64,000 bases of DNA from Dyadobacter sp. 50-39 (lineage in GTDB: Bacteria; Bacteroidota; Bacteroidia; Cytophagales; Spirosomataceae), in contig MKSR01000029.1 in NCBI GenBank assembly GCA_001898145.1, positions 558,001-622,000 on the forward strand. The letters are read 5' to 3'. This document shows, in pieces, positions 1 through 64,000 of this stretch. The notes below the pieces were generated by a model. That model had not been told where the DNA came from. It made no database searches and was given only the letters and a program-made list of their open reading frames with translations. The first letter of the stretch is position 1. Every line of letters begins with the position of its first letter. A program made the translations under genes and the position numbers.

Positions 1-2056
1 ACTTGCCGTCCAGCGTGTATCCAAGGCTTCCGTAGAACGCGGCAAACCGTTCGTAGTCCATCTGCATTCCGTAGTATTGGAAGTTGGTCTCGATGGTCTG
101 TTTCAAAATGCGGTAATCCACAAAAGGTGTCCCGCCCTGGTCGTACTGGAACCCATAGCCGGTATTGTTCGAATTCTGGCGGTTGGTAAATTTCACTTCC
201 TGCCCTACCAGTGCATTTACCTCATGCCGCTCCCCGAGTTTCTTATTGTAACGCAGGTTGTTCCTTACATTATAGAATAGCATCTGGTCCTCATTCCGGT
301 TGTAAAAACCGCCACTGGGCAGCACCACCACCGGGTATGCATTGGGCACATCGGGATCGGTGTAAAGGTATTTATTGGCTAATGCGATCGTGGAATTGTC
401 CGCCGCCCGGTAAGCATTGGCCATGTTGCTATGCTCGGTGATAGTATGTTCACGGCCCGTCTGGATGTACCTCAATGCACCCAGGAAATCGTAGCTCAGG
501 TCATCGGTAATTTTGTAGGAAAGGTTTCCCTGCAATTTGATATCCGCCAATGTCAGGTTGATCCTGTTATTAGCCAATTCAGAGACAATATTGAAGGGCG
601 CGAAATTTCTGCGGAAAAATTCCAGGTTCCCATTCTGGTCATAGGCGGTTAGCGTGCGGCTGGTATTCAACGCGTAGCTGAACGGGTTAATGTCAAAATC
701 GCGGTCGAACTTGCCTTCTACGGGGTTGCTTCTCCTGCTCAGGGAACCCGGAGCCTGCTGGCGCCTCACCGATGCGAGAGTGGTAAGGCCGATGCTCAGA
801 CGGTCGGAAAGCTGGTAGTTGTTATTAAAATTCAATGTATAACGTTTCACCTTGTCGGCGATCGTCCAGCCGTTATCATCCAGATAGCTCACCGACGCAT
901 ACGAACTGGATTTTTCGGTACCGAACGAGACGCTGAGCGAGTGCTCGTGGATAAAATTTTGTTTAAAAAGCACATCGAACCAGTCGGTGTTTGCCTTGGC
1001 ATAACCGAGCAGGAAGTTCCGCTTGGCTTCGGTAGAGTTTTCAAGGGGGAAGTTACCCTGGTTATCACCCGTCATGAGGTTATACATTTTACCGTAAACG
1101 CCATAATCAGGTTTGGAAAGGATGCCCGAGTTCAGGTATCCTTTTCTTTCCAATTCTCCCAGCACCGACATCTGCTGTGCCGAGTTCATAATATTAAAAT
1201 TGCGATAAGAAGGCACCAATTGCGTGCTGAAATTACCGGAATAGGTGATTACCGGCTTACCGCTTTTCCCTTTTTTAGTAGTGATCACAATCACCCCGTT
1301 CATCGCCCGGGCACCGTACAATGCGGCGGCGGCGGCGTCTTTCAGAATATCAAATGTCTCAATGTCATTGGGGTTAAGTCCTGCAACCGCCGAACCCAGC
1401 AAGGTTGTAGGATCGCCGCTGGAAAGCTGGTCGTTTGAGATATTCACAATATCCTCCTGCACAACACCGTCGATCACCCAAAGCGGCTTATTGGCCCCAT
1501 TCAGTGAAGTGGCGCCGCGGATACGGATCTTGGGCGCTGCACCAAAGGTGCCCGATACATTCTGGATTGACACACCCGCTGCCCGGCCTTCGAGCATCCG
1601 GCTGACGTCTGGCAAGCCGTCTATTTTTACATCGTCCGTCTTGAGGGTTACGGCCGAACCGGTGAATTTATCTTTGTTAATCTGCTGAAAACCCGTTACC
1701 ACCACGTCCTGCAAGCCAACGGCATCTTCCACCAGCTCAATGGAGAGGCTCCGGGCTGCTTTCACCTCTTTGGGTAAAAAACCGATCATGGTTACCACAA
1801 GTGTGGCATTGTCGCTGACTCCCTGCAACAGGAACTCGCCTTTTTCATTGGTAACCGTCCCCTTCTGCAAACCTTTCACACGCACGGTCGACCCGATGAG
1901 CGGCTCTCCGGTACTGCTTTTTACGACACCTCTGACGTCGATATCGGCAGCCCATGCGAACGAAGAAAACGGAGAAACGAAAACGGACAGAAAGAAGAAA
2001 CCCAGGAGCAACGCAATAAGCCGACTCAGGCCACTGATCCGATAGAAAAGATTCAT
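1..2056 (-). CDS. SusC/RagA-type TonB-dependent outer-membrane receptor, 3' part cut by window edge
   Basis: The first 685 residues of a SusC-like receptor are visible, read leftwards; the rest of the barrel lies outside the window. A signal peptide (residues 1 to about 38, ending SSFAWA) is followed by a carboxypeptidase-D-like domain (about 41-115, starting DIDVRGVV), the SusC-type link DVVVTGFQQ, and a TonB plug with the family signatures GRAAGVSIQ, RIRGATS, WVIDGVVQ, DILKDAAAAALYG and GVIVITTKKGKSG. Such receptors import oligosaccharides or peptides across the outer membrane and normally pair with a downstream SusD lipoprotein, which would lie beyond base 1. ATG at 2056 is in frame with the signal peptide. 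Substrate unknown. Confidence 0.93.
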   Translation of the reverse strand, partial: MNLFYRISGLSRLIALLLGFFFLSVFVSPFSSFAWAADIDVRGVVKSSTGEPLIGSTVRVKGLQKGTVTNEKGEFLLQGVSDNATLVVTMIGFLPKEVKAARSLSIELVEDAVGLQDVVVTGFQQINKDKFTGSAVTLKTDDVKIDGLPDVSRMLEGRAAGVSIQNVSGTFGAAPKIRIRGATSLNGANKPLWVIDGVVQEDIVNISNDQLSSGDPTTLLGSAVAGLNPNDIETFDILKDAAAAALYGARAMNGVIVITTKKGKSGKPVITYSGNFSTQLVPSYRNFNIMNSAQQMSVLGELERKGYLNSGILSKPDYGVYGKMYNLMTGDNQGNFPLENSTEAKRNFLLGYAKANTDWFDVLFKQNFIHEHSLSVSFGTEKSSSYASVSYLDDNGWTIADKVKRYTLNFNNNYQLSDRLSIGLTTLASVRRQQAPGSLSRRSNPVEGKFDRDFDINPFSYALNTSRTLTAYDQNGNLEFFRRNFAPFNIVSELANNRINLTLADIKLQGNLSYKITDDLSYDFLGALRYIQTGREHTITEHSNMANAYRAADNSTIALANKYLYTDPDVPNAYPVVVLPSGGFYNRNEDQMLFYNVRNNLRYNKKLGERHEVNALVGQEVKFTNRQNSNNTGYGFQYDQGGTPFVDYRILKQTIETNFQYYGMQMDYERFAAFYGSLGYTLDGK

Positions 2057-2340
2057 ATAAATAAGTATAAGTCTAACCCCAAATAACTGTCCGTCCGCCC
2101 GAAGCGGGTTTAAAAATTAATAGATTCAATAATACGTATTATCGCACGAAAAGCGAAAACATTCCACCACAGGCGGTGACAAAAATTAAAGCAATATTTT
2201 CTGCAAGAAAGCAAAAGAATATACTCAATACGCGCAAGTTGACATTACTGTGGAGGTGCCAGGAGGGATTTTAGCGAATTATCTTTCTAAAAACACTACC
2301 AAATCGCATTTTATTGTACCAAAACCTAATTTAAGCTGCA
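2057..2340. other. AT-rich intergenic region upstream of the susC-like gene
   Basis: No coding potential and no convincing hairpin seen. It must hold the promoter of the leftward receptor gene, but I find no exact TAnnTTTG box on the minus strand here. Confidence 0.4.
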
Positions 2341-2928
2341 CTAACCCACATCTTTTTTCTTTTCCGTCAAAACTGAGGTAATGCGGTTCAGCTCATCGAC
2401 CTTCGAGGCAAAATCGCCTTTGAGCATATCGCGCACCGCTTTGAGCTGCTCCATGGCAGTTTCGAGATTATCGGGCAGCGCTTCACCGAGTACTTCTTTG
2501 AGGCGTTTGGCGAACGTCGGGGACATGCCGTTCGTCGAAATGGCGACTTTCAGATTGCCTTTCCTAACCACGGAAGAAAGGTAGAAGTCACAGATATCGG
2601 GCGTATCGGCCACGTTGGCTAATATGTGCCGGGCACGGGCCGTTTCCCAGATCCGTTTGTTCTCCGGCTTATCGTTCGTAGCGACAATTACCAGGTCTTT
2701 TTCTGACAGGTCTTCGTCCCGGAATTCTCGGACAATTAGATTTATTCGGGAATTGGCCGCAGCAATATCCATGATTTCTTCCCGGATTTCCGGAGACACG
2801 AGCGTAATTCGCGCGAGCGGGGAATTGTCGAGAACGGCTGTAATTTTTTCCAAACCTACATAGCCACCGCCTACAATGAGCGTGTGCAGGTTTTCGAGTT
2901 TCAGGAATATCGGGAAGAGATTGTTCAT
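2341..2928 (-). CDS. Siroheme synthase N-terminal-type protein (precorrin-2 dehydrogenase / sirohydrochlorin ferrochelatase)
   Basis: This 195-residue protein matches the stand-alone NAD-dependent Met8/CysG-N family that oxidises precorrin-2 to sirohydrochlorin and inserts iron to make siroheme, the cofactor of sulfite and nitrite reductases. It opens with the typical FPIFLKLENLHTLIVGGG, whose GGGYVG is the Rossmann nucleotide loop (residues 21-26). Further family features are an acidic strand end (VSPEIREE), VIVATND, NVADTPDICDFYL (about 125-138) and AISTNGMSPTFAKRLKE (about 152-168) before a helical tail. No methyltransferase domain is fused. A minus-strand -7 box (2933-2940) sits directly upstream, implying a very short leader. 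Neighbours do not belong to the pathway. Confidence 0.88.
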   Translation of the reverse strand: MNNLFPIFLKLENLHTLIVGGGYVGLEKITAVLDNSPLARITLVSPEIREEIMDIAAANSRINLIVREFRDEDLSEKDLVIVATNDKPENKRIWETARARHILANVADTPDICDFYLSSVVRKGNLKVAISTNGMSPTFAKRLKEVLGEALPDNLETAMEQLKAVRDMLKGDFASKVDELNRITSVLTEKKKDVG

Positions 2929-2932
2929 TGAT

Positions 2933-2940
2933 CAAATTTA
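2933..2940 (-). promoter_or_regulatory. Bacteroidota -7 box (TAAATTTG) for the siroheme gene
   Basis: Matches TAnnTTTG on the minus strand, five bases before the ATG at 2928. The transcript would start at or near the start codon. No clear -33 element. Confidence 0.45.
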
Positions 2941-3023
2941 CGTAAATAACCCGTTCATATCCACACTGCGAATGCCTTTATAACTATTCCAACATCACAC
3001 TTTTTCTATCTCTTCTTTCCCCG

Positions 3024-3031
3024 TACCTTTG
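3024..3031 (+). promoter_or_regulatory. Bacteroidota -7 box (TACCTTTG) for the ABC-F gene
   Basis: Perfect TAnnTTTG match ending five bases before the ATG at 3036, predicting a nearly leaderless mRNA. The -33 region is T-rich but has no clear TTTG. Confidence 0.55.
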
Positions 3032-3035
3032 CACC

Positions 3036-4976
3036 ATGATCGCGATTACGAACCTCAGCTATTTCCTGGGCGACCGTGCATTGTATGACGGCGCCTCACT
3101 ACATATCAAGCCCAAACAGAAGATCGGACTCATCGGACTGAATGGTACCGGCAAGTCTACCCTATTGCGCATGATCAACGGAGAATTCCAGCCTGACGCC
3201 GGCTCAATTTCCAAAGCCGGCGACTGCACGATCGGATTCCTCAACCAGGATTTGCTTTCGTACCAAACCGAAGATTCGATCCTTTCCGTGGCCATGCAGG
3301 CATTTGAAAGACAAAATGTACTGCAAGTGCAAATGGATAAAATCCTGCACGATATGGAGCACAACTATTCCGACGACCTTGTGGATAAGCTCGCGCGCGT
3401 GCAGGACGAATTCGAAGCATTGGACGGATATTCGGTTCAATCCAAAGCCGAAGCGATCCTGGAAGGTCTCGGTTTTTCGACAGCCGACCTGAACCTGCCA
3501 TTGCGCCAGTTCTCGGGAGGATGGCGCATGCGTGTGATGCTTGCGAAACTGCTTTTGCAAAAACCGTCGCTGCTCATGCTCGATGAACCTACCAACCACC
3601 TTGATCTCCCGTCGATCCAGTGGGTAGAGAAATACACGCAGAATTATGAGGGAGCTGTAATCGTCGTTTCCCACGACCGTCAGTTCCTCGATAATACCAT
3701 TGATACAACCGTGGAAGTTTCGGGCGGCAAGCTCAATTATTATGCCGGAAACTACTCTTATTATCTGGAAGAAAAAGCACTTCGCAACGACATTCAGCGC
3801 GGTGCATATGAGAACCAGCAGGCTAAAATCCGCCAGACCGAACGATTTATCGAACGCTTTAAGGCCAAAGCCACCAAATCACGCCAGGTACAAAGCCGGG
3901 TAAAAGCTTTGGACAGAATGGATATCGTAGATGAAGTAATGGACGAGAATGCAAAGGTGCATTTTCGTTTCCAGTTTACGACCCAGCCCGGGCGCCATGT
4001 TTTCCAGCTCGAAGATGCTTCGAAAGCTTATGGCGATAAAGTGATCCTTGACGCCACCAACATCAGCATGGAACGTGGTGACAAGATCGCGCTGATCGGC
4101 GCCAATGGTCGTGGTAAATCAACGGTCCTCCGCATTGTGGCCGGTACCGAGCCTATTGAAGGGAAAAGGAGGCTGGGACACAATGTGTCGTTCACATTCT
4201 ATGCCCAGCACCAGCTCGAATCCCTCAATGTGGCGCACAACCTCATTGAAGAGCTGAAGTACGCCAACCCGACCAAGACCGAGACCGAGTTGCGAACGGT
4301 ACTGGGCTGCTTCCTTTTCACCGGGGATGATGTTTTCAAGAAGATCAAAGTACTTTCTGGGGGTGAGAAGTCGCGTGTGGCATTGGCTAAGGTATTGCTT
4401 TCACAAGCCAACTTTCTCCTGCTCGATGAGCCAACGAACCACTTGGATATGCAATCGGTCAACATCCTGATCCAGGCATTGCAGCAATATGAGGGTAGTT
4501 ACATCGTCGTTTCCCACGACCGCTATTTCGTAGAGAATATCGCGAACAAGATCTGGTATATTGAGGACCACCAGATCAAGGAATACCCCGGTACTTATGA
4601 GGAATATGAGATTTGGGTGGAAGAGCGCGGCTTGCAGTCGGCTGTAAGTGAGAAAGTGCAGGTAAGCAGTGCCCCGCCCCAGAAAGGCCAGCCAGCCCCT
4701 GCAAATAAAAATAATGGAAAACCTCAGTCAAGCGAAGACGCGCAGAAGCTGAAAAAGGCGAGAAAGCAGATCGAGGAGCTGGAAGATACCATCAATAACC
4801 TCGAAGTAAGAAAAGCGGAGACCGAAGGCAAACTGGCTGATCCTGCGATCTACAACGACTCCGTTGCATTAGCCGAGTTGAACCGGTTTTACGCCGACAT
4901 CAAGCAAAAGCTGGAACAAAGCACAGAAGACTGGGAAAATCTGATGCTGGAAGTGGAAGGGCTTTCGGGGAAATAG
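3036..4976 (+). CDS. ABC-F family ATP-binding protein
   Basis: A 646-residue soluble protein with two tandem ABC ATPase domains and no membrane segments, the layout of ABC-F translation factors that act at the ribosomal E site. Domain 1 has Walker A GLNGTGKST (about 34-42), signature FSGGWRMR (about 159) and Walker B LLMLDEPTNHLDL. Domain 2 has GANGRGKST, LSGGEKSR and LLLDEPTNHLDM. A charged inter-domain linker (about 245-300) carries RFKAKATKSRQVQSR. After a low-complexity stretch comes a C-terminal coiled coil (about 560-646), as in Uup/YdiF-type members. It could serve ribosome rescue or antibiotic protection; sequence alone does not choose. An intrinsic terminator follows directly. Confidence 0.93.
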   Translation: MIAITNLSYFLGDRALYDGASLHIKPKQKIGLIGLNGTGKSTLLRMINGEFQPDAGSISKAGDCTIGFLNQDLLSYQTEDSILSVAMQAFERQNVLQVQMDKILHDMEHNYSDDLVDKLARVQDEFEALDGYSVQSKAEAILEGLGFSTADLNLPLRQFSGGWRMRVMLAKLLLQKPSLLMLDEPTNHLDLPSIQWVEKYTQNYEGAVIVVSHDRQFLDNTIDTTVEVSGGKLNYYAGNYSYYLEEKALRNDIQRGAYENQQAKIRQTERFIERFKAKATKSRQVQSRVKALDRMDIVDEVMDENAKVHFRFQFTTQPGRHVFQLEDASKAYGDKVILDATNISMERGDKIALIGANGRGKSTVLRIVAGTEPIEGKRRLGHNVSFTFYAQHQLESLNVAHNLIEELKYANPTKTETELRTVLGCFLFTGDDVFKKIKVLSGGEKSRVALAKVLLSQANFLLLDEPTNHLDMQSVNILIQALQQYEGSYIVVSHDRYFVENIANKIWYIEDHQIKEYPGTYEEYEIWVEERGLQSAVSEKVQVSSAPPQKGQPAPANKNNGKPQSSEDAQKLKKARKQIEELEDTINNLEVRKAETEGKLADPAIYNDSVALAELNRFYADIKQKLEQSTEDWENLMLEVEGLSGK

Positions 4977-4988
4977 AGAAAATGGAAG

Positions 4989-5010
4989 GGAGCCGGATGG
5001 CTCCTTTTTT
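4989..5010 (+). terminator. Intrinsic terminator after ABC-F gene
   Basis: Perfect 6-bp stem GGAGCC/GGCTCC with a GGAT loop, followed by six T. It lies between the ABC-F stop and the 3' end of the convergent Uma2 gene. Confidence 0.85.
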
Positions 5011-5011
5011 G

Positions 5012-5590
5012 TTACCCCAGACCTTCCGTTTGTGCGTAGACGTCTGCCATTTTTAGCGTCAGCCCAATATGGCCGATTTCGATACTGCCTTCCAGATCGT
5101 CCGCTTCCGACGCCAGGGCCCAGATACCATCGCTTCCCTTTCGGTACACCTCAGCCCTGATCTCCCGGGAATCGATCAGTACATATTCCGTCAGTGTCCG
5201 GAGACTTCGGTAGAGATGAAATTTCTTTCCCTGGTCATAACCTTCCGTGCTGGGTGAAAGTACCTCAATAATCACCGAAGGATTGAGCAATGTGTCGAAT
5301 TCCTTATCCTGAAATTCAGGTTTACCGCAGACGATCAACAGATCGGGATAGGTATACAGCGTGTTTTCAGGAATATGCACACGCAGATCGCGCGAAAAGC
5401 TCTGGCAGGACTTTCCTTTGAGAAAACTACCAATCTCAATCGACAAATTCTCCGTAATCCGATTGTGATACCGGCTCGCTCCCGACATCGCAAAAATCTC
5501 CCCGCGGTAATACTCGCTCTTGTACTCTGCGGCGCGTTCCAGTTCAAGATATTCCTGTTCTGTGTACATTTTGATCGCTACTGCTGTCAT
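5012..5590 (-). CDS. Uma2-family (DUF820) endonuclease-like protein
   Basis: A 192-residue protein of the Uma2/DUF820 family, which has a PD-(D/E)XK nuclease-like fold and is common in cyanobacteria and Bacteroidota; its biological role is not established. The family pattern is visible: an N-terminal helix YTEQEYLELE, then EYYRGEIFAMSGAS, HNRITENL, the acidic strand TYPDLLIVCGKPEF carrying the putative catalytic Asp, and NPSVIIEVLSPSTEGYDQ with the Glu of the D-E-x-(K/Q) set. ATG at 5590 is preferred because upstream only a TTG extension (5602) is possible. A -7 box lies at 5600-5607. It is convergent with the ABC-F gene and not in an operon. Confidence 0.88.
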   Translation of the reverse strand: MTAVAIKMYTEQEYLELERAAEYKSEYYRGEIFAMSGASRYHNRITENLSIEIGSFLKGKSCQSFSRDLRVHIPENTLYTYPDLLIVCGKPEFQDKEFDTLLNPSVIIEVLSPSTEGYDQGKKFHLYRSLRTLTEYVLIDSREIRAEVYRKGSDGIWALASEADDLEGSIEIGHIGLTLKMADVYAQTEGLG

Positions 5591-5599
5591 GGTTCTAAT

Positions 5600-5607
5600 C
5601 AAAAATA
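5600..5607 (-). promoter_or_regulatory. Putative -7 box (TATTTTTG) for the Uma2 gene
   Basis: TAnnTTTG match on the minus strand, ten bases upstream of the chosen ATG at 5590; it also argues against the longer TTG start at 5602. Confidence 0.4.
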
Positions 5608-5687
5608 GTTAATAATGTTCAAATCACCTTTTCCAAACTCTATGTACCTTACAGTAAAAAGTTACGTTTCCATTTAAAAATCCCGAG

Positions 5688-6968
5688 ATGCGCTTCGTAC
5701 AGCTGATAGTTCTTTTTCTCTTGTTTACACACGCTTACGCCCAGCCGCAAGGATTACGCCTGGAAGATTTTATATACCAGGACAATATCAAAACCGTTTT
5801 GCTATACCCTGCCCTGGACGATCCGGAAACGCCTACCCGGCTCCTCACTCCGCCGATTACGCCATTGAATAATCCGGCTCCGCTGGTACTTGAATTCGAC
5901 GACATGACCGGCCAACCCGAGGGCTATCGGGCGAAAATCATCCATTGCAATGCCGACTGGACCAAATCCAACCTGAATGACATTGAATTCACATTCGAGT
6001 TCAATGAATACCCGATCAACAGGTACGACCAGTCGTTCAGCACGAAGGTGCCCTACACGCATTATCGTTTTGAATTACCTAAATTGAAGCTGCCGGGGAA
6101 TTATGTAATCTATGTGTTTTCCGACCGCGACAGAAAACTAATGTGCAGCCGGCGCTTTATGCATTATCAAACGCGCGTGAACATTGCCGCGCAGGCGCGC
6201 TTTTCACAAGGAATTGAGCAGCAATTTTCGGATCAGCAAATTGATTTTTCCGTGGATTACAAAGGGTACCAGCTCAATGCACCGCAAACCGACCTGAAAG
6301 TGGTGATCCGTAAGAACTTTCGCTGGGACCAGGCAAAAACCAACTACAAGCCAACCAATGTCCGCCCGTTTGATTCGATATTGGAATACACCTTTTTTGA
6401 CCTCGAAAACACTTTCCAGGGTGGTAACGAATTCCGGTATTTCGACAGCCGCTCGCTTACCGGTCGCGGCTATGGTGTAAACGAGATTGAGCGAACCGAC
6501 GATTTCACCAAGCTGTTTCTCTTTCCAGACAAGCCACGAGCCCATGTTGCCTACATTCAAATGGATGATTTCAATGGACAATACATTGTAGATCAGCGTG
6601 AATCGGGTCGCGGAAGTGTGGAAGCGGACTATACCCCGGTGGTATTTACATTGAAAACAGCAGAAGAGTCAGGGGCGACATTTTATGTAAACGGCGCTTT
6701 CAACCTCTGGCAGCTTACCGACCGCAACAAAATGACCTACGATGCGACGGCACAGGCATATCAGGTGGAAATAATGGTGAAACAGGGTGTTATCAACTAC
6801 GACTACACCGTGGTAAAAGGCAATCAAAACCCCGACGAAGCTTTTATTGAGGGAAATTTCGCAGCTACCGAAAACGACTACGACATATTGATTTACCACC
6901 GACCGCCAGCCAGCCGGGCCGATCTGCTCGTAGGCTACCGCACCGTTGAATGGAACCGGCGGCGCTAG
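5688..6968 (+). CDS. Type IX secretion system plug protein (DUF5103 family)
   Basis: A 426-residue secreted protein with signal peptide MRFVQLIVLFLLFTHAYA. It matches the DUF5103/T9SS plug family, which in Flavobacterium johnsoniae closes the periplasmic side of the SprA translocon pore when it is not occupied. Family features seen are the opening YQDNIKTVLLYP, then PLVLEFDDM, KIIHCNADW (about 86), LNDIEFTFEFN, PYTHYRFELP and GNYVIYVFSDRDR in the first beta domain, and LENTFQGGNEFRYFDSRS in the middle. The C-terminal part (about 320-420) has FYVNGAFNLW and NYDYTVVKG, resembling a carbohydrate-binding-like beta sandwich. No other T9SS gene is adjacent. It shows that the cell has T9SS secretion. 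Confidence 0.88.
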   Translation: MRFVQLIVLFLLFTHAYAQPQGLRLEDFIYQDNIKTVLLYPALDDPETPTRLLTPPITPLNNPAPLVLEFDDMTGQPEGYRAKIIHCNADWTKSNLNDIEFTFEFNEYPINRYDQSFSTKVPYTHYRFELPKLKLPGNYVIYVFSDRDRKLMCSRRFMHYQTRVNIAAQARFSQGIEQQFSDQQIDFSVDYKGYQLNAPQTDLKVVIRKNFRWDQAKTNYKPTNVRPFDSILEYTFFDLENTFQGGNEFRYFDSRSLTGRGYGVNEIERTDDFTKLFLFPDKPRAHVAYIQMDDFNGQYIVDQRESGRGSVEADYTPVVFTLKTAEESGATFYVNGAFNLWQLTDRNKMTYDATAQAYQVEIMVKQGVINYDYTVVKGNQNPDEAFIEGNFAATENDYDILIYHRPPASRADLLVGYRTVEWNRRR

Positions 6969-6989
6969 CAACCAGGTAATAAAAACAAA

Positions 6990-7013
6990 AGAGCGGCTCA
7001 TCGGCCGCTCTTT
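6990..7013. terminator. Bidirectional terminator between plug gene and ychF
   Basis: Perfect 8-bp stem AGAGCGGC/GCCGCTCT with a 6-base loop, an A-rich run on the left and TTT on the right; fits both convergent genes. Confidence 0.75.
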
Positions 7014-7037
7014 GCATATCCTGAGGATATTAAAATA

Positions 7038-8138
7038 CTACACATTAAAGCGGAAGTGCATGATGTCGCCATCCGCCACAACGTACTCCTTGCCCTCCAC
7101 AGCCATTTTGCCGGCCTCTTTCACAGCAGGTTCCGTTTTATAATGCTCATAATCAGCGATCTTGATCACTTCGGCACGAATAAATCCTTTTTCGAAATCG
7201 CTGTGGATTACCCCGGCGGCTTGCGGTGCTTTCCAACCCTTTACGATCGTCCATGCACGCACTTCTTTAACACCCGCAGTAAAATAAGTAATGAGGTTCA
7301 AAAGCGCATAAGATGCTTTGATCAGTTTACTCAGACCCGATTCTTTCAAACCGTATTCACTCAGGAACATTTCATGCTCTTCCGGGTCTTCGATTTCCGA
7401 AATCTGCGATTCGATAGCCGCACAAAGCACAATTACATCTGCACCTTCGTGTTTTACAGCTTCTCGCAGCTTTTCGGAATACTCATTACCCGTCAGCATG
7501 GAGCCCTCGTCCACATTCGCTACGTACAGCACAGGCTTGGCCGTGAGCAGCTGCAGGTCACCGATCACCGATTCTTTAGTTTCCGCATCGATTTCAACGG
7601 CCCTGGCATTCTTACCTTCTTCCAGCGTCGTTTTATATTTTTTCAACCATTCCAGTTCGGCTTTCGCCTTGGCATCTCCCGCGCGCGCGCCTTTCTCTGT
7701 TTTCTGGATTTTTTTCTCGATCGATTCCAGATCTTTGAGCTGCAACTCGGCATCAATGATTTCTTTATCAAAAACCGGATCCACGCGTCCCTCCACGTGA
7801 ACGACGTTATCATCGGCAAAGCAACGTACCACGTGTACGATGGCATCTACTTCGCGGATGTTGGCCAAAAATTTGTTACCTAACCCTGCTCCCTGGCTTG
7901 CACCTTTCACAAGGCCGGCTATATCTACGAATTCGATGATCGTAGGAATTACCTTTTGGGGGTTAACCAGTTTAGTCAACACGTCCAGACGCTCGTCGGG
8001 GACGGTCACAACACCCACATTGGGCTCTATGGTGCAAAAAGGATAGTTGGCAGCTTCGGCTTTGCCGGTAGAGATGGCATTAAAAAGGGTGGATTTCCCA
8101 ACGTTCGGCAATCCGACAATCCCACATTGAAGACTCAT
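7038..8138 (-). CDS. ychF: Redox-regulated ATPase YchF (Obg-like)
   Basis: A 366-residue member of the universal YchF/OLA1 family, an ATP-preferring translational GTPase relative that binds ribosomes. The G1 loop GLPNVGKST lies at residues 8-16, the YPFCTIEPN switch follows, and DIAGLVKGA (G3) is intact. A helical coiled-coil insert (about 125-200) is followed by VLYVANVDE, where G4 is NVDE rather than NKxD, as in YchF proteins. The end is the TGS-like domain (about 280-366) with [27 protein letters not shown] and [14 protein letters not shown] at 8138 gives the canonical [11 protein letters not shown] start; the longer frame adds 17 unlikely residues. Confidence 0.96.
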
Positions 8139-8220
8139 ATTTGAATGGTAAGCAGTGAACGGCGGCCTCATGCCAAACTGTAAAAGCAATGCATGCCCGC
8201 CTGCTGAATAATAATTTTCG

Positions 8221-8228
8221 CAAAATTA
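8221..8228 (-). promoter_or_regulatory. Putative -7 box (TAATTTTG) for ychF
   Basis: TAnnTTTG match on the minus strand, 82 bases upstream of the ychF ATG; consistent with a leader of about 75 nt. Confidence 0.4.
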
Positions 8229-8240
8229 CTATTTAGCAGG

Positions 8241-8280
8241 TACAAAAACCAAAAGCCTTCGTAATCAATTGCGAAGGCTT
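8241..8280 (-). terminator. Intrinsic terminator of the DUF3276 gene
   Basis: Perfect 9-bp stem AAGCCTTCG/CGAAGGCTT (8253-8261 and 8272-8280) with a 10-base loop. On the minus strand it is followed by TTGGTTTTTG, placing it just after the DUF3276 stop. Confidence 0.75.
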
Positions 8281-8300
8281 CTATTCAATATCTTAATTTT

Positions 8301-8621
8301 TTAATCCCACTTAAGGTCAGACTCTCCTACTACGTCTACCTCGTCTCCTTTGGATTCAAATTGCGAGAAGTCAACCTCTGGCATCAATTCTGTCTTCACG
8401 TGATCAACCGCTTCTTTCAATGCCTCCACGAACTTGTCAAAGTCCTCCTTGTACAAAAACATCTTGTGTTTTTCGTACGTAAATCCGTCTCCCTGAGGGT
8501 GGCGACGGCTTTCTGTGATGGTAAGATAGTAATCGTTAGATCGCGTAGAGCGAACATCGAAGAAGTAAGTCCTTTTTCCCGCCCTGACCCTTTTGGAGTA
8601 GATTTGCTCTCTGTCTTCCAC
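8301..8621 (-). CDS. PUR-like DNA/RNA-binding protein (DUF3276)
   Basis: A 106-residue protein of the Bacteroidota DUF3276 family, related to the PUR-alpha single-stranded nucleic-acid-binding fold. The core is IYSKRVRAGKRTYFFDVRST, then NDYYLTITESRR, KHKMFLYKEDFDKFVEAL (beta strands then the PUR helix) and an acidic tail ending DLKWD. I chose GTG at 8621, giving MEDREQIYSKRV, because homologues begin just before this segment; a TTG at 8648 would add nine residues. It is monocistronic with its own terminator. The precise target is unknown. Confidence 0.88.
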   Translation of the reverse strand: MEDREQIYSKRVRAGKRTYFFDVRSTRSNDYYLTITESRRHPQGDGFTYEKHKMFLYKEDFDKFVEALKEAVDHVKTELMPEVDFSQFESKGDEVDVVGESDLKWD

Positions 8622-8888
8622 TATGTTTAGTTTTAAATAGGTTTCCAAACGCTAAAATATAAAGTTTATTGCTGCTTCCAAAAAAACCGGAACATATTAG
8701 CAATTTGTTGCTTGAAGGTTACAAGGAACGCCGGTAACCGAACTCAAATTAACTGCAACTTTTCGTGGTTTGTTAAAATCTTTTCACTAGTTTTGAAATT
8801 CGTGGGTTTTAAAATTGATCTGAAATACCAAAGGAAGATATGAGATAAGGGACTTTTACCTTATTATGTTTCACCTAAATCCAGAAAA
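8622..8888. other. AT-rich divergent intergenic region
   Basis: Holds the divergent promoters of the DUF3276 gene and rlpA. One small inverted repeat, GGTTAC (8717-8722) / GTAACC (8734-8739), is visible; its role is unknown. No coding potential seen. Confidence 0.35.
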
Positions 8889-9338
8889 ATGACTTATCGT
8901 CGGATTCTGATTCTCACCATATTAGCGTTTGTCGCGTTGCTACCCGAAGCCATTGCACAGGTAAAACTCGGCAAAACGGAAACCGGAAACGCCTCCTACT
9001 ATTCGGCGCGGTTCCACGGCAGGAAAACCTCATTTGGGGAAGTACATAAAAGCAGTGAACTGCTTTGCGCCCACCGGAGCTATCCGCTCAATACCATGCT
9101 CGAAGTGACGAATCTGGAAAACGACGAAAAGGTGATCGTCAGAGTTAACGACCGTGGTCCTTTCTCGCGCCACCGCGTCATCGACCTCAGCAAGGAAGCC
9201 GCCCGCCTTTTGGGCATTCTCGCCAAAGGAGTCGCCAATGTTTCGGTCAGAGTTGTCGGAATGGAAGGAATGGTACTCTTATCCCCCAGCGAAGAAATCG
9301 ACCCGAAATCGGGCAAAGTCATTTCCATGAGAAAGTAA
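8889..9338 (+). CDS. rlpA: Septal ring lytic transglycosylase RlpA-family protein
   Basis: A 149-residue exported protein: signal peptide to about residue 23 (ending PEAIAQ), then a double-psi beta-barrel of the RlpA family. Family motifs are GNASYYSARFHGRKTSFGE (about 32-50), LCAHRSYPLNTMLEVTN, VRVNDRGPFSRHRVIDLSK (about 84-102) and AARLLG. RlpA cleaves peptide-stem-free glycan strands at septa in Pseudomonas, and the catalytic Asp of the NDRGPF motif is kept. It lacks a SPOR domain and has no lipobox Cys. It is 14 bases upstream of the DUF58 gene, suggesting cotranscription without an obvious functional link. Confidence 0.9.
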   Translation: MTYRRILILTILAFVALLPEAIAQVKLGKTETGNASYYSARFHGRKTSFGEVHKSSELLCAHRSYPLNTMLEVTNLENDEKVIVRVNDRGPFSRHRVIDLSKEAARLLGILAKGVANVSVRVVGMEGMVLLSPSEEIDPKSGKVISMRK

Positions 9339-9352
9339 GCCTTGATGCTAGC

Positions 9353-10267
9353 ATGAGTGTCCGCCAACTGGATCTGGCAAAAGTCAGAGAATTCGGAAAC
9401 CTTGAATTTCTTGCAAAACAGTTGGTAGAAGGTTTCATCACCGGTCTTCATAAATCTCCTTTCCACGGCTTTTCTGTCGAATTCGCCGAACATCAGCTTT
9501 ACAATACGGGCGAATCCACACGGAACATCGACTGGAAAGTATTTGCCAAAACAGACCGGCTCTACGTCAAGCGTTACGAAGAAGAAACGAACTTGCGCTG
9601 CCATATCCTGCTCGATACGTCGTCTTCCATGTATTATCCGGAAGACAATTACGGTAAAATGACGTTCAGCGTCATGGCCGCGGCAAGCCTCACCTATTTA
9701 TTGCAAAGGCAGAAAGATGCCGTAAGCCTGTGCACATTTTCAGAGCAAATCGAGGTGCAGACGGCTGTTAAGTCCACGCCATCGCACGTACACAAGATCA
9801 TGCTTGAATTGGAGCAGCAGCTACAAACGAGCCGACCGCTGCTGAAAACTTCGGTGGCGAATGTGTTGCACCAGATCGCCGAGAAGATCCATAAGCGCTC
9901 CCTAGTGGTCATTTTCAGTGATATGTTCGACAATATCGAGGATGCCGACAAGATATTTTCCGCATTACAGCATTTGCGGCATAATCTGCATGAAGTACTG
10001 CTATTCCACGTCACCGACCGTAAAACAGAAGAGAACTTCGCCTTTGAAAACCGCCCTTACGAGTTTATTGATCTGGAAACGGGCGAAAAGATCAAAGTCC
10101 AGCCCGAGCAGGTGCGCGAATCGTACCAGCAGTTTGTAGGGGATTTTTACCAAAAACTAAAACTGAAATGCGGGCAATACAAGATCGACTTCATCGAAGC
10201 AGATATCACCAACGGCTTCGACCCCATATTGCTCGCCTACTTAGTGAAGCATTCTAAAATGCGGTGA
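9353..10267 (+). CDS. DUF58 domain protein (vWA-like, MoxR-associated type)
   Basis: A 304-residue cytoplasmic protein of the DUF58 family. The hallmark segment GESTRNIDWKVFAKTDRLYV (about 52-71) leads into KRYEEETNL and a von Willebrand A-like fold with the MIDAS-type DTSSSM (about 88-93) and a second Ser/Asp-containing strand VVIFSDMFDN. DUF58 proteins are usually encoded beside a MoxR AAA+ ATPase and vWA/BatA membrane proteins in envelope stress or chaperone-like systems; no moxR is next to it here. It follows rlpA by 14 bases and is convergent with radA, whose stop is five bases away. Molecular function unproven. Confidence 0.88.
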   Translation: MSVRQLDLAKVREFGNLEFLAKQLVEGFITGLHKSPFHGFSVEFAEHQLYNTGESTRNIDWKVFAKTDRLYVKRYEEETNLRCHILLDTSSSMYYPEDNYGKMTFSVMAAASLTYLLQRQKDAVSLCTFSEQIEVQTAVKSTPSHVHKIMLELEQQLQTSRPLLKTSVANVLHQIAEKIHKRSLVVIFSDMFDNIEDADKIFSALQHLRHNLHEVLLFHVTDRKTEENFAFENRPYEFIDLETGEKIKVQPEQVRESYQQFVGDFYQKLKLKCGQYKIDFIEADITNGFDPILLAYLVKHSKMR

Positions 10268-10271
10268 TACG

Positions 10272-11645
10272 CTATTGATTCAGGAAGAGCGACATAAACA
10301 GCTCATCCAGATGCGCCACCGGTATCACTTCAATCTTCCCCCGCTTCAAGTCCAGCCCTTTGCTGTTGTATTTTGAAATGTAGATCTTTTTGAAACCCAG
10401 TTTTTCAGCTTCTGAAACGCGGCTATCAATGCGATTTACCGCGCGTACTTCCCCGCCCAGGCCGACTTCCGCAGCAAAACATACCGACGGAGGGATGAAT
10501 TTATCCTCATAGGAAGAAACCAATGACGCGATAACAGCAAGGTCGATCGCAGGATCTTCTACCTTTAAGCCCCCCGCCACATTCAGAAACACATCCTGCA
10601 CCCCCAGCCTGAAACCGCCCCGCTTTTCTAACACAGCAAGAAGCATTTGCAAACGCTTTGCATCAAAACCCGTACTGCTCCGCTGTGGTGTACCGTAAGT
10701 GGCAACACTCACAAGTGACTGTATTTCAACCAGCAAAGGCCGGTTTCCTTCCATCATCGAACCGATTGCGATGCCGCTCACCGGTTCGTCGCGCTGAGAA
10801 ATGAGGATTTCCGATGGATTGCTCACCTGCCGCAGACCAGTTCCCTGCATTTCATAGATCCCCAGCTCGGAAGTGCTGCCGAAACGGTTTTTCATCGTCC
10901 GTAAAATCCGGTAAGTATTATGGCGGTCACCTTCGAATTGCAGGACGGTATCCACCATATGTTCGAGTACCTTCGGCCCAGCGAGCGAACCGTCTTTGGT
11001 AATATGGCCGATCAGGAATACCGGAACGCCCATTTCCTTCGCGTACTTCATAAACTCCGCCGTGCATTCACGGACTTGCGACACGCTGCCCGCACCGGAC
11101 TCAATGTAGGTAGACTGCATGGTCTGAATCGAATCCACGATCAGGATTTCGGGCTGGAAGTCTTCGATTTGCCTGAATATATTCTGGGTTTGGGTATCGG
11201 TGAGGATGAAGCAGCTATCACTTTTCGCAGCCATCCGTTCGGCCCGCATTTTGATCTGTGCTTCGGATTCTTCCCCCGAGACATACAAAACCTTTTTGTT
11301 GGAAAGCGTCAGCGCAATTTGCAGCATTAAAGTCGACTTCCCTATGCCAGGCTCGCCGCCGATAAGTACCAGTGACCCCGGCACAATGCCTCCCCCGAGG
11401 ACACGGTTCAGCTCCTCATCAAGTGTGCGGATTCTCGGCTCGTTTTCGTAGATAATTTCAGCAATAGCCCGCGGACGGTTGGCCAGGTTCACCGATTTCC
11501 ACGAAACCGCTGTTTTCTTGTCCTCCTTTTCGATTACTTCCTGCACAAAAGTATTCCACTCGCCGCAGGACGGACACCTGCCGACCCATTTTGGCGAATT
11601 ATACCCACATTCCTGACAAAAATATGCGGTCTTGGCTTTGGCCAT
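10272..11645 (-). CDS. radA: DNA repair protein RadA
   Basis: A 457-residue RadA, the RecA-like helicase that drives branch migration during homologous recombination. All family parts are present: a four-Cys zinc finger CQECGYNSPKW...CPSCGEW (9-27), Walker A GGEPGIGKST (about 95-104), Walker B ILIVDSIQT, the RadA-specific KNRFGS motif (about 255), and a C-terminal Lon-protease-like domain (about 285-450) with VFLNVAGGLKVEDPAIDLAV and GEVRAVNRID. Length and start (MAKAKTAYFC) are typical. It stands alone, convergent with the DUF58 gene. Confidence 0.97.
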   Translation of the reverse strand: MAKAKTAYFCQECGYNSPKWVGRCPSCGEWNTFVQEVIEKEDKKTAVSWKSVNLANRPRAIAEIIYENEPRIRTLDEELNRVLGGGIVPGSLVLIGGEPGIGKSTLMLQIALTLSNKKVLYVSGEESEAQIKMRAERMAAKSDSCFILTDTQTQNIFRQIEDFQPEILIVDSIQTMQSTYIESGAGSVSQVRECTAEFMKYAKEMGVPVFLIGHITKDGSLAGPKVLEHMVDTVLQFEGDRHNTYRILRTMKNRFGSTSELGIYEMQGTGLRQVSNPSEILISQRDEPVSGIAIGSMMEGNRPLLVEIQSLVSVATYGTPQRSSTGFDAKRLQMLLAVLEKRGGFRLGVQDVFLNVAGGLKVEDPAIDLAVIASLVSSYEDKFIPPSVCFAAEVGLGGEVRAVNRIDSRVSEAEKLGFKKIYISKYNSKGLDLKRGKIEVIPVAHLDELFMSLFLNQ

Positions 11646-11810
11646 AATAGAATAGTCTAATTTATATCCTCTTGGTGACTAACGTAATTCAGACGATATT
11701 AATCCAATTTTTGCATGTTTGGGCCACAAAATCAAAAAAAATGTAGGATAGGTATAGTTTTTTGCAATTTAGCGTTATTAACCTGTTTTACTTAAAAAAT
11801 CATATTATCC
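11646..11810. other. Divergent intergenic region radA / outer-membrane protein
   Basis: AT-rich, 165 bases; must hold both divergent promoters. No strong hairpin or exact -7 consensus seen. Confidence 0.3.
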
Positions 11811-12524
11811 ATGAACATCCTGACAAAAGTGGCCTGTGCCTGTTTGCTCTGCATTTTCGCATTCTCCAATGCGCAGGCCCAGAAGAAAGGTTTTGCGTTT
11901 GGTATAAAAGGAGGGGTGAACCTGTCGCGGCTTACAATGGGTGACGTTTTCACGACACGTTACGATGAAAATGGAAATCCCTATCTCGGATACGACGGCA
12001 AAGAAGTTCGTGACAACCTGAAAGAAAGCTTCAACACAAGGACCGGTGCCGTCGGCGGTATCTGGATGCGCTTCGGTAAAACACTGTTCATTCAGCCGGA
12101 AGCATTGGTTTCAACCAAAGGCGGTTCGTTCAAAATAATCCAGAATGACCAGGAAATTCCTGTCGAAAAAACGATCAATGTCAAATACAGCAATATCGAT
12201 GTTCCACTGTTAATCGGTCTCAAAGGGGGCCCGTTCCGCATTCTCGCCGGGCCGGTTACCTCGTTCCGCATCGGTGACAACCAGCGTTTACGCGATGCAT
12301 TTAAATACTACACTTCTGATTTGAACAATGCAATGTCCCAAGCGACATTCGGTTATCAGCTGGGAGCCGGCCTGGATCTGGGTAATTTTAGCCTGGATGT
12401 AAGAAAAGAAGGTTCATTCACCAACCTGGCGTCATTTCAGGTCAGCGGTCAGCAGGCGGCAGGCGGCTCCGTGAAGCAAAAGGTTACCTCATGGCAGGTA
12501 ACGCTGGGGTTGAAACTATTTTAA
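11811..12524 (+). CDS. Outer-membrane beta-barrel protein (PorT-like family)
   Basis: A 237-residue exported protein with signal peptide to about residue 23 (FAFSNAQA). It resembles the small eight-stranded outer-membrane barrels (OMP_b-brl_2/PorT type) frequent in Bacteroidota: the mature part starts QKKGFAFGIKGGVNLSR, then GAVGGIWMRFG, LFIQPEALVSTKGG, NIDVPLLIGLKGGPFRILAGP and a closing strand WQVTLGLKLF with terminal Phe. Alternating hydrophobic strands and the C-terminal aromatic residue fit BamA-dependent insertion. It is a single gene with its own terminator. Function unknown; no ligand is suggested by the context. Confidence 0.82.
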   Translation: MNILTKVACACLLCIFAFSNAQAQKKGFAFGIKGGVNLSRLTMGDVFTTRYDENGNPYLGYDGKEVRDNLKESFNTRTGAVGGIWMRFGKTLFIQPEALVSTKGGSFKIIQNDQEIPVEKTINVKYSNIDVPLLIGLKGGPFRILAGPVTSFRIGDNQRLRDAFKYYTSDLNNAMSQATFGYQLGAGLDLGNFSLDVRKEGSFTNLASFQVSGQQAAGGSVKQKVTSWQVTLGLKLF

Positions 12525-12551
12525 TTTTGCGAGCCGCCTATAAACAAAACG

Positions 12552-12585
12552 AGCAGCCTTCGATCGAGCGATGGCTGCTGTTTTT
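12552..12585 (+). terminator. Intrinsic terminator after the barrel gene
   Basis: 7-bp stem AGCAGCC/GGCTGCT (12552-12558 and 12573-12579) followed by GTTTTT. Confidence 0.75.
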
Positions 12586-12621
12586 ATGAATAACCCACTA
12601 ATTTAATTCACCAAATATCTT

Positions 12622-13023
12622 TTATGCGCTGATGCGAATGAGGTTGGTGTGGTCGAGAAGACCGGATACCTCTTTGATTTTTCTGCGCGATACGACTACT
12701 TCTTTGCCGCATGAAAGTTTCAGCATGCGATCATCTTCCAGACGCTCCACCACGTAGTCGGCATTGACGAGGTACGATTTGTGAACGCGGAGAAACTTAG
12801 CGCTCAACTGTTCTGCAAGAGATTTCAATGTTTTCGAAACCAGGTATTTCTTACCGTTGTTCGTATATATGAATGTGTAGTTTCCTTCACCTTCGAGAAA
12901 AGTGATTACATCGGGTGTCAAAAAGATCGTTCTTCCCATTGACTGGACTGAAATGTAAGAACGGCTGTCGCTGTATGATCTCTCTGACAGGTTGGGGCGA
13001 GTAAAGCTTGGAAAATTTTTCAT
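12622..13023 (-). CDS. LytTR-domain DNA-binding protein without receiver domain
   Basis: A 133-residue protein made almost entirely of one LytTR DNA-binding domain (about 28-128). Visible motifs are DVITFLEGEGNYTFIYT, KKYLVSKTLKSLAEQL, FLRVHKSYLVNADYV and VVVSRRKIKEV. LytTR regulators are usually fused to a response-regulator receiver; here only a short, Ser-rich N-terminal stretch precedes the domain, so activity may depend on another partner or on abundance. A minus-strand -7 box lies 36 bases upstream (13059-13066), and the region further upstream carries a cluster of ACGTA-containing sites that could be its operator. Monocistronic. Confidence 0.87.
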   Translation of the reverse strand: MKNFPSFTRPNLSERSYSDSRSYISVQSMGRTIFLTPDVITFLEGEGNYTFIYTNNGKKYLVSKTLKSLAEQLSAKFLRVHKSYLVNADYVVERLEDDRMLKLSCGKEVVVSRRKIKEVSGLLDHTNLIRISA

Positions 13024-13058
13024 GGTAACTACGCTAATATTGTTGTGATTTCTTGTTC

Positions 13059-13066
13059 CAAAATTA
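13059..13066 (-). promoter_or_regulatory. Putative -7 box (TAATTTTG) for the lytTR gene
   Basis: TAnnTTTG match on the minus strand, 35 bases upstream of the ATG at 13023. Confidence 0.4.
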
Positions 13067-13090
13067 GCACATCGCGCAGTGTTCAGGAAA

Positions 13091-13247
13091 TACGTAAAAG
13101 TACGTATTAAATTTTAAACATCTGAATATCATATAATTAACAAATACACAACCGTACAAATGACGTAAGCAAACTTAGTAAAATGCGTAATTTTACGTAG
13201 TCCCAAAAACGTGGATTTTTCCAATAAACCGTCCCAATAAACGTAAC
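13091..13247. promoter_or_regulatory. Cluster of ACGTA / TACGTA motifs between lytTR and pheS
   Basis: TACGTA occurs at 13091-13096, 13101-13106 (10 bases apart, one helical turn) and 13194-13199. Related GACGTAA, GCGTAA and AACGTAA copies lie at about 13162, 13185 and 13240. This is far denser than in neighbouring sequence. A regulator binding region is inferred, with the adjacent LytTR protein as the obvious candidate. Not proven. Confidence 0.4.
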
Positions 13248-13284
13248 TGCGCCTTTTCACCTCTGCCTGCGAGCTAACTTTCGT

Positions 13285-13292
13285 TATCTTTG
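13285..13292 (+). promoter_or_regulatory. Bacteroidota -7 box (TATCTTTG) for pheS
   Basis: Perfect TAnnTTTG match, predicting transcription start near 13299 and a leader of about 70 nt containing the palindrome at 13326-13341. Confidence 0.55.
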
Positions 13293-13325
13293 CAGGAATT
13301 TCGGGGCCCTCCAAGAAGGTCTCCT

Positions 13326-13341
13326 GCCGTGAAATCACGGC
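13326..13341 (+). promoter_or_regulatory. Palindrome in the pheS leader
   Basis: Perfect 7-bp inverted repeat GCCGTGA/TCACGGC with only two bases between arms, inside the predicted pheS 5' leader and 27 bases before the ATG. As RNA the loop is too tight for all seven pairs, so a DNA-level operator is as likely as an mRNA hairpin. Confidence 0.4.
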
Positions 13342-13368
13342 GCAAGTCACCAATAACAACAAGCTTTT

Positions 13369-14409
13369 ATGATTACCGATCGGGTAAAGGAGTTAGTTTC
13401 TGAAATCGAACAGGCAACAGTCAGCAATAAAGAGCAGCTGGAAGCTTTCAGATTAAAATATATCAGTAAGAAGGGTGCCGTAACCGAGCTGTTTGATAAC
13501 CTCAAAAATATTCCTCAGGAGGATCGCCGGGCTGTCGGGCAGGAATTGAATACGCTCAAAAACCTGGCGCAAACGCGTTTTCAGGATTTTCAGGCTGCCC
13601 TTGAAAATGCGGCGGACAGCAATCCGGAAATGCTGATCGACCTTACCTTGCCTGTAACGCCGAACCTGCAGGGAAGTCTCCATCCGCTAACCATTGTTCG
13701 CCGGAGGATCATCGAGATTTTCGAGCGCATGGGCTTCAATGTTTCATACGGACCCGAGATCGAGAAAGACTGGTACAATTTCAGCGCATTGAACTTTGCC
13801 GATAACCACCCGGCGCGTGAAATGCAGGATACGTTCTTTATTTCCAAAAGCGAAGGCGATGTAAAGGACGACGTGCTGCTTCGTACGCATACGTCCAATG
13901 TGCAGGTGCGCCTGATGGAACGCCAGAAGCCGCCGATCCGCAGCATCATGCCGGGCCGCGTGTTCCGTAACGAAGCTATTTCAGCCCGCGCACACTGCGT
14001 TTTCCACCAGGTAGAAGGCCTTTATGTGGATAAAAATGTGAGTTTCAAAGATTTGAAAGATACATTGTACCACTTCGCAAAGGAGATGTTCGGAAAAGAT
14101 TCCACGATCCGCCTGCGCCCTTCTTACTTCCCATTCACCGAGCCTAGTGCGGAAATCGACGTTTCTTGCTTTATCTGTAAAGGAAAAGGCTGCAACGTTT
14201 GCAAGTACACCGGTTGGGTAGAGATCGCGGGTTCGGGTATGGTAGACCCGAACGTGCTGGAAAACTGCGGCATCGACAGCGAAGAATATACCGGTTTCGC
14301 ATTCGGAATGGGTATCGAGCGGATTACCATGCTGCGTTACGGCATCAACGACCTCCGTATGTTTACCGAAAACGATGTAAGGTTCCTCCGGCAATTCGAA
14401 GGCGCCTGA
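13369..14409 (+). CDS. pheS: Phenylalanyl-tRNA synthetase alpha subunit
   Basis: A 346-residue PheS, the catalytic alpha subunit that charges tRNA-Phe as an alpha2beta2 enzyme. It has the N-terminal coiled coil (1 to about 90; LKYISKKGAVTELFDNLKNI), class II motif 1 around GFNVSYGPEIE, motif 2 PGRVFRNEAISARAHCVFHQVEGLYVD (about 202-228; key Arg in FRNE), the FTEPSAEIDVSC segment and motif 3 FAFGMGIERITMLRYGI (about 311-327). A four-Cys loop CFICKGKGCNVC (about 268-279) resembles a zinc knuckle seen in some PheS. pheT is not adjacent. Terminator follows. Confidence 0.97.
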   Translation: MITDRVKELVSEIEQATVSNKEQLEAFRLKYISKKGAVTELFDNLKNIPQEDRRAVGQELNTLKNLAQTRFQDFQAALENAADSNPEMLIDLTLPVTPNLQGSLHPLTIVRRRIIEIFERMGFNVSYGPEIEKDWYNFSALNFADNHPAREMQDTFFISKSEGDVKDDVLLRTHTSNVQVRLMERQKPPIRSIMPGRVFRNEAISARAHCVFHQVEGLYVDKNVSFKDLKDTLYHFAKEMFGKDSTIRLRPSYFPFTEPSAEIDVSCFICKGKGCNVCKYTGWVEIAGSGMVDPNVLENCGIDSEEYTGFAFGMGIERITMLRYGINDLRMFTENDVRFLRQFEGA

Positions 14410-14430
14410 GTTGGACATAAATAAAAGTAG

Positions 14431-14470
14431 ATGCCCTGGAATGTGATCATTTCAGGGCATTTGCTTTTTT
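14431..14470. terminator. Bidirectional terminator between pheS and the esterase gene
   Basis: Perfect 8-bp stem ATGCCCTG/CAGGGCAT (14431-14438, 14453-14460) with a 14-base loop. T-rich tracts follow on both strands, including six T at 14465-14470. Confidence 0.8.
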
Positions 14471-14493
14471 ATTCCAGTGCTTTTTTATTCCAG
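14462..14493. repeat. 16-bp perfect tandem duplication
   Basis: The unit TGCTTTTTTATTCCAG occurs twice back to back (14462-14477 and 14478-14493), from the terminator tail to two bases before the esterase stop codon. Probably a replication-slippage duplication. Confidence 0.85.
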
Positions 14494-14494
14494 A

Positions 14495-15226
14495 TCAAAA
14501 CCTCGTTTCGAGGTAGTAAGGGAGCATTTTTTTCCAGGCCCACCACTCGTGGGGAATGTCGCTTCCCCAGATATCCAGCTCGTGAGGAACATTCTTCGAC
14601 GCCAGGATGGAGGAGATATGCCTCGAATAATCCGGCACCTCGTAAGCCCCCGAGCCTGTAATAAAGTGAATATGCCGACTGTCGCGGTACATCTGCAAGT
14701 GCCATTCGGCTTTCAAATTCGGCAGATAATGCACGGGAGAATTGAAATACACATTATCATCGTAATAGCCATTGGTGTACACACTCAGATCGTAGCAGCC
14801 GCTCATTGCAATCACCCCGTGGATATAATCGGGATGTTTGAAAAACAGATTAGCGGCGTGTAAAGCCCCGAACGAAGCACCGGCTGCGATAATCTCATTA
14901 TGCGGGCTGGAATCTTCCTTAACAAACGGTACCACCTCCTTGATCACATAATCGTTGAAAGCCTGATGCCGCACGGCCTTGTCATAACCATGCATATAAG
15001 GGTTCAGCCAGCTTTCTGCATTAATGCTATTAATACAGTAAACCTTTACCTTCCCGGAATAAATGTAAGGCTCTATCGCATCGATCAATCCGTGCCGTTC
15101 GTATTCCAGGTAGTCCGATGCCGCCGTCGGAATGAGCAGGAGCGCTACTCCGTAATGCCCGTAGACGGCGATTTCCATTTCCTTGTTAAGCGCCGGACTG
15201 AACCATCCGGTTATATGGCGTTGCAT
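14495..15226 (-). CDS. Esterase D-like alpha/beta hydrolase
   Basis: A 243-residue alpha/beta hydrolase of the putative esterase (EstD/S-formylglutathione hydrolase-like) family, without signal peptide. The nucleophile elbow is GASFGA (about 117-122), with further catalytic residues plausible in the C-terminal GSGAYE/PDYSRH and IPHEWWAW segments. The beta-sheet strand VALLLIPTAASDYLEYERHG opens the fold. It lies downstream of the ATP-grasp gene on the same strand after 114 bases, so the two probably form an operon and may act on the same peptide or ester product. The substrate cannot be told from sequence. Confidence 0.85.
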   Translation of the reverse strand: MQRHITGWFSPALNKEMEIAVYGHYGVALLLIPTAASDYLEYERHGLIDAIEPYIYSGKVKVYCINSINAESWLNPYMHGYDKAVRHQAFNDYVIKEVVPFVKEDSSPHNEIIAAGASFGALHAANLFFKHPDYIHGVIAMSGCYDLSVYTNGYYDDNVYFNSPVHYLPNLKAEWHLQMYRDSRHIHFITGSGAYEVPDYSRHISSILASKNVPHELDIWGSDIPHEWWAWKKMLPYYLETRF

Positions 15227-15301
15227 TGTTGAATCATTTAAGTTACCGACTATTCCTATTCAGGCAGTTCACACAAGGTTTATTAAAGCAACATATAAAC
15301 C

Positions 15302-15340
15302 GTTATCATGAACAGACTGCCAGTAACTGTTAATGATAAC
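15302..15340. repeat. Inverted repeat between ATP-grasp and esterase genes
   Basis: Perfect 8-bp arms GTTATCAT (15302-15309) and ATGATAAC (15333-15340) with 23 bases between, ending at the ATP-grasp stop codon. No T tract, so it is more likely an RNA processing or stabilising hairpin than a terminator. Confidence 0.4.
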
Positions 15341-16771
15341 TTAATACAATACCCACGTATCTTTTCCGCCGCCACCCTGCGACGAATTCACCACCAGCGA
15401 CCCCTTACGCAATGCGACGCGGGTAAGCCCACCGGGGATCACGCTGATATCGTCGCCATATAATATGTAAGGCCGGAGATCGACGTGCCGCCCCTCGGCA
15501 TGCCCATCGACCATACAAGGCACTCTTGATAATGAAATCGTAGGTTGTGCAATATAATTCCGCGGATTGTCCTTTATTTTTTGGCGGAAAAGTTCATGCT
15601 CTTCCTCGGTCGCCTTCGGCCCGATCAACATTCCATAACCACCCGCTTCATTCGCCTCTTTTACAACCAGTTCTGAAATATTCTCAAGAACGTAGTTCAT
15701 ATCATCCTCCTCGCCGCAGATGTATGTCTTCACATTGGGAATGATCGCCTCCTCTCCCAGGTAATACTTGATAATGCGTGGCACATAGGCATACACTACC
15801 TTATCGTCGGCTACACCGGTACCGGGCGCATTAGCCAACGCCACCCGTCCTTTCTTATACACTTCGAAAATCCCCGGAATACCGATCAGCGAATCTTCGC
15901 GGAATGACTCGGGGTCCATGAAAGTGTCGTCGATCCGGCGGTAAATCACATCCACGATCTGCAACCCATTGGTCGTCCGCATTTTAACATACCCATCCGA
16001 AACCACGAGGTCACGCGCATCCACAAGCTCAACGCCCATTTGCTGGGCCAGGTAGGAATGTTCGAAATAGGCGGAGTTATAAATGCCCGGCGTGAGCACC
16101 GCCACAGTGGGGTTAGGGCGGTCGGCCAGGTGTTGCAGCATTTGCAGCAAGCGCGTCGGATAATCGGACACGGGCCGTACACCAGTGCGCGCGAGTACGT
16201 CTGGAAAGATCTGTTTCGACAGTTCCCTGTTTTCCAGCATATAAGACACCCCTGACGGACAGCGCAGGTTATCTTCCAACACCATAAAAGTGCCGTCTTC
16301 CCCTTTAATAAGGTCGGTACCGGTAATGTGGCACCAGATCCCTTTGGGTGGTTTCAGGCCAATGCAGGGTTTGAGGAAGCATTTGCTCGACTCGATCAGT
16401 TCACGAGGCACCACCCCATCGTTCAATATATTTTGCTCATTATAAACATCGTCAATGAACATGTTCAGCGCCTTGATCCGCTGTTTTAGCCCTTTTTCAA
16501 GCCACTCCCATTCCGCATTCGACAGCACGCGCGGGATGATGTCGATCGGCATAATGCGTTCGGTACCCTCGCCCTCGGAATACACATTGAAGGTAATACC
16601 CATCGATAACAGCGCACGTTCGGTGGCTAGCTGGCGGTTGGTCAGGTCATCATGTGTCAGGTTTTCAAATTTGTTCTTTAAATGCTCATACCCCTGGCGT
16701 ATTTCACCGCCTGGGGTAAACATCTCATCGAAGAAATTTTCTATTTGATAATTGGAAAATGAAAAATTCAT
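15341..16771 (-). CDS. Circularly permuted type 2 ATP-grasp protein
   Basis: A 476-residue protein of the circularly permuted ATP-grasp type 2 family, predicted peptide or amide ligases. Typical segments are the N-terminal FDEMFTPGGEIRQGYEHL, IPRVLSNAEWEWLEKGLKQR (about 90-109), PKGIWCHITGTDLI, VLEDNLRCPSGVSYMLENR (about 175-193), VAVLTPGIYNSAYFEH, VDVIYRRIDD, LANAPGTGVADDK (about 322-334) and KANEAGG-like VVKEANEAGGYGMLIG. ATG at 16771 (MNFSFSNYQIENF) is chosen over a TTG three codons upstream. Homologues elsewhere sit beside an alpha-E protein and a transglutaminase-like protease; here the downstream gene is an esterase and neither partner is present. Confidence 0.92.
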   Translation of the reverse strand: MNFSFSNYQIENFFDEMFTPGGEIRQGYEHLKNKFENLTHDDLTNRQLATERALLSMGITFNVYSEGEGTERIMPIDIIPRVLSNAEWEWLEKGLKQRIKALNMFIDDVYNEQNILNDGVVPRELIESSKCFLKPCIGLKPPKGIWCHITGTDLIKGEDGTFMVLEDNLRCPSGVSYMLENRELSKQIFPDVLARTGVRPVSDYPTRLLQMLQHLADRPNPTVAVLTPGIYNSAYFEHSYLAQQMGVELVDARDLVVSDGYVKMRTTNGLQIVDVIYRRIDDTFMDPESFREDSLIGIPGIFEVYKKGRVALANAPGTGVADDKVVYAYVPRIIKYYLGEEAIIPNVKTYICGEEDDMNYVLENISELVVKEANEAGGYGMLIGPKATEEEHELFRQKIKDNPRNYIAQPTISLSRVPCMVDGHAEGRHVDLRPYILYGDDISVIPGGLTRVALRKGSLVVNSSQGGGGKDTWVLY

Positions 16772-17101
16772 ACAATTCAAAATTTGAATAAGTCAATACC
16801 GATAGTTCACAGAACAATATATGGTCAATGTATGAATTTACAAAACAAATACCAACGGACACAGCCGACCCATTTCACCATTCACTTCCCGGAAAAAGCC
16901 AAAACTTCCCTAAAACGCTGAGTGTGAAAAGCTCCTGTGGGGAGCAACCATTTGCGCATTTCCTCCGTATTAAAATCGTGCCGCCCAACGTTATGGAATA
17001 TTCTTTACTCATTCAGTAAACAATGTTGCAAGTCAGTGCCGTTAGCATTTTATTTGTAACCTGATCTAAATGTCGGCCACCCCTACCGATTCACGTTCCT
17101 T
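16772..17101. other. Divergent intergenic region, no gene recognised
   Basis: 330 bases between divergent genes. A 63-codon frame (16828-17019) has no family resemblance or signal and is taken as noncoding. No hairpin or exact -7 box stands out. Confidence 0.4.
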
Positions 17102-18649
17102 ATGCAAAAAAGCTGGTTATCCATATTAGGACTGGTGTGCGGAATAACCATCAACGCCCAGGCCCAGCATCTGCCGGGCACCGCCATGAGCAATTTTGCC
17201 GGAACAAATGCACTATACCATAATCCGGCATTTGTAGCGGACAGCCGTTACAGCCTCTATGTCAACCTCGTCGGCACCCAATTTTACACCGCCAACAACC
17301 ACGTCAAGTACGAAGCGCCCTATTCGTTTCTGAGCCTGATTACCAACACGGTCCCCGACAAATACCACAATGAGCGCGGCATGCTACTCTTTCCGCGCTC
17401 GTACCTGGGTGAAAAACTGAACGGCAACCAAAAGTATCTCAATGCAGGTGGCGATACACGCTTGCCGTCGATCATGTTCAATATGTTCAAAGGCCGGATC
17501 GGCGTGGGCGTTTCAACGAGGGCCCGCTATATTCTCAATACCACGCAGGTAACCGAGCCGCTTGCACGGTTGATCAGCAAAACGACGCAGTTCAAGGACC
17601 TTCAAAACCAGATATTCGAGCAACAATCCGGCCAGCTGCATTTGAATGGTCTCGGCGAAATTGCATTCACGCTCGGCGGAACCGTTTTCGATGACGAAAC
17701 GGATTACTTGAAAGTGGGTGTTACGGTTAAAAGGCTCATCGGCCTATACAATGCACACGCGATCATTGAGAACTCCTCCTACGACATCCAGCCAGACGCT
17801 ACCTGGGAAAACAAGCGGCAGTATATTAATGTAAATGAAATCAATGTGCGCTACGCGCTCACGCGCGACGAGGGTTTCCAGAATGTCAAGCCTTCTCCCG
17901 CATGGCTCTTCGGCGGTGCGCCTCCCGGAAGCGGCTGGGGTTTCGACCTGGGTGCCGTTTACGAATACCGCCCCGACATTCATAAAGCTACCTACCGCGA
18001 ACGGGGTGAACGCAAACGCGACGCTTCGAAGAACAAATACCTGTACCGGATCGCCGTTTCGCTGACGGATATCGGCCGTGTTCATTTCAAAAACCCGGCC
18101 TACATTCTGCAACAGGAAACCCATACGACCAATAAGGAATTCCGTTACGACACATTCCAGAAACTCAAAGGCTCCGAAGGCATTTTCAATGCGATCAACT
18201 CTTCGCTGGATGGCGGCGAGCCTATCGCGCCCAACTTCAAGTCGGTATTGCCGATGGCATTCCAGGCGAGTGTGGATTACAATGTGAAGCCCAATGTGTA
18301 TGTCAATGGCCTCTGGGTCCAAAACCTCATTGCGCAGGGCGCTTTTGGGATGAAAGCGGAATCCTACATCGGGGTCACACCTCGCTACGAACATAAATGG
18401 TATGAAATTTCCGTCCCTCTGTCGCTCATGAACCGCTACCGTTCACCGGCGATCGGGCTCGCGGGGCGCATCGGTCCGCTGTGGATCGGTACAGACCACC
18501 TTACCGGCCTGCTGAACATCGGTAATCCGAGGTCGTTTAACTTATATTTCGGCATTTCCGGCGGATTGTTCCGCAGACCTCCCGAATCCCAAAACCAATG
18601 CTGGCCGCCGCAGGATTCATGGCTTCGCCGCATCTTTTCTAAACGATAA
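17102..18649 (+). CDS. DUF5723-family outer-membrane protein
   Basis: A 515-residue exported protein with signal peptide to about residue 21 (ITINAQA). After it comes the family-like segment LPGTAMSNFAGTNALYHNPAFVADSR, which resembles FadL/PorV-type N-termini where an NPA motif marks outer-membrane barrels. The remainder alternates strands and loops typical of a barrel (RIGVGVSTRARY, GWGFDLGAVYEYRPD, YRIAVSLTDIG, PMAFQASVDYNVKPNVYVNGL, FNLYFGISGGLFRR). This fits DUF5723, a Bacteroidota family of unknown role. The C-terminus beyond the last strand is basic and contains two Trp-Pro/Arg segments. Single gene upstream of msrB, separated by 64 bases. Confidence 0.82.
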   Translation: MQKSWLSILGLVCGITINAQAQHLPGTAMSNFAGTNALYHNPAFVADSRYSLYVNLVGTQFYTANNHVKYEAPYSFLSLITNTVPDKYHNERGMLLFPRSYLGEKLNGNQKYLNAGGDTRLPSIMFNMFKGRIGVGVSTRARYILNTTQVTEPLARLISKTTQFKDLQNQIFEQQSGQLHLNGLGEIAFTLGGTVFDDETDYLKVGVTVKRLIGLYNAHAIIENSSYDIQPDATWENKRQYINVNEINVRYALTRDEGFQNVKPSPAWLFGGAPPGSGWGFDLGAVYEYRPDIHKATYRERGERKRDASKNKYLYRIAVSLTDIGRVHFKNPAYILQQETHTTNKEFRYDTFQKLKGSEGIFNAINSSLDGGEPIAPNFKSVLPMAFQASVDYNVKPNVYVNGLWVQNLIAQGAFGMKAESYIGVTPRYEHKWYEISVPLSLMNRYRSPAIGLAGRIGPLWIGTDHLTGLLNIGNPRSFNLYFGISGGLFRRPPESQNQCWPPQDSWLRRIFSKR

Positions 18650-18713
18650 TTTTCGCGTCAACGTTATCAGGGGATATGGTACGATTTTCTGACCATTCCT
18701 AAAAAACAAATCC

Positions 18714-19109
18714 ATGAGAGAAGTTCAAAAAACGAGGGAAGAGTGGCAGCAGGAGCTGACCGGCCAGCAATGCTTTGTGCTATTCGATAAGGGGACCGAA
18801 AGACCGTTCTCGCATCCCTATAACGACAATAAGGAAGCAGGTACCTATGTATGCGCAGCCTGCGGAACACCGCTTTTCAGCTCAGAGGCCAAATACGATT
18901 CGGGCTCCGGGTGGCCCAGTTTCTTCATGCCGGTAGCCAAAGATCAGGTAGAAGAAATTGTGGACAAAAGCCATGGCATGGTCCGTACCGAAGTGGTTTG
19001 CAGAACCTGCGGCGGGCACCTCGGCCACGTTTTTAACGACGGCCCCAAACCAACAGGACTTCGCTACTGCATGAATGGCGCTGCATTGAAATTCCACAAA
19101 GCAGAATAG
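18714..19109 (+). CDS. msrB: Peptide-methionine (R)-S-oxide reductase MsrB
   Basis: A 131-residue MsrB that reduces the R-epimer of methionine sulfoxide in proteins. The fold is complete: TREEWQQEL and [14 protein letters not shown] at the N-terminus, zinc-binding CAAC (about 44-47) and CRTC (about 93-96), the substrate segment [11 protein letters not shown] (about 62-72), [11 protein letters not shown], and the catalytic Cys in RYCMNGAAL (about 121), where the family usually has RYCMNSAAL. No signal peptide, so cytoplasmic. Terminator follows directly. Confidence 0.96.
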
Positions 19110-19122
19110 AATAAATTCCAGA

Positions 19123-19160
19123 AAAAGCCGGATTGAATCATATCTATCCGGCTTTTCTTA
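19123..19160 (+). terminator. Intrinsic terminator after msrB
   Basis: Perfect 11-bp stem AAAAGCCGGAT/ATCCGGCTTTT (19123-19133, 19146-19156) with a 12-base loop; the right arm supplies the U tract. It abuts the promoter of the next gene. Confidence 0.85.
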
Positions 19161-19166
19161 TCTTTG
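19159..19166 (+). promoter_or_regulatory. Bacteroidota -7 box (TATCTTTG) for the class A PBP gene
   Basis: Perfect TAnnTTTG match 24 bases before the ATG at 19191. It covers an in-frame TTG at 19164, which therefore cannot be the start codon. Confidence 0.6.
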
Positions 19167-19190
19167 ACACATTACGAACCAAAACGTTTG

Positions 19191-21743
19191 ATGGAAGTTA
19201 TCCGATCGTTTTTTACCACAATCAGGACGCTATTCCGGGCACTCCGGTCGCGGCTCGCCACACTCATCAACAGGATTGCTTATAAAATCACTTCGCTTGT
19301 TACAGGCAAAGCCAGGGCCGACAAGTTGTTTCACACCTACCGCCAGAACAAGAAATCGGCGCGCAGCTGGTGGGAGGACAATGTGGATACCAGCTCAAAG
19401 TATTACCGTCCCATCATAACAGTATGGAAAACCATCGTTTACGGGATCGTAGCGTTCGGGCTCTACATTTTTTGTGTAGAAACCAATTTCCTCTGGCTGA
19501 TGGGTAGTATGCCGAGCGTGGAAGACCTGCAAAACCCGAAAGTAGCGCAGTCGTCGGAAATTTATACCGCCGATGGCATCATGATCGGGAAATTCTACAC
19601 CGAAAACAGGACGCCCGTCCCTTTCAAGCAAATTTCCCCCAACCTGATAAAAGCGTTGATCGCCACAGAGGACGCCCGTTTTTACCGGCACTCCGGGATC
19701 GACTATAAGGCCATGGCCAGTGTAGCCTGGGGCATTGTTACCGGCGCCACCGACCGTGGAGGCGGCAGTACCATTACGCAGCAGCTTGCCAAAAAGCTTT
19801 TCAAAACCCGTAAATCAGGTGCCCGCGGAGTGCTTGGCTATGTTCCGGGCCTCAGCACATTGATCTACAAAACCAAGGAGTGGCTCACCGCCATCAAACT
19901 CGAAAGAAATTTTACGAAAGAGGAAATCCTGACCATGTATTTCAACACGGTCGATTACGGAAACAACACCTACGGCATCAATACCGCCGCTAAATCGTAT
20001 TTCAGCAAAGCACCCGACAGCCTCAATGTGCAAGAGTCTGCCGTCCTCGTGGGTTTGCAAAAAGCCACAACGACGTACAACCCTATCCGCAACATGAAGC
20101 GCTCGCTCGAACGCCGCAATGTGGTGATCAACCAGATGCGTAAATACGGCTACCTCACCGCCAAACAGGCCGATTCGATCAGCGCATTGCCCATTGAACT
20201 GAAAACCAAATTCGAAACGCCGTACGACGGTAATGCCAATTATTTTAAAAATGCAGTGGTTGATTTCGTCAAAAAATGGGGCGACGAAAATGGTTATGAT
20301 CTCTACACCGACGGCTTGAAGATTTACACCACTATCGACTCCCGCTTGCAGGAGGACGCCGAAGAGGCCATGACGCAGAAAATGAAACAGCTGCAACGCG
20401 TTTTTGAAGACCACTGGCGTGGCCAGAACCCCTGGCGCGACGAGGACGGCAACGAGATCACCGATTTCCTTCCGACGGTGGTGAAGCGCACCAGTAAATA
20501 CCGCAGTCTGGCCGCCAAATTCCCGAACAATCCCGACAGCGTGACCTATTACCTGAACAAAAAGGACACGATGACGGTATATGACTGGAAAAACAGCGGC
20601 GAAATGAAGAAATACTGGAGTTCGATGGACTCGCTCGATTATTACAAGCGTATCCTCCGCGCCGGTATGATGGCTATGAACCCGCAAACCGGGCAGATTA
20701 AAGCCTGGGTAGGTGGTTTGGACTACAATTATTTCAAATACGATGCTGTGAAGCAGGGCAAGAGACAGCCGGGTTCCACATTCAAGCCTTTTGTGTATAC
20801 GACCGCAATCGACGACTCGTCGTTCAATATGACTCCTTGCGATGAGATTGTAGATAAACCGTTTGAAAAAACTTACGAAGAAGACGGCGAAGAGAAAATC
20901 TGGAAACCGCGCAATGCCACAGGTTCGTACACCTACGCGCCTATGACGCTCCGGCGGGCGCTCGCGCAATCGATCAACTCGGTTACCGCAGAGCTCACCG
21001 ACCAGGTAGGCGCAGCGAATGTAGTCCGATATGCTAAAAAAATGGGTATTACCACACCATTGAAGCCCGTTCCATCTATCGGGCTGGGGCCATTCGACGT
21101 ATCGCTTTACGATATGGTTGCGGCCTACGGCGTTTTTGCCAATAATGGTACTTACACCCAGCCTATTCTGGTGACGAAGATCGAGGATAGCAACGGTAAG
21201 GTGATCGAAGAATTCCAGCCAGAGCACCGTCAGGCGATCAGCGAAGAATCGGCATTCCTGATGCTCCAAATGCTGCGCGCTGGTGTGGAAGAAGGCGGAG
21301 GTACTTCGGGAAGTATTCGCTGGCGGTTCAATACGACGCTCAACGGCAATGAAATGGGCGCAAAAACCGGTACCACTTCCAACAACTCGGATGGCTGGTT
21401 CATGTGCGTAACCCGTGACATCGTGGTGGGCGCCTGGGTGGGCGGCGACGACCGCAGTATTCACTTCCGCACAACCAATCTGGGTGAGGGCGCCAAAACC
21501 GCATTACCACTCGTAGGCGCCTTTCTTGAAAAAGCTTACAAGGACAAATCCCTCGAACCTGGACCATTCCCGAAACCGAGCTTCAAGGTTTCGAAGACTT
21601 ACAACTGCCCTACCCGCTGGGCACCTGCGGAAAGCGACTCCCTGGGCATTGACGGTGACAGCACGCCGGCAAAACGGAACGAAGAAGACGATTTCCTCAT
21701 CGGCCCGCCGCCGATCCCTCTGGATACCGGTAAAAGGAATTGA
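19191..21743 (+). CDS. Class A penicillin-binding protein (PBP1A-like bifunctional peptidoglycan synthase)
   Basis: An 850-residue membrane-anchored enzyme that polymerises and cross-links peptidoglycan. After a basic cytoplasmic N-terminus a single transmembrane helix lies at about 90-110 (IVYGIVAFGLYIFCVETNF). The GT51 domain shows EDARFYRHSGID, GGSTITQQLAKKL and LERNFTKEEILTMYFNTVDYGNN. The transpeptidase domain has the SxxK Ser in GSTFKPFVYTTAID, SINS (SxN), and KTGTTSNNSDGWF (KTG). The C-terminus is acidic and Pro-rich. ATG at 19191 is chosen because the upstream TTG sits inside the -7 box. Confidence 0.95.
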   Translation: MEVIRSFFTTIRTLFRALRSRLATLINRIAYKITSLVTGKARADKLFHTYRQNKKSARSWWEDNVDTSSKYYRPIITVWKTIVYGIVAFGLYIFCVETNFLWLMGSMPSVEDLQNPKVAQSSEIYTADGIMIGKFYTENRTPVPFKQISPNLIKALIATEDARFYRHSGIDYKAMASVAWGIVTGATDRGGGSTITQQLAKKLFKTRKSGARGVLGYVPGLSTLIYKTKEWLTAIKLERNFTKEEILTMYFNTVDYGNNTYGINTAAKSYFSKAPDSLNVQESAVLVGLQKATTTYNPIRNMKRSLERRNVVINQMRKYGYLTAKQADSISALPIELKTKFETPYDGNANYFKNAVVDFVKKWGDENGYDLYTDGLKIYTTIDSRLQEDAEEAMTQKMKQLQRVFEDHWRGQNPWRDEDGNEITDFLPTVVKRTSKYRSLAAKFPNNPDSVTYYLNKKDTMTVYDWKNSGEMKKYWSSMDSLDYYKRILRAGMMAMNPQTGQIKAWVGGLDYNYFKYDAVKQGKRQPGSTFKPFVYTTAIDDSSFNMTPCDEIVDKPFEKTYEEDGEEKIWKPRNATGSYTYAPMTLRRALAQSINSVTAELTDQVGAANVVRYAKKMGITTPLKPVPSIGLGPFDVSLYDMVAAYGVFANNGTYTQPILVTKIEDSNGKVIEEFQPEHRQAISEESAFLMLQMLRAGVEEGGGTSGSIRWRFNTTLNGNEMGAKTGTTSNNSDGWFMCVTRDIVVGAWVGGDDRSIHFRTTNLGEGAKTALPLVGAFLEKAYKDKSLEPGPFPKPSFKVSKTYNCPTRWAPAESDSLGIDGDSTPAKRNEEDDFLIGPPPIPLDTGKRN

Positions 21744-21745
21744 AT

Positions 21746-21842
21746 TAGGCTGTAAGCAATAAGCAATAGGCTGTAAGCAATAAGCTATAGGCTATAAGCT
21801 TAAGGCCTACAGCTTATAGCCTATAGCCTATCGCTTACAGCC
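21746..21842. repeat. Intergenic array of 7-base units forming a large inverted repeat
   Basis: From 21746 to 21801 the sequence is eight contiguous heptamers: TAGGCTG, TAAGCAA, TAAGCAA, TAGGCTG, TAAGCAA, TAAGCTA, TAGGCTA, TAAGCTT. From 21802 to 21842 come units of the opposite orientation (AAGGCCT, ACAGCTT, ATAGCCT twice, ATCGCTT, ACAGCC). The two halves can fold on each other into a hairpin. It fills the whole space between two convergent genes, so it may act as a transcription barrier. The same unit family recurs at 57949-58010. Confidence 0.9.
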
Positions 21843-21848
21843 AGACTC

Positions 21849-23624
21849 CTACAAACTCCCGATCTTATGCACCTCCTTGTACTGTATGCGGTACAAGTTT
21901 GCATAGGCGCCGTCTTTTTCAAGTAATTGCTCGTGGTTGCCTTCCTCTACGATCCGGCCTTTGTCTACTACAATGATCTTGTCTGCTTCCTGGATCGTGG
22001 ATAACCGGTGTGCGATCACAATGGGCGTGCGTCCGTGCATCAGGTTTTCGATTGCGTGCTGAATCAGCTCTTCCGTTTCGCTGTCGACAGACGAAGTCGC
22101 CTCGTCGAGCACGATGATCTTTGGCTCGTGCACCATGGCACGTACGAAGGATATCAGCTGCCGCTGTCCTACCGAAAGCGTGGCGCCGCGCTCCATGACG
22201 TTGTAGGTATAGCCTCCCGGCAACCGTTCGATAAAATCGTGCACACCTACCAGCTTGGCCGCTTCCACGATTTTTTCGTGCGTAATGCGCTCGTCGCCCA
22301 GCCGGATATTGTTTTCGATCGTATCCGAAAAAAGGAACACATCCTGCAATACCACTCCAATATGTCTGCGGAGCGCATTGAGTTCATAGTCGTGCACTTC
22401 GACGCCATCGACATAGATATTCCCCTTGTTAATGTCGTAAAAGCGCGTCAGCAGGTTAATGATCGAAGACTTGCCCGCGCCGGTCGCACCCACGAAGGCA
22501 ATCGTCTCGCCCTCCTTTACTTTGAAATTAATATCCCTCAGAACATACTCTTCGTCATTGTAAGCAAACCACACATCTTTGAACTCCACATTACCTTTGA
22601 TAGACGCAGGTGCAAATGTGCCTTCATTGGAAGTATACTCGTCGCTGTCGAGCAGTTTCAGAATGCGGTCGGTGCTGACGATCCCCATTTGCAGCGTATT
22701 GAACCGGTCGGCCAACTGGCGGATCGGGCGGAAGAAGAGGTTGATGAACATTACAAAAGCCGTAACCGTACCGAACGTGATTTCGGCACCGAGGATCTGC
22801 TTGGAACCATACCACACCACCAGGCCGGTACCTGCCGCGGCGATGACATCGGCCACAGGATAATACACCGAGTAATAGAGAATTGACCGGATATTCGCAT
22901 TGCGGTGTACCTTGTTAATCTCCCTGAATTTCTTGTACTCGATATCTTCACTGCTGAAAATCTGCACGATACCCATGCCGGTAATGTGCTCCTGCACGAA
23001 TGCATTGAGGTTGGATACCGCAGCCCGTACTTCGTTAAAGGAATCCTTGATTTTTTCCTTGAAAACATAAGTACAGAAGAGCATGAGCGGGATCATCGAA
23101 AGGCTGATCAGCGAGAGCTTCCAGTCGGTGTAGAACATCACGGCGATGATCAGTACCAGTTGCAGGATGTCCCCCGCAATGGCCGCCATACCGTCGCTGA
23201 ATACATTAGAGAGGGTTTCTACATCGGAAATCGTACGGGTTACCAACCGGCCGATAGGCGTATTATCGAAGAATTTGAGTCGCAGGCCAATGATCTTCTG
23301 ATAGAGCTGCACACGGATGTCGCGGATAATGTACTGCCCGAGCCAGCCCGACATATAAGTATTCCAAAACTGCGCGATGCCTTGCAAAATGGTGACAACC
23401 AGCATCACCACGAGCATCACGGTGAGCTGCGAATAGTCTCCGTTCGCGATCGGGGTGTCGATGGTGTACTTGATCAGCAGGGGCATCAGCGGTGCCAGGA
23501 CCGCACTGAGCAATATGATGGCAATGAGCAGGTAAAACTGCTTCTGGTAAGGTCGAACGAATGTGTATAGACGCCTTAGGGTGGGAAGATCGAATATCTG
23601 GCCGCTTTTGGTTTCCTGGTTCAC
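21849..23624 (-). CDS. ABC transporter, fused permease and ATPase (MsbA/lipid-A-exporter type)
   Basis: A 591-residue half-transporter with an N-terminal six-helix ABC type IV exporter domain (about 20-310; first helix FYLLIAIILLSAVLAPLMPL) and a C-terminal ATPase domain (about 345-580): Walker A GATGAGKSS, Q loop VLQDVFLFSD, signature LSVGQRQLISF (LSVGQ variant), Walker B IIVLDEATSSVD and H loop IAHRLSTI. It works as a homodimer or with a second half-transporter, exporting lipids, drugs or peptides; the neighbours do not reveal the substrate. The start is GTG at 23624 (MNQETKSG); no suitable ATG precedes the first helix. Confidence 0.93.
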   Translation of the reverse strand: MNQETKSGQIFDLPTLRRLYTFVRPYQKQFYLLIAIILLSAVLAPLMPLLIKYTIDTPIANGDYSQLTVMLVVMLVVTILQGIAQFWNTYMSGWLGQYIIRDIRVQLYQKIIGLRLKFFDNTPIGRLVTRTISDVETLSNVFSDGMAAIAGDILQLVLIIAVMFYTDWKLSLISLSMIPLMLFCTYVFKEKIKDSFNEVRAAVSNLNAFVQEHITGMGIVQIFSSEDIEYKKFREINKVHRNANIRSILYYSVYYPVADVIAAAGTGLVVWYGSKQILGAEITFGTVTAFVMFINLFFRPIRQLADRFNTLQMGIVSTDRILKLLDSDEYTSNEGTFAPASIKGNVEFKDVWFAYNDEEYVLRDINFKVKEGETIAFVGATGAGKSSIINLLTRFYDINKGNIYVDGVEVHDYELNALRRHIGVVLQDVFLFSDTIENNIRLGDERITHEKIVEAAKLVGVHDFIERLPGGYTYNVMERGATLSVGQRQLISFVRAMVHEPKIIVLDEATSSVDSETEELIQHAIENLMHGRTPIVIAHRLSTIQEADKIIVVDKGRIVEEGNHEQLLEKDGAYANLYRIQYKEVHKIGSL

Positions 23625-23789
23625 CGGGTAGCTATTAGGTAATACAGTGGTTGTCTCGGATCAACAATGTAAAGGTAGAAAATGTCACAGAGCGGATAAA
23701 AAATCTGATAACCGGTCTGGCGCATCCTGGTAGTTTTCATGATATTGCTGCTTTTGAAACGGTTATTGAACTTGAAAAAGTGTTGATGC

Positions 23790-24728
23790 ATGGTTTTCGT
23801 GTCTGATGCAATCCCGGTCCATTCGCTTCCCAAAACGCCAAGCCAGGTACCTGCATTAAAGATTTTCCGGTTTAAGAACAGCACTGAAATTCAGCAGGAT
23901 GGACCTGTCCCGTCGGCGCCCGTTTCGCTCCCTATTACCCCCCTCCCTACCGACGCCCCGCACAGGCATACCTATTATGAGATCCTGTTTATCGAAGAAG
24001 GGCAAGGCTTTCACGAAATAGACTTTCATTCCTACAACATCCAGGGAGCCGGTCTGCATTTCCTGACGCCCGGCCAGGTGCATTTGCTTACATTTTCGAG
24101 CTCTTTCCAGGGATATATTGTCGCGTTTTCAGAGGATTTTTACACTTTTTACAATCCAACGAACCCTTCTCTCTCGCAGCTGCCGTTTTTTCAGCCGGCA
24201 TGGAGGCAGCCCATTATCACATTGTCAGGAAGTGATAAGCATTACTTCCATAATATGCTCGAAAACATGGTCTCCGACCATTTGAATCCGGAAATCGACC
24301 AGGCGCTTACCGGGCGCTACTTAGGATTACTGTTACAAAAATGTGCTTTCCTCACCCAGCACAATGCGCAGTCCGCCGAGTCGCCGGCGCTCTCCGTACC
24401 TGAGCTCACCGGGCGTTTTCAGGAACTGGTAGAAAAGAATTTTAGGGAAATGCATGAAGTGCAGCAATATGCGGGCAAGCTGTCTGTCACGCCCGATTAC
24501 CTGAGCAAGATCATCAAGAAATCACTCGGTATTTCCTGCCAGGAATACATCCTCGACAAGTTGCTCCTCGAAGCGAAACGGCTGCTGGTTTTCTCCAATC
24601 TAAGCAGCAAGGAAATCGCCTACCACATCCACATGGACGATCCGTCCTATTTCAGCCGCATCTTCAAAAAGAAAACCGGACTCACTCCAAACGAGTACCG
24701 CGAGCATGTTCGGAAAAGTACCATTTAA
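23790..24728 (+). CDS. AraC-family transcriptional regulator
   Basis: A 312-residue regulator. The N-terminal half carries a cupin-like sensor domain with HRHTYYEILFIEEGQGFHEID in split form (HRHTYYEI, about 53) and GLHFLTPGQVHLL, typical of AraC sugar sensors. The C-terminal 100 residues hold the two-helix-turn-helix AraC DNA-binding domain: YAGKLSVTPDYLSKIIKKSLG for the first HTH region, then EYILDKLLLEAKRLL, SSKEIAYHIHMDDPSYFSRI and FKKKTGLTPNEYREH (the PxxYR-type signature). It is transcribed towards the GH88-like gene 92 bases downstream and is the likely regulator of that cluster; this is inference from position. Confidence 0.9.
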   Translation: MVFVSDAIPVHSLPKTPSQVPALKIFRFKNSTEIQQDGPVPSAPVSLPITPLPTDAPHRHTYYEILFIEEGQGFHEIDFHSYNIQGAGLHFLTPGQVHLLTFSSSFQGYIVAFSEDFYTFYNPTNPSLSQLPFFQPAWRQPIITLSGSDKHYFHNMLENMVSDHLNPEIDQALTGRYLGLLLQKCAFLTQHNAQSAESPALSVPELTGRFQELVEKNFREMHEVQQYAGKLSVTPDYLSKIIKKSLGISCQEYILDKLLLEAKRLLVFSNLSSKEIAYHIHMDDPSYFSRIFKKKTGLTPNEYREHVRKSTI

Positions 24729-24766
24729 TAGCAAATTTGTACCTTGCTATCCCATTTTACTGCAAA

Positions 24767-24774
24767 TATCTTTG
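24767..24774 (+). promoter_or_regulatory. Bacteroidota -7 box (TATCTTTG) for the carbohydrate cluster
   Basis: Perfect TAnnTTTG match 46 bases upstream of the ATG at 24821, giving a leader of about 40 nt. The cluster can thus be transcribed separately from the araC gene. Confidence 0.5.
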
Positions 24775-24820
24775 TATTATCCAAAATTAAAATGGCTAAA
24801 TAATACTATTGATCCAGGTT

Positions 24821-26203
24821 ATGCAGATAAAAAACGAATTAACGGCCGCTTCACTCCAATCTAAAATTGACCGGTTCTGGGAGGTTTCCGGCGAGAAAAT
24901 TAAGCTTATCAACAAAGAGTACGACAATTCGAAAGGGACCCCCGTTTTCACTGTGAACGGGAAATACACCCTTCGAGGCTGGACCGAATGGACGCAGGGA
25001 TTCCAGTACGGCGCGGAAGTACTGCAATTCGACGCTACCGGCGATGAGAGCTACCTGGCGAGCGCCCGGAAGAATACCGTCGACTTCATGGCGTCGCACG
25101 TGGGGCATTTCGGTGTACACGACCATGGGTTCAACAATGTAAGTACGTACGGCAACCTGCTTCGCCTGATGAACGAAGGGGTGATTCCTGAAAACGAATG
25201 GGAACGCAACTTTTACGAGATCGCATTGAAGGTCTCGGGAGCGGTGCAGGCCCGTCGCTGGACGAGCACTAAAAACGGTCAGGGCTTTATCCATTCTTTC
25301 AACGGCCCGCACTCGTTGTTTGTGGATACGATCCGCTCGGTACGCGTGCTGATGGTCTCACATTTGCTCGGCCACAGTTATATGGGTGAAAATGACCTGA
25401 AAACCAGCTTGCTCGAACGCGGCACGCTGCATTCCATTGCGACCGCCAATTACTCTGTTTACTACGGCGAAGGCCGCGACAGCTACGACCTCTGGGGACG
25501 CACCGCGCACGAAAGCGTATTCAATACCAATGACGGCAATTACCGCTGCCCCAACTCCCAGCAAGGTTTTTCCGGTTTCACGACCTGGACGCGCGGCCTC
25601 GCGTGGGCCATGGTAGGCTTCGCAGAGCAACTCGAATCGCTCGCCAGCTTTTCCGATGACGAGCTTGCACCACTGGGCGGTCGGGCAGAGATCGAACGCA
25701 TTTACCTCAAAGCCGCACAAGCCACCTGCGATTTTTACATTGAAAACACAGCTTCCGACGGCATTCCTTATTGGGATACGGGCGCGCCGCAACTGCACAA
25801 GCTCGGCGATTACACGTCCAGAACTTCCGATCCTTACAACGATTTCGAGCCGATCGACAGCTCGGCGGCGGCCATCGGTGCGCAGGGATTGCTCCGTTTG
25901 GGCAAATATCTCAATGAAAAAGGCCAAAATGAAGCCGGTAACCGCTATTGGCAAGCCGGTCTCACAGCCGTGGATTCGCTCTTCGCAGAACCATATCTTT
26001 CCACCGACCCGACGCATCAGGGCCTGATCCTGCATTCGATTTACCACCGGCCGAATGGCTGGGATAATGTACCTGCGGGACATAAGATTCCAAACGGCGA
26101 ATCGAGCATGTGGGGTGATTACCATGCGAGGGAAGTAGCGCTTTACCTGCACCGGATCAACAAGGGACTGCCTTACTACTCGTACCTCGGCGCAGTGAAG
26201 TAA
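24821..26203 (+). CDS. GH88-like glycoside hydrolase (unsaturated glucuronyl hydrolase type)
   Basis: A 460-residue alpha6/alpha6-barrel protein without signal peptide, so probably cytoplasmic. The order of motifs follows GH88 unsaturated glucuronyl hydrolases: TEWTQGFQYGAEVLQF near the N-terminus, HDHGFNNVSTYGN (about 107-119), FNTNDGNYRC, the TTWTRGLAWAMVGFAEQ stretch (about 253-269) that matches the family's ARGQAW helix, IPYWD (about 310) and the EPIDSSAAAIGAQGLLRL segment with the conserved DSSAA. GH88 enzymes remove 4,5-unsaturated uronic acids left by polysaccharide lyases; the exact sugar is uncertain. ATG at 24821 is used rather than TTG at 24809. First gene of a five-gene set. Confidence 0.78.
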   Translation: MQIKNELTAASLQSKIDRFWEVSGEKIKLINKEYDNSKGTPVFTVNGKYTLRGWTEWTQGFQYGAEVLQFDATGDESYLASARKNTVDFMASHVGHFGVHDHGFNNVSTYGNLLRLMNEGVIPENEWERNFYEIALKVSGAVQARRWTSTKNGQGFIHSFNGPHSLFVDTIRSVRVLMVSHLLGHSYMGENDLKTSLLERGTLHSIATANYSVYYGEGRDSYDLWGRTAHESVFNTNDGNYRCPNSQQGFSGFTTWTRGLAWAMVGFAEQLESLASFSDDELAPLGGRAEIERIYLKAAQATCDFYIENTASDGIPYWDTGAPQLHKLGDYTSRTSDPYNDFEPIDSSAAAIGAQGLLRLGKYLNEKGQNEAGNRYWQAGLTAVDSLFAEPYLSTDPTHQGLILHSIYHRPNGWDNVPAGHKIPNGESSMWGDYHAREVALYLHRINKGLPYYSYLGAVK

Positions 26204-26210
26204 CGATACT

Positions 26211-26277
26211 GTCACCCTGAGCGGAGTCGAAGGGTAATTGCGAGTCCGCCAATTCCTTCGACTGCGCTCAGGCTGAC
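26211..26277. repeat. Intergenic palindromic repeat (REP-like)
   Basis: Two 23-base arms, 26211-26233 and 26255-26277, pair with only two mismatches around a 21-base loop. Their core is CCTGAGCGnAGTCGAAGG. Similar CTTCGACTnCGCTCAGG palindromes are dispersed in many Bacteroidota genomes. Located between the GH88 and isomerase genes, it may protect or process the mRNA. Confidence 0.75.
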
Positions 26278-26331
26278 GGTAACGACTTCACATTTAATTA
26301 AAGTAGTACCAACAATAACCATTTCTCCGAA

Positions 26332-27156
26332 TTGGAAAACATAACACTCGACAGGTGCTGTATCCACACCATTACGACCAAGCCCTGGGGACTTTCGGAG
26401 GCGGTGGAAAACTATGCTGCCGCCGGCGTGAAAGGCATTAGCGTCTGGCAGAATGCAACGGAAGGCATCGGGCCGCACCGCGCGGGAGAAATCATCCGCG
26501 CTGCCGGACTTGAAATTGTCTCTTACGTCCGCGGCGGGTTTTTCCCGCATACAAGCAGTGCCGGGCGTGCGCAGGCGATCGACCACAACCGCAAGCTTCT
26601 CGAAGAAGCAGCAGCGCTGGGGGCTCCGATGATCGTGCTCGTTTGCGGCGCTTCGCCTGATCAGCCGCTGGAAACGTCCCGTGATCAGATCCGCGAGGGC
26701 ATTGCGGCTATTTTGCCGCTGGCCGAAAAACTGGGCGTAAAGCTGGCCATAGAACCCCTGCATCCCATGTATGCCGCCGACCGCTCGGCCATTAACACCA
26801 TGGCGCAGGCCAATGACATGGCCGAGTATTTCAAATCCGCATTTGTGGGCGTAGCTGTGGATGTTTACCATTTGTGGTGGGACGCCGATCTCGAAAAAGA
26901 GATCGCTCGCTGCGGAGCGAACGGCAACCTGCTTGCCTACCACGTATGCGACTGGAAGGTGAATACCGTCGACCTTTTGAACGACCGCGGCCTGATGGGC
27001 GAAGGATGTATAGACCTGAAAAAGATCAGGGGCTGGGTGGAGGCGACGGGTTTCAATGGCTTTTGCGAGGTGGAAATCTTCTCGAATATCCATTGGGCCA
27101 AAGACCAGCATTTGTTTTTAAATGAGATTACTGAGGCTTTTCTTAAAACTGTATAA
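26332..27156 (+). CDS. Sugar phosphate isomerase/epimerase family protein (TIM barrel)
   Basis: A 274-residue xylose-isomerase-like TIM barrel. Family markers are CCIHTITTKPWGLSEAVENY at the first strand, AGVKGISVW, LGAPMIVLVCG, GVKLAIEPLHPMYAADRSA (metal-binding Glu in the IEPLHP strand, about 141-146), VAVDVYHLWWDADLE (about 179-193, metal Asp/His) and GFCEVEIFS (about 245; metal Glu), so metal ligands are kept. The frame is open back to 26302 without any ATG; TTG at 26332 is the only plausible start, just before the first strand. It lies between the GH88-like gene and a Gfo/Idh dehydrogenase, fitting isomerisation or epimerisation of the released sugar. Confidence 0.85.
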   Translation: MENITLDRCCIHTITTKPWGLSEAVENYAAAGVKGISVWQNATEGIGPHRAGEIIRAAGLEIVSYVRGGFFPHTSSAGRAQAIDHNRKLLEEAAALGAPMIVLVCGASPDQPLETSRDQIREGIAAILPLAEKLGVKLAIEPLHPMYAADRSAINTMAQANDMAEYFKSAFVGVAVDVYHLWWDADLEKEIARCGANGNLLAYHVCDWKVNTVDLLNDRGLMGEGCIDLKKIRGWVEATGFNGFCEVEIFSNIHWAKDQHLFLNEITEAFLKTV

Positions 27157-27162
27157 ACCACA

Positions 27163-28308
27163 ATGACAACACATACCATTGGCATTATCATGAACGGCGT
27201 CACCGGCCGTATGGGTACCAACCAGCATTTGCTGCGCTCTATCAAAGCCATTATCGAGCAAGGCGGTGTCAGGATCTCTTCCGACGAAGTGATCATACCC
27301 GACCCGATCCTGGTTGGCCGCAACGAGGCTAAACTGCAAGCGCTTTGCAAGCAATCGGGTGTTCAGAAGTATACGACCGATCTGGATTCGGTAATGTCGG
27401 ATCCGCATTACCAGATCTATTTCGATGCGCAGGTAACCGGCCGCCGTGCAGCGGCAGTGAAAAAGGCTATCGAGGCTGGAAAACACATTTATTGTGAAAA
27501 ACCCACAGGTACTACCACCGAGGAGGCATTGGAGCTGTATGAACTTGCCACGAAAGCGGGTTTGAAAAACGGCGTAGTACAAGACAAACTCTGGCTGCCT
27601 GGCCTTGTAAAATTGAAAAGGCTCATGGAAGCCGGCTTCTTCGGAAAGATACTGTCGGTAAGAGGTGAATTCGGTTACTGGGTTTTCGAAGGAACCAGCA
27701 TTCCGGCGCAGCGCCCTTCGTGGAATTACCGCAAGGAGGACGACGGCGGCATTATCGTGGATATGCTTTGCCACTGGCGTTACGTGCTCGATAACCTGTT
27801 CGGAAATGTAAAAGCGGTTTCCTGCCTGGGTGCGACACACATTCCCGAGCGCGTGGATGAAAATGGTAATACCTATAAATGTACGGCCGATGATTCCTGC
27901 TACGCGACGTTTGAACTGGAAGGTGACGTAGTTGCGCATTTTAACTCCTCCTGGACGGTACGCGTACGCCGCGACGACCTGCTCACGCTGCAAGTCGACG
28001 GTACGCATGGCTCCGCCGTTGCCGGCCTTCGTGACTGCTACATCCAGCATTACGGCAATACGCCAAAGCCTGTATGGAACCCCGATATCCCACAGCCGAT
28101 CCCATTTTTCGACGGCTGGTCGAAAGTACCCGAGCAGGAGATCTATGACAATGCATTCAAAGCGCAATGGGAGCTTTTCCTGAAACATATCGTGAAAGAT
28201 GAGCCATTTCCCTGGGACCTGAAAGCCGGTGCGCGTGGTGTGCAGCTCGCTGAAAAAGGGCTCGAAAGCTGGGAGAAACGCCAATGGGTTGACATACAGG
28301 ATCTATGA
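27163..28308 (+). CDS. Gfo/Idh/MocA family oxidoreductase
   Basis: A 381-residue NAD(P)-dependent dehydrogenase without signal peptide. N-terminal Rossmann fold begins IGIIMNGVTGRMG (about 5-17). The family catalytic EKPTG motif is at about 110-114 (IYCEKPTGTT) and the C-terminal sheet domain has DDGGIIVDMLCHWRYVLDNLF (about 192-212), where His and Asp sit at the sugar site. It starts six bases after the isomerase stop and its stop overlaps the next start as ATGA, so it is cotranslated with the SDR gene. Expected role: oxidising or interconverting the sugar or uronate delivered by the cluster. Confidence 0.9.
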   Translation: MTTHTIGIIMNGVTGRMGTNQHLLRSIKAIIEQGGVRISSDEVIIPDPILVGRNEAKLQALCKQSGVQKYTTDLDSVMSDPHYQIYFDAQVTGRRAAAVKKAIEAGKHIYCEKPTGTTTEEALELYELATKAGLKNGVVQDKLWLPGLVKLKRLMEAGFFGKILSVRGEFGYWVFEGTSIPAQRPSWNYRKEDDGGIIVDMLCHWRYVLDNLFGNVKAVSCLGATHIPERVDENGNTYKCTADDSCYATFELEGDVVAHFNSSWTVRVRRDDLLTLQVDGTHGSAVAGLRDCYIQHYGNTPKPVWNPDIPQPIPFFDGWSKVPEQEIYDNAFKAQWELFLKHIVKDEPFPWDLKAGARGVQLAEKGLESWEKRQWVDIQDL

Positions 28309-29075
28309 AAAAAACGGCATTAATCACCGGCGGAAGCCGGGGTATCGGATTCGGCATTGCCAAAGCCCTTGCCAAAGAAGGATATAATCTGGCCATCAAC
28401 GGCGTCCGCGACGAAGCGGGCGCTGCCGATGCGCTCAACGAGCTGCGCGAGCTCGGTGCAGAAGTGGCGTATTGCCAGGGCAGCATCGCCAGCGCCGCGG
28501 ACCGTGAGGCTGTCATTGAAAAAGCTTATTCCGTTTTTGGGCAGATCAACCTGCTGGTCAATAATGCGGGCATAGCGCCCCGGGTAAGGCTCGACATTCT
28601 CGAAACGACCATCGAGAACTACCAGGAAGTGATGACGACCAATCTCGAAGGCCCTTTCTTTTTTACACAAGCCATTGGCAAAAGAATGGCCCATGCAAAG
28701 GAGAACAACCATGCCTTCGAGGCAGCGATCATTTTCGTAACGTCTATTTCCGCGACAGTCGCATCGATTAACCGCGGAGAATATTGCATCTCCAAAGCAG
28801 GGCTGGCCATGACCAACCTGCTTTTCGCCGTGCGGATGGCAGAGTATAATATCCCCGTCTATGAGATCCGTCCCGGTATAATCTCGACTGACATGACTTC
28901 CAAAGTGCAGGAAAAATACGATAACCTTTTCCAAAGCGGCATTGCATTGCAGCCACGCTGGGGCACGCCCGAGGATGTCGGTAAGGCGGTCGCTTCGCTC
29001 ACGAGGGGCGACTTCCCCTACTCCACCGGCCAGGTGATCGGCGTGGACGGCGGAATGCTGATTGATAGATTGTGA
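28305..29075 (+). CDS. Short-chain dehydrogenase/reductase (FabG-like)
   Basis: A 256-residue classical SDR. Cofactor loop TGGSRGIGFGIA (about 8-19), NNAG (about 86-89), catalytic Ser in FVTSISATVAS (about 147) and the YxxxK pair in GEYCISKAG (about 160-164). C-terminal IRPGIISTDMTSKV and GQVIGVDGGMLIDRL are standard. Often labelled 3-ketoacyl-ACP reductase, but inside this sugar cluster a polyol or keto-sugar substrate is more likely. It shares ATGA with the preceding gene, which indicates translational coupling. Confidence 0.92.
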   Translation: MKKTALITGGSRGIGFGIAKALAKEGYNLAINGVRDEAGAADALNELRELGAEVAYCQGSIASAADREAVIEKAYSVFGQINLLVNNAGIAPRVRLDILETTIENYQEVMTTNLEGPFFFTQAIGKRMAHAKENNHAFEAAIIFVTSISATVASINRGEYCISKAGLAMTNLLFAVRMAEYNIPVYEIRPGIISTDMTSKVQEKYDNLFQSGIALQPRWGTPEDVGKAVASLTRGDFPYSTGQVIGVDGGMLIDRL

Positions 29076-29162
29076 CTTCGGCTTTCAGCAGTCGGCGGTC
29101 AAAAAAGAATTGATTGACATTTACATAACAAAGGCCGACGGCCGAAAGCCGAAAGCCGAAGT
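29075..29162. repeat. GC-rich heptamer inverted repeat between SDR and MFS genes
   Basis: The right side (29141-29160) reads as 7-base units GCCGAAA/GCCGAAA ending GCCGAAGT. The left side (29075-29086) is the exact complement of the last 12 bases (ACTTCGGCTTTC), and partial complementarity continues inwards with one heptamer missing. Structure and period resemble the AT-rich arrays at 21746 and 57949. Also able to form a hairpin between the two genes. Confidence 0.75.
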
Positions 29163-29177
29163 AACACCTTAACCCTT

Positions 29178-30422
29178 ATGTCAACAACAACCAATAATCC
29201 GCAACCCTCGCTGCTTTCGCAGCTGTTGCAAGTGCCAGTAATAGTGGCTGCATTGGGCTACCTGGTCGACATGTACGACCTGTTTTTGTTCAGTGTAGTG
29301 CGGGTACCCAGTCTCAAAGCACTGAATGTCGCCGACGATCAGCTGCTCAACGAAGGCATCAGTTTATTGAATTACCAGATGGCTGGAATGCTGATCGGCG
29401 GCGTGTTGTGGGGGGTGATTGCGGATAAAAAAGGCCGTCTTTCAGTGCTTTTCGGCTCTATTATCATGTATTCGCTGGCTAATATCGGCAACGGCTTTGT
29501 GACGTCGCTAGACCAGTACGCAGTCCTTCGCTTCATTGCGGGCGTCGGGTTGGCCGGTGAGCTGGGTGCCGGCATTACGCTCGTTACCGAAGTATTGCCA
29601 AAAGAAATACGTGGCTACGGCACCACGCTGGTAGCCACACTCGGGGTATTGGGCGCAATCCTGGCCTATTTTGTGGCCGACTTATTTGCGTGGCGGATAT
29701 CCTATTTCGTAGGAGGCGGCATGGGCTTGCTGCTTCTGGTGTTGCGTTTTAATGTTTTTGAGTCGGGTATGTTCAAGCATGCCAAAGAGCGTTCCGTGGA
29801 CCGGGGCAACATTTTCATGATCCTGACCAACAGCAAGCGCCTCGGGAAATACCTCATGGCGATTTTCGTAGGCCTGCCGATCTGGTTTGTAGTGGGGATT
29901 CTCATTACTTTTTCTCCCGAATTCGGGGCTGCCAAAGGCGTCGAGGGGATCAATGCGGGGAAAGCGGTCATGCTGGCTTTTTCAGGGCAGGTTGGCGGAG
30001 ACATCGTCAGTGGGTTACTGAGCCAGTATATGCGGAGCAGGAAGAAAGTGATCAGGCTGTTTATAGTGCTATCCCTTGCCATGGTGATCGGATATTTGCT
30101 TATTCCAATGCAAGATTTGTTCTCCTTCTACTTGCTTTGTACCTTGCTCGGATTCTGTAATGGTTATTGGACATTATTTATTACCATTGCAGCAGAACTG
30201 TTCGGTACCAACCTGCGGGCAACCGTGGCGACGACTGTACCGAATTTCGTGCGTGGCGCGACGATACCGCTAGCTGCATTGTTTGTGCGTTTCCGACCCG
30301 ACCTCGGCGTTGTTCAGAGCGGGTTAGTCATAGGGGTTGCAACGGCCGTGGTGGCCCTGCTTGCCTTATATTTCCTGGAAGAGACATTTACAAAGGACAT
30401 GGACTTTGTAGAAAAAGAATAG
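29178..30422 (+). CDS. MFS transporter
   Basis: A 414-residue major facilitator with about 12 transmembrane helices. The first helix region has GYLVDMYDLFLFSVVRVP; the loop-2 signature appears as GVIADKKGRLSVLFGS (about 79-94; G-x-x-x-D-x-x-G-R). Helix 4-5 shows RFIAGVGLAGELGAGITLVTE in pieces, as in the sugar/organic acid porter branch. The short cytoplasmic middle loop carries KHAKERSVDRGN. It closes the GH88-like cluster and ends with a strong terminator, so it probably imports the sugar or uronic acid handled by the upstream enzymes. Specific substrate unknown. Confidence 0.88.
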   Translation: MSTTTNNPQPSLLSQLLQVPVIVAALGYLVDMYDLFLFSVVRVPSLKALNVADDQLLNEGISLLNYQMAGMLIGGVLWGVIADKKGRLSVLFGSIIMYSLANIGNGFVTSLDQYAVLRFIAGVGLAGELGAGITLVTEVLPKEIRGYGTTLVATLGVLGAILAYFVADLFAWRISYFVGGGMGLLLLVLRFNVFESGMFKHAKERSVDRGNIFMILTNSKRLGKYLMAIFVGLPIWFVVGILITFSPEFGAAKGVEGINAGKAVMLAFSGQVGGDIVSGLLSQYMRSRKKVIRLFIVLSLAMVIGYLLIPMQDLFSFYLLCTLLGFCNGYWTLFITIAAELFGTNLRATVATTVPNFVRGATIPLAALFVRFRPDLGVVQSGLVIGVATAVVALLALYFLEETFTKDMDFVEKE

Positions 30423-30447
30423 TTTCGGTTTTAGTTTTAGTTAAAAG

Positions 30448-30478
30448 CGGCCCCCACAGATGGAGGGCCGTTTTTTTT
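30448..30478 (+). terminator. Intrinsic terminator closing the carbohydrate cluster
   Basis: Stem CGGCCC/GGGCCG (30448-30453, 30465-30470), extended inside by CCA/TGG, followed by eight T. Confidence 0.85.
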
Positions 30479-30652
30479 AACAGTTATTAACACTTTTCCA
30501 AGCAACGTTCCCGCACCAATCCCCGACTCTTGGTTAACAATTCAAAAATAGCCATGAGATACCGTTCAATTGCTTATGCTGGGAATCAACCATTTGTCCC
30601 ACCCGAAAATCCGCTCGTGTACTTTGATTGCAGGGGTACACGGGCGCCGTCT

Positions 30653-30660
30653 TACCTTTG
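30653..30660 (+). promoter_or_regulatory. Bacteroidota -7 box (TACCTTTG) for the small secreted protein gene
   Basis: Perfect TAnnTTTG match 52 bases before the ATG at 30713; TTG/TTTG motifs about 22-27 bases upstream could serve as -33 element. Confidence 0.55.
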
Positions 30661-30712
30661 TCCTGTTCTTGAAATAGAACAATATTAATAGCCATATAAA
30701 AATAAAATAGCC

Positions 30713-31093
30713 ATGAAAACAACAGTTAAAACCTTCATTTGCGCTTTTGCGCTTGCAGCCGCTTCTTTCACTGCCCAGGCGGGCGACAAAGAAGCTAAAA
30801 AGGCTTCCTCATTCGGAACCGGCATTTACGCCACCAAAACCGGTAAAATCAACATCCTAGTCGACAAATACAGCGGCGATGCCAAAACGACTCTCCTGCT
30901 GAGAAACGCCGATGGAACCGTAGTATACCGTGAAACCGTTTCGAGAGAAAACAAGAAATTCGGCCGTACCCTGAACCTCGACGCCATGGAGCCAGGTAAA
31001 TACAAACTGGACGTCATCAGCGGAAACGAAGTTCAAACCAAGACTTTCGAGTTGACCGATCAAAAAGTCGAACGTGTCCTGACAGTTAAGTAA
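30713..31093 (+). CDS. Small secreted protein of unknown function, single beta-sandwich domain
   Basis: A 126-residue protein with signal peptide to about residue 23 (AASFTAQAG). The mature part is about 100 residues: a Lys-rich stretch, then strands KINILVDKYSG, TTLLLRNADGTVVYRETV, FGRTLNLDAMEPGKYKLDVISG and VQTKTFELTD. This strand pattern resembles the Ig-like fold of T9SS C-terminal sorting domains, but here it is the entire protein rather than a tail, so no cargo is attached. I do not recognise a named family beyond similar small proteins in Cytophagales. It has its own promoter and terminator. Function unknown; envelope or surface location is inferred. Confidence 0.8.
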   Translation: MKTTVKTFICAFALAAASFTAQAGDKEAKKASSFGTGIYATKTGKINILVDKYSGDAKTTLLLRNADGTVVYRETVSRENKKFGRTLNLDAMEPGKYKLDVISGNEVQTKTFELTDQKVERVLTVK

Positions 31094-31116
31094 GGTTCAA
31101 ATACACAAGTATCCAG

Positions 31117-31153
31117 GCGGCGCCTCCTATTGCGGGAGGTGCCGCTTTTTTTT
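31117..31153 (+). terminator. Strong intrinsic terminator
   Basis: 11-bp stem GCGGCGCCTCC/GGAGGTGCCGC (one G-T pair; 31117-31127, 31135-31145) with 7-base loop and eight T, after the small secreted protein gene. Confidence 0.9.
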
Positions 31154-31216
31154 ACTGAAAATAATTTTCCCGTTACCTTTTTCAGAACCGGCGTATCAAT
31201 AGAAAGTCCAAACCAA

Positions 31217-31241
31217 AAAGTTCACTTTTTAGTAGAACTTT
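31217..31241. promoter_or_regulatory. Inverted repeat upstream of toxin-antitoxin pair (putative operator)
   Basis: Perfect 7-bp arms AAAGTTC (31217-31223) and GAACTTT (31235-31241), 11 bases apart, 21 bases before the toxin ATG. Position and symmetry fit autorepression by the downstream HTH antitoxin. Confidence 0.5.
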
Positions 31242-31262
31242 CTTAGATTGTACCGCCGGGCG

Positions 31263-31604
31263 ATGGTTATTCATAACAAGACAAAGCTTGTAGAGCTAAA
31301 GAGAAAAAATCAGGGCAATAAACGTCTGCTGCGGGCTGTTGACCAGTTCATCGAAGACCTCGAAAATGGCTCCATAATGAGTACTGACGAACTTGTGGAA
31401 GTCAGGAGAGATGCAGATCGGGTTCATAGCCGGGGATTTTATTTTTTTGACTTGCACATTCACAGAACTCTGGTTTTCATACAACTAAGTGCCAACAAAG
31501 CGACCGTTATATGGGCCGGAACGCATCAGGAGTATCTGAAGACATTCAAAAACAATACAAACACAATTGAAAAATGGCTCAGAACAAGAAACTTTCTGAA
31601 TTAG
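31263..31604 (+). CDS. HigB-family toxin (mRNA interferase type)
   Basis: A 113-residue basic protein of the HigB/RelE-like toxin fold, which cleaves mRNA on the ribosome. It starts IHNKTKLVELKRKN, has a helical first half and the family C-terminal pattern GFYFFDLHIHRTLVFIQL, KATVIWAGTHQEYLKTF, matching the HigB ending 'G-T-H-x-x-Y'. ATG at 31263 is preferred to a TTG five codons upstream. The gene comes first and overlaps the antitoxin gene by 31 bases, the toxin-first order typical of higBA. Confidence 0.82.
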   Translation: MVIHNKTKLVELKRKNQGNKRLLRAVDQFIEDLENGSIMSTDELVEVRRDADRVHSRGFYFFDLHIHRTLVFIQLSANKATVIWAGTHQEYLKTFKNNTNTIEKWLRTRNFLN

Positions 31605-32263
31605 GTGAACCAAATATCAGGAAGATATTAGACGCCGGCAGGATCGAAACCGAACTTGACCATGAGCGCGTTCTGCTCGCGGACCGGCATTTAATGCTTC
31701 AAGAAGAAGTTCAGGCAAATCTTCGTCCAACCAGAAAAGCGATAGGTGATCTTATCGTAGAATTTGAGGCGAGATGTTGGGCACATGAGAGCCTCGTCAC
31801 CGATGCGCAAATGGAAGAACACGAGGCCGCGGAAATCCACGCGGAAAGAGAATACGTATTCATCTGGAACCGGCGTAAACTGATCCTTGAAAAACTTCAG
31901 GCGCTTTCATTAAAGCAAAAGGACCTCGCAATCCTGTTGAACCACAGCAAATCCTACACCTCCGAATTACTGAACGGGATCAGGCCGTTTTCTACCAATG
32001 ATTTGAAACTAATTCATCTGCTGTTCGAAATCCCGCTTGCTGACCTCATTATCACAATTCCTTCACAGGATACATTAAGCCGGCTGGAAACTGCGATAGC
32101 AAAAATTTCGACCGCAAATCCCAAAGCCAAATTACTGCATGAAACGCTTGCAAATCGTCCGGTAGCGAACGGTTTCCTTACCGAGGGATGGGATGACGAC
32201 GATTTGGAGGAAGATACTGAGCCGAAAGAACATGCCGACAAACTCGCACTTTCAAATAAATGA
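31574..32263 (+). CDS. HigA-like antitoxin with XRE-type HTH, unusually long
   Basis: A 229-residue partner of the upstream toxin. A helix-turn-helix of the Cro/C1 type lies at about 103-150 (KLQALSLKQKDLAILLNHSKSYTSELLNG). It is preceded by about 95 residues of helical, acidic sequence and followed by about 75 residues ending in an acidic tail (EGWDDDDLEEDTE). HigA proteins are commonly 90-140 residues, so both flanks are extra; the acidic tail may cover the basic toxin. The overlap with the toxin gene (31574-31604) implies coupled translation. It probably binds the inverted repeat at 31217-31241. Confidence 0.8.
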   Translation: MAQNKKLSELGEPNIRKILDAGRIETELDHERVLLADRHLMLQEEVQANLRPTRKAIGDLIVEFEARCWAHESLVTDAQMEEHEAAEIHAEREYVFIWNRRKLILEKLQALSLKQKDLAILLNHSKSYTSELLNGIRPFSTNDLKLIHLLFEIPLADLIITIPSQDTLSRLETAIAKISTANPKAKLLHETLANRPVANGFLTEGWDDDDLEEDTEPKEHADKLALSNK

Positions 32264-32341
32264 GTTACAAAATTGCAAGGAGATCAATCGCTTAGGCCAC
32301 TTTTTGGCTTTTGAATATTCAACTGAAAATCACTCAATGAT

Positions 32342-33457
32342 ATGGATACCCGTCGAGATTTCCTGCAAAAACTGTCCCTTGGCATCAGCGCAACGGCGTT
32401 GAGCGACCTCCCAGCCTCTGCACATGAGCTGTATTCAGGCCCGAAGGCCGACAAACAATTGCGCGTGGCACTCATGGGGTTAGGTAGCTACGCCACCCGT
32501 GTGGCCGAGGCGATGAAGGATTGCAAAATGGCAACGCTCGTCGGGGCGGTTTCGGGGACGCCTTCGAAGCTGGATACGTGGAAGCAGAAATACAATATCC
32601 CGGAGAAAAACACCTACAACTACGAAACGGTAGCCAAAATCAAGGATAACCCGGATATTGACATCGTATATGTAACCACGCCGAATTCCCTTCACCACAA
32701 ACACGTATTACAAATCGCAGCGGCCGGAAAGCATGTAATCTGCGAAAAACCGGTTGCCGACAATGCGCAGCAGACACGCGAGATGATTGCCGCTTGCAAA
32801 AAAGCCGGCGTGAGATTTTATATCGGCTACCGGATGCACTTCGAACCGCACACGCGCGAGCTGATCCGTATGCGTGAAGCGGGCGAATTGGGCAAGATCA
32901 TGCATGTGAATAATTACATGGGATTCAAATCCGGCGACCCGAACCAATGGCGCCTCAAAAAGGCCCTCGCAGGCGGCGGCGCGATGATGGACGTGGGTAT
33001 TTACGCATTGAATGGTGCACGGTACGCGACAGGTGAAGAGCCGGTTTGGGTGACGGCGCAGGAAACCAAGACCGACCCTGTCAAATTCAAGGAGGTCGAT
33101 GAGACCATCATGTTCCAGCTGGGCTTCCCGAGCGGCATTGTGGCGAGCTGCGGAACTACTTATGCCTTTAACAACTACGAGCGGCTTTATGTGGTGGGTG
33201 AAAAAGGCTTCGTCGAGTTGAGCCCGGCATTTGGCTACGGTCCGATTAAAGGCCGCACGCACCTTGGTCCGATGAACCAGCCGGTAGTCACGCACCAGAC
33301 GCTTCAAATGGACGGTATCGCCGACATTATCCTCAATAATAAACCCGACCCCAACGTAACCGGCGAGGAAGGATTGAAAGATATGATCGTTGTGGATGCG
33401 GTTTACGAGTCCATCCGCAAGGGCGGCGCAAAGATTATGCTGGCTGGTAAAAAGTGA
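32342..33457 (+). CDS. Exported Gfo/Idh/MocA oxidoreductase (glucose-fructose oxidoreductase-like)
   Basis: A 371-residue dehydrogenase with a twin-arginine-like leader (TRRDFLQKLSLGISATAL), suggesting folded export with bound cofactor. The Rossmann part starts RVALMGLGSYATRV (about 41-54) and the catalytic motif is EKPVADN (about 136). The stretch YIGYRMHFEPHTRELIRMREAGELG (in two parts YIGYRMHFEPH and RELIRMREAGELG) is characteristic of the periplasmic glucose-fructose oxidoreductase branch. The next gene, 48 bases on, encodes an exported SMP-30 lactonase, a natural partner for a sugar dehydrogenase that produces a lactone. Confidence 0.88.
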   Translation: MDTRRDFLQKLSLGISATALSDLPASAHELYSGPKADKQLRVALMGLGSYATRVAEAMKDCKMATLVGAVSGTPSKLDTWKQKYNIPEKNTYNYETVAKIKDNPDIDIVYVTTPNSLHHKHVLQIAAAGKHVICEKPVADNAQQTREMIAACKKAGVRFYIGYRMHFEPHTRELIRMREAGELGKIMHVNNYMGFKSGDPNQWRLKKALAGGGAMMDVGIYALNGARYATGEEPVWVTAQETKTDPVKFKEVDETIMFQLGFPSGIVASCGTTYAFNNYERLYVVGEKGFVELSPAFGYGPIKGRTHLGPMNQPVVTHQTLQMDGIADIILNNKPDPNVTGEEGLKDMIVVDAVYESIRKGGAKIMLAGKK

Positions 33458-33505
33458 CTTTATAAGTATATTAAGGCCCATTAACATCAGCCGACCGGCT
33501 CTCAT

Positions 33506-34426
33506 ATGCAAACATTAAATTCAGTAGGCACAGCATTGATCGGCCTCGCCGCGCTGTTTTCCCCCGTTTTACTATCTGCACAAATCATGGATTCGAAATC
33601 AATCGTGGCGCCGGGAGCGCAGGTCGAGAAGCTGGGTGACGGGTACAAATTCACCGAAGGGCCCGTACCCGACAAGGATGGCAATGTGTTTTTTACAGAT
33701 CAGCCCAATGACAAAATCATCCGCTGGGATGCCGAAACGGGCGCATTCAGTACATTTTCCGATAAAGCAGGCCGCGCGAACGGCATGTATTTCGATAAAA
33801 AAGGGAACCTGGTAGCGTGTTCCGACGAAGAAAACCAGGTTTGGTCGTTCGACAAGAAAGGCAATCCCACGGTGCTGGTCAAGGACTACGAAGGCAAGCT
33901 GCTTAATGGGCCCAACGACCTCTGGATAGATCCGAAGGGAGGCATTTACCTCACCGATCCACTTTACAAACGTGATTACTGGAAACGTGATCCGGCGATG
34001 CAGCAGGACGGGCAGCACGTTTATTACCTTAGCCCCGACCGGAAAAAATTCGTGCGTGTGGATGAAAAATTGAAGAAACCCAATGGCATCATCGGTACCG
34101 CGGATGGTAAAAAACTTTACGTAGCCGACATTGGCGACAGCAAAACATATGTTTACGACATCCAAAAGGACGGCACACTGGCCAACCGACAGCTATTCGT
34201 CTCCAAAGGTTCCGACGGGATGATCCTCGACGAAGAGGGTAACCTGTACATCACCGGCGACGGCGTGACCGTTTTCGACAAAACAGGTGCACAAATCGCT
34301 CATTTTCCAGTACATAAGGGATGGACGGCCAATGTTTGCTTCGGTGGTAAAAACCGGGACATGCTGTTTATCACGGCCGAGACGGCCGTATATGGACTAA
34401 AAATGAAGGTTAAAGGCGTAAAATAG
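33506..34426 (+). CDS. SMP-30/gluconolactonase/LRE family protein, exported
   Basis: A 306-residue six-bladed beta-propeller with signal peptide to about residue 25 (FSPVLLSAQ). The family metal and catalytic positions are visible: Glu in KFTEGPVPDKDGNVFFTD (about 48-65), the Asn of NGPNDLWIDPKGGIYLTDP (about 134-152), and Asp in LYVADIGDSKTYVYD. SMP-30-type lactonases hydrolyse aldonolactones. Paired with the preceding exported GFOR-like dehydrogenase it suggests periplasmic oxidation of a sugar to its acid. Terminator follows. Confidence 0.9.
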   Translation: MQTLNSVGTALIGLAALFSPVLLSAQIMDSKSIVAPGAQVEKLGDGYKFTEGPVPDKDGNVFFTDQPNDKIIRWDAETGAFSTFSDKAGRANGMYFDKKGNLVACSDEENQVWSFDKKGNPTVLVKDYEGKLLNGPNDLWIDPKGGIYLTDPLYKRDYWKRDPAMQQDGQHVYYLSPDRKKFVRVDEKLKKPNGIIGTADGKKLYVADIGDSKTYVYDIQKDGTLANRQLFVSKGSDGMILDEEGNLYITGDGVTVFDKTGAQIAHFPVHKGWTANVCFGGKNRDMLFITAETAVYGLKMKVKGVK

Positions 34427-34442
34427 TCGTTCCCCGAGTGTG

Positions 34443-34486
34443 ATGGCGGAGTCTCCCGGTTGACGGGCGATTCCGCCATTCTTTTT
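34443..34486 (+). terminator. Intrinsic terminator after the lactonase gene
   Basis: Perfect 8-bp stem ATGGCGGA/TCCGCCAT (34443-34450, 34472-34479) with inner CCCGGTTGACGGG pairing, followed by TCTTTTT. Confidence 0.8.
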
Positions 34487-34593
34487 GTAGCCACTGCAAC
34501 GGTTTTTGTATATATGTCGTCTAGGTCAAATACCGTTACTCCATACTAGATCACCAGCGGACTCGTTACTCAATCTAACTCGCACTTTGTTCT

Positions 34594-37014
34594 ATGCGTC
34601 TGACCTTTACGGCCTTCCTTCTTTTTTTCCACATTATTTCTTTTGCACAAAACCGCGTTACGGTCAGTGGCTTTGTACGGGAAAAAGGGAGCCAGGAATT
34701 GCTTCCGGGGGTGAATGTCTATATTGACAACACTCCTTACGGCGCAGTGACGAACACCTACGGATTTTACTCCCTCACTTTGCCCGCGGCCGATTCCGCC
34801 ACGGTTTCTTTTTCTTTCGTGGGTTATGAAAAACAGCAGAAACGGGTAACGCTCAGGACGGACACGGAGCTGGATATCTTTCTACCCGCCATCACACAAC
34901 TCGAAGAAGTAGTCGTTTCGGCGCGGAAGCAGGAAGACTACGTGAGCCGAACCGTGCAAATGAGCAAAGTTGAAATCCCGATCCAGCAATTGAAGAAAAT
35001 CCCGGCATTCTTCGGTGAAAAGGATGTTTTACGGGTATTGCAACTCATGCCCGGTGTACAAAAAGGCACCGAGGGACAAACCGGCCTTTACGTGCGCGGC
35101 GGCGGGCCCGACCAAAACCTCATCATCCTCGACGACGCGGTCGTTTACAATGCCAATCACCTTTTCGGCTTCTTTTCGATCTTCAATTCCGATGCGCTTC
35201 GTAGCGTGGAACTTACCAAAGGCGGCTTTCCGGCCAGGTATGGCGGCAGGCTGTCGTCGGTGCTGGAAATGAATATGAAAGAAGGAAGTAAGGAAAAACT
35301 GCACGGCGAGGGCGGGATTGGCCTGATCTCTTCCCGATTGACCCTCGAAGGGCCTATTTCAAAAGGGAAGTCGTCGTTCCTCATTTCAGGCCGTCGTACT
35401 TATATAGACTTTCTGGCAGCGCCGCTGATCGCCCGGGAGCAGCGCGGTGCCGACAGCCAGGTGAAGCCGGGTTATTATTTTTACGACCTTAACGCCAAAA
35501 TGAACTACGACCTCGGCAAAAAGGACAAGCTGTATGTCAGCGGCTATTTCGGTCGCGATAAGTTTCATGCCGACGAGGAGAGCAGTAATTCCGAGACCCG
35601 CGCGGGCCTGGATTGGGGCAATGCCACAGCCACCGTGCGCTGGAACCACGTTTTGAACCAGAAGCTGTTTGTTAATACCTCTTTTATTTTCAGCAATTTC
35701 AAATTCGGTGTTTCCAGTTATTCCAAAGAATTGAATAGTGACGGTTCGCTCGACGACGAGTTCAGCCTTGAATACGATTCGCGCATCCGCGACCTGGGTG
35801 TTAAAACGGATTTCGATTTTTATCCCTCGTCCAAACATGCCGTGAAATTCGGCGGGCAGGCTACATTTCACAAGTTTGTACCATCGGCACTCGCCATTGC
35901 AGGTACATTTACCGACAATCCGATCGAGCGCTCGGTAAAGCCGGTCCATTCACTCGAAGCCGGGCTGTACATTGAAGATACCTGGCAGGCCCTGGACGCA
36001 TTAAAAGTCAATGCAGGACTGAGGGTGAGTACATTTCAAACGGAGGTAAAAACTTACGTCCGGCCCGAACCGCGCATCTCAGCAGCATTGCGCCTGGCCG
36101 AAAACCTTTCATTCAAGGCTTCCTACGCACGCATGAACCAGTACGTGCATTTACTTTCCAATACCGGCCTCGGCCTTCCCACCGACCTTTGGGTACCCAC
36201 TACCGCACGCGTTGCGCCACAGGAATCCCAGCAGGTAGCAGCCGGACTTGCCAAAGATTTCGAACGCCCTGCGCTTACGGTTACCCTCGAAGGATACTAC
36301 AAGAAAATGAACAATATCCTCAACTATAAGGAGGGCTCTTCATTCCTGAGCATCAACGGCGAGAATGCGAACGAGCTCAGTTGGGAAGACAATGTTACCG
36401 CCGGTAAAGGATGGTCGTATGGAGGAGAATTGCTCATCCAGAAGAAAACGGGCCGGTTCTCGGGGTGGATCGGCTATACATTGTCATGGACCTACTGGAA
36501 ATTCCCGGAACTGAACTTTGGAAAAACCTTCTTTCCTCGCTACGATCGCCGCCACGACCTTTCGGTGGTTGGGATTTATGAATTGAACAAACGGATCACC
36601 TTGTCGGCCACTTGGGTGTACGGCACCGGCAATGCATTGACGCTCCCGGTGTCGAGCTACCGGGCGGCGACGGACAATTTTGTTACGCGGGTGACAGCCG
36701 ACGGTAAGCCTGCGATCAGCTGGTTTGGCCCGTCGGTCAGTGAATATGGACAAAAAAACAGCTATCGTGCAGAGCCGTTCCACAGAATGGACATTGCTGT
36801 TCAATTCCACAAAAAGAAAAAGCGGCATGAGCGCACCTGGGAATTCGGGGTTTACAACGCTTACAACCGCCGGAATCCGTTCTTCTATAATATCGATGAA
36901 GAAATGGTTACCCTCCCCAATGTAAATCCTGCTACACCCGTTCCGAAATACACGCTGAAACGCTATTCGCTGTTTCCGATACTGCCTTATTTCAGCTACA
37001 ACTTTAAATTCTAA
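34594..37014 (+). CDS. TonB-dependent receptor with carboxypeptidase-like N-terminal domain
   Basis: An 806-residue outer-membrane receptor. Signal peptide to about residue 18 (FHIISFAQ), then a CarboxypepD_reg-like domain (about 22-105; VSGFVREKGSQELLPGVNVY), the link EEVVVSARKQ, plug domain (about 120-225; LPGVQKG-like LMPGVQKGTEGQTGLYVRGG, LIILDDAVVYNANHLFGFFS) and a barrel ending in FPILPYFSYNFKF with C-terminal Phe. It is shorter than SusC receptors and belongs to the group that pairs with a DUF4249 lipoprotein, encoded eight bases downstream. Ligand unknown. Confidence 0.92.
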   Translation: MRLTFTAFLLFFHIISFAQNRVTVSGFVREKGSQELLPGVNVYIDNTPYGAVTNTYGFYSLTLPAADSATVSFSFVGYEKQQKRVTLRTDTELDIFLPAITQLEEVVVSARKQEDYVSRTVQMSKVEIPIQQLKKIPAFFGEKDVLRVLQLMPGVQKGTEGQTGLYVRGGGPDQNLIILDDAVVYNANHLFGFFSIFNSDALRSVELTKGGFPARYGGRLSSVLEMNMKEGSKEKLHGEGGIGLISSRLTLEGPISKGKSSFLISGRRTYIDFLAAPLIAREQRGADSQVKPGYYFYDLNAKMNYDLGKKDKLYVSGYFGRDKFHADEESSNSETRAGLDWGNATATVRWNHVLNQKLFVNTSFIFSNFKFGVSSYSKELNSDGSLDDEFSLEYDSRIRDLGVKTDFDFYPSSKHAVKFGGQATFHKFVPSALAIAGTFTDNPIERSVKPVHSLEAGLYIEDTWQALDALKVNAGLRVSTFQTEVKTYVRPEPRISAALRLAENLSFKASYARMNQYVHLLSNTGLGLPTDLWVPTTARVAPQESQQVAAGLAKDFERPALTVTLEGYYKKMNNILNYKEGSSFLSINGENANELSWEDNVTAGKGWSYGGELLIQKKTGRFSGWIGYTLSWTYWKFPELNFGKTFFPRYDRRHDLSVVGIYELNKRITLSATWVYGTGNALTLPVSSYRAATDNFVTRVTADGKPAISWFGPSVSEYGQKNSYRAEPFHRMDIAVQFHKKKKRHERTWEFGVYNAYNRRNPFFYNIDEEMVTLPNVNPATPVPKYTLKRYSLFPILPYFSYNFKF

Positions 37015-37022
37015 AAGCCGCC

Positions 37023-37979
37023 ATGTTCCCCAGATCGATCCTTTGCTTCCTACTGATCCTGTTCCTTGCGGCCTGCGAGTCGCTGGTAACGGATGTCGAC
37101 CAGGGCAATTTGCCGCAGGTGGAGTCTAAGCTCGTGGTGCAATGCTTTATTTCTCCCCAGTCGGCGCGTATCAATGCCATCGTCACGGAATCGGTCCCTC
37201 TTTTTGCCGAGCCGGACCTGAAAGGCGGCGTCATCCCGAATGCGGTCGTCAAACTGTCCGACGGCAGCCGCGAGGCGGTAATCCCTTTTGATACTACCAA
37301 CCAGCTTTACTCGGTCGATAAAGCGGTACTACCTATTTTACCCGGTAAAACTTATTTCCTTTCGGTAACCGATGGTGTGCGATCGGTAAGCGCAAGCTGC
37401 ACCGTTCCACTGAGCGCGGTCGTGCCGAAAGCCTATGAAATCGACACCACCGCTTCGGGCGACATTTCGGCCCGTGATACTACATTAACCGTTAAATACA
37501 CCTGGGCCGACATTGCCGGGCAAACCAACTATTATCGCATCCGCGCATCACTCGACCTCGAATACAGCGTACCGGAAGGTGTCACCAATGAGGGGAAAAT
37601 TATTGAAAAAAGGGTCCGCAACCGGTTCAATTTCAACTGGGACGATACGATCGGCAGGAACGATTTCCGCAACGACGTGAACCTGGACGGCACCGACTTC
37701 CATTCGCCCATCGGCCGGGTGAGGTTGCCCAACCCGCTTGCCTATACTGCCGGCAATGGCACAACATATCTTTCGTTCCCCAAAAGCAAAATCGTATCGG
37801 TGACGATGGAAGTGTATAATACCGACGAGCATTACTTCAAATACCACCGGTCGGTGCAAACGCGGGGCGACTCCGACAACCCCTTCGTGGAACCGTCGCT
37901 GATTTATACCAATGTCGAAGGTGGCCTTGGATGCTTTGCTTCGTACAATTCCGGGCAATTCATTTATCGTCCCAAATAA
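37023..37979 (+). CDS. DUF4249 lipoprotein, partner of TonB receptor
   Basis: A 318-residue lipoprotein with lipobox LFLAAC (Cys at about residue 18) followed by Glu. DUF4249 markers: KLVVQCFISPQSARINAIVTES in parts, PNAVVKLSDGSREAVIPFD, YSVDKAVLPILPGKTYFLSV and the C-terminal EPSLIYTNVEGGLGCFASYN. DUF4249 genes regularly follow TonB receptors of the type encoded just upstream, so it probably forms the extracellular lid or accessory of that receptor, like SusD for SusC. The eight-base gap indicates an operon. Confidence 0.88.
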   Translation: MFPRSILCFLLILFLAACESLVTDVDQGNLPQVESKLVVQCFISPQSARINAIVTESVPLFAEPDLKGGVIPNAVVKLSDGSREAVIPFDTTNQLYSVDKAVLPILPGKTYFLSVTDGVRSVSASCTVPLSAVVPKAYEIDTTASGDISARDTTLTVKYTWADIAGQTNYYRIRASLDLEYSVPEGVTNEGKIIEKRVRNRFNFNWDDTIGRNDFRNDVNLDGTDFHSPIGRVRLPNPLAYTAGNGTTYLSFPKSKIVSVTMEVYNTDEHYFKYHRSVQTRGDSDNPFVEPSLIYTNVEGGLGCFASYNSGQFIYRPK

Positions 37980-38021
37980 TCTGGTTTAGTTCCAAATCAC
38001 ATTCTACAAAATCTAACAAAC

Positions 38022-38155
38022 TGAGGTCAAACTACCTCAATATGTACATCGGTGGAAACCTATTTTCATATCCGAAAACGGCTGTTCAGCAAGGCATACT
38101 TTTTTGCAAAACGATGATCTAAATCCCTATCAGATGTTCAATCAAACAGATCATC
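38022..38155. repeat. Two short inverted repeats upstream of the small PRPP-synthetase-like gene
   Basis: TGAGGT/ACCTCA (38022-38027, 38034-38039) and a perfect 8-bp pair GATGATCT/AGATCATC (38113-38120, 38148-38155). The second lies 20 bases before the ATG at 38175. Role unknown. Confidence 0.35.
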
Positions 38156-38174
38156 AATCTTAAAAATAAATATT

Positions 38175-38585
38175 ATGGACTTGCAAGGATCAGACCAGGA
38201 TAAGGTTAAGAAACCGCATCCTTCCAACAAAAACATGAGCGAGCCAGATACGCTCATCGAAACGCTTGAAGATTTGCAGGAACAAGGCTATACATACGAT
38301 TTCAACCTCACAGCCCATGCCCTGGAAGTGCACAAAGACGATGGCATTTGCCTGACATTGTCGCCGGAAGATTTTGATATTGTGCAGATATATCGCTTTG
38401 AAGGCATGACCGACCCGTCGGATATGTCCATTCTGTACGCGATCGAATCCCGGGACGGACTTAAAGGTACGCTGGTGAGCAGTTACGGCGTGTATGCCGA
38501 TGCGATGTCCAACGAAATGATCAAAAAACTGGATACCCGCAGCTCGCTGATCGTCCATCCCGAAGACGATGATATGGCTCATTGA
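38175..38585 (+). CDS. Small conserved protein often labelled phosphoribosylpyrophosphate synthetase
   Basis: A 136-residue acidic cytoplasmic protein. The core TLIETLEDLQEQGYTYDFNL, LSPEDFDIVQIYRFEGMTDPSDMSILYAIES (in parts) and GLKGTLVSSYGVYADAMSNEMIKKL matches a widespread Bacteroidota family of about 100 residues. Databases often call it PRPP synthetase, but it is far too short and lacks the PRPP-binding loop, so that name is not supported. The first 20 residues are basic and look dispensable; a second ATG at 38235 would give the family's usual length. True function unknown. Confidence 0.75.
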   Translation: MDLQGSDQDKVKKPHPSNKNMSEPDTLIETLEDLQEQGYTYDFNLTAHALEVHKDDGICLTLSPEDFDIVQIYRFEGMTDPSDMSILYAIESRDGLKGTLVSSYGVYADAMSNEMIKKLDTRSSLIVHPEDDDMAH

Positions 38586-38605
38586 TATGCCTGATATTTT
38601 AACCT

Positions 38606-38648
38606 GAAAAAAATGTTGCTTTTACCTCGGGTGAAGCAACATTTTTTG
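38606..38648. terminator. Strong bidirectional-type terminator
   Basis: Perfect 10-bp stem AATGTTGCTT/AAGCAACATT (38612-38621, 38634-38643) with a 12-base loop, flanked by a run of A on the left and six T on the right. Confidence 0.85.
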
Positions 38649-38665
38649 ATTAAAGCGAAGTGACC

Positions 38666-39067
38666 ATGGAAATGATCGAACTGACCGAACAACTTATTGA
38701 ATCAGCCGAGCAACGGTCTGCCGGCCAGCCCTATCCGCAATTTGTGAAGAACCTGAAAGCAATCGGGGTCGATAACTATGAAGTGAAGGTAAAGAACCAC
38801 AAACGTACCTATACGTCCGTTAACGGCGATAAGCTGATCGTACCCGGCGATTTGCCGGAATTCGAATGCGCGGAAGCCTTTGAGCTGGACGAGGTGAAAG
38901 CGGCAATCAAGCGCAATCAGGATGGTATCACCGATTACCCGACATTCCTGCGCGAGATCGGCGCCGCGGGTATACACACCTACGTGGCCGACCTCCGGGG
39001 AATGAAAGTGATTTACCAGGGGCCCAATTCCGAGTATGAATATGAGGAAATGATCCCGGAGGTCTAG
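38666..39067 (+). CDS. DUF1398 family protein
   Basis: A 133-residue cytoplasmic protein with the DUF1398 layout: N-terminal helix, then YPQFVKNLKAIGVDNYEVKV, a short strand pair KRTYTSVNGDKLIVPG, a charged helix VKAAIKRNQDGITDYPTFLREIGAAGI (about 78-104) and a final strand pair HTYVADLRGMKVIYQGP. Homologues are sometimes named phage envelope protein, without evidence here. ATG at 38666 is used (an in-frame GTG lies two codons upstream; another ATG is at 38672). Its stop shares the palindrome CTAG with the convergent threonine aldolase gene. Confidence 0.82.
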   Translation: MEMIELTEQLIESAEQRSAGQPYPQFVKNLKAIGVDNYEVKVKNHKRTYTSVNGDKLIVPGDLPEFECAEAFELDEVKAAIKRNQDGITDYPTFLREIGAAGIHTYVADLRGMKVIYQGPNSEYEYEEMIPEV

Positions 39068-40098
39068 CGGTTTTGCAGCCTTTCGGCCATTATGCCAAGC
39101 AGTTCGTCGGTGAATTCGAGGTGGGTCACAAACCTGACCAAACCCTTCCCGAATGTTACCGCCAGGATTCCGGCTTGACCGAGCCGGCTCACATATTCCA
39201 TTTCGGAAATGCCCTCATTCAGGCGAATGATCACAATGTTGGTATCGACCGGAAATACCTCAGCCACTTCTGCCCTCCCCGCAAATAGCTCCCCTATTTT
39301 CCGGGCACGGCTGTGGTCTTCTTTCAGGCGATCCACATGATGATCGAGTGCATATATGCCGGCTGCCGCGAGGAAACCCGCTTGCCGCCATCCGCCGCCC
39401 ATTACTTTCCGGAAGCGTCGCGCTTCGCGGATCATGTCGCGGGTACCGAGCAGCAATGAGCCCACCGGACACCCCAATCCTTTGGAAAGGCAGATGCTGA
39501 TGCTGTCGAATACCTGGCCGTATTGCGCGGGCGTCTCGCCCGTTTCGACCAATGCATTGAATAGCCTGGCACCGTCCAGGTGCAATGGTATATGTCGGTT
39601 GCTGCAAACCTCGCGGATCGCCTCGATCTCTTTAAAATCGTAGTAACAACCACCGCCCTTATTCATCGTATTTTCCAGCGAAACGAGCCTGGTAACTGTT
39701 GAATGGACATCATTTTCGGGGCTTATCGCATCGCTGACCTGCTGAGCCGAAAGCCTGCCACGGTCGCCGTCGAGCAGTTTTACGGACGAAAAGGCATTGA
39801 GCATAATGCCCCCGCCTTCGTACAGGTAAATATGCGAATGCTTGTCGCAGATGACATCGCTTCCAGGACGGGTGTGTATACGGATTGCGAGTTGATTGGT
39901 CATGGTGCCGGATGGGCAGAAAAGCGCATCCTCCATTCCAAAGAGCCTGGCAGCCTTTTCCTGCAATGCATTCACGGTAGGATCGTCGCCAAAAACATCG
40001 TCGCCTACTTCCGCGCTCCACATGGCTTCCAGCATTTCGCGGGTAGGCCTGGTAATCGTGTCGCTGCGCAAGTCAATTTTCGTTTCAAAAGCATTCAT
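39064..40098 (-). CDS. ltaE: Low-specificity L-threonine aldolase (PLP-dependent)
   Basis: A 344-residue fold-type I PLP enzyme that cleaves threonine and allo-threonine to glycine and acetaldehyde. It opens with IDLRSDTITRPTREMLEAM, followed by VGDDVFGDDPTVN, FCPSGTMTNQLAI (cofactor phosphate region), KHSHIYLYEGGG (His stacking on PLP), HLDGARLFNAL (about 172-182; Asp pairing with pyridine N and Arg) and SICLSKGLGCPVGS with the Schiff-base Lys in LSKGLG (about 207). ATG at 40098 gives the family start; 20 extra residues of the longer frame are unlikely. Convergent overlap of four bases with the DUF1398 gene. Confidence 0.94.
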   Translation of the reverse strand: MNAFETKIDLRSDTITRPTREMLEAMWSAEVGDDVFGDDPTVNALQEKAARLFGMEDALFCPSGTMTNQLAIRIHTRPGSDVICDKHSHIYLYEGGGIMLNAFSSVKLLDGDRGRLSAQQVSDAISPENDVHSTVTRLVSLENTMNKGGGCYYDFKEIEAIREVCSNRHIPLHLDGARLFNALVETGETPAQYGQVFDSISICLSKGLGCPVGSLLLGTRDMIREARRFRKVMGGGWRQAGFLAAAGIYALDHHVDRLKEDHSRARKIGELFAGRAEVAEVFPVDTNIVIIRLNEGISEMEYVSRLGQAGILAVTFGKGLVRFVTHLEFTDELLGIMAERLQNR

Positions 40099-40200
40099 GG
40101 GGTATTCGTTGCGATTTCCCGCCAAATTAATGCTTAAAGCTGATTTCCGGGCAGGCATTGCTTACTTTAAACGGGTATATTGCAGGCAAAATCAACCCAT

Positions 40201-40383
40201 ATGGAATTCGAGGAATATCTGAAGGCGAAAAAAATAGATGCGGCGGCGTTCAAAAAAGGCGATGTATTACGCTATCAGGAATGGAGCGGCCTGTTTGAAA
40301 CCATGCATCCGGAAAGCTTCACCGCCCATAAGAAATTCCTGATCAACGAAATACGCCGCCGGTACTTGCTCAAAGAGGACTAA
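40201..40383 (+). CDS. Small conserved hypothetical protein
   Basis: A 60-residue basic, helical protein starting MEFEEYLKAKKIDAAAF and ending RRRYLLKED. No signal peptide or membrane segment. The pattern WSGLFETMHPESFTAHKKFL (about 30-49) looks like a conserved helical hairpin seen in small Cytophagales proteins, but I cannot name a family. Start ATG at 40201 is preferred to an upstream TTG (40180). It overlaps the stop of the convergent flavoprotein gene by four bases (40380-40383). Confidence 0.6.
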   Translation: MEFEEYLKAKKIDAAAFKKGDVLRYQEWSGLFETMHPESFTAHKKFLINEIRRRYLLKED

Positions 40384-41528
40384 CCCTTCATTTCCTCCAT
40401 CAGTTTCATCAATATCCCGACAGTCTTCTCGGTCTGTTCTTTGCTGGGCGTCGTATCCCAGTTCCCTACAATGCCATTGCTCCCGATGTAAATGCCGTCT
40501 TTCCGCGCAATGAAGTTAGCTCCCTGGGTGTACAATTTGTAATTCACATCGCCCTGCGGAATAAGGCAGGACAGTTGCCCGGAAACCGGTGTGAGTTCTT
40601 CGTCGTTGAAAACCGGCTTGGCACCCAGCCCCATGCAGTTCACGACCACCTTTTCGGGCAATGCGTCGATATCTTCCAGCTTTTTGATTTCGTGAATCTT
40701 CACCTTCCCGCCAAACATGGTGAAATCCTGCAACTGGTGCCGCAGGTAAGTGGGAATATTGAACATGATATTGGTGCGGCGTGTCACATAGTCCGCCTTG
40801 AAAGGGTGTTCCTTCTTTTCCAGCCGCACGCGCTCGGGCAGCAGGCCTTCTATCTCGAACTCCTCCCCGCCGGCACCCGGTGAGTATACCGGTACCTGCT
40901 TAAAAACGCTGTATTCTTCCGCCCAGGTGGCGATGTCGTTCATCCCCAGCAGGAACTGGAACCTGCGGAACGAAAACCGCGTGGCATCCTCCCATATGGC
41001 CTGAAACTCCGGTTTGGCAATCTTCTTATCACATACCCTCGACGCCGGCGACCAGGTGCCGGTAGCGAGGTTACTCGTTACGTTGGGCGGTACGTCTTTC
41101 GTGTAAATGGTCACCTCGCAGCCACTTTCCTGCAACAGCCGCGATGTGGCAATACCAACCGTCCCGCACCCCAGCACCGCAATCTTCTTCTCTCCCGTCG
41201 CCAGCACATTCTTCCGTGCGATGTTGCCCGTACCCCATGACAGCGACCAACCGCTCCCACCGTGCCCGTAATTGTGTACGATCGTCTTATTACCCAGTTG
41301 CTCCACATCCAGCCTCGGCCCCGAAGCCCGGAAAGGCCGTAACCCGACCGTTTCCTTCACAATGCGGTCCATCGAAAGGCGTAATTTGGGAATGTGGTGG
41401 TAACCCCGGCTGATGTGAAAATGCTTGTCGGGATATTTCAACTCGGCTCGTGGTGCGCATGAAGACGCCACCGCGCCTAATGCGAAGCTGGCCGGGATGG
41501 CTTTTTCAAAAAAATTTCTGCGGTTCAT
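40380..41528 (-). CDS. D-amino-acid-oxidase-like FAD oxidoreductase with circularly permuted domain order
   Basis: A 382-residue exported flavoprotein: twin-arginine-like leader MNRRNFFEKAIPASFALG, lipobox-like ASSC (Cys 24). Every landmark of DAO (PF01266-type) oxidases is present, but in shifted order. The segment that is C-terminal in ordinary D-amino-acid oxidases (RIVKETVGLRPFRASGPRL, 55-73; HNYGHGGSGWSLSWG, 85-99) comes first. The normally N-terminal FAD loop follows (KIAVLGCGTVGIATSRLL, 115-132), then LATGTWSPAS (154-163), VVVNCMGLGAK (294-304), TPVSGQLS (313-320) and IYIGSNGIVGNW (346-357). The chain ends exactly where the first segment would continue. FAD-binding residues look intact, so it is probably active, in the periplasm, on an unknown amine or amino acid. 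Confidence 0.88.
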   Translation of the reverse strand: MNRRNFFEKAIPASFALGAVASSCAPRAELKYPDKHFHISRGYHHIPKLRLSMDRIVKETVGLRPFRASGPRLDVEQLGNKTIVHNYGHGGSGWSLSWGTGNIARKNVLATGEKKIAVLGCGTVGIATSRLLQESGCEVTIYTKDVPPNVTSNLATGTWSPASRVCDKKIAKPEFQAIWEDATRFSFRRFQFLLGMNDIATWAEEYSVFKQVPVYSPGAGGEEFEIEGLLPERVRLEKKEHPFKADYVTRRTNIMFNIPTYLRHQLQDFTMFGGKVKIHEIKKLEDIDALPEKVVVNCMGLGAKPVFNDEELTPVSGQLSCLIPQGDVNYKLYTQGANFIARKDGIYIGSNGIVGNWDTTPSKEQTEKTVGILMKLMEEMKG

Positions 41529-41675
41529 TGGGTTGGGAGTGAATAGTAATGGGAATTGTGGAATTTAGCCACCAACCGCTATGAATGCAAATTTTATATG
41601 GCACTGCTTCGAAATATCAAAACATTCTTCCTTGAAACACAATTTTTACCATTACCACATAAACTCCCGCAACGG
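41529..41675. other. Short intergenic region between flavoprotein and GH92 genes
   Basis: 147 bases between two leftward genes; nothing recognisable beyond AT-rich sequence. It must contain the flavoprotein promoter unless the two genes are cotranscribed. Confidence 0.3.
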
Positions 41676-43991
41676 TCAGTTTTTAGAAAGTGAAAATGGC
41701 ATATCGGCATCCTGGACGCCCCATTGCTTATTGGGCTTATCCCCCATTTGCAGTATCAGTGTACCGCCTTTAAGCAGCTCTCCGTGCGTAATGTACGTTC
41801 GGGTAAATGGCTTGCCATTGAATACAGCCGATTGAATGTAGCGCGCCTGGTCGGAAACACCCTTGGCCTTGACGGTGAACTTGCGGTTCTTGCCGGTATC
41901 TATTGTCATTTCTTCAAAAACGGGGCTTCCGAGCACATACTGGTCGGTGCCGGGTGCTACCGGGTAAAAACCCATCATGCTGAACGCCAGCCAGGCCGAC
42001 ATTTGGCCGCCATCCTCATTGCCGCTCAGCCCGCCTACGCGGGTATCATATTCGCTCCGGATAATCGTGCGCGTCCATTGCTGCGTTTTCCAGGGCTGGC
42101 CTGCAAAAGCATAGAGATAGGCAATCTGGTGATTGGGCTCATTGCCATGCCAGTAATGCCCCTGGTTGAACAAGGTATCCAGTTTGGCCGTGAACCCCGC
42201 TTTCCCGCCCATGATCTTTTCCAGCCCGGCGATGTCCTGCGGCACAAACCAGGTGTATTGCGCTGGCGAGCCTTCGGTAATAAAGCTCGCCCGCTTGGCA
42301 AAGGGATCAAAATCAGCAATCCAGCGACCGTCGGCATACCTTCCGCGTGCATAGCCCGTCGAAGGATCGATCACGTTCCGGTAGTTCAATGCCCGGGCAC
42401 GCAGTTGGTCGGCGTCTTCCTTTTTGCCAAGGCCTGTGGCCAGGGTAGAAAGGCAAAAATCATCGTATGCATATTCGAGCGTGCGGGATACCTGCTCGCG
42501 CTTGTGAAATGCCTGCCATACGCTGTCTTCGAGTGGAACATAACCATATTGTAAATAGGATTTAAGCGCCCGGCGTCCCTGCCCGGCTTCGTAGCTCTTG
42601 GCATTGGTATTCACCTCAAATGCATTCTTGCGCAGGAAATGATAGGCGCTGTTCACATCGAAGTTCCTTACATTCTTTACATAGGCATCGGCGATGACCG
42701 ATATCCCATGGTCGCCTACCATCGCTGCCGTGTAGTGATTCCAGCAAGGAAAAATGGGCATCCACCCACCCTGCTCGGCTTTTTTCACGAGCGACTGCAC
42801 CATATCGCCGGCGCGTTTCGGTTCGAGTATGATACCCAGGGGCATCGCCGCCCGGAAGCTGTCCCACATACTGAAATCGCAATAGTAGTCAAACCCCTCG
42901 GCCTTCTGCAACGGCGTACCGCCCGCAAACGACGGATAGCTGCCGTCTACATCGGAGAGTAGCCTTGGCGATAGCTTCGTTCTGTACAATGCACTGTAAA
43001 AAAGCGCTTTGTCATCATCGCTGCCTGTAACGGCAACCTTGCCTAATGCCTCGTTCCACGCATCGCGGGCCAACTTCCTAACCGCCTCGAACTGCTTATT
43101 TCCCAGTTCCTTTTCAAGATTCGCGCGGGCGCCTTCTATACTCGTGAATGAAGTGCCGATGCGGGCAGTAACCACCTGCTTTTCGTCCCCAAAACCGACA
43201 TACGCCCCTAGCTTTTCCCGGTTGCCCTTTCCGGTCAGGATCCGTCCCATCGGCGTAATGGTATCGCCCAGCCACACCCCCGATTGCATGAATTTTTTGT
43301 CAAATTTGATTACAAAATACCCACTGATACCCGCCGGCTGTCCTGAGCCCTGGTAAATGCGGTGAACGGGATTATAACCGACAATTTCGCCGCGCTCACG
43401 CAGTACCTCCACAAACCCCTCTCCTTCGTCGCTATTAGGTTCGATGATGATAAATGACTCGTCACCGCTGTCGAACTTGAAGCGCATCATCGCGGTACGG
43501 GCGAGGGCTGTCACCTCGGCGTTGATCTGATGGTCCTGCAACCAAACGCTGTAATGCTCGGGCGTGCTTTGCTCCTTATCGTGGCTGAAAACGCTTGCCC
43601 TTCCTTCGGGATTGGGAATGAGCTCACCCGAAAGCGGCATCACCGTCACCGAGCCGTAATCCTGCACGCAAGATCCGTTCAGCCAGTGCGTGCCCCGGAA
43701 GCCCTGAAATTTGTTATCATTGTAATAAAACGGCGCAATGCATTTGGTTTCTGTCGCGCGCGTCTGCGGCGTCCATTGGGTCATACCATTCGGTACACCT
43801 ACGGCAGGAATTGTCTGCCCTTTCAACTCGCTGCCTGCCTCGCTATGCGTTTTGGCACTCTCTGTGGCCGACGGCGCCGTACCAATCATGGTAGCCACGT
43901 AATCGACGGGCATTTTCTGTGCATAGGACTGATTATCAATCAAAAACGTCGAAAATAATATAAAACTGACTCGGAGGAACGGAACGCGCAT
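41676..43991 (-). CDS. GH92 family glycosyl hydrolase (alpha-mannosidase)
   Basis: A 771-residue exported enzyme with signal peptide to about residue 24 (NQSYAQ). GH92 enzymes are calcium-dependent exo-acting alpha-mannosidases acting on N-glycan or yeast mannan branches. Landmarks are VDYVATMIGT at the mature N-terminus, AVGVPNGMTQWTPQTRA, FRGTHWLNGSCVQDYGS (about 94-110), YCDFSMWDSFRAAMPL (about 361-376), the HGNEPNHQIAYLYAFAGQPW stretch (about 622-641, catalytic base region) and GLSGNEDGGQMSAWLAFSMMGFYPV (in two parts, GLSGNEDGGQMSAWL and FSMMGFYPV). Length is typical. No neighbouring SusCD pair; the two flanking genes are a flavoprotein and an MBL hydrolase. Confidence 0.94.
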   Translation of the reverse strand: MRVPFLRVSFILFSTFLIDNQSYAQKMPVDYVATMIGTAPSATESAKTHSEAGSELKGQTIPAVGVPNGMTQWTPQTRATETKCIAPFYYNDNKFQGFRGTHWLNGSCVQDYGSVTVMPLSGELIPNPEGRASVFSHDKEQSTPEHYSVWLQDHQINAEVTALARTAMMRFKFDSGDESFIIIEPNSDEGEGFVEVLRERGEIVGYNPVHRIYQGSGQPAGISGYFVIKFDKKFMQSGVWLGDTITPMGRILTGKGNREKLGAYVGFGDEKQVVTARIGTSFTSIEGARANLEKELGNKQFEAVRKLARDAWNEALGKVAVTGSDDDKALFYSALYRTKLSPRLLSDVDGSYPSFAGGTPLQKAEGFDYYCDFSMWDSFRAAMPLGIILEPKRAGDMVQSLVKKAEQGGWMPIFPCWNHYTAAMVGDHGISVIADAYVKNVRNFDVNSAYHFLRKNAFEVNTNAKSYEAGQGRRALKSYLQYGYVPLEDSVWQAFHKREQVSRTLEYAYDDFCLSTLATGLGKKEDADQLRARALNYRNVIDPSTGYARGRYADGRWIADFDPFAKRASFITEGSPAQYTWFVPQDIAGLEKIMGGKAGFTAKLDTLFNQGHYWHGNEPNHQIAYLYAFAGQPWKTQQWTRTIIRSEYDTRVGGLSGNEDGGQMSAWLAFSMMGFYPVAPGTDQYVLGSPVFEEMTIDTGKNRKFTVKAKGVSDQARYIQSAVFNGKPFTRTYITHGELLKGGTLILQMGDKPNKQWGVQDADMPFSLSKN

Positions 43992-44101
43992 GGTTAGGCT
44001 TGTTAGGTATTCAGCACGGAAGATCGAAAAAATTATGGTATGTTAGGTCGACGGAATGTTGATATTCCACTAATCAGGACGATTAAAATCCCAAAAACCC
44101 T

Positions 44102-44950
44102 ATGAAAATCCACATCATCGACACCGGTTTTTTCAAGCTCGACGGTGGGGCCATGTTCGGCGTGGTACCGAAAGTACTTTGGAACAAACAGAACCCGGCC
44201 GATGAAAAGAACCTGTGCTCCTGGGCAATGCGATGCCTGTTGATCGAGGATGGTGACAAACTGATATTGGTCGACACCGGAATGGGAAACAAGCAGGACG
44301 ACAAGTTTTTCGGCCACTACGACCTGCATGGCGACGCTACCCTGCATTCTTCCATCGCAGAAAAAGGCTTCAGCCCGGCCGACATTACCGACGTATTCCT
44401 CACCCACCTGCATTTCGATCACGTGGGCGGCGCCGTGCGGTTCAGCCGTGATGGCTCCCGCCTGAAACCTGCCTTCGCCAATGCCACCTACTGGTCCAAC
44501 GAAGCGCATTGGCAATGGGCTACCCATCCCAATCCACGCGAAAAGGCTTCTTTTTTGAAAGAGAATATCCTCCCGTTGCAGGAGTCGGGGCAGCTGCAAT
44601 TTATTCAGAACGGAGCGTCACCATTCGGGAATATCAGCCTCCTGCACGTGGACGGCCATACCGAACAAATGATGCTGCCGGTTATCGAATACAAAGAGCA
44701 GAAAATCATCTACTGCGCCGATCTTTTTCCATCGTCCTACCACATTCCCATTCCCTGGATCATGAGCTACGACATGCGTCCGCTACAAACCATGGAAGAA
44801 AAACAGCGTGTTCTTCAACTGGCCGTTGACGAACAATGTATACTGCTTTTCGAGCACGATCCCGTCTATGAGGCGGCTCTGGTAGAAAATACGGAGAAAG
44901 GCATAAGAGTCCGCGAACGGGGGGCATTGAAGGATCTCCTGGTTGGCTGA
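44102..44950 (+). CDS. MBL-fold metallo-hydrolase
   Basis: A 282-residue cytoplasmic metallo-beta-lactamase-fold hydrolase. Two-metal site: THLHFDHVGGA (about 101-111; HxHxDH with His, His, Asp, His), His in VDGHTEQM (about 187), Asp in IIYCADLFPSSYH and His of LLFEHDPVYEAAL. The N-terminal strand MKIHIIDTGFFKLDGGAMFG and LILVDTGMGNK are typical of the AHL-lactonase/quorum-quenching-like branch that acts on lactones or phosphodiesters. Substrate not determined. It precedes the vapB-like gene by 26 bases, but that pair has its own -7 box. Confidence 0.88.
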   Translation: MKIHIIDTGFFKLDGGAMFGVVPKVLWNKQNPADEKNLCSWAMRCLLIEDGDKLILVDTGMGNKQDDKFFGHYDLHGDATLHSSIAEKGFSPADITDVFLTHLHFDHVGGAVRFSRDGSRLKPAFANATYWSNEAHWQWATHPNPREKASFLKENILPLQESGQLQFIQNGASPFGNISLLHVDGHTEQMMLPVIEYKEQKIIYCADLFPSSYHIPIPWIMSYDMRPLQTMEEKQRVLQLAVDEQCILLFEHDPVYEAALVENTEKGIRVRERGALKDLLVG

Positions 44951-44965
44951 TCGCTGGCTTTTCGT

Positions 44966-44973
44966 TATATTTG
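44966..44973 (+). promoter_or_regulatory. Bacteroidota -7 box (TATATTTG) for the vapB-like gene
   Basis: TAnnTTTG match ending three bases before the ATG at 44977, implying a leaderless transcript. It also covers an in-frame TTG (44971), ruling it out as the start. Confidence 0.5.
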
Positions 44974-44976
44974 GAT

Positions 44977-45201
44977 ATGCACACAGAGAAGGACATACAA
45001 TTCGACAAGCTGATAGCCCACATAAGAGGTTTGTCAGACCATCAGCGCAGACAACTCAAAGCTGAACTGGATCGTATTGAAGCAACCTCTCCTGACTACT
45101 CACTCGAAGAATTTCTGCTTGCCGCTCCAACGTTCTCTGAAAATCAACTTAAAACGATTGAAGAAACCAGAAAGGCAATTGACCAATGGCGCAAAAACTA
45201 G
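44977..45201 (+). CDS. VapB-like antitoxin
   Basis: A 74-residue charged helical protein (QFDKLIAHIRGLSDHQRRQL, then SLEEFLLAAPTFSENQLKTIEE and IDQWRKN at the C-terminus) directly before a PIN-domain gene, overlapping it by 16 bases. The C-terminal helix ending in RKAIDQWRKN is the usual toxin-wrapping tail of short Bacteroidota antitoxins of this kind. No DNA-binding motif is recognisable at this length. Role assigned from gene order and size, not strong homology. Confidence 0.65.
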   Translation: MHTEKDIQFDKLIAHIRGLSDHQRRQLKAELDRIEATSPDYSLEEFLLAAPTFSENQLKTIEETRKAIDQWRKN

Positions 45202-45431
45202 TGCTTGTTGACACATCCATTCTTATCGACTTTTTCCGCAAATCCGACAAATCGAATTCCCGCCTTTTGAAACTGGTAAGGGAGGGATTTGTCTTGCTGA
45301 AAAAGCAAAGCAAACTCATCGGCATGGCGGATATTTTTATCGCCGCGACGGCTGTGCATTATGGCCTGCCGCTCGCCACATTAAATGTAAAGCATTTCGA
45401 AAGGATAGAAGAACTGCAAATTCTCCCTTAA
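45186..45431 (+). pseudogene. VapC-like PIN-domain toxin with internal in-frame deletion
   Basis: Only 81 residues, against about 125-135 for intact VapC of this group. The N-terminal PIN strand is perfect (LVLVDTSILIDFFRKSDKSN, with the first catalytic Asp) and the C-terminal part is perfect (IGMADIFIAATAVHYGLPLATLNVKHFERI, in pieces, with the late Asp). Between LKLVREGF and VLLKKQSKLIG about 50 residues are missing, including the stretch that normally carries the conserved acidic residue of the middle helix. The reading frame is kept, so a stable but nuclease-dead protein that still binds its antitoxin is possible. Overlaps the antitoxin gene by 16 bases. Confidence 0.75.
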
Positions 45432-45434
45432 GTT

Positions 45435-46193
45435 ATGAAAACAGCACTCATACTCTCAGGCGGGGGGGCGCGGGGGATTGCGCATGTGGGGGTGGCGCAG
45501 GCACTGTGGGAGCGTGGCGTGCGGCCGGACGTGATCAGCGCGACGAGCTCCGGGGCATTTGTAGGGGCATTGCTCGGTCATGGTTATCAGCCCGGCGATA
45601 TTCTGAAAATCATTCGCGACACGAGCTTTTACCCCTATTTAAGATTCGGGATTGGCGCGAACGGATTGCTGCATATGCGGAAGATGGAAGATGTTTTCCG
45701 GAAATTTATCCCGGAAAACACCTTTGAATCGCTTCAAACACCGCTGGTCGTGACCGCTACCGATATTGTTTCGGGAGAAGAAGTGCATTTCCGGAACGGA
45801 GAACTAGCGCTACCAGTACTAGCCTCTTGCTGCATTCCAGGGCTTTTCAGCCCCATGCTCTACAATGGCCATCACCTGGTGGATGGTGGTGTTTTAAATA
45901 ACCTACCCGTCGAACCGGTGCTTGGCGAAGCAGGCTATATGATCGGCAGCCATTGTAATCCCTTCAATCTGGACAAGCCATTGAAGCGGACTACCGAAAT
46001 TGTTTACCGCAGCCTCATCCTGGCAATGCATACCAAAACCAAGGCCCGCTTCGCCCAATGCGACTTGCTGATCGAACCGCCTGCATTAAGCCGTTTCAGC
46101 ATTTTTGATTTCCGGAAAGCCGATCAGCTTTTTGAGGTAGGTTATCAATACACCAAAACATTGCTAAACGACGAGCAAACGCTATTTCCCTAG
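45435..46193 (+). CDS. Patatin-like phospholipase family protein
   Basis: A 252-residue cytoplasmic protein of the RssA/patatin family of lipid acyl hydrolases. The oxyanion loop LSGGGARGIAHVG is at 8-20, the nucleophile elbow is ATSSGAFVG (about 36-44) where the first Gly of GxSxG is replaced by Ala, and the catalytic Asp sits in LVDGGVLNNLPVEP (about 150-163). GSHCNPFN and the C-terminal helices complete the fold at a short but normal length. It starts three bases after the deleted PIN gene and its end overlaps the convergent haloperoxidase gene by 12 bases. Confidence 0.9.
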   Translation: MKTALILSGGGARGIAHVGVAQALWERGVRPDVISATSSGAFVGALLGHGYQPGDILKIIRDTSFYPYLRFGIGANGLLHMRKMEDVFRKFIPENTFESLQTPLVVTATDIVSGEEVHFRNGELALPVLASCCIPGLFSPMLYNGHHLVDGGVLNNLPVEPVLGEAGYMIGSHCNPFNLDKPLKRTTEIVYRSLILAMHTKTKARFAQCDLLIEPPALSRFSIFDFRKADQLFEVGYQYTKTLLNDEQTLFP

Positions 46194-47513
46194 GGCTACG
46201 GCTTTGCTTTCCAGCTTTTTAACTACCCATTCACCAACCTGCTGCCCTTGTTTCTGACCGTTCTCGATCGCGTCCATGAAGTGAATTCCTCCGTAAAAAC
46301 GGGACATTCCCGATTCTTCGGAGGCTGCCAGGAATGATTTGAATGGACGAGCTTTGAGATTAAAGCGCTCTTCCACCGTATCGGTATAAGCAAAGTTATC
46401 GCCGAAATAATGGGTAAGGATAACGGCGGAGGCCGTCGATATGACCGAATGCCCGCTCAGGTACTCCGGAAATGGCGGCGTCTGAAGGAATGGTTTCCAG
46501 GTCGGGTCGATGTATTTCCGGATAGCGGTTTCGGGGCGGATGCGGTTGCTGCGGTATTTCTCGTCCCAGCACGCCATAAAGCCGTCCATGAGTCCGATCG
46601 CCACGGAGGTGTTGATCAGCATGGTTTTAGAAAAGTCCGTCTTCGCTTTCCGGCAGGCAATGTCGGTAATACCCATCCAATGCGCTCCTGGCGAGATTTT
46701 TTTCATTCCTACCAGCAAATGCCCTTTGTTTTCCAATGCAAACGGGTTGCAATCCCAGAATGCGGCGATCACACGGTGCTCCTCTGCTTTGGTATCGTCA
46801 TAGTTGAGTTTCATCAGCTTATAAAACGCTGAATTCTTCGCTTCCGAGAATGCCACGGGAGGTGCCGGCTTGAACTGCGACGCCGAGTCCAGGGTGAATG
46901 GCCGCACGGTTTTGAAATAAGGCTCAACGGGCGGAAAGTAGCCCGGAGGTGTCGGGTACCAGGTGCCTGCCCCGCCGTGCGGCTCATACCGCGGGAAATT
47001 GCTGATCTTATTGTAATGATCGGCTTTGGCATATTTCAAAATCTGTTTGCTGACAGCCAACGCATATTCCTGCGAACCGGCAATGACTTCGTCCGTAAAG
47101 CCTATTTTCTTGCAGGAATCCACCAGGCTTTGCTGGTATTTTTTTAGCAGCAAACCGCCGGATGGCTGCATTTTCTTCGCTGTTTCGAGCATCGCCAGCG
47201 CCGAAGCAAGCTGGTAGGAATATTCCTCCACTTTTGGCTTTTCGATTTCAGGAAAATCATTCAGCACACCATACATGGATGGATATGCCTGTTCGTTCGC
47301 AGCTACCACCTCGTAGCCGGCCAGGCAGGCGTAAGAATAAAACCGGGCACCCAGCGGCGGGTTGGTCACATCATGTACCATTACGTCGGTCATCTGCAAC
47401 GTCACCTGCCCTATGACCGCCGGGTCAATGTCTTTTTTCGATTCATTCTTTTTGCAGGCTGTCCCAATGACCGCCAGCAGCATTCCCAGAAGAAGGTTAC
47501 TGAACTTTACCAA
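46182..47513 (-). CDS. Vanadium-dependent haloperoxidase-like PAP2 lipoprotein
   Basis: A 443-residue lipoprotein of the bacterial vanadium haloperoxidase/PAP2 acid phosphatase superfamily. Signal peptide with lipobox IGTAC. Oxyanion (vanadate or phosphate) ligands: K-x6-RP in EKYRSNRIRPET, SGH in YLSGHSVIS, and R-x5-H in SRFYGGIHFMD; a His-rich HWMG lies upstream. It can therefore be a halide-oxidising enzyme or a phosphatase. TTG at 47513 starts a good signal peptide (VKFSNLLLGMLLAVIGTAC) and overlaps the preceding gene's end by 17 bases; an ATG at 47591 would add 26 residues lying inside that gene. It closes the SusC-SusD-FG-GAP operon and is a paralogue of the gene at 56593. Confidence 0.86.
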   Translation of the reverse strand: MVKFSNLLLGMLLAVIGTACKKNESKKDIDPAVIGQVTLQMTDVMVHDVTNPPLGARFYSYACLAGYEVVAANEQAYPSMYGVLNDFPEIEKPKVEEYSYQLASALAMLETAKKMQPSGGLLLKKYQQSLVDSCKKIGFTDEVIAGSQEYALAVSKQILKYAKADHYNKISNFPRYEPHGGAGTWYPTPPGYFPPVEPYFKTVRPFTLDSASQFKPAPPVAFSEAKNSAFYKLMKLNYDDTKAEEHRVIAAFWDCNPFALENKGHLLVGMKKISPGAHWMGITDIACRKAKTDFSKTMLINTSVAIGLMDGFMACWDEKYRSNRIRPETAIRKYIDPTWKPFLQTPPFPEYLSGHSVISTASAVILTHYFGDNFAYTDTVEERFNLKARPFKSFLAASEESGMSRFYGGIHFMDAIENGQKQGQQVGEWVVKKLESKAVALGK

Positions 47514-50500
47514 TTTGATATGCTTTAATTTCCGCTTGATTAATCCCGAATAGCAGCTTGTTGCCGAGCGGCAGCACGCTTCTGACATCACCTTTCAGTC
47601 CAAAGCCCGATTTATCCTGATGTACGTATGTAAACTGGCCGTTACCGTCGCCTTGCAGCAATATGCCGTAATTGGCATCATACTTTCCGAAGCGGAGGCG
47701 TGCCTTGCTGACATTACCGCAAAGCAGCAGGTCTTTTTTCCCATCCCCATTGTAATCCAGTGAAGTAATGGTGTAAACCGGCGATACCTGCACCTGCAAT
47801 GGCAATGCCTTTTCCGTAAATTTACCGGTCGCGCTCCTTTCGAAATAGGCTGTTTTCAGATAGGTGGCTTTCAGCTCCTTCGCACCTTCCAGCTCTTCCT
47901 TTGTAAAAATCTCATTCACACTCAGATCCGCGTAACTTTTGTAATCCTGGTAACGCGTCCGCATGATGCTCATCTGGTCGAGCATTTCATCTCGGGTCAC
48001 ATACGGATAGCTTTTGCCCTGGATATAGAAGCTCATGACCGGATCGACCGAGCCGTTATCGTCAAAATCCTTATAGACCATTTCCACCGGCTCGGCATCG
48101 CTGGCTTTGCATTGGGTGTTGGTACCCATATTACCGATCACGAGGTCGTCTTTACCATCGCCATTCAGGTCTTCGACGAGGATCTTGTTCCACCAGCCAT
48201 TGTAGGGTTTGTCAAAATATTCAGTGGTCTTGTTTTCGAGTTTACCATTGCTGTTAATAAAAACAGTGACGGGCATCCACTCTCCTACCACCACCAGATC
48301 GGCCTTTTTATCACCGTTCAAATCCGTCCACGCTGCATCGGTTACGAGCCCTATGTGTTCCAGCTCTTTGGCTAATGCGGCTGTTTGGTCCGCAAACCTA
48401 CCCTTTCCGTCGTTGATCAGGACATAACTCCGCGGCGTTTCCGGATAACGGCCCGGAATCACCCGGCCGCCCACAAAGAGGTCAGGTTTGCCGTCGCCGT
48501 TGATATCCGCCGTGCGCACACAGCTTGTGCTCGTAAGCATGGCAGGCATTGCGCCGGTACTTTTGATAAAATTGCTTTTTCCGTCGTTGATGTACAACCG
48601 GCTTTGCAGCAGCGGGTCCTCGGGCATAAAATTGCCGTAGCCGCCGCTTGCCACGAAAATATCCTGCGCACCATCTCCATTGGCATCGAAAAACAATGCG
48701 TCGGTATCTTCACTTTGCTTGTCGGCTTCAAATGCGGGTACCGGTTTCAGGCTGAACGAACCTCCTTTTTGCTGAATGTACAATCTGGCTACCTCGCCGG
48801 ATGTGCCTCCGATGAACACATCTTCCAAACCATCGCCATTCAAATCACCTTTCCGCAGGCACGGATTGGAGAAAGAGATGGGGTTGATGAGCAGCGGCTG
48901 ACGCTTGAAATCATTCAGCTTCACCGCAGGGCTCCTGAATGCGATCGGCGATGCTACCGGCGTAAAAAGCGGTTGCACAGCCTTTTCAGCCTTCGCCTTC
49001 TCTTTGGCATTTACTTCGGAAAGCGTCAGCGTCGCGTTTACTTTCGGGCTCACTACCTTTTCCTGCCGGCCATTCAGCCATGTTACCACCAGCGAATCCA
49101 CCACCCCATCCTTGCCGAGGCCGAAATGCAGCACCGGCGACACACTCGACTGGTAACCGCGTGTTGGCATTTGTTCAAGGTATTGCTGCTGGCCTTTCTG
49201 GTAAATCGTCACTTTAGCGCCGAGTCCGAGGGTATTCCGGTCGCTTCCGGTGAGTTTTACTTTGAGATAATTGTTTTTCAAATGCTTGTCACCCTCATTC
49301 TGGTAAATGAATGCAGGCTTGTTGATATTGTTCACCACCAGGTCGAGATCGCCGTCGTTATCGAGGTCGGCATAGGCAGCGCCGCCGGAATTGGAGATTT
49401 CACCTACGCCCCAGGCATCCGCCACATTGGTAAACGTCAGGTCCTTTTTGTTCTGGAAAAGATAGTTCTTCATATTGGAAGAAGGCATTTGGTAAACCAG
49501 TTGCAGCACATCTTCCCGTTTCACCTGGCCTTCAATGCGTTTCAAATGGTCGCCCATAAACTTCACGAAATCCATATTCGTAAAGTCGCGCAGGTTGCCG
49601 TTGGTGATGAAAAGGTCTTTCCAGCCATCGTTGTCATAATCCGCAAACAGCGACGCCCAACTCCAGTCCGTATTGGAAACGCCCGAAAGCTGGCCGATTT
49701 CAGAGAACACCGGATTTTTCGTACCCTTGCCCAGGCCTTCATTCAGTTGCAGCATGTTGCGCATATACTGGTGGTGGAAGCCCATTCTGACATTGAAATC
49801 AAACAACTCGTAGTTATCGAGGCCTGTCAGCAGCTTCTGGCGCCGGTTGTCCTCGGGAAGCATATCGAGCGTAAAAATATCGGGCAGGCCGTCGTTGTTG
49901 AAATCGGCAATGTCGTTACCCATCGAGGAGTGAGATGTGTGACCGATACTCGCGTCGAGCACATCGGTGAATGTGCCGTTGCCATTGTTGATATATAAAA
50001 AGTCGGGGACGGAGTAGTCGTTCGAAATGTACATATCCTGCCAGCCGTCCTGGTTAATGTCGGCAATGCCGATACCCAGCCCGTAGGTCAGTTGCGAGCT
50101 GTGAATGCCCGCTTTTTTAGTAATGTCTGTAAAATAGGGTGTACCGTTCTTCGGATCGTTGCGGAAGAGCCTCACGCCCGTCACCGGATCTTCTTTCCGT
50201 AAAATATTCGCTGTGCTCGCTTCGTCGAGGATCGGGAGCGCCTTGGGATTGTGGTTGAGCAGGAACATGTCAAGGTCCCCGTCCTTATCGAAATCGAAAA
50301 AAGCTGCTTGTGTGCTGTTGCTTGAAATTCCCAGGCCATATTGCTCAGCCACCTCTTCGAACTGCGGAATGCCCTGGGCATTGTTGCCTTTGTTGATGAA
50401 CAGCTGGTCTTTCAGGCTTTCGGGTGAAACCGCGCCTGAGTAGCAAACGTAGATATCCAGCTTACCGTCCCCATTCACATCAGCCATCGTGACACCCGTC

Positions 50501-50883
50501 TTCCACGGACGCTCACGCCCGCCCACCTGCGCGATGGCCGTAATGTCCTCGAATACCATCTTCCCTTTGTTCAGGTAAAGCTTGTTCGGGACCATATTGC
50601 CGGTGAAGTAAATGTCGTCGAGCCCGTCGCCGTTCAGGTCGCCGGTTGCCACGCCGCCTCCGTTATAGAAGTATTCGTACATCAGCACATTCGTATTCAA
50701 CCCCTCGGTCAATGTATTCGTAAAATCGACTTTGGTTTGCTCGGCGCTCAGAAGTGTGAAGAGCTGCGGACCGGCGGGGCCTTTCTTTTCTTCTTTGGAA
50801 TCGGAGGATTTGTCACAACCGGAAAGTACCAGTCCAGCGATCAGAACCATGCTGCCTGCTTTCCAGGGCCATAATTGCTTCAT
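47497..50883 (-). CDS. FG-GAP/VCBS repeat lipoprotein with ASPIC/UnbV domain (CRTAC-like)
   Basis: A 1128-residue surface lipoprotein with lipobox LVLSGC. About fourteen calcium-binding DxNxDGxxD loops (DLNGDGLDD, DVNGDGKLD, DFDKDGDLD, DINQDGWQD, DYDNDGWKD, DLDNDGDLD and others) build two beta-propellers separated by an ASPIC/UnbV segment (LGLGAKVTIYQKGQQQ, LHFGLGKDGVVDSLVVTW; about 555-640). Such proteins are common in Bacteroidota loci with SusCD, probably holding or presenting ligands outside the cell. ATG at 50883 (MKQLWPWKAGS) gives the lipoprotein signal; a longer frame from 50967 crosses the terminator hairpin. It lies downstream of susD and overlaps the haloperoxidase gene. Confidence 0.92.
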   Translation of the reverse strand: MKQLWPWKAGSMVLIAGLVLSGCDKSSDSKEEKKGPAGPQLFTLLSAEQTKVDFTNTLTEGLNTNVLMYEYFYNGGGVATGDLNGDGLDDIYFTGNMVPNKLYLNKGKMVFEDITAIAQVGGRERPWKTGVTMADVNGDGKLDIYVCYSGAVSPESLKDQLFINKGNNAQGIPQFEEVAEQYGLGISSNSTQAAFFDFDKDGDLDMFLLNHNPKALPILDEASTANILRKEDPVTGVRLFRNDPKNGTPYFTDITKKAGIHSSQLTYGLGIGIADINQDGWQDMYISNDYSVPDFLYINNGNGTFTDVLDASIGHTSHSSMGNDIADFNNDGLPDIFTLDMLPEDNRRQKLLTGLDNYELFDFNVRMGFHHQYMRNMLQLNEGLGKGTKNPVFSEIGQLSGVSNTDWSWASLFADYDNDGWKDLFITNGNLRDFTNMDFVKFMGDHLKRIEGQVKREDVLQLVYQMPSSNMKNYLFQNKKDLTFTNVADAWGVGEISNSGGAAYADLDNDGDLDLVVNNINKPAFIYQNEGDKHLKNNYLKVKLTGSDRNTLGLGAKVTIYQKGQQQYLEQMPTRGYQSSVSPVLHFGLGKDGVVDSLVVTWLNGRQEKVVSPKVNATLTLSEVNAKEKAKAEKAVQPLFTPVASPIAFRSPAVKLNDFKRQPLLINPISFSNPCLRKGDLNGDGLEDVFIGGTSGEVARLYIQQKGGSFSLKPVPAFEADKQSEDTDALFFDANGDGAQDIFVASGGYGNFMPEDPLLQSRLYINDGKSNFIKSTGAMPAMLTSTSCVRTADINGDGKPDLFVGGRVIPGRYPETPRSYVLINDGKGRFADQTAALAKELEHIGLVTDAAWTDLNGDKKADLVVVGEWMPVTVFINSNGKLENKTTEYFDKPYNGWWNKILVEDLNGDGKDDLVIGNMGTNTQCKASDAEPVEMVYKDFDDNGSVDPVMSFYIQGKSYPYVTRDEMLDQMSIMRTRYQDYKSYADLSVNEIFTKEELEGAKELKATYLKTAYFERSATGKFTEKALPLQVQVSPVYTITSLDYNGDGKKDLLLCGNVSKARLRFGKYDANYGILLQGDGNGQFTYVHQDKSGFGLKGDVRSVLPLGNKLLFGINQAEIKAYQIGKVQ

Positions 50884-50912
50884 GACAGGAATGAAGAGTT
50901 TATAAGGAGTAC

Positions 50913-50952
50913 AAAAAAAGAAACTATGCCTTGTAAGCCAAAGCATAGTTTC
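50913..50952 (-). terminator. Intrinsic terminator between susD and the FG-GAP gene
   Basis: Read on the minus strand: perfect 10-bp stem GAAACTATGC/GCATAGTTTC (arms 50943-50952 and 50920-50929), 13-base loop, then seven T. It lies 26 bases after the susD stop and should reduce expression of the downstream lipoprotein genes relative to susCD. Confidence 0.88.
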
Positions 50953-50977
50953 TGTAAAATTAGTCAATAAAATATAA

Positions 50978-52852
50978 CTATTTATCGTAACCCGGGTTTT
51001 GTACCAGTTTATCGTTACGGTTGATCTCGTCGCGGCTGAAAGGACGGAAATACATCTTATCCACCCACGTACGGTTTTCGTGCGATTTCTCTTCCACCGG
51101 AGTGTAAGTATAGTCGTAAACCGTTGGATCGTAGTGATATGGCTCCTTCATTGATTTGCCCGGCTTGAACTTACCGATCACGTTGATGTACTGCAATGAG
51201 CGGCCGAGGGTTTCTTTGGCAATCATCCACCGACGTGCGTCGTGGTAGCGCTGCTCTTCGTAGGCCATTTCAATGCGTTTTTCGTGACGGAATGCTTCTT
51301 TCAAAGCAGCACCTGAAACTTTCAATGCAGGCATACCCGAACGGAAGCGGATCTTGTTCAGCCATTCCAAAGCAACTGCGTCCTCGCCCAGTTCGATGCT
51401 CGCCTCGATGTAGTTGAACACGTTTTCAGTCACACGGAAGAAAGGCCATGGAATGTTCTGACGGTCGGTGTTGTCATACAGCGAAGGGTTCGGATCGATG
51501 AACTTACGCATGTAGTAACCGGTACGGCTTCCGTTCCAGTCTTCAATGGTACTGCTGCGGGTATCCAATCCTTTACGGTTCACCAACGCGCCCTTGTCAT
51601 CCAACAGATCATAAGCACCTGTCTGGATCTGGTTAGCCGGGTCTTTCGCATCCGAAGGACGTGGTTTCCAGTTAGCACCATCATACATTACGGTGGCATA
51701 GAAACGTGGGTCACGGTTCGCGTAAGGGTTCGCTTTGTGTGTAGGGTTAGTCCATGAGAATGGTGTACCATCCATCATTTCATAATCATCTACGAGCGTT
51801 CCGATCGGGGTATTACCGGCCCAGTTGTGGTAGCCGTTAGGACCGTTGTTCAAACCTGTCTGACGTGCACCTTCGTTCTGGCTTGGGGTGAAGTAGCGTC
51901 CGAAAATGATATCGTTCGCCGAAGCATCCAGGGACTTGTCCGCACTGGCACCGGCCATCGCCAGAGAGATGTAGTTCAAGCGGCCTTGTTCCTGCGTTAC
52001 GGGAGCAGTCAGGTTCAGTTTATAACCATTACCACTTGCATCCAGCGCAGCTTTGGCAGCAGCCTGTGCAGCAGCCCAGCGAGCCTTGCGGTCACCCGAA
52101 GTATATCCCAGGAATTCAGGGTTCGGGAAAGCAGCGATCACAGCCGATTTTGCCTTTGCAGTGGGGATGTCGTGCAAATCGCTGGCAGCGTACAGCAATA
52201 CACGTGCTTTCAATGCGAGCGCAGCGATTTTGGTAGCGCGGCCCTTGGCAGGGTTTTTACCATCCAGCAACAAAGCTGCACTATCGGCATCGCTGACAAT
52301 CTGCTTCACACACTCGTCGAAAGTAGCACGGGAAACGGAATAATCCTCGTTCAGCGCGTACACTTTCTTGATAATGGGCACACTGCCGTAGTAACGTACC
52401 AGCTGCTGATAGTAGTAAGCGCGCATAAAATACGCTTCCCCTTTCAGGCGTGCTTTCAATGTTTCATCCGTAAATGTGGCAGTTCCCAGCTTAGAGATAG
52501 CCAGGTTTGACGCACGGATGTACTGGTACATCTGGCTCCAACCGTAGGTAGCATCCACCCAACCGAGGTTGGAAGGGCTCAAACTACCTTCGTTTACCGT
52601 GTTAATGTTACGGCCTGTGTGGGTGAATACCGCCTCGTCGGTCAGGGAAGCAAGCATCTGCTCGCTGAAACCTCCCTGCTGCAAACCAGCATAAATACCC
52701 GTCACAAAACCTTCCGACAATGCCCCGTCTCCCCATACTGCATCACCAGGGATCTCGGTAGGCGGCGTCACATCGAGAAAATCAGTATCGCATGATGACA
52801 AACCTCCCGTCATCAATGCAGCAACCAACAATAACTTATATGTCAATTTCAT
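50978..52852 (-). CDS. SusD/RagB-family nutrient-binding lipoprotein
   Basis: A 624-residue SusD-like lipoprotein, signal peptide with lipobox GLSSC (Cys about 21) followed by DTDFLDVTPPTEIPGDAVWGD in parts. TPR-type helices hold RLKGEAYFMRAYYYQQLVRYYG (in parts KGEAYFMRAYYY, LVRYYGSVPI), a SusD hallmark at about 135-160; the RagB domain ends with EAFRHEKRIEMAYEEQRYHDARRW (in parts), another hallmark, then LVQNPGYDK. It forms the lid of the SusC transporter encoded 12 bases upstream and binds the substrate at the surface. Substrate unknown. Confidence 0.95.
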   Translation of the reverse strand: MKLTYKLLLVAALMTGGLSSCDTDFLDVTPPTEIPGDAVWGDGALSEGFVTGIYAGLQQGGFSEQMLASLTDEAVFTHTGRNINTVNEGSLSPSNLGWVDATYGWSQMYQYIRASNLAISKLGTATFTDETLKARLKGEAYFMRAYYYQQLVRYYGSVPIIKKVYALNEDYSVSRATFDECVKQIVSDADSAALLLDGKNPAKGRATKIAALALKARVLLYAASDLHDIPTAKAKSAVIAAFPNPEFLGYTSGDRKARWAAAQAAAKAALDASGNGYKLNLTAPVTQEQGRLNYISLAMAGASADKSLDASANDIIFGRYFTPSQNEGARQTGLNNGPNGYHNWAGNTPIGTLVDDYEMMDGTPFSWTNPTHKANPYANRDPRFYATVMYDGANWKPRPSDAKDPANQIQTGAYDLLDDKGALVNRKGLDTRSSTIEDWNGSRTGYYMRKFIDPNPSLYDNTDRQNIPWPFFRVTENVFNYIEASIELGEDAVALEWLNKIRFRSGMPALKVSGAALKEAFRHEKRIEMAYEEQRYHDARRWMIAKETLGRSLQYINVIGKFKPGKSMKEPYHYDPTVYDYTYTPVEEKSHENRTWVDKMYFRPFSRDEINRNDKLVQNPGYDK

Positions 52853-52864
52853 GTTTCTTATTCG

Positions 52865-55800
52865 TTAAAATGCTAGACGTACACCTGCGCTGACAACTCT
52901 TGACTGTGGATAGTACTGACCACTGTTGGTAGTCGCCTCGGGATCCCAAACCTTGATTTTGTCGAAGGTCAGGAGGTTCAATCCGTTTACGTAGATTCTC
53001 AGGTTGCTCAAACCGATTTTTGAACCGATTTCTGATGGCAGGTTGTACCCAAGCTCGATGTTTTTCAAACGCAGATAGTTGTTGCTTTTCAGGAAGTAGT
53101 TGTTGATACCAGCCTGTCCTGTATTGGTATAGTAACGGTTGTTACGGTTGGTCAGACGTGGGTATTTGTCGGTTGGGTTGTCGATCGTCCAACGGTGATC
53201 GTAGTCATATTTCAGATAATTACCAATGTCACCCGATTCGGTCAGACCTACGATTTGCAAGCCGCCCAGTGCACCCTGGAACAATACTGACAAATCGAAT
53301 TGTTTGTAGCCCAGGTTAACCGAAGCACCGCCTGTGAACCATGGACGGGAAACTTTCTCAGTACGGATGCGGTCGTCGGCGCTGATTTTGCCGTCGCCAT
53401 TCACGTCTTTGAACTTCATGTCACCAGGACGAAGGTTACCGGTGATCGGGCCGTAATCAAGTTTGTTGCCGTCGATTTCTTCCTGGGTCTTGAACACACC
53501 GTCAAATTGGTATACCAGGAACGATCCGTAAGGCATGCCTGTGGAACGCTGATAAGTTGGAGCTCCCGGAACTTCATCCCAATACTTGATCTTGTTTTTG
53601 GCATAACCACCATTCACGCTCACAGAATAAGTGAAGTCGCCAGCATTGCCGTCGTAGCTCAGCTTGAACTCCCATCCTTTGTTCTGGAGTTTACCCAGGT
53701 TTTGGGGAGGAAGCTTGCCGTCGATACCCGCAGTAGAGGGAGTAGAACCCGTTTTAGGGATCAGCGTTTTCGAACGATTGTTTACGAAATAGTCGAATTC
53801 GAATGCCAGCTTGTCATTGAACAACGTACCCTCGATACCGAAGTTGGAGTTGTTTGCAACCTCCCAGGTAAAGCTTGGGTTAGCCACGCGGGTTTCAAGC
53901 AAAGTTTTCACAACCTGATCATTGATGATGTAGGTTCCGAAGCCCATGGTCGACAGGTATTGGTATTCAGCCAGTACGTCGCTTCCGAGGTTATAAGGCT
54001 CAGCACCCATTTGTCCCCATGATCCGCGCAGTTTTACATTGTTTACGTAGCGGGAAATGTTGTTTTTCCAGAAGCCTTCTTCCGAAATACGCCATCCTGC
54101 CGATACACCCGGGAAGAAACCGAAACGGCCATCTTTAGGGAATACGTAAGAACCATCCACACGCCACAGGAACTCAGCCAGGTATTTTTCTTTGAAGTTG
54201 TAACCCGCACGACCGAAGTAGCTCAAACGTGCTCTTTTGTACAAGTCGAAGTTACCAAGGTCCTGCTCAGGCGTACCACCCGCGAAAAGCTGGTCGACAA
54301 CCGGCGAGATGAAGTAACGACGGAATGCATAGAAACCATCCGCATCTACTTTCTCACGCTGGATACCACCCATCAGGTTGAAGTTGTGGCCGTCGATCGA
54401 TTTTTCGTAAGAAACCTGGCCGGTCAGCTGTACCGACAATTCCTGGGAAGCACTTTCTCTCAGACGTGGGTCTTTGAAAGTGGAACGTACGGTTCCTGTC
54501 AGGAATGGCGTTTTGCCGTCTGCCTCGTAAGTCTTTTTGTCCCAGAAATACAATGTCCAGGGCGTTTCGAAGTTTTTCTGACGACGCAGCTGCTTGTCAA
54601 TCGCAGCCATTGCATTGATTTTCAAACCTGGCACACCCGGCACCTGGATTTCAAGACCTCCGTTGGTTTGGATATAGTCTCTTTTATCGTTGTTATAACC
54701 GGTTGTGTTGGTGGTGATCACCGCAGGGTTTTGTCCGTTTTCGATATCGGGACCAGGACGACCATCCGGCCAGATCGCGATTTCAGTTGGTTTACCACGC
54801 ATCAACATACGGAAGATCGCTCCCGCGCTGTTGCCACCGCTTGGGAAGTGACGGAATTCTTCACGCAAAGTCACGCCCAGGTTCGCAGTTACATATTTGT
54901 TGATCTTCGTGTCGAGGTTCAGGCGCAAGTCATATTGCTTGTAGCCGGTTGCCGAGTTCACATAGTAACCATCCTGGTTGATATAACCCGCAGAAGCCAG
55001 GTATTTCACGTTTTCGCTGCCACCTGTGAGTTGCAGGTTGTGGCGTTGCTGTGGCGCCCATTTGCGGATCACCGAGCCGTACCAGTCTGTGTTCGGGTGC
55101 AGGAAAGGATCTGAACCGTCTTGGAATTTCTTCATATCATCCGGATTGAAAACGGCGTTGATCACGTTTCCGTTATCAGTTCTGGTATATGAACCATTTG
55201 TATTAAAGCCTTGCAAGGCACCTTGCCACTGTCCTACGGGCAGGTTGTCATAGATTTGCAATTCGTTACGGATCGTTGCATACTCAGCCGCATTCGACAT
55301 TTCAGGTGTACGCGTAGGTTGCGACATACCCAGGTTCATATCGTAAGAAAGCTGTGGCTTACCCGATTTACCGCGTTTGGTAGTGATGAGGATTACCCCG
55401 TTACCCGCACGTGAACCGTAGATAGCCGCCGCCGCATCTTTCAGTACTGAAATGCTTTCAATATCGGCAGGGTTGATACGGTCGAGACCACCGGAACGGT
55501 TAGGAACACCATCCACAACGATCAGTGCGTTACTGTTACCCAGGGAGTTGGTTCCGCGGATACGGATTGCCGAGCCGTCATAACCGGGCTCACCGCTGGA
55601 TTGTACCGCCGAAATGCCGGGCAGACGTCCACCCAATGTGTTGGATAAGTTGGCAGCAGGCGCTTTCTGAAGTTCAGCACCTTTTACAGCGGTCACCGAT
55701 CCGGTCAGGGTAGCCTTTTTGGCAGTACCATAACCTACAACGACCACCTCTTCCAGGGCTTTTGTGTCGGCCATCAGGATTACATCGACGATGCTTTTGC

Positions 55801-56083
55801 CGCCCACCGGGATTTCCTGTGTAAGATAACCGATGAAAGAGAACACGAGTGTGCCGTTTCTTTCGGCATTCACTGTGTAAAGCCCTTCATTGTCGGTTAC
55901 TGTACCCGCGGTGGTTCCCTTCACGACAACGCTCACACCAGGCAGCGGTTGTCCCTGTTCATCTTTAATCTTACCCTTGATGGTATTCTGGGCGAATGCA
56001 CCCACGACCGTCAACAGGGCCAGACAAAGAGAAAAAACACTTCGTGATACAGCACGAGGCGTCCATCCAGTAGAAAATCTCAT
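52865..56083 (-). CDS. SusC/RagA-family TonB-linked outer-membrane transporter
   Basis: A complete 1072-residue SusC receptor. Signal peptide to about residue 31 (LLTVVGAFAQ), carboxypeptidase-D-like domain (about 32-115; IKGKIKDEQGQPLPGVSVVV), EEVVVVGYGTAKKATLTGSV link, plug with RIRGTNSLGNSNALIVVDGVP (in parts), SISVLKDAAAAIYGSRAGNGV (in parts) and ITTKRGKSGKP, then a long barrel ending ISAGVRLAF-like VVSAGVRLAF with terminal Phe. It is the first gene of a four-gene leftward operon (SusC, SusD, FG-GAP/UnbV lipoprotein, haloperoxidase-like lipoprotein). No sigma/anti-sigma pair is adjacent. Confidence 0.96.
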   Translation of the reverse strand: MRFSTGWTPRAVSRSVFSLCLALLTVVGAFAQNTIKGKIKDEQGQPLPGVSVVVKGTTAGTVTDNEGLYTVNAERNGTLVFSFIGYLTQEIPVGGKSIVDVILMADTKALEEVVVVGYGTAKKATLTGSVTAVKGAELQKAPAANLSNTLGGRLPGISAVQSSGEPGYDGSAIRIRGTNSLGNSNALIVVDGVPNRSGGLDRINPADIESISVLKDAAAAIYGSRAGNGVILITTKRGKSGKPQLSYDMNLGMSQPTRTPEMSNAAEYATIRNELQIYDNLPVGQWQGALQGFNTNGSYTRTDNGNVINAVFNPDDMKKFQDGSDPFLHPNTDWYGSVIRKWAPQQRHNLQLTGGSENVKYLASAGYINQDGYYVNSATGYKQYDLRLNLDTKINKYVTANLGVTLREEFRHFPSGGNSAGAIFRMLMRGKPTEIAIWPDGRPGPDIENGQNPAVITTNTTGYNNDKRDYIQTNGGLEIQVPGVPGLKINAMAAIDKQLRRQKNFETPWTLYFWDKKTYEADGKTPFLTGTVRSTFKDPRLRESASQELSVQLTGQVSYEKSIDGHNFNLMGGIQREKVDADGFYAFRRYFISPVVDQLFAGGTPEQDLGNFDLYKRARLSYFGRAGYNFKEKYLAEFLWRVDGSYVFPKDGRFGFFPGVSAGWRISEEGFWKNNISRYVNNVKLRGSWGQMGAEPYNLGSDVLAEYQYLSTMGFGTYIINDQVVKTLLETRVANPSFTWEVANNSNFGIEGTLFNDKLAFEFDYFVNNRSKTLIPKTGSTPSTAGIDGKLPPQNLGKLQNKGWEFKLSYDGNAGDFTYSVSVNGGYAKNKIKYWDEVPGAPTYQRSTGMPYGSFLVYQFDGVFKTQEEIDGNKLDYGPITGNLRPGDMKFKDVNGDGKISADDRIRTEKVSRPWFTGGASVNLGYKQFDLSVLFQGALGGLQIVGLTESGDIGNYLKYDYDHRWTIDNPTDKYPRLTNRNNRYYTNTGQAGINNYFLKSNNYLRLKNIELGYNLPSEIGSKIGLSNLRIYVNGLNLLTFDKIKVWDPEATTNSGQYYPQSRVVSAGVRLAF

Positions 56084-56592
56084 AGATTAATTGTTAGATT
56101 AAGAAATGTCGTAGTAAGAATGTTTGCTTAACCGTATAAGCACGGAACGTGAGTCAGACTTTGATTTCCATTCCGAAAATCTGCTGCTGCGGATCATTAA
56201 AAGTGTAGCCAGGAGAATTGTTTACATAGAGAGATTTTAGTGATTAGGGTGATTACTTTCATCGAACAGAGTTCAGGATATCAAACAGTGTATATCATAC
56301 ACAATCTTGCTCAGATACTCCTATTGATTGTGAAAGAAGTACCACGGATGATCATATACTCGCTTGATTGTACAAAAAGATATTAATTTTTTAACAAAAA
56401 AAAGGTTTCCCGAATAATGAATATGCATTCTTAAAAAATAACAATAAATAGTGGTAACTATCTTACATTTTTTATGATTACGTGATATATAAGTTACAAA
56501 ATATCATTCTTTTGTACAGAATTATCACCGGATTCCCATTTCTTGCTATATTCGTCGAGCGTTTTAGTTACAAATTTCCCCTTTCACATCGA
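56084..56592. other. Divergent regulatory region of the SusCD/haloperoxidase locus
   Basis: About 510 AT-rich bases separate the leftward susC operon from the rightward second haloperoxidase gene, so both promoters must lie here. I find no exact TAnnTTTG box for either gene and no clear hairpin, which would fit use of an alternative sigma factor, but this is weak negative evidence. In-frame codons upstream of 56593 look noncoding. Confidence 0.4.
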
Positions 56593-57948
56593 ATGAAGTT
56601 CCGTCTGCTCTCCCTCTTGGTTATATGCTTTTCGTACGGGTGTAAAAAGGAGTCTGCGCCCGCAGAATACAATGCGAAAGCAGCCGATCCCCAGCTTTTC
56701 CATGAAACGGCCACACACCTTACCGACGTGATCATTCACGATATTTTCAAGCCGCCGGTCGCAAGCCGCATTTATGGCTATTCGTTCCTGGCCGCCTATG
56801 AGGCATTGGTACCCGCAAACAACGAATATCAATCACTTGGAAACCAGCTGGTTAAATTCAAAACACCTCCCCAGCCCGACACGGCGCTGGCCTACTGCTT
56901 TCCACTTGCGAGTGTCAAGGCATTCACCGTAGTAGCCCGGACACTCACCTTCTCGGGAAATATGTGGGATGATTATGAAAAGGGGTTGTACAAGAAATAC
57001 CAGGACATGGGTATCCCCGAAGACGTATATGAACGTTCCATCGCATACGGCGATACGGTAGCCAAGCATGTCCTCGCTTACTCGGCCAAAGACCATTATA
57101 AAGAGATACGCGGATATCGCTATACGGTGACCAATAAACCCGGTACGTGGGTGCCTACCCCACCGGGCTATGCGGATGCATGCGAACCTATGTGGAATAC
57201 CGTCAGGACTTTTGCGCTTGATTCGGTGACACAGTTCCGTTGCCCGCCCCCTGCTCCCTACGACCTCGCCAAAACCAGCAAGTTTATGCAGCTTGCCATG
57301 GAGGTTTACAACATCGGCAACAGCCTCACGGAAGAGCAGAAAGCTTCGGCGTACTTCTGGGATGACAATGCATTTGTGACCAATGTCGTGGGTCATGCCA
57401 TGTTTGCCAATAAAAAGATGACCCCGGCCGGGCACTGGATGGCGATTGTGAGAACCGTTGCCAACGACAAGAAACTGGATCTCATGCAATCCGTTGAAGC
57501 GTATACATTGGGCGCGCTTTCCATTTACGATGCCTTTATCGCTTGCTGGGATGAGAAGTACCGCACGGTGCGGATTCGCCCGGAGACGGTGATCAACAAC
57601 AACTGGGACCCCAACTGGCGCCCGTTCCTGGAAACACCGGCATTTCCTGAATACGTGAGCGGCCACAGCTCCATCTCAGCGGCCTGCGGAACTGTGCTTA
57701 CGCATTTGATCGGAAGCAATGTGGCTTTCACCGACACGACCGAGAAAAAGTACGGCCACGGAGTTAAGTCCTTCAAATCGTTTGAAGAAGCTTACTGGGA
57801 TGCTTCCATCAGCCGCGTTTACGGCGGTATCCACTACCGCGACGGCGTGGAGGAAGGAACACATCTGGGCCAGAAAATCGGGGAAAATATATGGCAGAGA
57901 GCGGTAACACGCCGGAGCCGGAACGTCCTTGCTCAAAGCGCTAAGTAG
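56593..57948 (+). CDS. Vanadium-dependent haloperoxidase-like PAP2 lipoprotein (second copy)
   Basis: A 451-residue lipoprotein (MKFRLLSLLVICFSYGC, lipobox FSYGC) paralogous to the gene at 46182-47513. It shares LTDVIIHDIFKPPVASRIYGY, GTWVPTPPGYADACEP, GHWMAIVRT, K-x6-RP in EKYRTVRIRPETV, SGH in YVSGHSSIS, and R-x5-H in SRVYGGIHYRD. The acid-phosphatase variant SRx5Hx3D appears here with only two residues between His and Asp. Active-site residues are complete, so halide oxidation or phosphoester hydrolysis outside the cytoplasmic membrane is possible. ATG at 56593 gives the lipoprotein signal; longer frames start in the AT-rich promoter region. It is transcribed away from the SusCD operon. 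Confidence 0.88.
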   Translation: MKFRLLSLLVICFSYGCKKESAPAEYNAKAADPQLFHETATHLTDVIIHDIFKPPVASRIYGYSFLAAYEALVPANNEYQSLGNQLVKFKTPPQPDTALAYCFPLASVKAFTVVARTLTFSGNMWDDYEKGLYKKYQDMGIPEDVYERSIAYGDTVAKHVLAYSAKDHYKEIRGYRYTVTNKPGTWVPTPPGYADACEPMWNTVRTFALDSVTQFRCPPPAPYDLAKTSKFMQLAMEVYNIGNSLTEEQKASAYFWDDNAFVTNVVGHAMFANKKMTPAGHWMAIVRTVANDKKLDLMQSVEAYTLGALSIYDAFIACWDEKYRTVRIRPETVINNNWDPNWRPFLETPAFPEYVSGHSSISAACGTVLTHLIGSNVAFTDTTEKKYGHGVKSFKSFEEAYWDASISRVYGGIHYRDGVEEGTHLGQKIGENIWQRAVTRRSRNVLAQSAK

Positions 57949-58010
57949 TAAGCTTTAAGCAATAGGCTTTAAGCAATAAGCTTTAAGCTATAGGCTATAA
58001 GCTTTAAGCA
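57949..58010. repeat. Intergenic array of 7-base units (TAAGCNN/TAGGCNN)
   Basis: Starts directly after a stop codon: TAAGCTT, TAAGCAA, TAGGCTT, TAAGCAA, TAAGCTT, TAAGCTA, TAGGCTA, TAAGCTT, TAAGCA. All units keep the seven-base register. The last unit contains the stop codon of the convergent nadB gene (58004-58006), so the array reaches into its last codon. Same family as 21746-21842, here without the long opposite-orientation half. Confidence 0.88.
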
Positions 58011-59584
58011 TGTACATGATCGGCATTGTAATGCAGCCCGATGTTCTCGCGTCGGGCCATTGCCATTTTGATGATCAGGTACGAAACCGAAATCATATTC
58101 CGCAGCTCACATATAGCCACCGACACTTTTGACTCGCGGTACAGCTGCTCATGCTCCTGGTGCAGCAGTTCGAGGCGGTCGTAAGCACGTTTGAGACGGC
58201 GGTCGGTGCGTACAATGCCCACATAGTTGGACATGATGCTGTTCAGCTCGCGGGTCATTTCCGTTACCAGCACCTGCTCTTCGGGATGCGTTGTTCCCGA
58301 ATCGTCCCATTCCGGAATATGCTCCGGAACGACCGTATTTTCAAAATTCGCTACCGTACTTTCATAAGCCCGGTGGCCGAACACGACGGCTTCCAGCAAC
58401 GAATTCGATGCCAGTCGGTTGGAGCCATGCAATCCGGTGCAGGAGCATTCCCCTACCGCGTACAGAAATTCTATATTGGTCTTACCCCACTCGTTCACGC
58501 GCACGCCCCCGCACATATAATGCTGCGCAGGCACGACAGGGATCATGTCTTTCCGTACATCGATTCCTTGCAGCAGGCAGTATTCGGTAATGTTCGGGAA
58601 GTGTTCGAGAAACTTCTCATAGTCACAATGCCGGACGTCGAGGTAGACGTGATCGACCCCATTCTTTTTCATTTCCGAGTCGATGGCGCGGGCTACGATG
58701 TCACGCGGAGCAAGCGAAAGGCGCGCGTCGTAGTTCTCCATAAATGTACTCCCGTCCGCCCTCTTCAATATCCCCCCAAAACCACGCACCGCTTCCGAAA
58801 TCAGGAATGACGGCTTCTGCCCCGGCTGGTAAAAGCTGGTAGGGTGGAACTGAATGAATTCCATGTTATCGCAAATGCCTTTCGCGCGGTAGGCCATCGC
58901 TATACCGTCGCCGGTAGCGATCGTCGGGTTGGTGGTACTCTGGTAAATGTTGCCGATGCCGCCGGTTGCGAGCAAGGTGGTTTTGGCCAGAAATTTCTCC
59001 ACTTCCCCCGTCTGGCGGTTCAGCACATATGCGCCGAAGCATTTGATATCTTCACGATAACGGTAGACGGTCTCGCCCAGGTGGTGCTGGGTGATCAGCT
59101 CTACCGCGTAGTAATGCGTAAAAATCTGGATGCTCTTGTGACGGTTCACTTCCTCGAGCAATGCCCGTTCGATTTCCGCCCCGGTAATGTCTTTGAAATG
59201 CAGAATACGATGGTCGGAATGCCCGCCCTCCTTTGCCAGATCGTATTCTCCCCCTTTTTCCTTATCAAATCGCGTGCCGTAATCGATCAGCTCCTGGATG
59301 CGCTCGGGTGCCTCCCGCACGACGATTTCGACGATATGTCGTTTGTTGACCTCATCCCCCGCATCCATCGTGTCCTGAATGTGCTTTTCAAACGAATCGG
59401 ATTCGGCCCACACCACCGCAATGCCGCCCTGGGCATACTTGGTGTTGGTTTCATCCGCCTGGACCTTGGTGATCACAGCGATGGATACTTCCTGTTTCAG
59501 TTCATCGAAATGGCGGGCCAGTTTAGCTGCATAGCTTAGTCCGGCGATTCCCGAACCGATAATCAGAAAATCAAATTGGGGCAT
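58004..59584 (-). CDS. nadB: L-aspartate oxidase
   Basis: A 526-residue flavoenzyme that oxidises aspartate to iminoaspartate, the first step of de novo NAD synthesis. FAD loop IIGSGIAGLSYAAKLA (7-22), the family stretch TKYAQGGIAVVW (about 48-59), HIQDTMDAGDEVN, GGHSDHRILHFKDITG (about 114-129), TLLATGGIGNIYQSTTNP, MEFIQFHPTSFY (active-site region, about 239-250), AQHYMCGGVRVNEWGKT, GLHGSNRLASNSLLEAVVFG and a C-terminal helical domain. Complete length. It follows nadA by 30 bases on the same strand, so the two form an operon; nadC is not nearby. Its C-terminus ends inside a heptamer repeat array. Confidence 0.96.
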   Translation of the reverse strand: MPQFDFLIIGSGIAGLSYAAKLARHFDELKQEVSIAVITKVQADETNTKYAQGGIAVVWAESDSFEKHIQDTMDAGDEVNKRHIVEIVVREAPERIQELIDYGTRFDKEKGGEYDLAKEGGHSDHRILHFKDITGAEIERALLEEVNRHKSIQIFTHYYAVELITQHHLGETVYRYREDIKCFGAYVLNRQTGEVEKFLAKTTLLATGGIGNIYQSTTNPTIATGDGIAMAYRAKGICDNMEFIQFHPTSFYQPGQKPSFLISEAVRGFGGILKRADGSTFMENYDARLSLAPRDIVARAIDSEMKKNGVDHVYLDVRHCDYEKFLEHFPNITEYCLLQGIDVRKDMIPVVPAQHYMCGGVRVNEWGKTNIEFLYAVGECSCTGLHGSNRLASNSLLEAVVFGHRAYESTVANFENTVVPEHIPEWDDSGTTHPEEQVLVTEMTRELNSIMSNYVGIVRTDRRLKRAYDRLELLHQEHEQLYRESKVSVAICELRNMISVSYLIIKMAMARRENIGLHYNADHVHA

Positions 59585-59614
59585 AATTTCAGGAATAGGG
59601 ATTTATATAGGGTG

Positions 59615-60610
59615 TCAGATGCCTTTGCTCAGTTCCAGCATGCGTGCTACTGAATCGTAAGCTTTGAGACGGATGTCCTCGGGAACAAAGATCTCCGGCT
59701 GTTCATAGTACAGCGCATTGTAAACCTTTTCGAGGGTATTCATTTTCATATATGGGCACTCAGAACAAGCGCAGGTATTGTTATCGGAGCCCGGCGCCGG
59801 AATCAGCTTTTTATCAGGCACCGATTGTTTCATTTTGTGCAAAATACCTGCTTCGGTAGCCACGATAAATTTATCATGCTCCGATTCTTTCACAAATTTC
59901 AAAAGCCCGGTTGTCGAACTGACGAAATCAGCCTGTTTTAAAATATCTTCCTTGCATTCCGGGTGGGCTATCAGCAATGCATCCGGGTTTTCGGCACGAA
60001 GCTGTGCCAATTTCTCCCGCGAGATATCGATATGCACAATGCAGGCACCGTCCCACAGCACCATATCACGGCCTGTTTTGTGGGCCACATAACGCCCCAG
60101 GTTTGCATCCGGTGCGAAGATGATTTTCTGATCCTTCGGTAGGCTTTCCACAATCTGCAACGCATTTGAAGAGGTGCAGACAATGTCCGTGAGCGCCTTG
60201 ATTTCCGCCGAGCAGTTGATGTAGCTGATCACGATATGGTCGGGATACTGGGCTTTGAACGCGGCAAACTTGTCTGCCGGTGCAGAGTCGGCCAGCGAGC
60301 AGCCTGCATTCAGGTCGGGAATTACTACCTTTTTATTCGGGCTAAGGATTTTGGCGGTTTCGCCCATGAAGTGCACGCCGCAGAAAACGATCATGTCCGC
60401 ATCGGTAGCGGCTGCTTGCTGCGAAAGGCCCAGGCTGTCGCCAATGTAGTCGGCCAGGTCCTGGATTTCGGCATCCACATAGTAGTGCGCGAGAATTACC
60501 GCGTTCTTCTCTTTTTTCAGTCGGTTGATTTCCGCAACCAGATCGATGTCCTCCGCGATCGCCTCCGTCACATAGCCGTAGCGGTTAACCTGCGCTTCAA
60601 TTGTAGTCAT
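59615..60610 (-). CDS. nadA: Quinolinate synthase A
   Basis: A 331-residue [4Fe-4S] enzyme that condenses iminoaspartate with dihydroxyacetone phosphate to quinolinate. Motifs are [28 protein letters not shown] (in parts), the first cluster Cys in [14 protein letters not shown] (about 75), the second in DIVCTSSNA (about 144), SWNYINCSAE-like [37 protein letters not shown] and the last Cys in [12 protein letters not shown] (about 283). Start ATG at 60610. Product of NadB encoded downstream is its substrate, fitting the operon. Confidence 0.96.
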
Positions 60611-60710
60611 TATGGTGAATAATTGGCTTTTATTTAATACAAAAATCCGTGCCGAATTACGATATTAAACCAATGAAAAGCAAAGAAAGTGCGGCGGCGG
60701 GGCTAAAACA

Positions 60711-60743
60711 AAAGCCGCCGGGAACGGTCCCGACGGCTTTTTG
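60711..60743 (-). terminator. Intrinsic terminator after the phosphate transporter gene
   Basis: Near-perfect stem AAAGCCGCCGGGA/TCCCGACGGCTTT (60711-60723, 60728-60740; one mismatch) with an ACGG loop; T-rich tail on the minus strand (TTTTGTTTT). It insulates nadA from pit. Confidence 0.8.
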
Positions 60744-60764
60744 CTAAACTTATAATGTAGTATC

Positions 60765-62186
60765 CTAGAAAATCCAGCGGAAGAATGCGTAAAGCGTTCC
60801 GGATAGCAGCATGCTCACAGGCAATGTCAATACCCACGCAATCACAATGTTACGGATCGTACCACCCTGAAGGTTTTTCACACCCTTGCTCGCCACCATG
60901 GATCCCGCAATACCGGACGAGAGGACGTGCGTGGTGCTCACCGGAAGCCCCAGGTAAGACGACACACCGATCGTACTCGCCGCCACCAGCTCAGCCGAGG
61001 CACCCTGCGCGTAAGTCAAATGCTGTTTACCGATCTTCTCGCCGATGGTCACCACAATGCGTTTCCAGCCTACCATGGTTCCCAGGCCGAGGGAAAGTGA
61101 AATCATGAGGATAACCCAGTCCGGCGCGTAGTCGGTGTACCTTCTGATGCCGTGCTCGCTGCCCGATTGCTTTTTCAGAAATGCGAGGTCGGTTGCATTG
61201 AGGTTGGCCTGTCCATTATCGAGAATGGTCTTGATATTACGGCTGATAAGCAGCAACGAACGACGCGCTTCCATGCGCTCTTCTTTCGGAAGGCGGTGCT
61301 CAGGGAGCGGGTGATTGATCTGCGTCTGCAGATGCGTGATCTCGGTTTTGATCGTATGCAAATGCGCGCGGTCGGAGATCGACAGACGCGTGGAATCGAT
61401 CGTGTTTACTGCCCGTTCAATACCTACCAGGTCAGTTTTCATTTCAATAGGATCTTTGGAATTATCCAATGCAAAATGCGCAGGGACGATACCGATCAGG
61501 ATCAGCATCACGAGGCCTACCCCTTTCTGGCCGTCGTTGGAACCGTGGAAAAAGCTTACGAGCGTACACGTAAGGATCAGAATACCGCGGATCCAGATCG
61601 GCGGGGCTTCGTTTTTCTTAGGTTCGCTGAAAACGATCTCACGGAGCGGCTTGGACAACGATCTTCTCAAAATAAACATGATGATGATCGCAAGCGCGAA
61701 ACCGAAGATCGGCGAGCTCAGGAGCGACATAAACAATTCCTCTGCTTTGGTCCAGTTTACACCGGTACCCTGCGTATTTTCCGGCATCAATGTAAATGCA
61801 AGCCCCACACCGAGGATCGAACCGATGAGCGTGTGCGAGCTGGAACTCGGCAAGCCGAAATACCAGGTACCCAGGTTCCAGATGATGGCGCTGAAAAGCA
61901 GCGCGAACACCATTGCGGCACTATGGTAGACGTTCTGGTCGATGAGCAGCTCCACAGGGAGCAGGTTCACGATACCCATCGCCACCGCTATCCCACCAAA
62001 GAACACGCCGCAGAAGTTCATGAAACCCGACCATATTACGGCTATATTCGGTTTCAGGGAGTTGGTATAAATAACCGTCGCCACCGCATTGGCGGTATCG
62101 TGGAAACCATTAACAAATTCAAATGCGCAGGCCGCTAAAATACTAAAAGCGAGGAGGAGGAAAATGTCGGTTTCAAGACCAAACAT
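60765..62186 (-). CDS. Inorganic phosphate transporter, PiT family
   Basis: A 473-residue integral membrane protein of the PiT (PitA/Pho-4) family that cotransports metal-phosphate or phosphate with cations. The two inverted family signatures are GFHDTANAVATVIYT (about 27-41) and SSYLGLPVSTTHVLSSGIAGS (in parts, about 405-425); the first half also has GLPSSSSHTLIGSILGVGLA. About ten hydrophobic helices flank a hydrophilic central loop (about 235-350) rich in His and Arg with helical character (SDRAHLHTIKTEITHLQTQI), bigger than in minimal PitA. A -7 box lies 31 bases upstream. Confidence 0.94.
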   Translation of the reverse strand: MFGLETDIFLLLAFSILAACAFEFVNGFHDTANAVATVIYTNSLKPNIAVIWSGFMNFCGVFFGGIAVAMGIVNLLPVELLIDQNVYHSAAMVFALLFSAIIWNLGTWYFGLPSSSSHTLIGSILGVGLAFTLMPENTQGTGVNWTKAEELFMSLLSSPIFGFALAIIIMFILRRSLSKPLREIVFSEPKKNEAPPIWIRGILILTCTLVSFFHGSNDGQKGVGLVMLILIGIVPAHFALDNSKDPIEMKTDLVGIERAVNTIDSTRLSISDRAHLHTIKTEITHLQTQINHPLPEHRLPKEERMEARRSLLLISRNIKTILDNGQANLNATDLAFLKKQSGSEHGIRRYTDYAPDWVILMISLSLGLGTMVGWKRIVVTIGEKIGKQHLTYAQGASAELVAASTIGVSSYLGLPVSTTHVLSSGIAGSMVASKGVKNLQGGTIRNIVIAWVLTLPVSMLLSGTLYAFFRWIF

Positions 62187-62216
62187 AAAAGAAGTTGATA
62201 GGTTGAATTATTGACG

Positions 62217-62224
62217 CAAAACTA
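62217..62224 (-). promoter_or_regulatory. Putative -7 box (TAGTTTTG) for the phosphate transporter gene
   Basis: TAnnTTTG match on the minus strand, 30 bases upstream of the ATG at 62186. Confidence 0.4.
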
Positions 62225-62273
62225 CTTATAAACGACCGACCCAATGTTAAGAAATTGTTAAGTCGGGTTAATT

Positions 62274-63326
62274 TCAGTTTGTTTCTTTGTTGGCCAGCTG
62301 CCCGCAAGCAGCATCGATATCCTTGCCTCTGCTCCTTCTCACATGCACGGAAACCCCTCTATCTTCCAGAAAAGCGGCAAATTTATCCAACCGGTCGGCT
62401 TCCGTATTTTTAAAATCAGCCTCGGCGATCGGATTGTACTCGATGATGTTCACACGCGCAGGAACACGCTTGCAAAATTCCCAAAGTTCCTTGGCGTCTT
62501 GCAAAGTGTCGTTGAAATTATTGAAGACAATGTACTCGAAAGTAATCCGGTTGCCTGTTTTCTTATAAAAATAGTTCAACGCTTCGGCCAGGTTATCCAG
62601 CGAGTTCGATTCGTTGATCGGCATGATCTGGTTGCGCTTTGCGTCGTTCGCGGCGTGCAGCGACAATGCTAGCCGGAACCGTACTTCATCGTCGGCCAGC
62701 TTCGTGATCATTTTCGCAATGCCCGCCGTGGAAACCGTAATGCGTTTGGGCGACATGTTGAGCCCTTCCGGCGAGGTAATGTATTCTATGGATTTGAGGA
62801 CGTTGGCATAATTGAGCAACGGCTCTCCCATACCCATATAAACAATGTTGGTCAGCGGTGCATTGAAAGTCTGCTCGGCCTGCTGAGCAATGGCTACCAC
62901 CTGATCGTAGATTTCTCCCGCTTCCAGGTTCCGTTTCCGGTCCATATAGCCCGTCGCGCAGAACTTGCACGTGAGCGAGCACCCTACCTGGCTGCTCACG
63001 CAGGCGGTCATGCGGTCGGTGGCGGGAATGAGCACGCCTTCCACGAGGTTGCCGTCAAAAAGTTTGAATGCGGATTTGATCGTGCCGTCGTTGCTGTGCT
63101 GTTTTTTGGCAACGTCGAGCGAGTGGATCACGAAATGCTCGTTCATCAGCTGGCGCGTAGCGAGCGAGAGGTTGGTCATTTCGTCGAATGAATGGGCCGA
63201 TTTCTTCCAGATCCATTCATATATCTGTTTTGCCCTGAAAGCCTTCTCTCCGTGCTCGGTCATCCAGGTTTTGATCTGGTCGACATTCATTTTACGGATG
63301 TCCTGCTTTTGCTGTATCGTGGTCAT
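62274..63326 (-). CDS. rlmN: 23S rRNA (adenine-2503-C2)-methyltransferase RlmN
   Basis: A 350-residue radical SAM enzyme that methylates A2503 of 23S rRNA and A37 of some tRNAs. The cluster motif CxxxCxxC is in GCSLTCKFCATGYMDR (about 115-130); preceding VSSQVG and following NIVYMGMGEPLLNY (about 158-171) are hallmarks. NIIEYNPIAEADF and the C-terminal catalytic Cys in DAACGQLANKE (about 342) complete it. The N-terminal accessory domain (KTWMTEHGEKAFRAKQIYEW) is present. ATG at 63326 is used; a second ATG 12 codons in (MNVDQIK) is an alternative. Own -7 box at 63376-63383. Confidence 0.96.
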   Translation of the reverse strand: MTTIQQKQDIRKMNVDQIKTWMTEHGEKAFRAKQIYEWIWKKSAHSFDEMTNLSLATRQLMNEHFVIHSLDVAKKQHSNDGTIKSAFKLFDGNLVEGVLIPATDRMTACVSSQVGCSLTCKFCATGYMDRKRNLEAGEIYDQVVAIAQQAEQTFNAPLTNIVYMGMGEPLLNYANVLKSIEYITSPEGLNMSPKRITVSTAGIAKMITKLADDEVRFRLALSLHAANDAKRNQIMPINESNSLDNLAEALNYFYKKTGNRITFEYIVFNNFNDTLQDAKELWEFCKRVPARVNIIEYNPIAEADFKNTEADRLDKFAAFLEDRGVSVHVRRSRGKDIDAACGQLANKETN

Positions 63327-63375
63327 TTTCTCTATAATCTGTCAAACACACAGGGCATTCAACTGTAATTTTCTG

Positions 63376-63383
63376 CAAAGGTA
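63376..63383 (-). promoter_or_regulatory. Bacteroidota -7 box (TACCTTTG) for rlmN
   Basis: Perfect TAnnTTTG match on the minus strand, 49 bases upstream of the rlmN ATG. Confidence 0.5.
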
Positions 63384-63429
63384 CTGAAAGTCAATAACGA
63401 ATGCTTAACCCGGAGCGAAAATCGAAAGT

Positions 63430-63963
63430 TCAATCTTCGAGGTAATCGCGTTTCCACTCACGGATAATGTCGGTGCCTTTGGGCATCAGCGACAATCCTT
63501 TGGTGATCACCGTAGGCGCCACAGGCACCACCAGCGGGTACAGGTAAGTGTCGTCGGTACGGTGCGCGGGAATTTTCACGCCGATGGCGTTTACCAGCCA
63601 AAAAAACACGCTGATCCCGAAAACCCAGGTAAAAACACCCACCATAGCTCCGGCGAAACTGTCGAAAGTACCCAGGATGGAGTACCGGAGTGACCGCCGG
63701 ATGGTGTAGCCGAATTGGTTCAGTAGAAAAATAGTGGGAAAGAAAATCGCCGAAAAGCCTACATAAGGCAGGATTTTTCGGGCGACGCCCTCACTGAAAT
63801 ACGGCGTGAGGACCTCCATCCCCAAACCCAGAAATTTGAAACCCAAAACCATGGCTACCACCATGCCCAGAATCCCGATGATCTCGATCAGCAGGCCTTT
63901 GCGGTAACCATGTAATGCGCCCCATAACAGGGGAAGAAGGATGAGAACATCCAGTAACTTCAT
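63430..63963 (-). CDS. cvpA: CvpA family inner-membrane protein
   Basis: A 177-residue protein with four hydrophobic helices: about 3-20 (LLDVLILLPLLWGALHGY), 24-45 (IIGILGMVVAMVLGF), 68-85 (GFSAIFFPTIFLLNQFGY) and 108-130. The opening 'D-x-L-I-L-x-P-L-L-W-G-A-x-x-G-Y-R-K-G' fits CvpA, named for colicin V production and linked to envelope homeostasis. The soluble C-terminal tail is short. Its ATG overlaps the stop of an upstream gene as ATGA, so it is at least the second gene of an operon entering from the right edge. Confidence 0.88.
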   Translation of the reverse strand: MKLLDVLILLPLLWGALHGYRKGLLIEIIGILGMVVAMVLGFKFLGLGMEVLTPYFSEGVARKILPYVGFSAIFFPTIFLLNQFGYTIRRSLRYSILGTFDSFAGAMVGVFTWVFGISVFFWLVNAIGVKIPAHRTDDTYLYPLVVPVAPTVITKGLSLMPKGTDIIREWKRDYLED

Positions 63964-64000
63964 GCGAGCAATGCCTTAACCAGCGTGGAAACGACCCGTC
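63960..64000 (-). CDS. C-terminal end of an upstream gene (partial)
   Basis: In the frame whose TGA (63962-63960) overlaps the cvpA start as ATGA, the window edge reads RVVSTLVKALLA before the stop. Only 12 residues are visible, too few to name the protein; the coupling to cvpA is the main support. Confidence 0.45.
   Translation of the reverse strand, partial: RVVSTLVKALLA

Follow-up and report, generated by a model that had tools for sequence, protein, structure and literature searches.

The question raised by this locus is whether the chain of a D-amino acid oxidase (DAAO) has been circularly permuted in nature. Few flavoenzymes have been studied as much as DAAO, and the order of its chain serves as a diagnostic feature; passages of a 2022 survey (PMC9844085) require the FAD-binding GxGxxG at the N terminus. 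The window analyzed here, a stretch of 64,000 nucleotides from Dyadobacter sp. 50-39 (contig MKSR01000029.1), encodes a protein that departs from this rule, with the motif present but internal at residues 120-125, and we thus file it as a permuted variant and not as a canonical DAAO member. A sequence-only reading had proposed that this gene specifies a working, naturally permuted DAAO-type flavoenzyme with a twin-arginine-like leader.

A circularly permuted D-amino acid oxidase chain

The list of open reading frames and the translation agree with the proposed placement of the gene, a 382-amino-acid frame with an ATG start codon at 40380-41528 on the minus strand. Along the translated protein stand VGLRPFR (61-67), HNYGHGG (85-91), GxGxxG (120-125), VNCMGLG and, near the C terminus, GNW, so that GxRPxR and GHGG indeed precede the FAD loop and GNW comes last. 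The closest named relatives in the genome scan are from Dyadobacter, at up to 97% identity. The features of the gene are as follows.

40380-41528 (-), whole gene, circularly permuted DAO-type flavoenzyme, 382 amino acids (ORF list, translation, relatives of the same order)
41451-41528 (-), Tat-like leader, residues 1-26, with R3-R4 and a lipobox-like ASSC (Cys24) (sequence; pattern common to clade Ib)
41202-41384 (-), former C-terminal segment, now N-terminal, residues 49-109, with the GxRPxR strand, YGHGG and the last helix (canonical profile; C-terminal segment of PDB DAAO and D-aspartate oxidase chains)
41337-41339 (-), Arg64, counterpart of the DAAO substrate-carboxylate Arg (alignment to PDB chains; invariant in a 33-sequence alignment)
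41256-41270 (-), YGHGG, residues 87-91 (sequence; invariant in the same alignment)
41190-41225 (-), junction of the old C terminus and old N terminus, residues 102-113, with almost no linker (motif spacing; structure model)
40383-41201 (-), former N-terminal and central part, now C-terminal, residues 110-382, from the FAD loop to the helix after GNW (canonical profile; Pfam DAO 1-297)
41154-41171 (-), FAD-binding GxGxxG, here GCGTVG, residues 120-125 (sequence; three glycines invariant in the same alignment)
40515-40517 (-), Asn338 at the position of the DAAO active-site Tyr (family alignment; a phmmer pairwise alignment would give Phe339)

Profile comparison demonstrates the rearrangement directly. 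On a profile of canonical bacterial DAAOs (320 positions), residues 114-380 of the window protein match positions 4-261 (101.9 bits) and residues 49-101 match positions 259-308 (44.4 bits). The profile is thus covered once from 4 to 308, with the order swapped, no gap and a three-position overlap, only its outermost ends being unmatched. This profile was built from 14 bacterial DAAOs, comprising those found first by a search with the permuted profile plus L181, and its members were therefore picked for some likeness to the permuted family. The Pfam DAO profile (PF01266) scores 77.3 bits against a gathering score of 27.9, split over two stretches, and five of five other family members scanned are split in the same way. 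In the genome search, profile positions 1-299 were matched and positions 285-350 were found upstream within the same open frame.

Comparison with proteins of known structure gives the same picture. By phmmer, residues 114-369 align to positions 13-263 of human D-aspartate oxidase (DASPO; 6rkf) and residues 57-104 to positions 280-330; with the family profile, the two 6rkf stretches have i-Evalues of 5.4e-22 and 9.2e-10. Among the matches listed for the family profile there are 33 distinct PDB sequences, 17 of them DAAO or DASPO, and in none of the 33 does the best stretch span both segments. A natural circular permutation covers its parent once, with the segments swapped and the old termini joined, which is what we find here. 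In the window protein the D-amino acid oxidase chain has undergone circular permutation in nature, and it now begins and ends at a point between the GxRPxR strand and the helix that follows GNW; relatives from four phyla with the same order and two confident structure models agree with the permutation first read from the motifs.

Two other explanations of the unusual order would make it only apparent. The first 110 residues could be an unrelated domain that merely resembles a DAO tail, a reading for which the sequence comparisons yielded no support. Taken alone, these residues score 48.1 bits to the canonical profile, in its tail, against at most 0.6 bits for 200 shuffles of the same residues; the family profile matches the 6rkf tail at 9.2e-10; and the tail segment is missing at the C terminus, which is why the canonical profile is covered only once. 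We regard a separate N-terminal fold as very improbable. An assembly artefact, frameshift or pseudogene has a still smaller probability, close to nil, even though broken copies occur in one congener (G013) and on one Mesorhizobium plasmid, since intact and strongly conserved copies are found across many separate assemblies. On the profile scores and these intact copies, the unrelated domain, the artefact and the pseudogene were all rejected.

The permuted chain is also modelled with confidence. AlphaFold2, run on residues 28-382 with the 33-sequence alignment, gave a pLDDT of 88.1 and a pTM of 0.87, with block mean pLDDT values of 81-98 over the moved segment (model residues 21-110). An Eremiobacterota member (L084, 36% identical) gave 89.0 and 0.89, the alignments for the two models sharing most rows so that the models are not independent. 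From the overall confidence of these models we infer that GHGG would pack against the FAD loop. The best 33 Foldseek matches of each model are all DAAO or DASPO chains, with TM scores (query length) of 0.56-0.61 and 0.56-0.64; these alignments follow chain order and mainly tested residues 115-382 (TM about 0.6). In the window model, the helix after GHGG spans residues 90-109 and ends five residues before the first Rossmann strand (115-119). The old termini are accordingly joined, as had been proposed, although the short linker envisaged at about residues 100-114 shrinks to hardly any linker at all.

By sequence and fold, DAAO and DASPO (human DAAO 2du8, human DASPO 6rkf; PF01266) are the best matches of the permuted protein. 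They share with it the FAD loop, VNC.G.G, the carboxylate Arg of GxRPxR and YGHGG, and they differ from it in segment order, in the Tat-like leader of the window's clade and in the active-site Tyr, which Asn replaces. The nearest sequence relatives found are bacterial canonical DAAOs, which share GLRPxR and HNYGHGG with some variation, whereas their GHGG lies near the C terminus and their GxGxxG near the N terminus, and the tree sets them apart from the permuted sequences. Glycine oxidase ThiO (TIGR02352) and D-amino acid dehydrogenase DadA (NF001933) belong to the same superfamily, have the canonical order and match only weakly and partially (27.4 bits against a cutoff of 250.8, and 23.2 bits against 383, respectively). 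"D-amino-acid-oxidase type" was an apt description as to sequence and descent.

Natural permutation as such has precedents: passages of PMC3779223 describe one between the barrels of PutA proline dehydrogenase and MTHFR in the FAD-linked oxidoreductase superfamily, likewise flavoenzymes but barrels and not the two-domain DAO fold. Permutation within the DAO fold is new so far as our searches show. No published description of a permuted DAAO or DAO fold was found in the open-access literature, a scope to which subscription papers and preprints mostly do not belong. If the present reading is true, this is within that literature the first described natural permutation of the DAO fold, and the halves that contact FAD and substrate can be re-ordered while the conserved motifs are kept.

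Occurrence and origin of the permuted order

Relatives with the same order occur in Bacteroidota, Pseudomonadota, Eremiobacterota and Actinomycetota, the last by one record, so that the search for homologues of like order that had been suggested was fruitful. The re-ordering is common to several phyla and thus seems to be ancient and functional rather than the mark of a damaged gene. The genome scan matched 59 loci. In a BLASTP set of 83 loci, of which 22 come from a relatives search and may duplicate genes of that scan, 80 gave a single match over both segments in permuted order; the exceptions are the two halves of one broken gene (L031 and L032, residues 114-382 only) and a fragment without any match (L088). 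GHGG stands 32-37 residues ahead of GxGxxG in all 93 distinct permuted frames, the window's included, and far after it in all 15 canonical frames. These frames come from L009 and from L060 upward, L010-L059 being covered by the BLASTP check; the fragmentary or split L088, L157 and L182 were left out, and frames whose long segments were identical counted as one, while near-identical ones were kept. GxGxxG was sought 26-44 residues after GHGG and was present in every permuted frame.

Among the genomes of 39 relatives the gene is present in 23, namely in 23 of 25 from the same genus (its own included, one copy broken) and in none of 14 others of the order. Matches were found in 66 of 200 genomes of the window's family, every one covering both segments, and in 16 of 395 genomes of its phylum (2 permuted, 14 canonical). 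Elsewhere, 15 of 149 Eremiobacterota genomes matched (one copy cut short by a stop), as did 20 of 398 from Pseudomonadota (both segments covered in all) and 3 of 197 from the order of the Pseudoalteromonas genome. Eight plasmid records matched. Five carry a permuted gene (Niveispirillum, Kozakia, Rhizobium, Bradyrhizobium and the actinomycete Nonomuraea), a Mesorhizobium record has a split permuted gene, and two from Streptomyces, L181 and another, are canonical. A search with the canonical profile matched 10 of 299 Pseudomonadota genomes, all ten being permuted genes already found, and 14 of 147 Eremiobacterota genomes, 2 of them canonical; Pseudomonadota nevertheless do have canonical genes, Burkholderia glumae and Vibrio coralliilyticus being two examples.

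Some copies depart from the single intact gene. One genome of the window's family has two permuted copies (G443:C138 and G443:C169; L219), the second scoring 385 bits and more distant. The copy of congener G013 (C2:2749334-2750478) is broken: its match spans two frames and contains a stop, so that the gene is probably dispensable in that congener. In Mesorhizobium onobrychidis (L182, 2777-3840) two overlapping frames make up a split permuted gene, the break falling near the FAD loop, and the halves are annotated as two oxidoreductases. Recognition of the order exposes this family, whose members the annotated plasmid records name only "FAD-dependent oxidoreductase."

The junction is nearly constant. 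From the start of GHGG to GxGxxG the distance is 33 residues in 85 of the 93 permuted frames, 37 in five, and 32, 34 and 35 in one each. In canonical frames (n = 15), 21-31 residues lie between the start of GHGG and the stop, so that the junction amounts to the old tail plus a few residues.

For phylogeny, the 93 frames were thinned to 57 and trees were computed from column-joined alignments, the second with 55 permuted sequences (without L061 and L126). The permuted sequences form the following sets.

Set Ia, 14 sequences: 13 from Pseudomonadota (e.g. Dyella, Niveispirillum) and L156 from an Eremiobacterota genome
Set Ib, 20 sequences: Cytophagales, window protein included
Set II, 18 sequences: 11 from Eremiobacterota and 7 from Pseudomonadota, including Pseudoalteromonas
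Set III, 5 sequences: Rhizobium, Bradyrhizobium, Nonomuraea and two more from Pseudomonadota

The first tree separates 57 permuted from 15 canonical sequences with a UFBoot of 100, and the second separates 55 from 24 (L094-L107, L181, L233, L234 and L247-L253) with SH-aLRT/UFBoot of 100/100; neither includes eukaryotic sequences, and a wider tree could change the picture. Such a fully supported split is as would be expected of a single origin, and the permuted family probably goes back to one ancient event. A rival reading, in which the chain was permuted more than once at one and the same cut point, could account for the 37-residue spacing of those five frames, seen also in group III sequences, and for the absence of the leader from most of group III, but the permuted sequences lie on one side of the split in both trees and the cut point is identical throughout, and repeated origin is therefore improbable.

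The most likely route to the permuted order would be that the gene was duplicated in tandem and in frame and then lost its outer parts. Two copies of GHGG occurred in none of the permuted or canonical frames examined, so that no duplicated intermediate was seen. With such a family, ideas on the order of folding, and on duplication as a source of permutation, can be tested anew.

Neighboring genes

In the window, the permuted gene is flanked by a GH92 glycosidase gene (41676-43991, minus strand) and by a threonine-aldolase-type PLP enzyme gene (39064-40158, minus strand; Pfam Beta_elim_lyase). A 60-amino-acid frame (40201-40383, plus strand) converges with the permuted gene, and its end shares three bases with the stop of that gene. 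Across 31 Dyadobacter loci, the GH92 gene is nearby in 23, the 60-amino-acid frame in 23 and the threonine aldolase in 26; none of the three was found at any of the 28 other loci of L033-L091. Clustering of neighbors joined at most three loci. A conserved operon was rejected, as no functional neighbor is kept across genera in the loci examined, bar the rhizobial plasmids. A simple gene caller missed the permuted gene itself in 15 of 46 loci, mostly GC-rich ones, for which reason the support for a lack of synteny outside Bacteroidota is weak.

On three of three rhizobial plasmids (L176, 2491-6717; L178, 2363-6690; L182, 2777-5639) the permuted gene directly precedes a gene for a TPP-dependent enzyme, and in two of them an FAD-binding oxidoreductase gene lies upstream, of the berberine-bridge type by Pfam in the Rhizobium copy. 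This arrangement hints at a biosynthetic cluster.

A general cytochrome c partner was likewise considered and rejected. In a scan of 78 loci, several of them cut by contig ends, a CxxCH frame within 1.5 kb downstream was convincing only in Kozakia baliensis (L179, 3860-5520), where an annotated cytochrome c gene directly follows the permuted gene. That cytochrome is possibly the electron acceptor in this species. CxxCH frames of 372, 363 and 366 amino acids lie upstream in L070, L072 and L073, respectively, and short ones in L209 (upstream) and L073 (downstream) look like chance.

Active site, export and probable function

Bacterial DAAOs conserve GxRPxR and YGHGGxG according to passages of the 2022 survey (PMC9844085), which also notes the two motifs in some glycine oxidases. 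The window protein carries both, as GLRPFR (62-67) and YGHGGSG (87-93), and Arg64, YGHGG and three glycines of the FAD loop are invariant across the 33 aligned sequences. This conservation supports the proposal that the permuted gene may encode a working enzyme. As the human DAAO counterparts of the carboxylate Arg and the active-site Tyr we take R283 and Y228.

The Tyr position tells a more varied story. Tyr occupies it in all 15 canonical sequences examined (of 24), in 18 of 18 sequences of set II and 5 of 5 of set III, in 3 of 20 of Ib and in 0 of 14 of Ia. In the window protein it is Asn338 by the family alignment or Phe339 by the phmmer pairwise alignment, a non-Tyr residue either way. 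Since the Tyr is mostly lost in the window's clade, the substrate there may be another than in classical DAAO, and it is not assured that the window protein oxidizes D-amino acids.

The twin-arginine-like leader that had been pointed out is present as a sequence motif (MNRRNFF, later ASSC24). Scored by a simple pattern on stop-to-stop frames and not by a trained predictor, RRx[FLIVM] with a hydrophobic run occurs in 20 of 20 sequences of Ib, 11 of 14 of Ia, 9 of 18 of II and 1 of 5 of III, and a lipobox-like Cys in 18, 9, 6 and 0 of them, respectively. Judged by these patterns, leaders of the window's clade appear Tat-like and mostly lipoprotein-like.

We propose that the chain would fold into the usual two-domain DAO shape and bind FAD through GCGTVG. 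Arg64 would hold the substrate carboxylate beside the flavin, and an amino or imino acid would be oxidized at its C-N bond, FAD taking up the hydride. For the window's clade, the leader suggests that Tat probably exports the enzyme in folded form and that a lipid probably anchors it, with electrons passing to oxygen or to a membrane acceptor. Taken together, a permuted DAO chain from one ancient event, FAD-linked oxidation of amino or imino acids and Tat export are very probably the best explanation of the locus. A broader claim, that a single ancient permutation founded a separate, widespread DAO-fold family, much of it, the window's clade included, Tat-exported to the cell surface and acting on amino or imino acids with a rebuilt active site, stands in our view at an even chance.

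It is also conceivable, if somewhat doubtful, that the permuted fold is no longer an amino acid oxidase and instead acts on another amine, serves as a biosynthetic dehydrogenase or has lost catalysis. The active-site Tyr is missing in 31 of 34 group I sequences (17 of 20 in Ib and 14 of 14 in Ia), and on the two rhizobial plasmids where the gene sits between the FAD-binding oxidoreductase and the TPP enzyme a biosynthetic role is suggested. Against such a change of function, Arg64, YGHGG and the FAD-loop glycines are all retained without exception in the 33-sequence alignment, and the same survey (PMC9844085, in the passages concerned) finds that the Tyr is not conserved among DAAOs, unlike the Arg-Pro pair; it places the two residues of one yeast DAAO at R285 and Y223. 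Under the preferred reading, that of an amino or imino acid oxidase, the permuted family may supply exported enzymes with a different pocket.

A permuted member is also present in Pseudoalteromonas luteoviolacea (L085, L086). A passage of a 2015 review (PMC4699246) mentions that this species has an L-amino acid oxidase with antibacterial action, its gene unreported at that time, and a link between the two is speculation.
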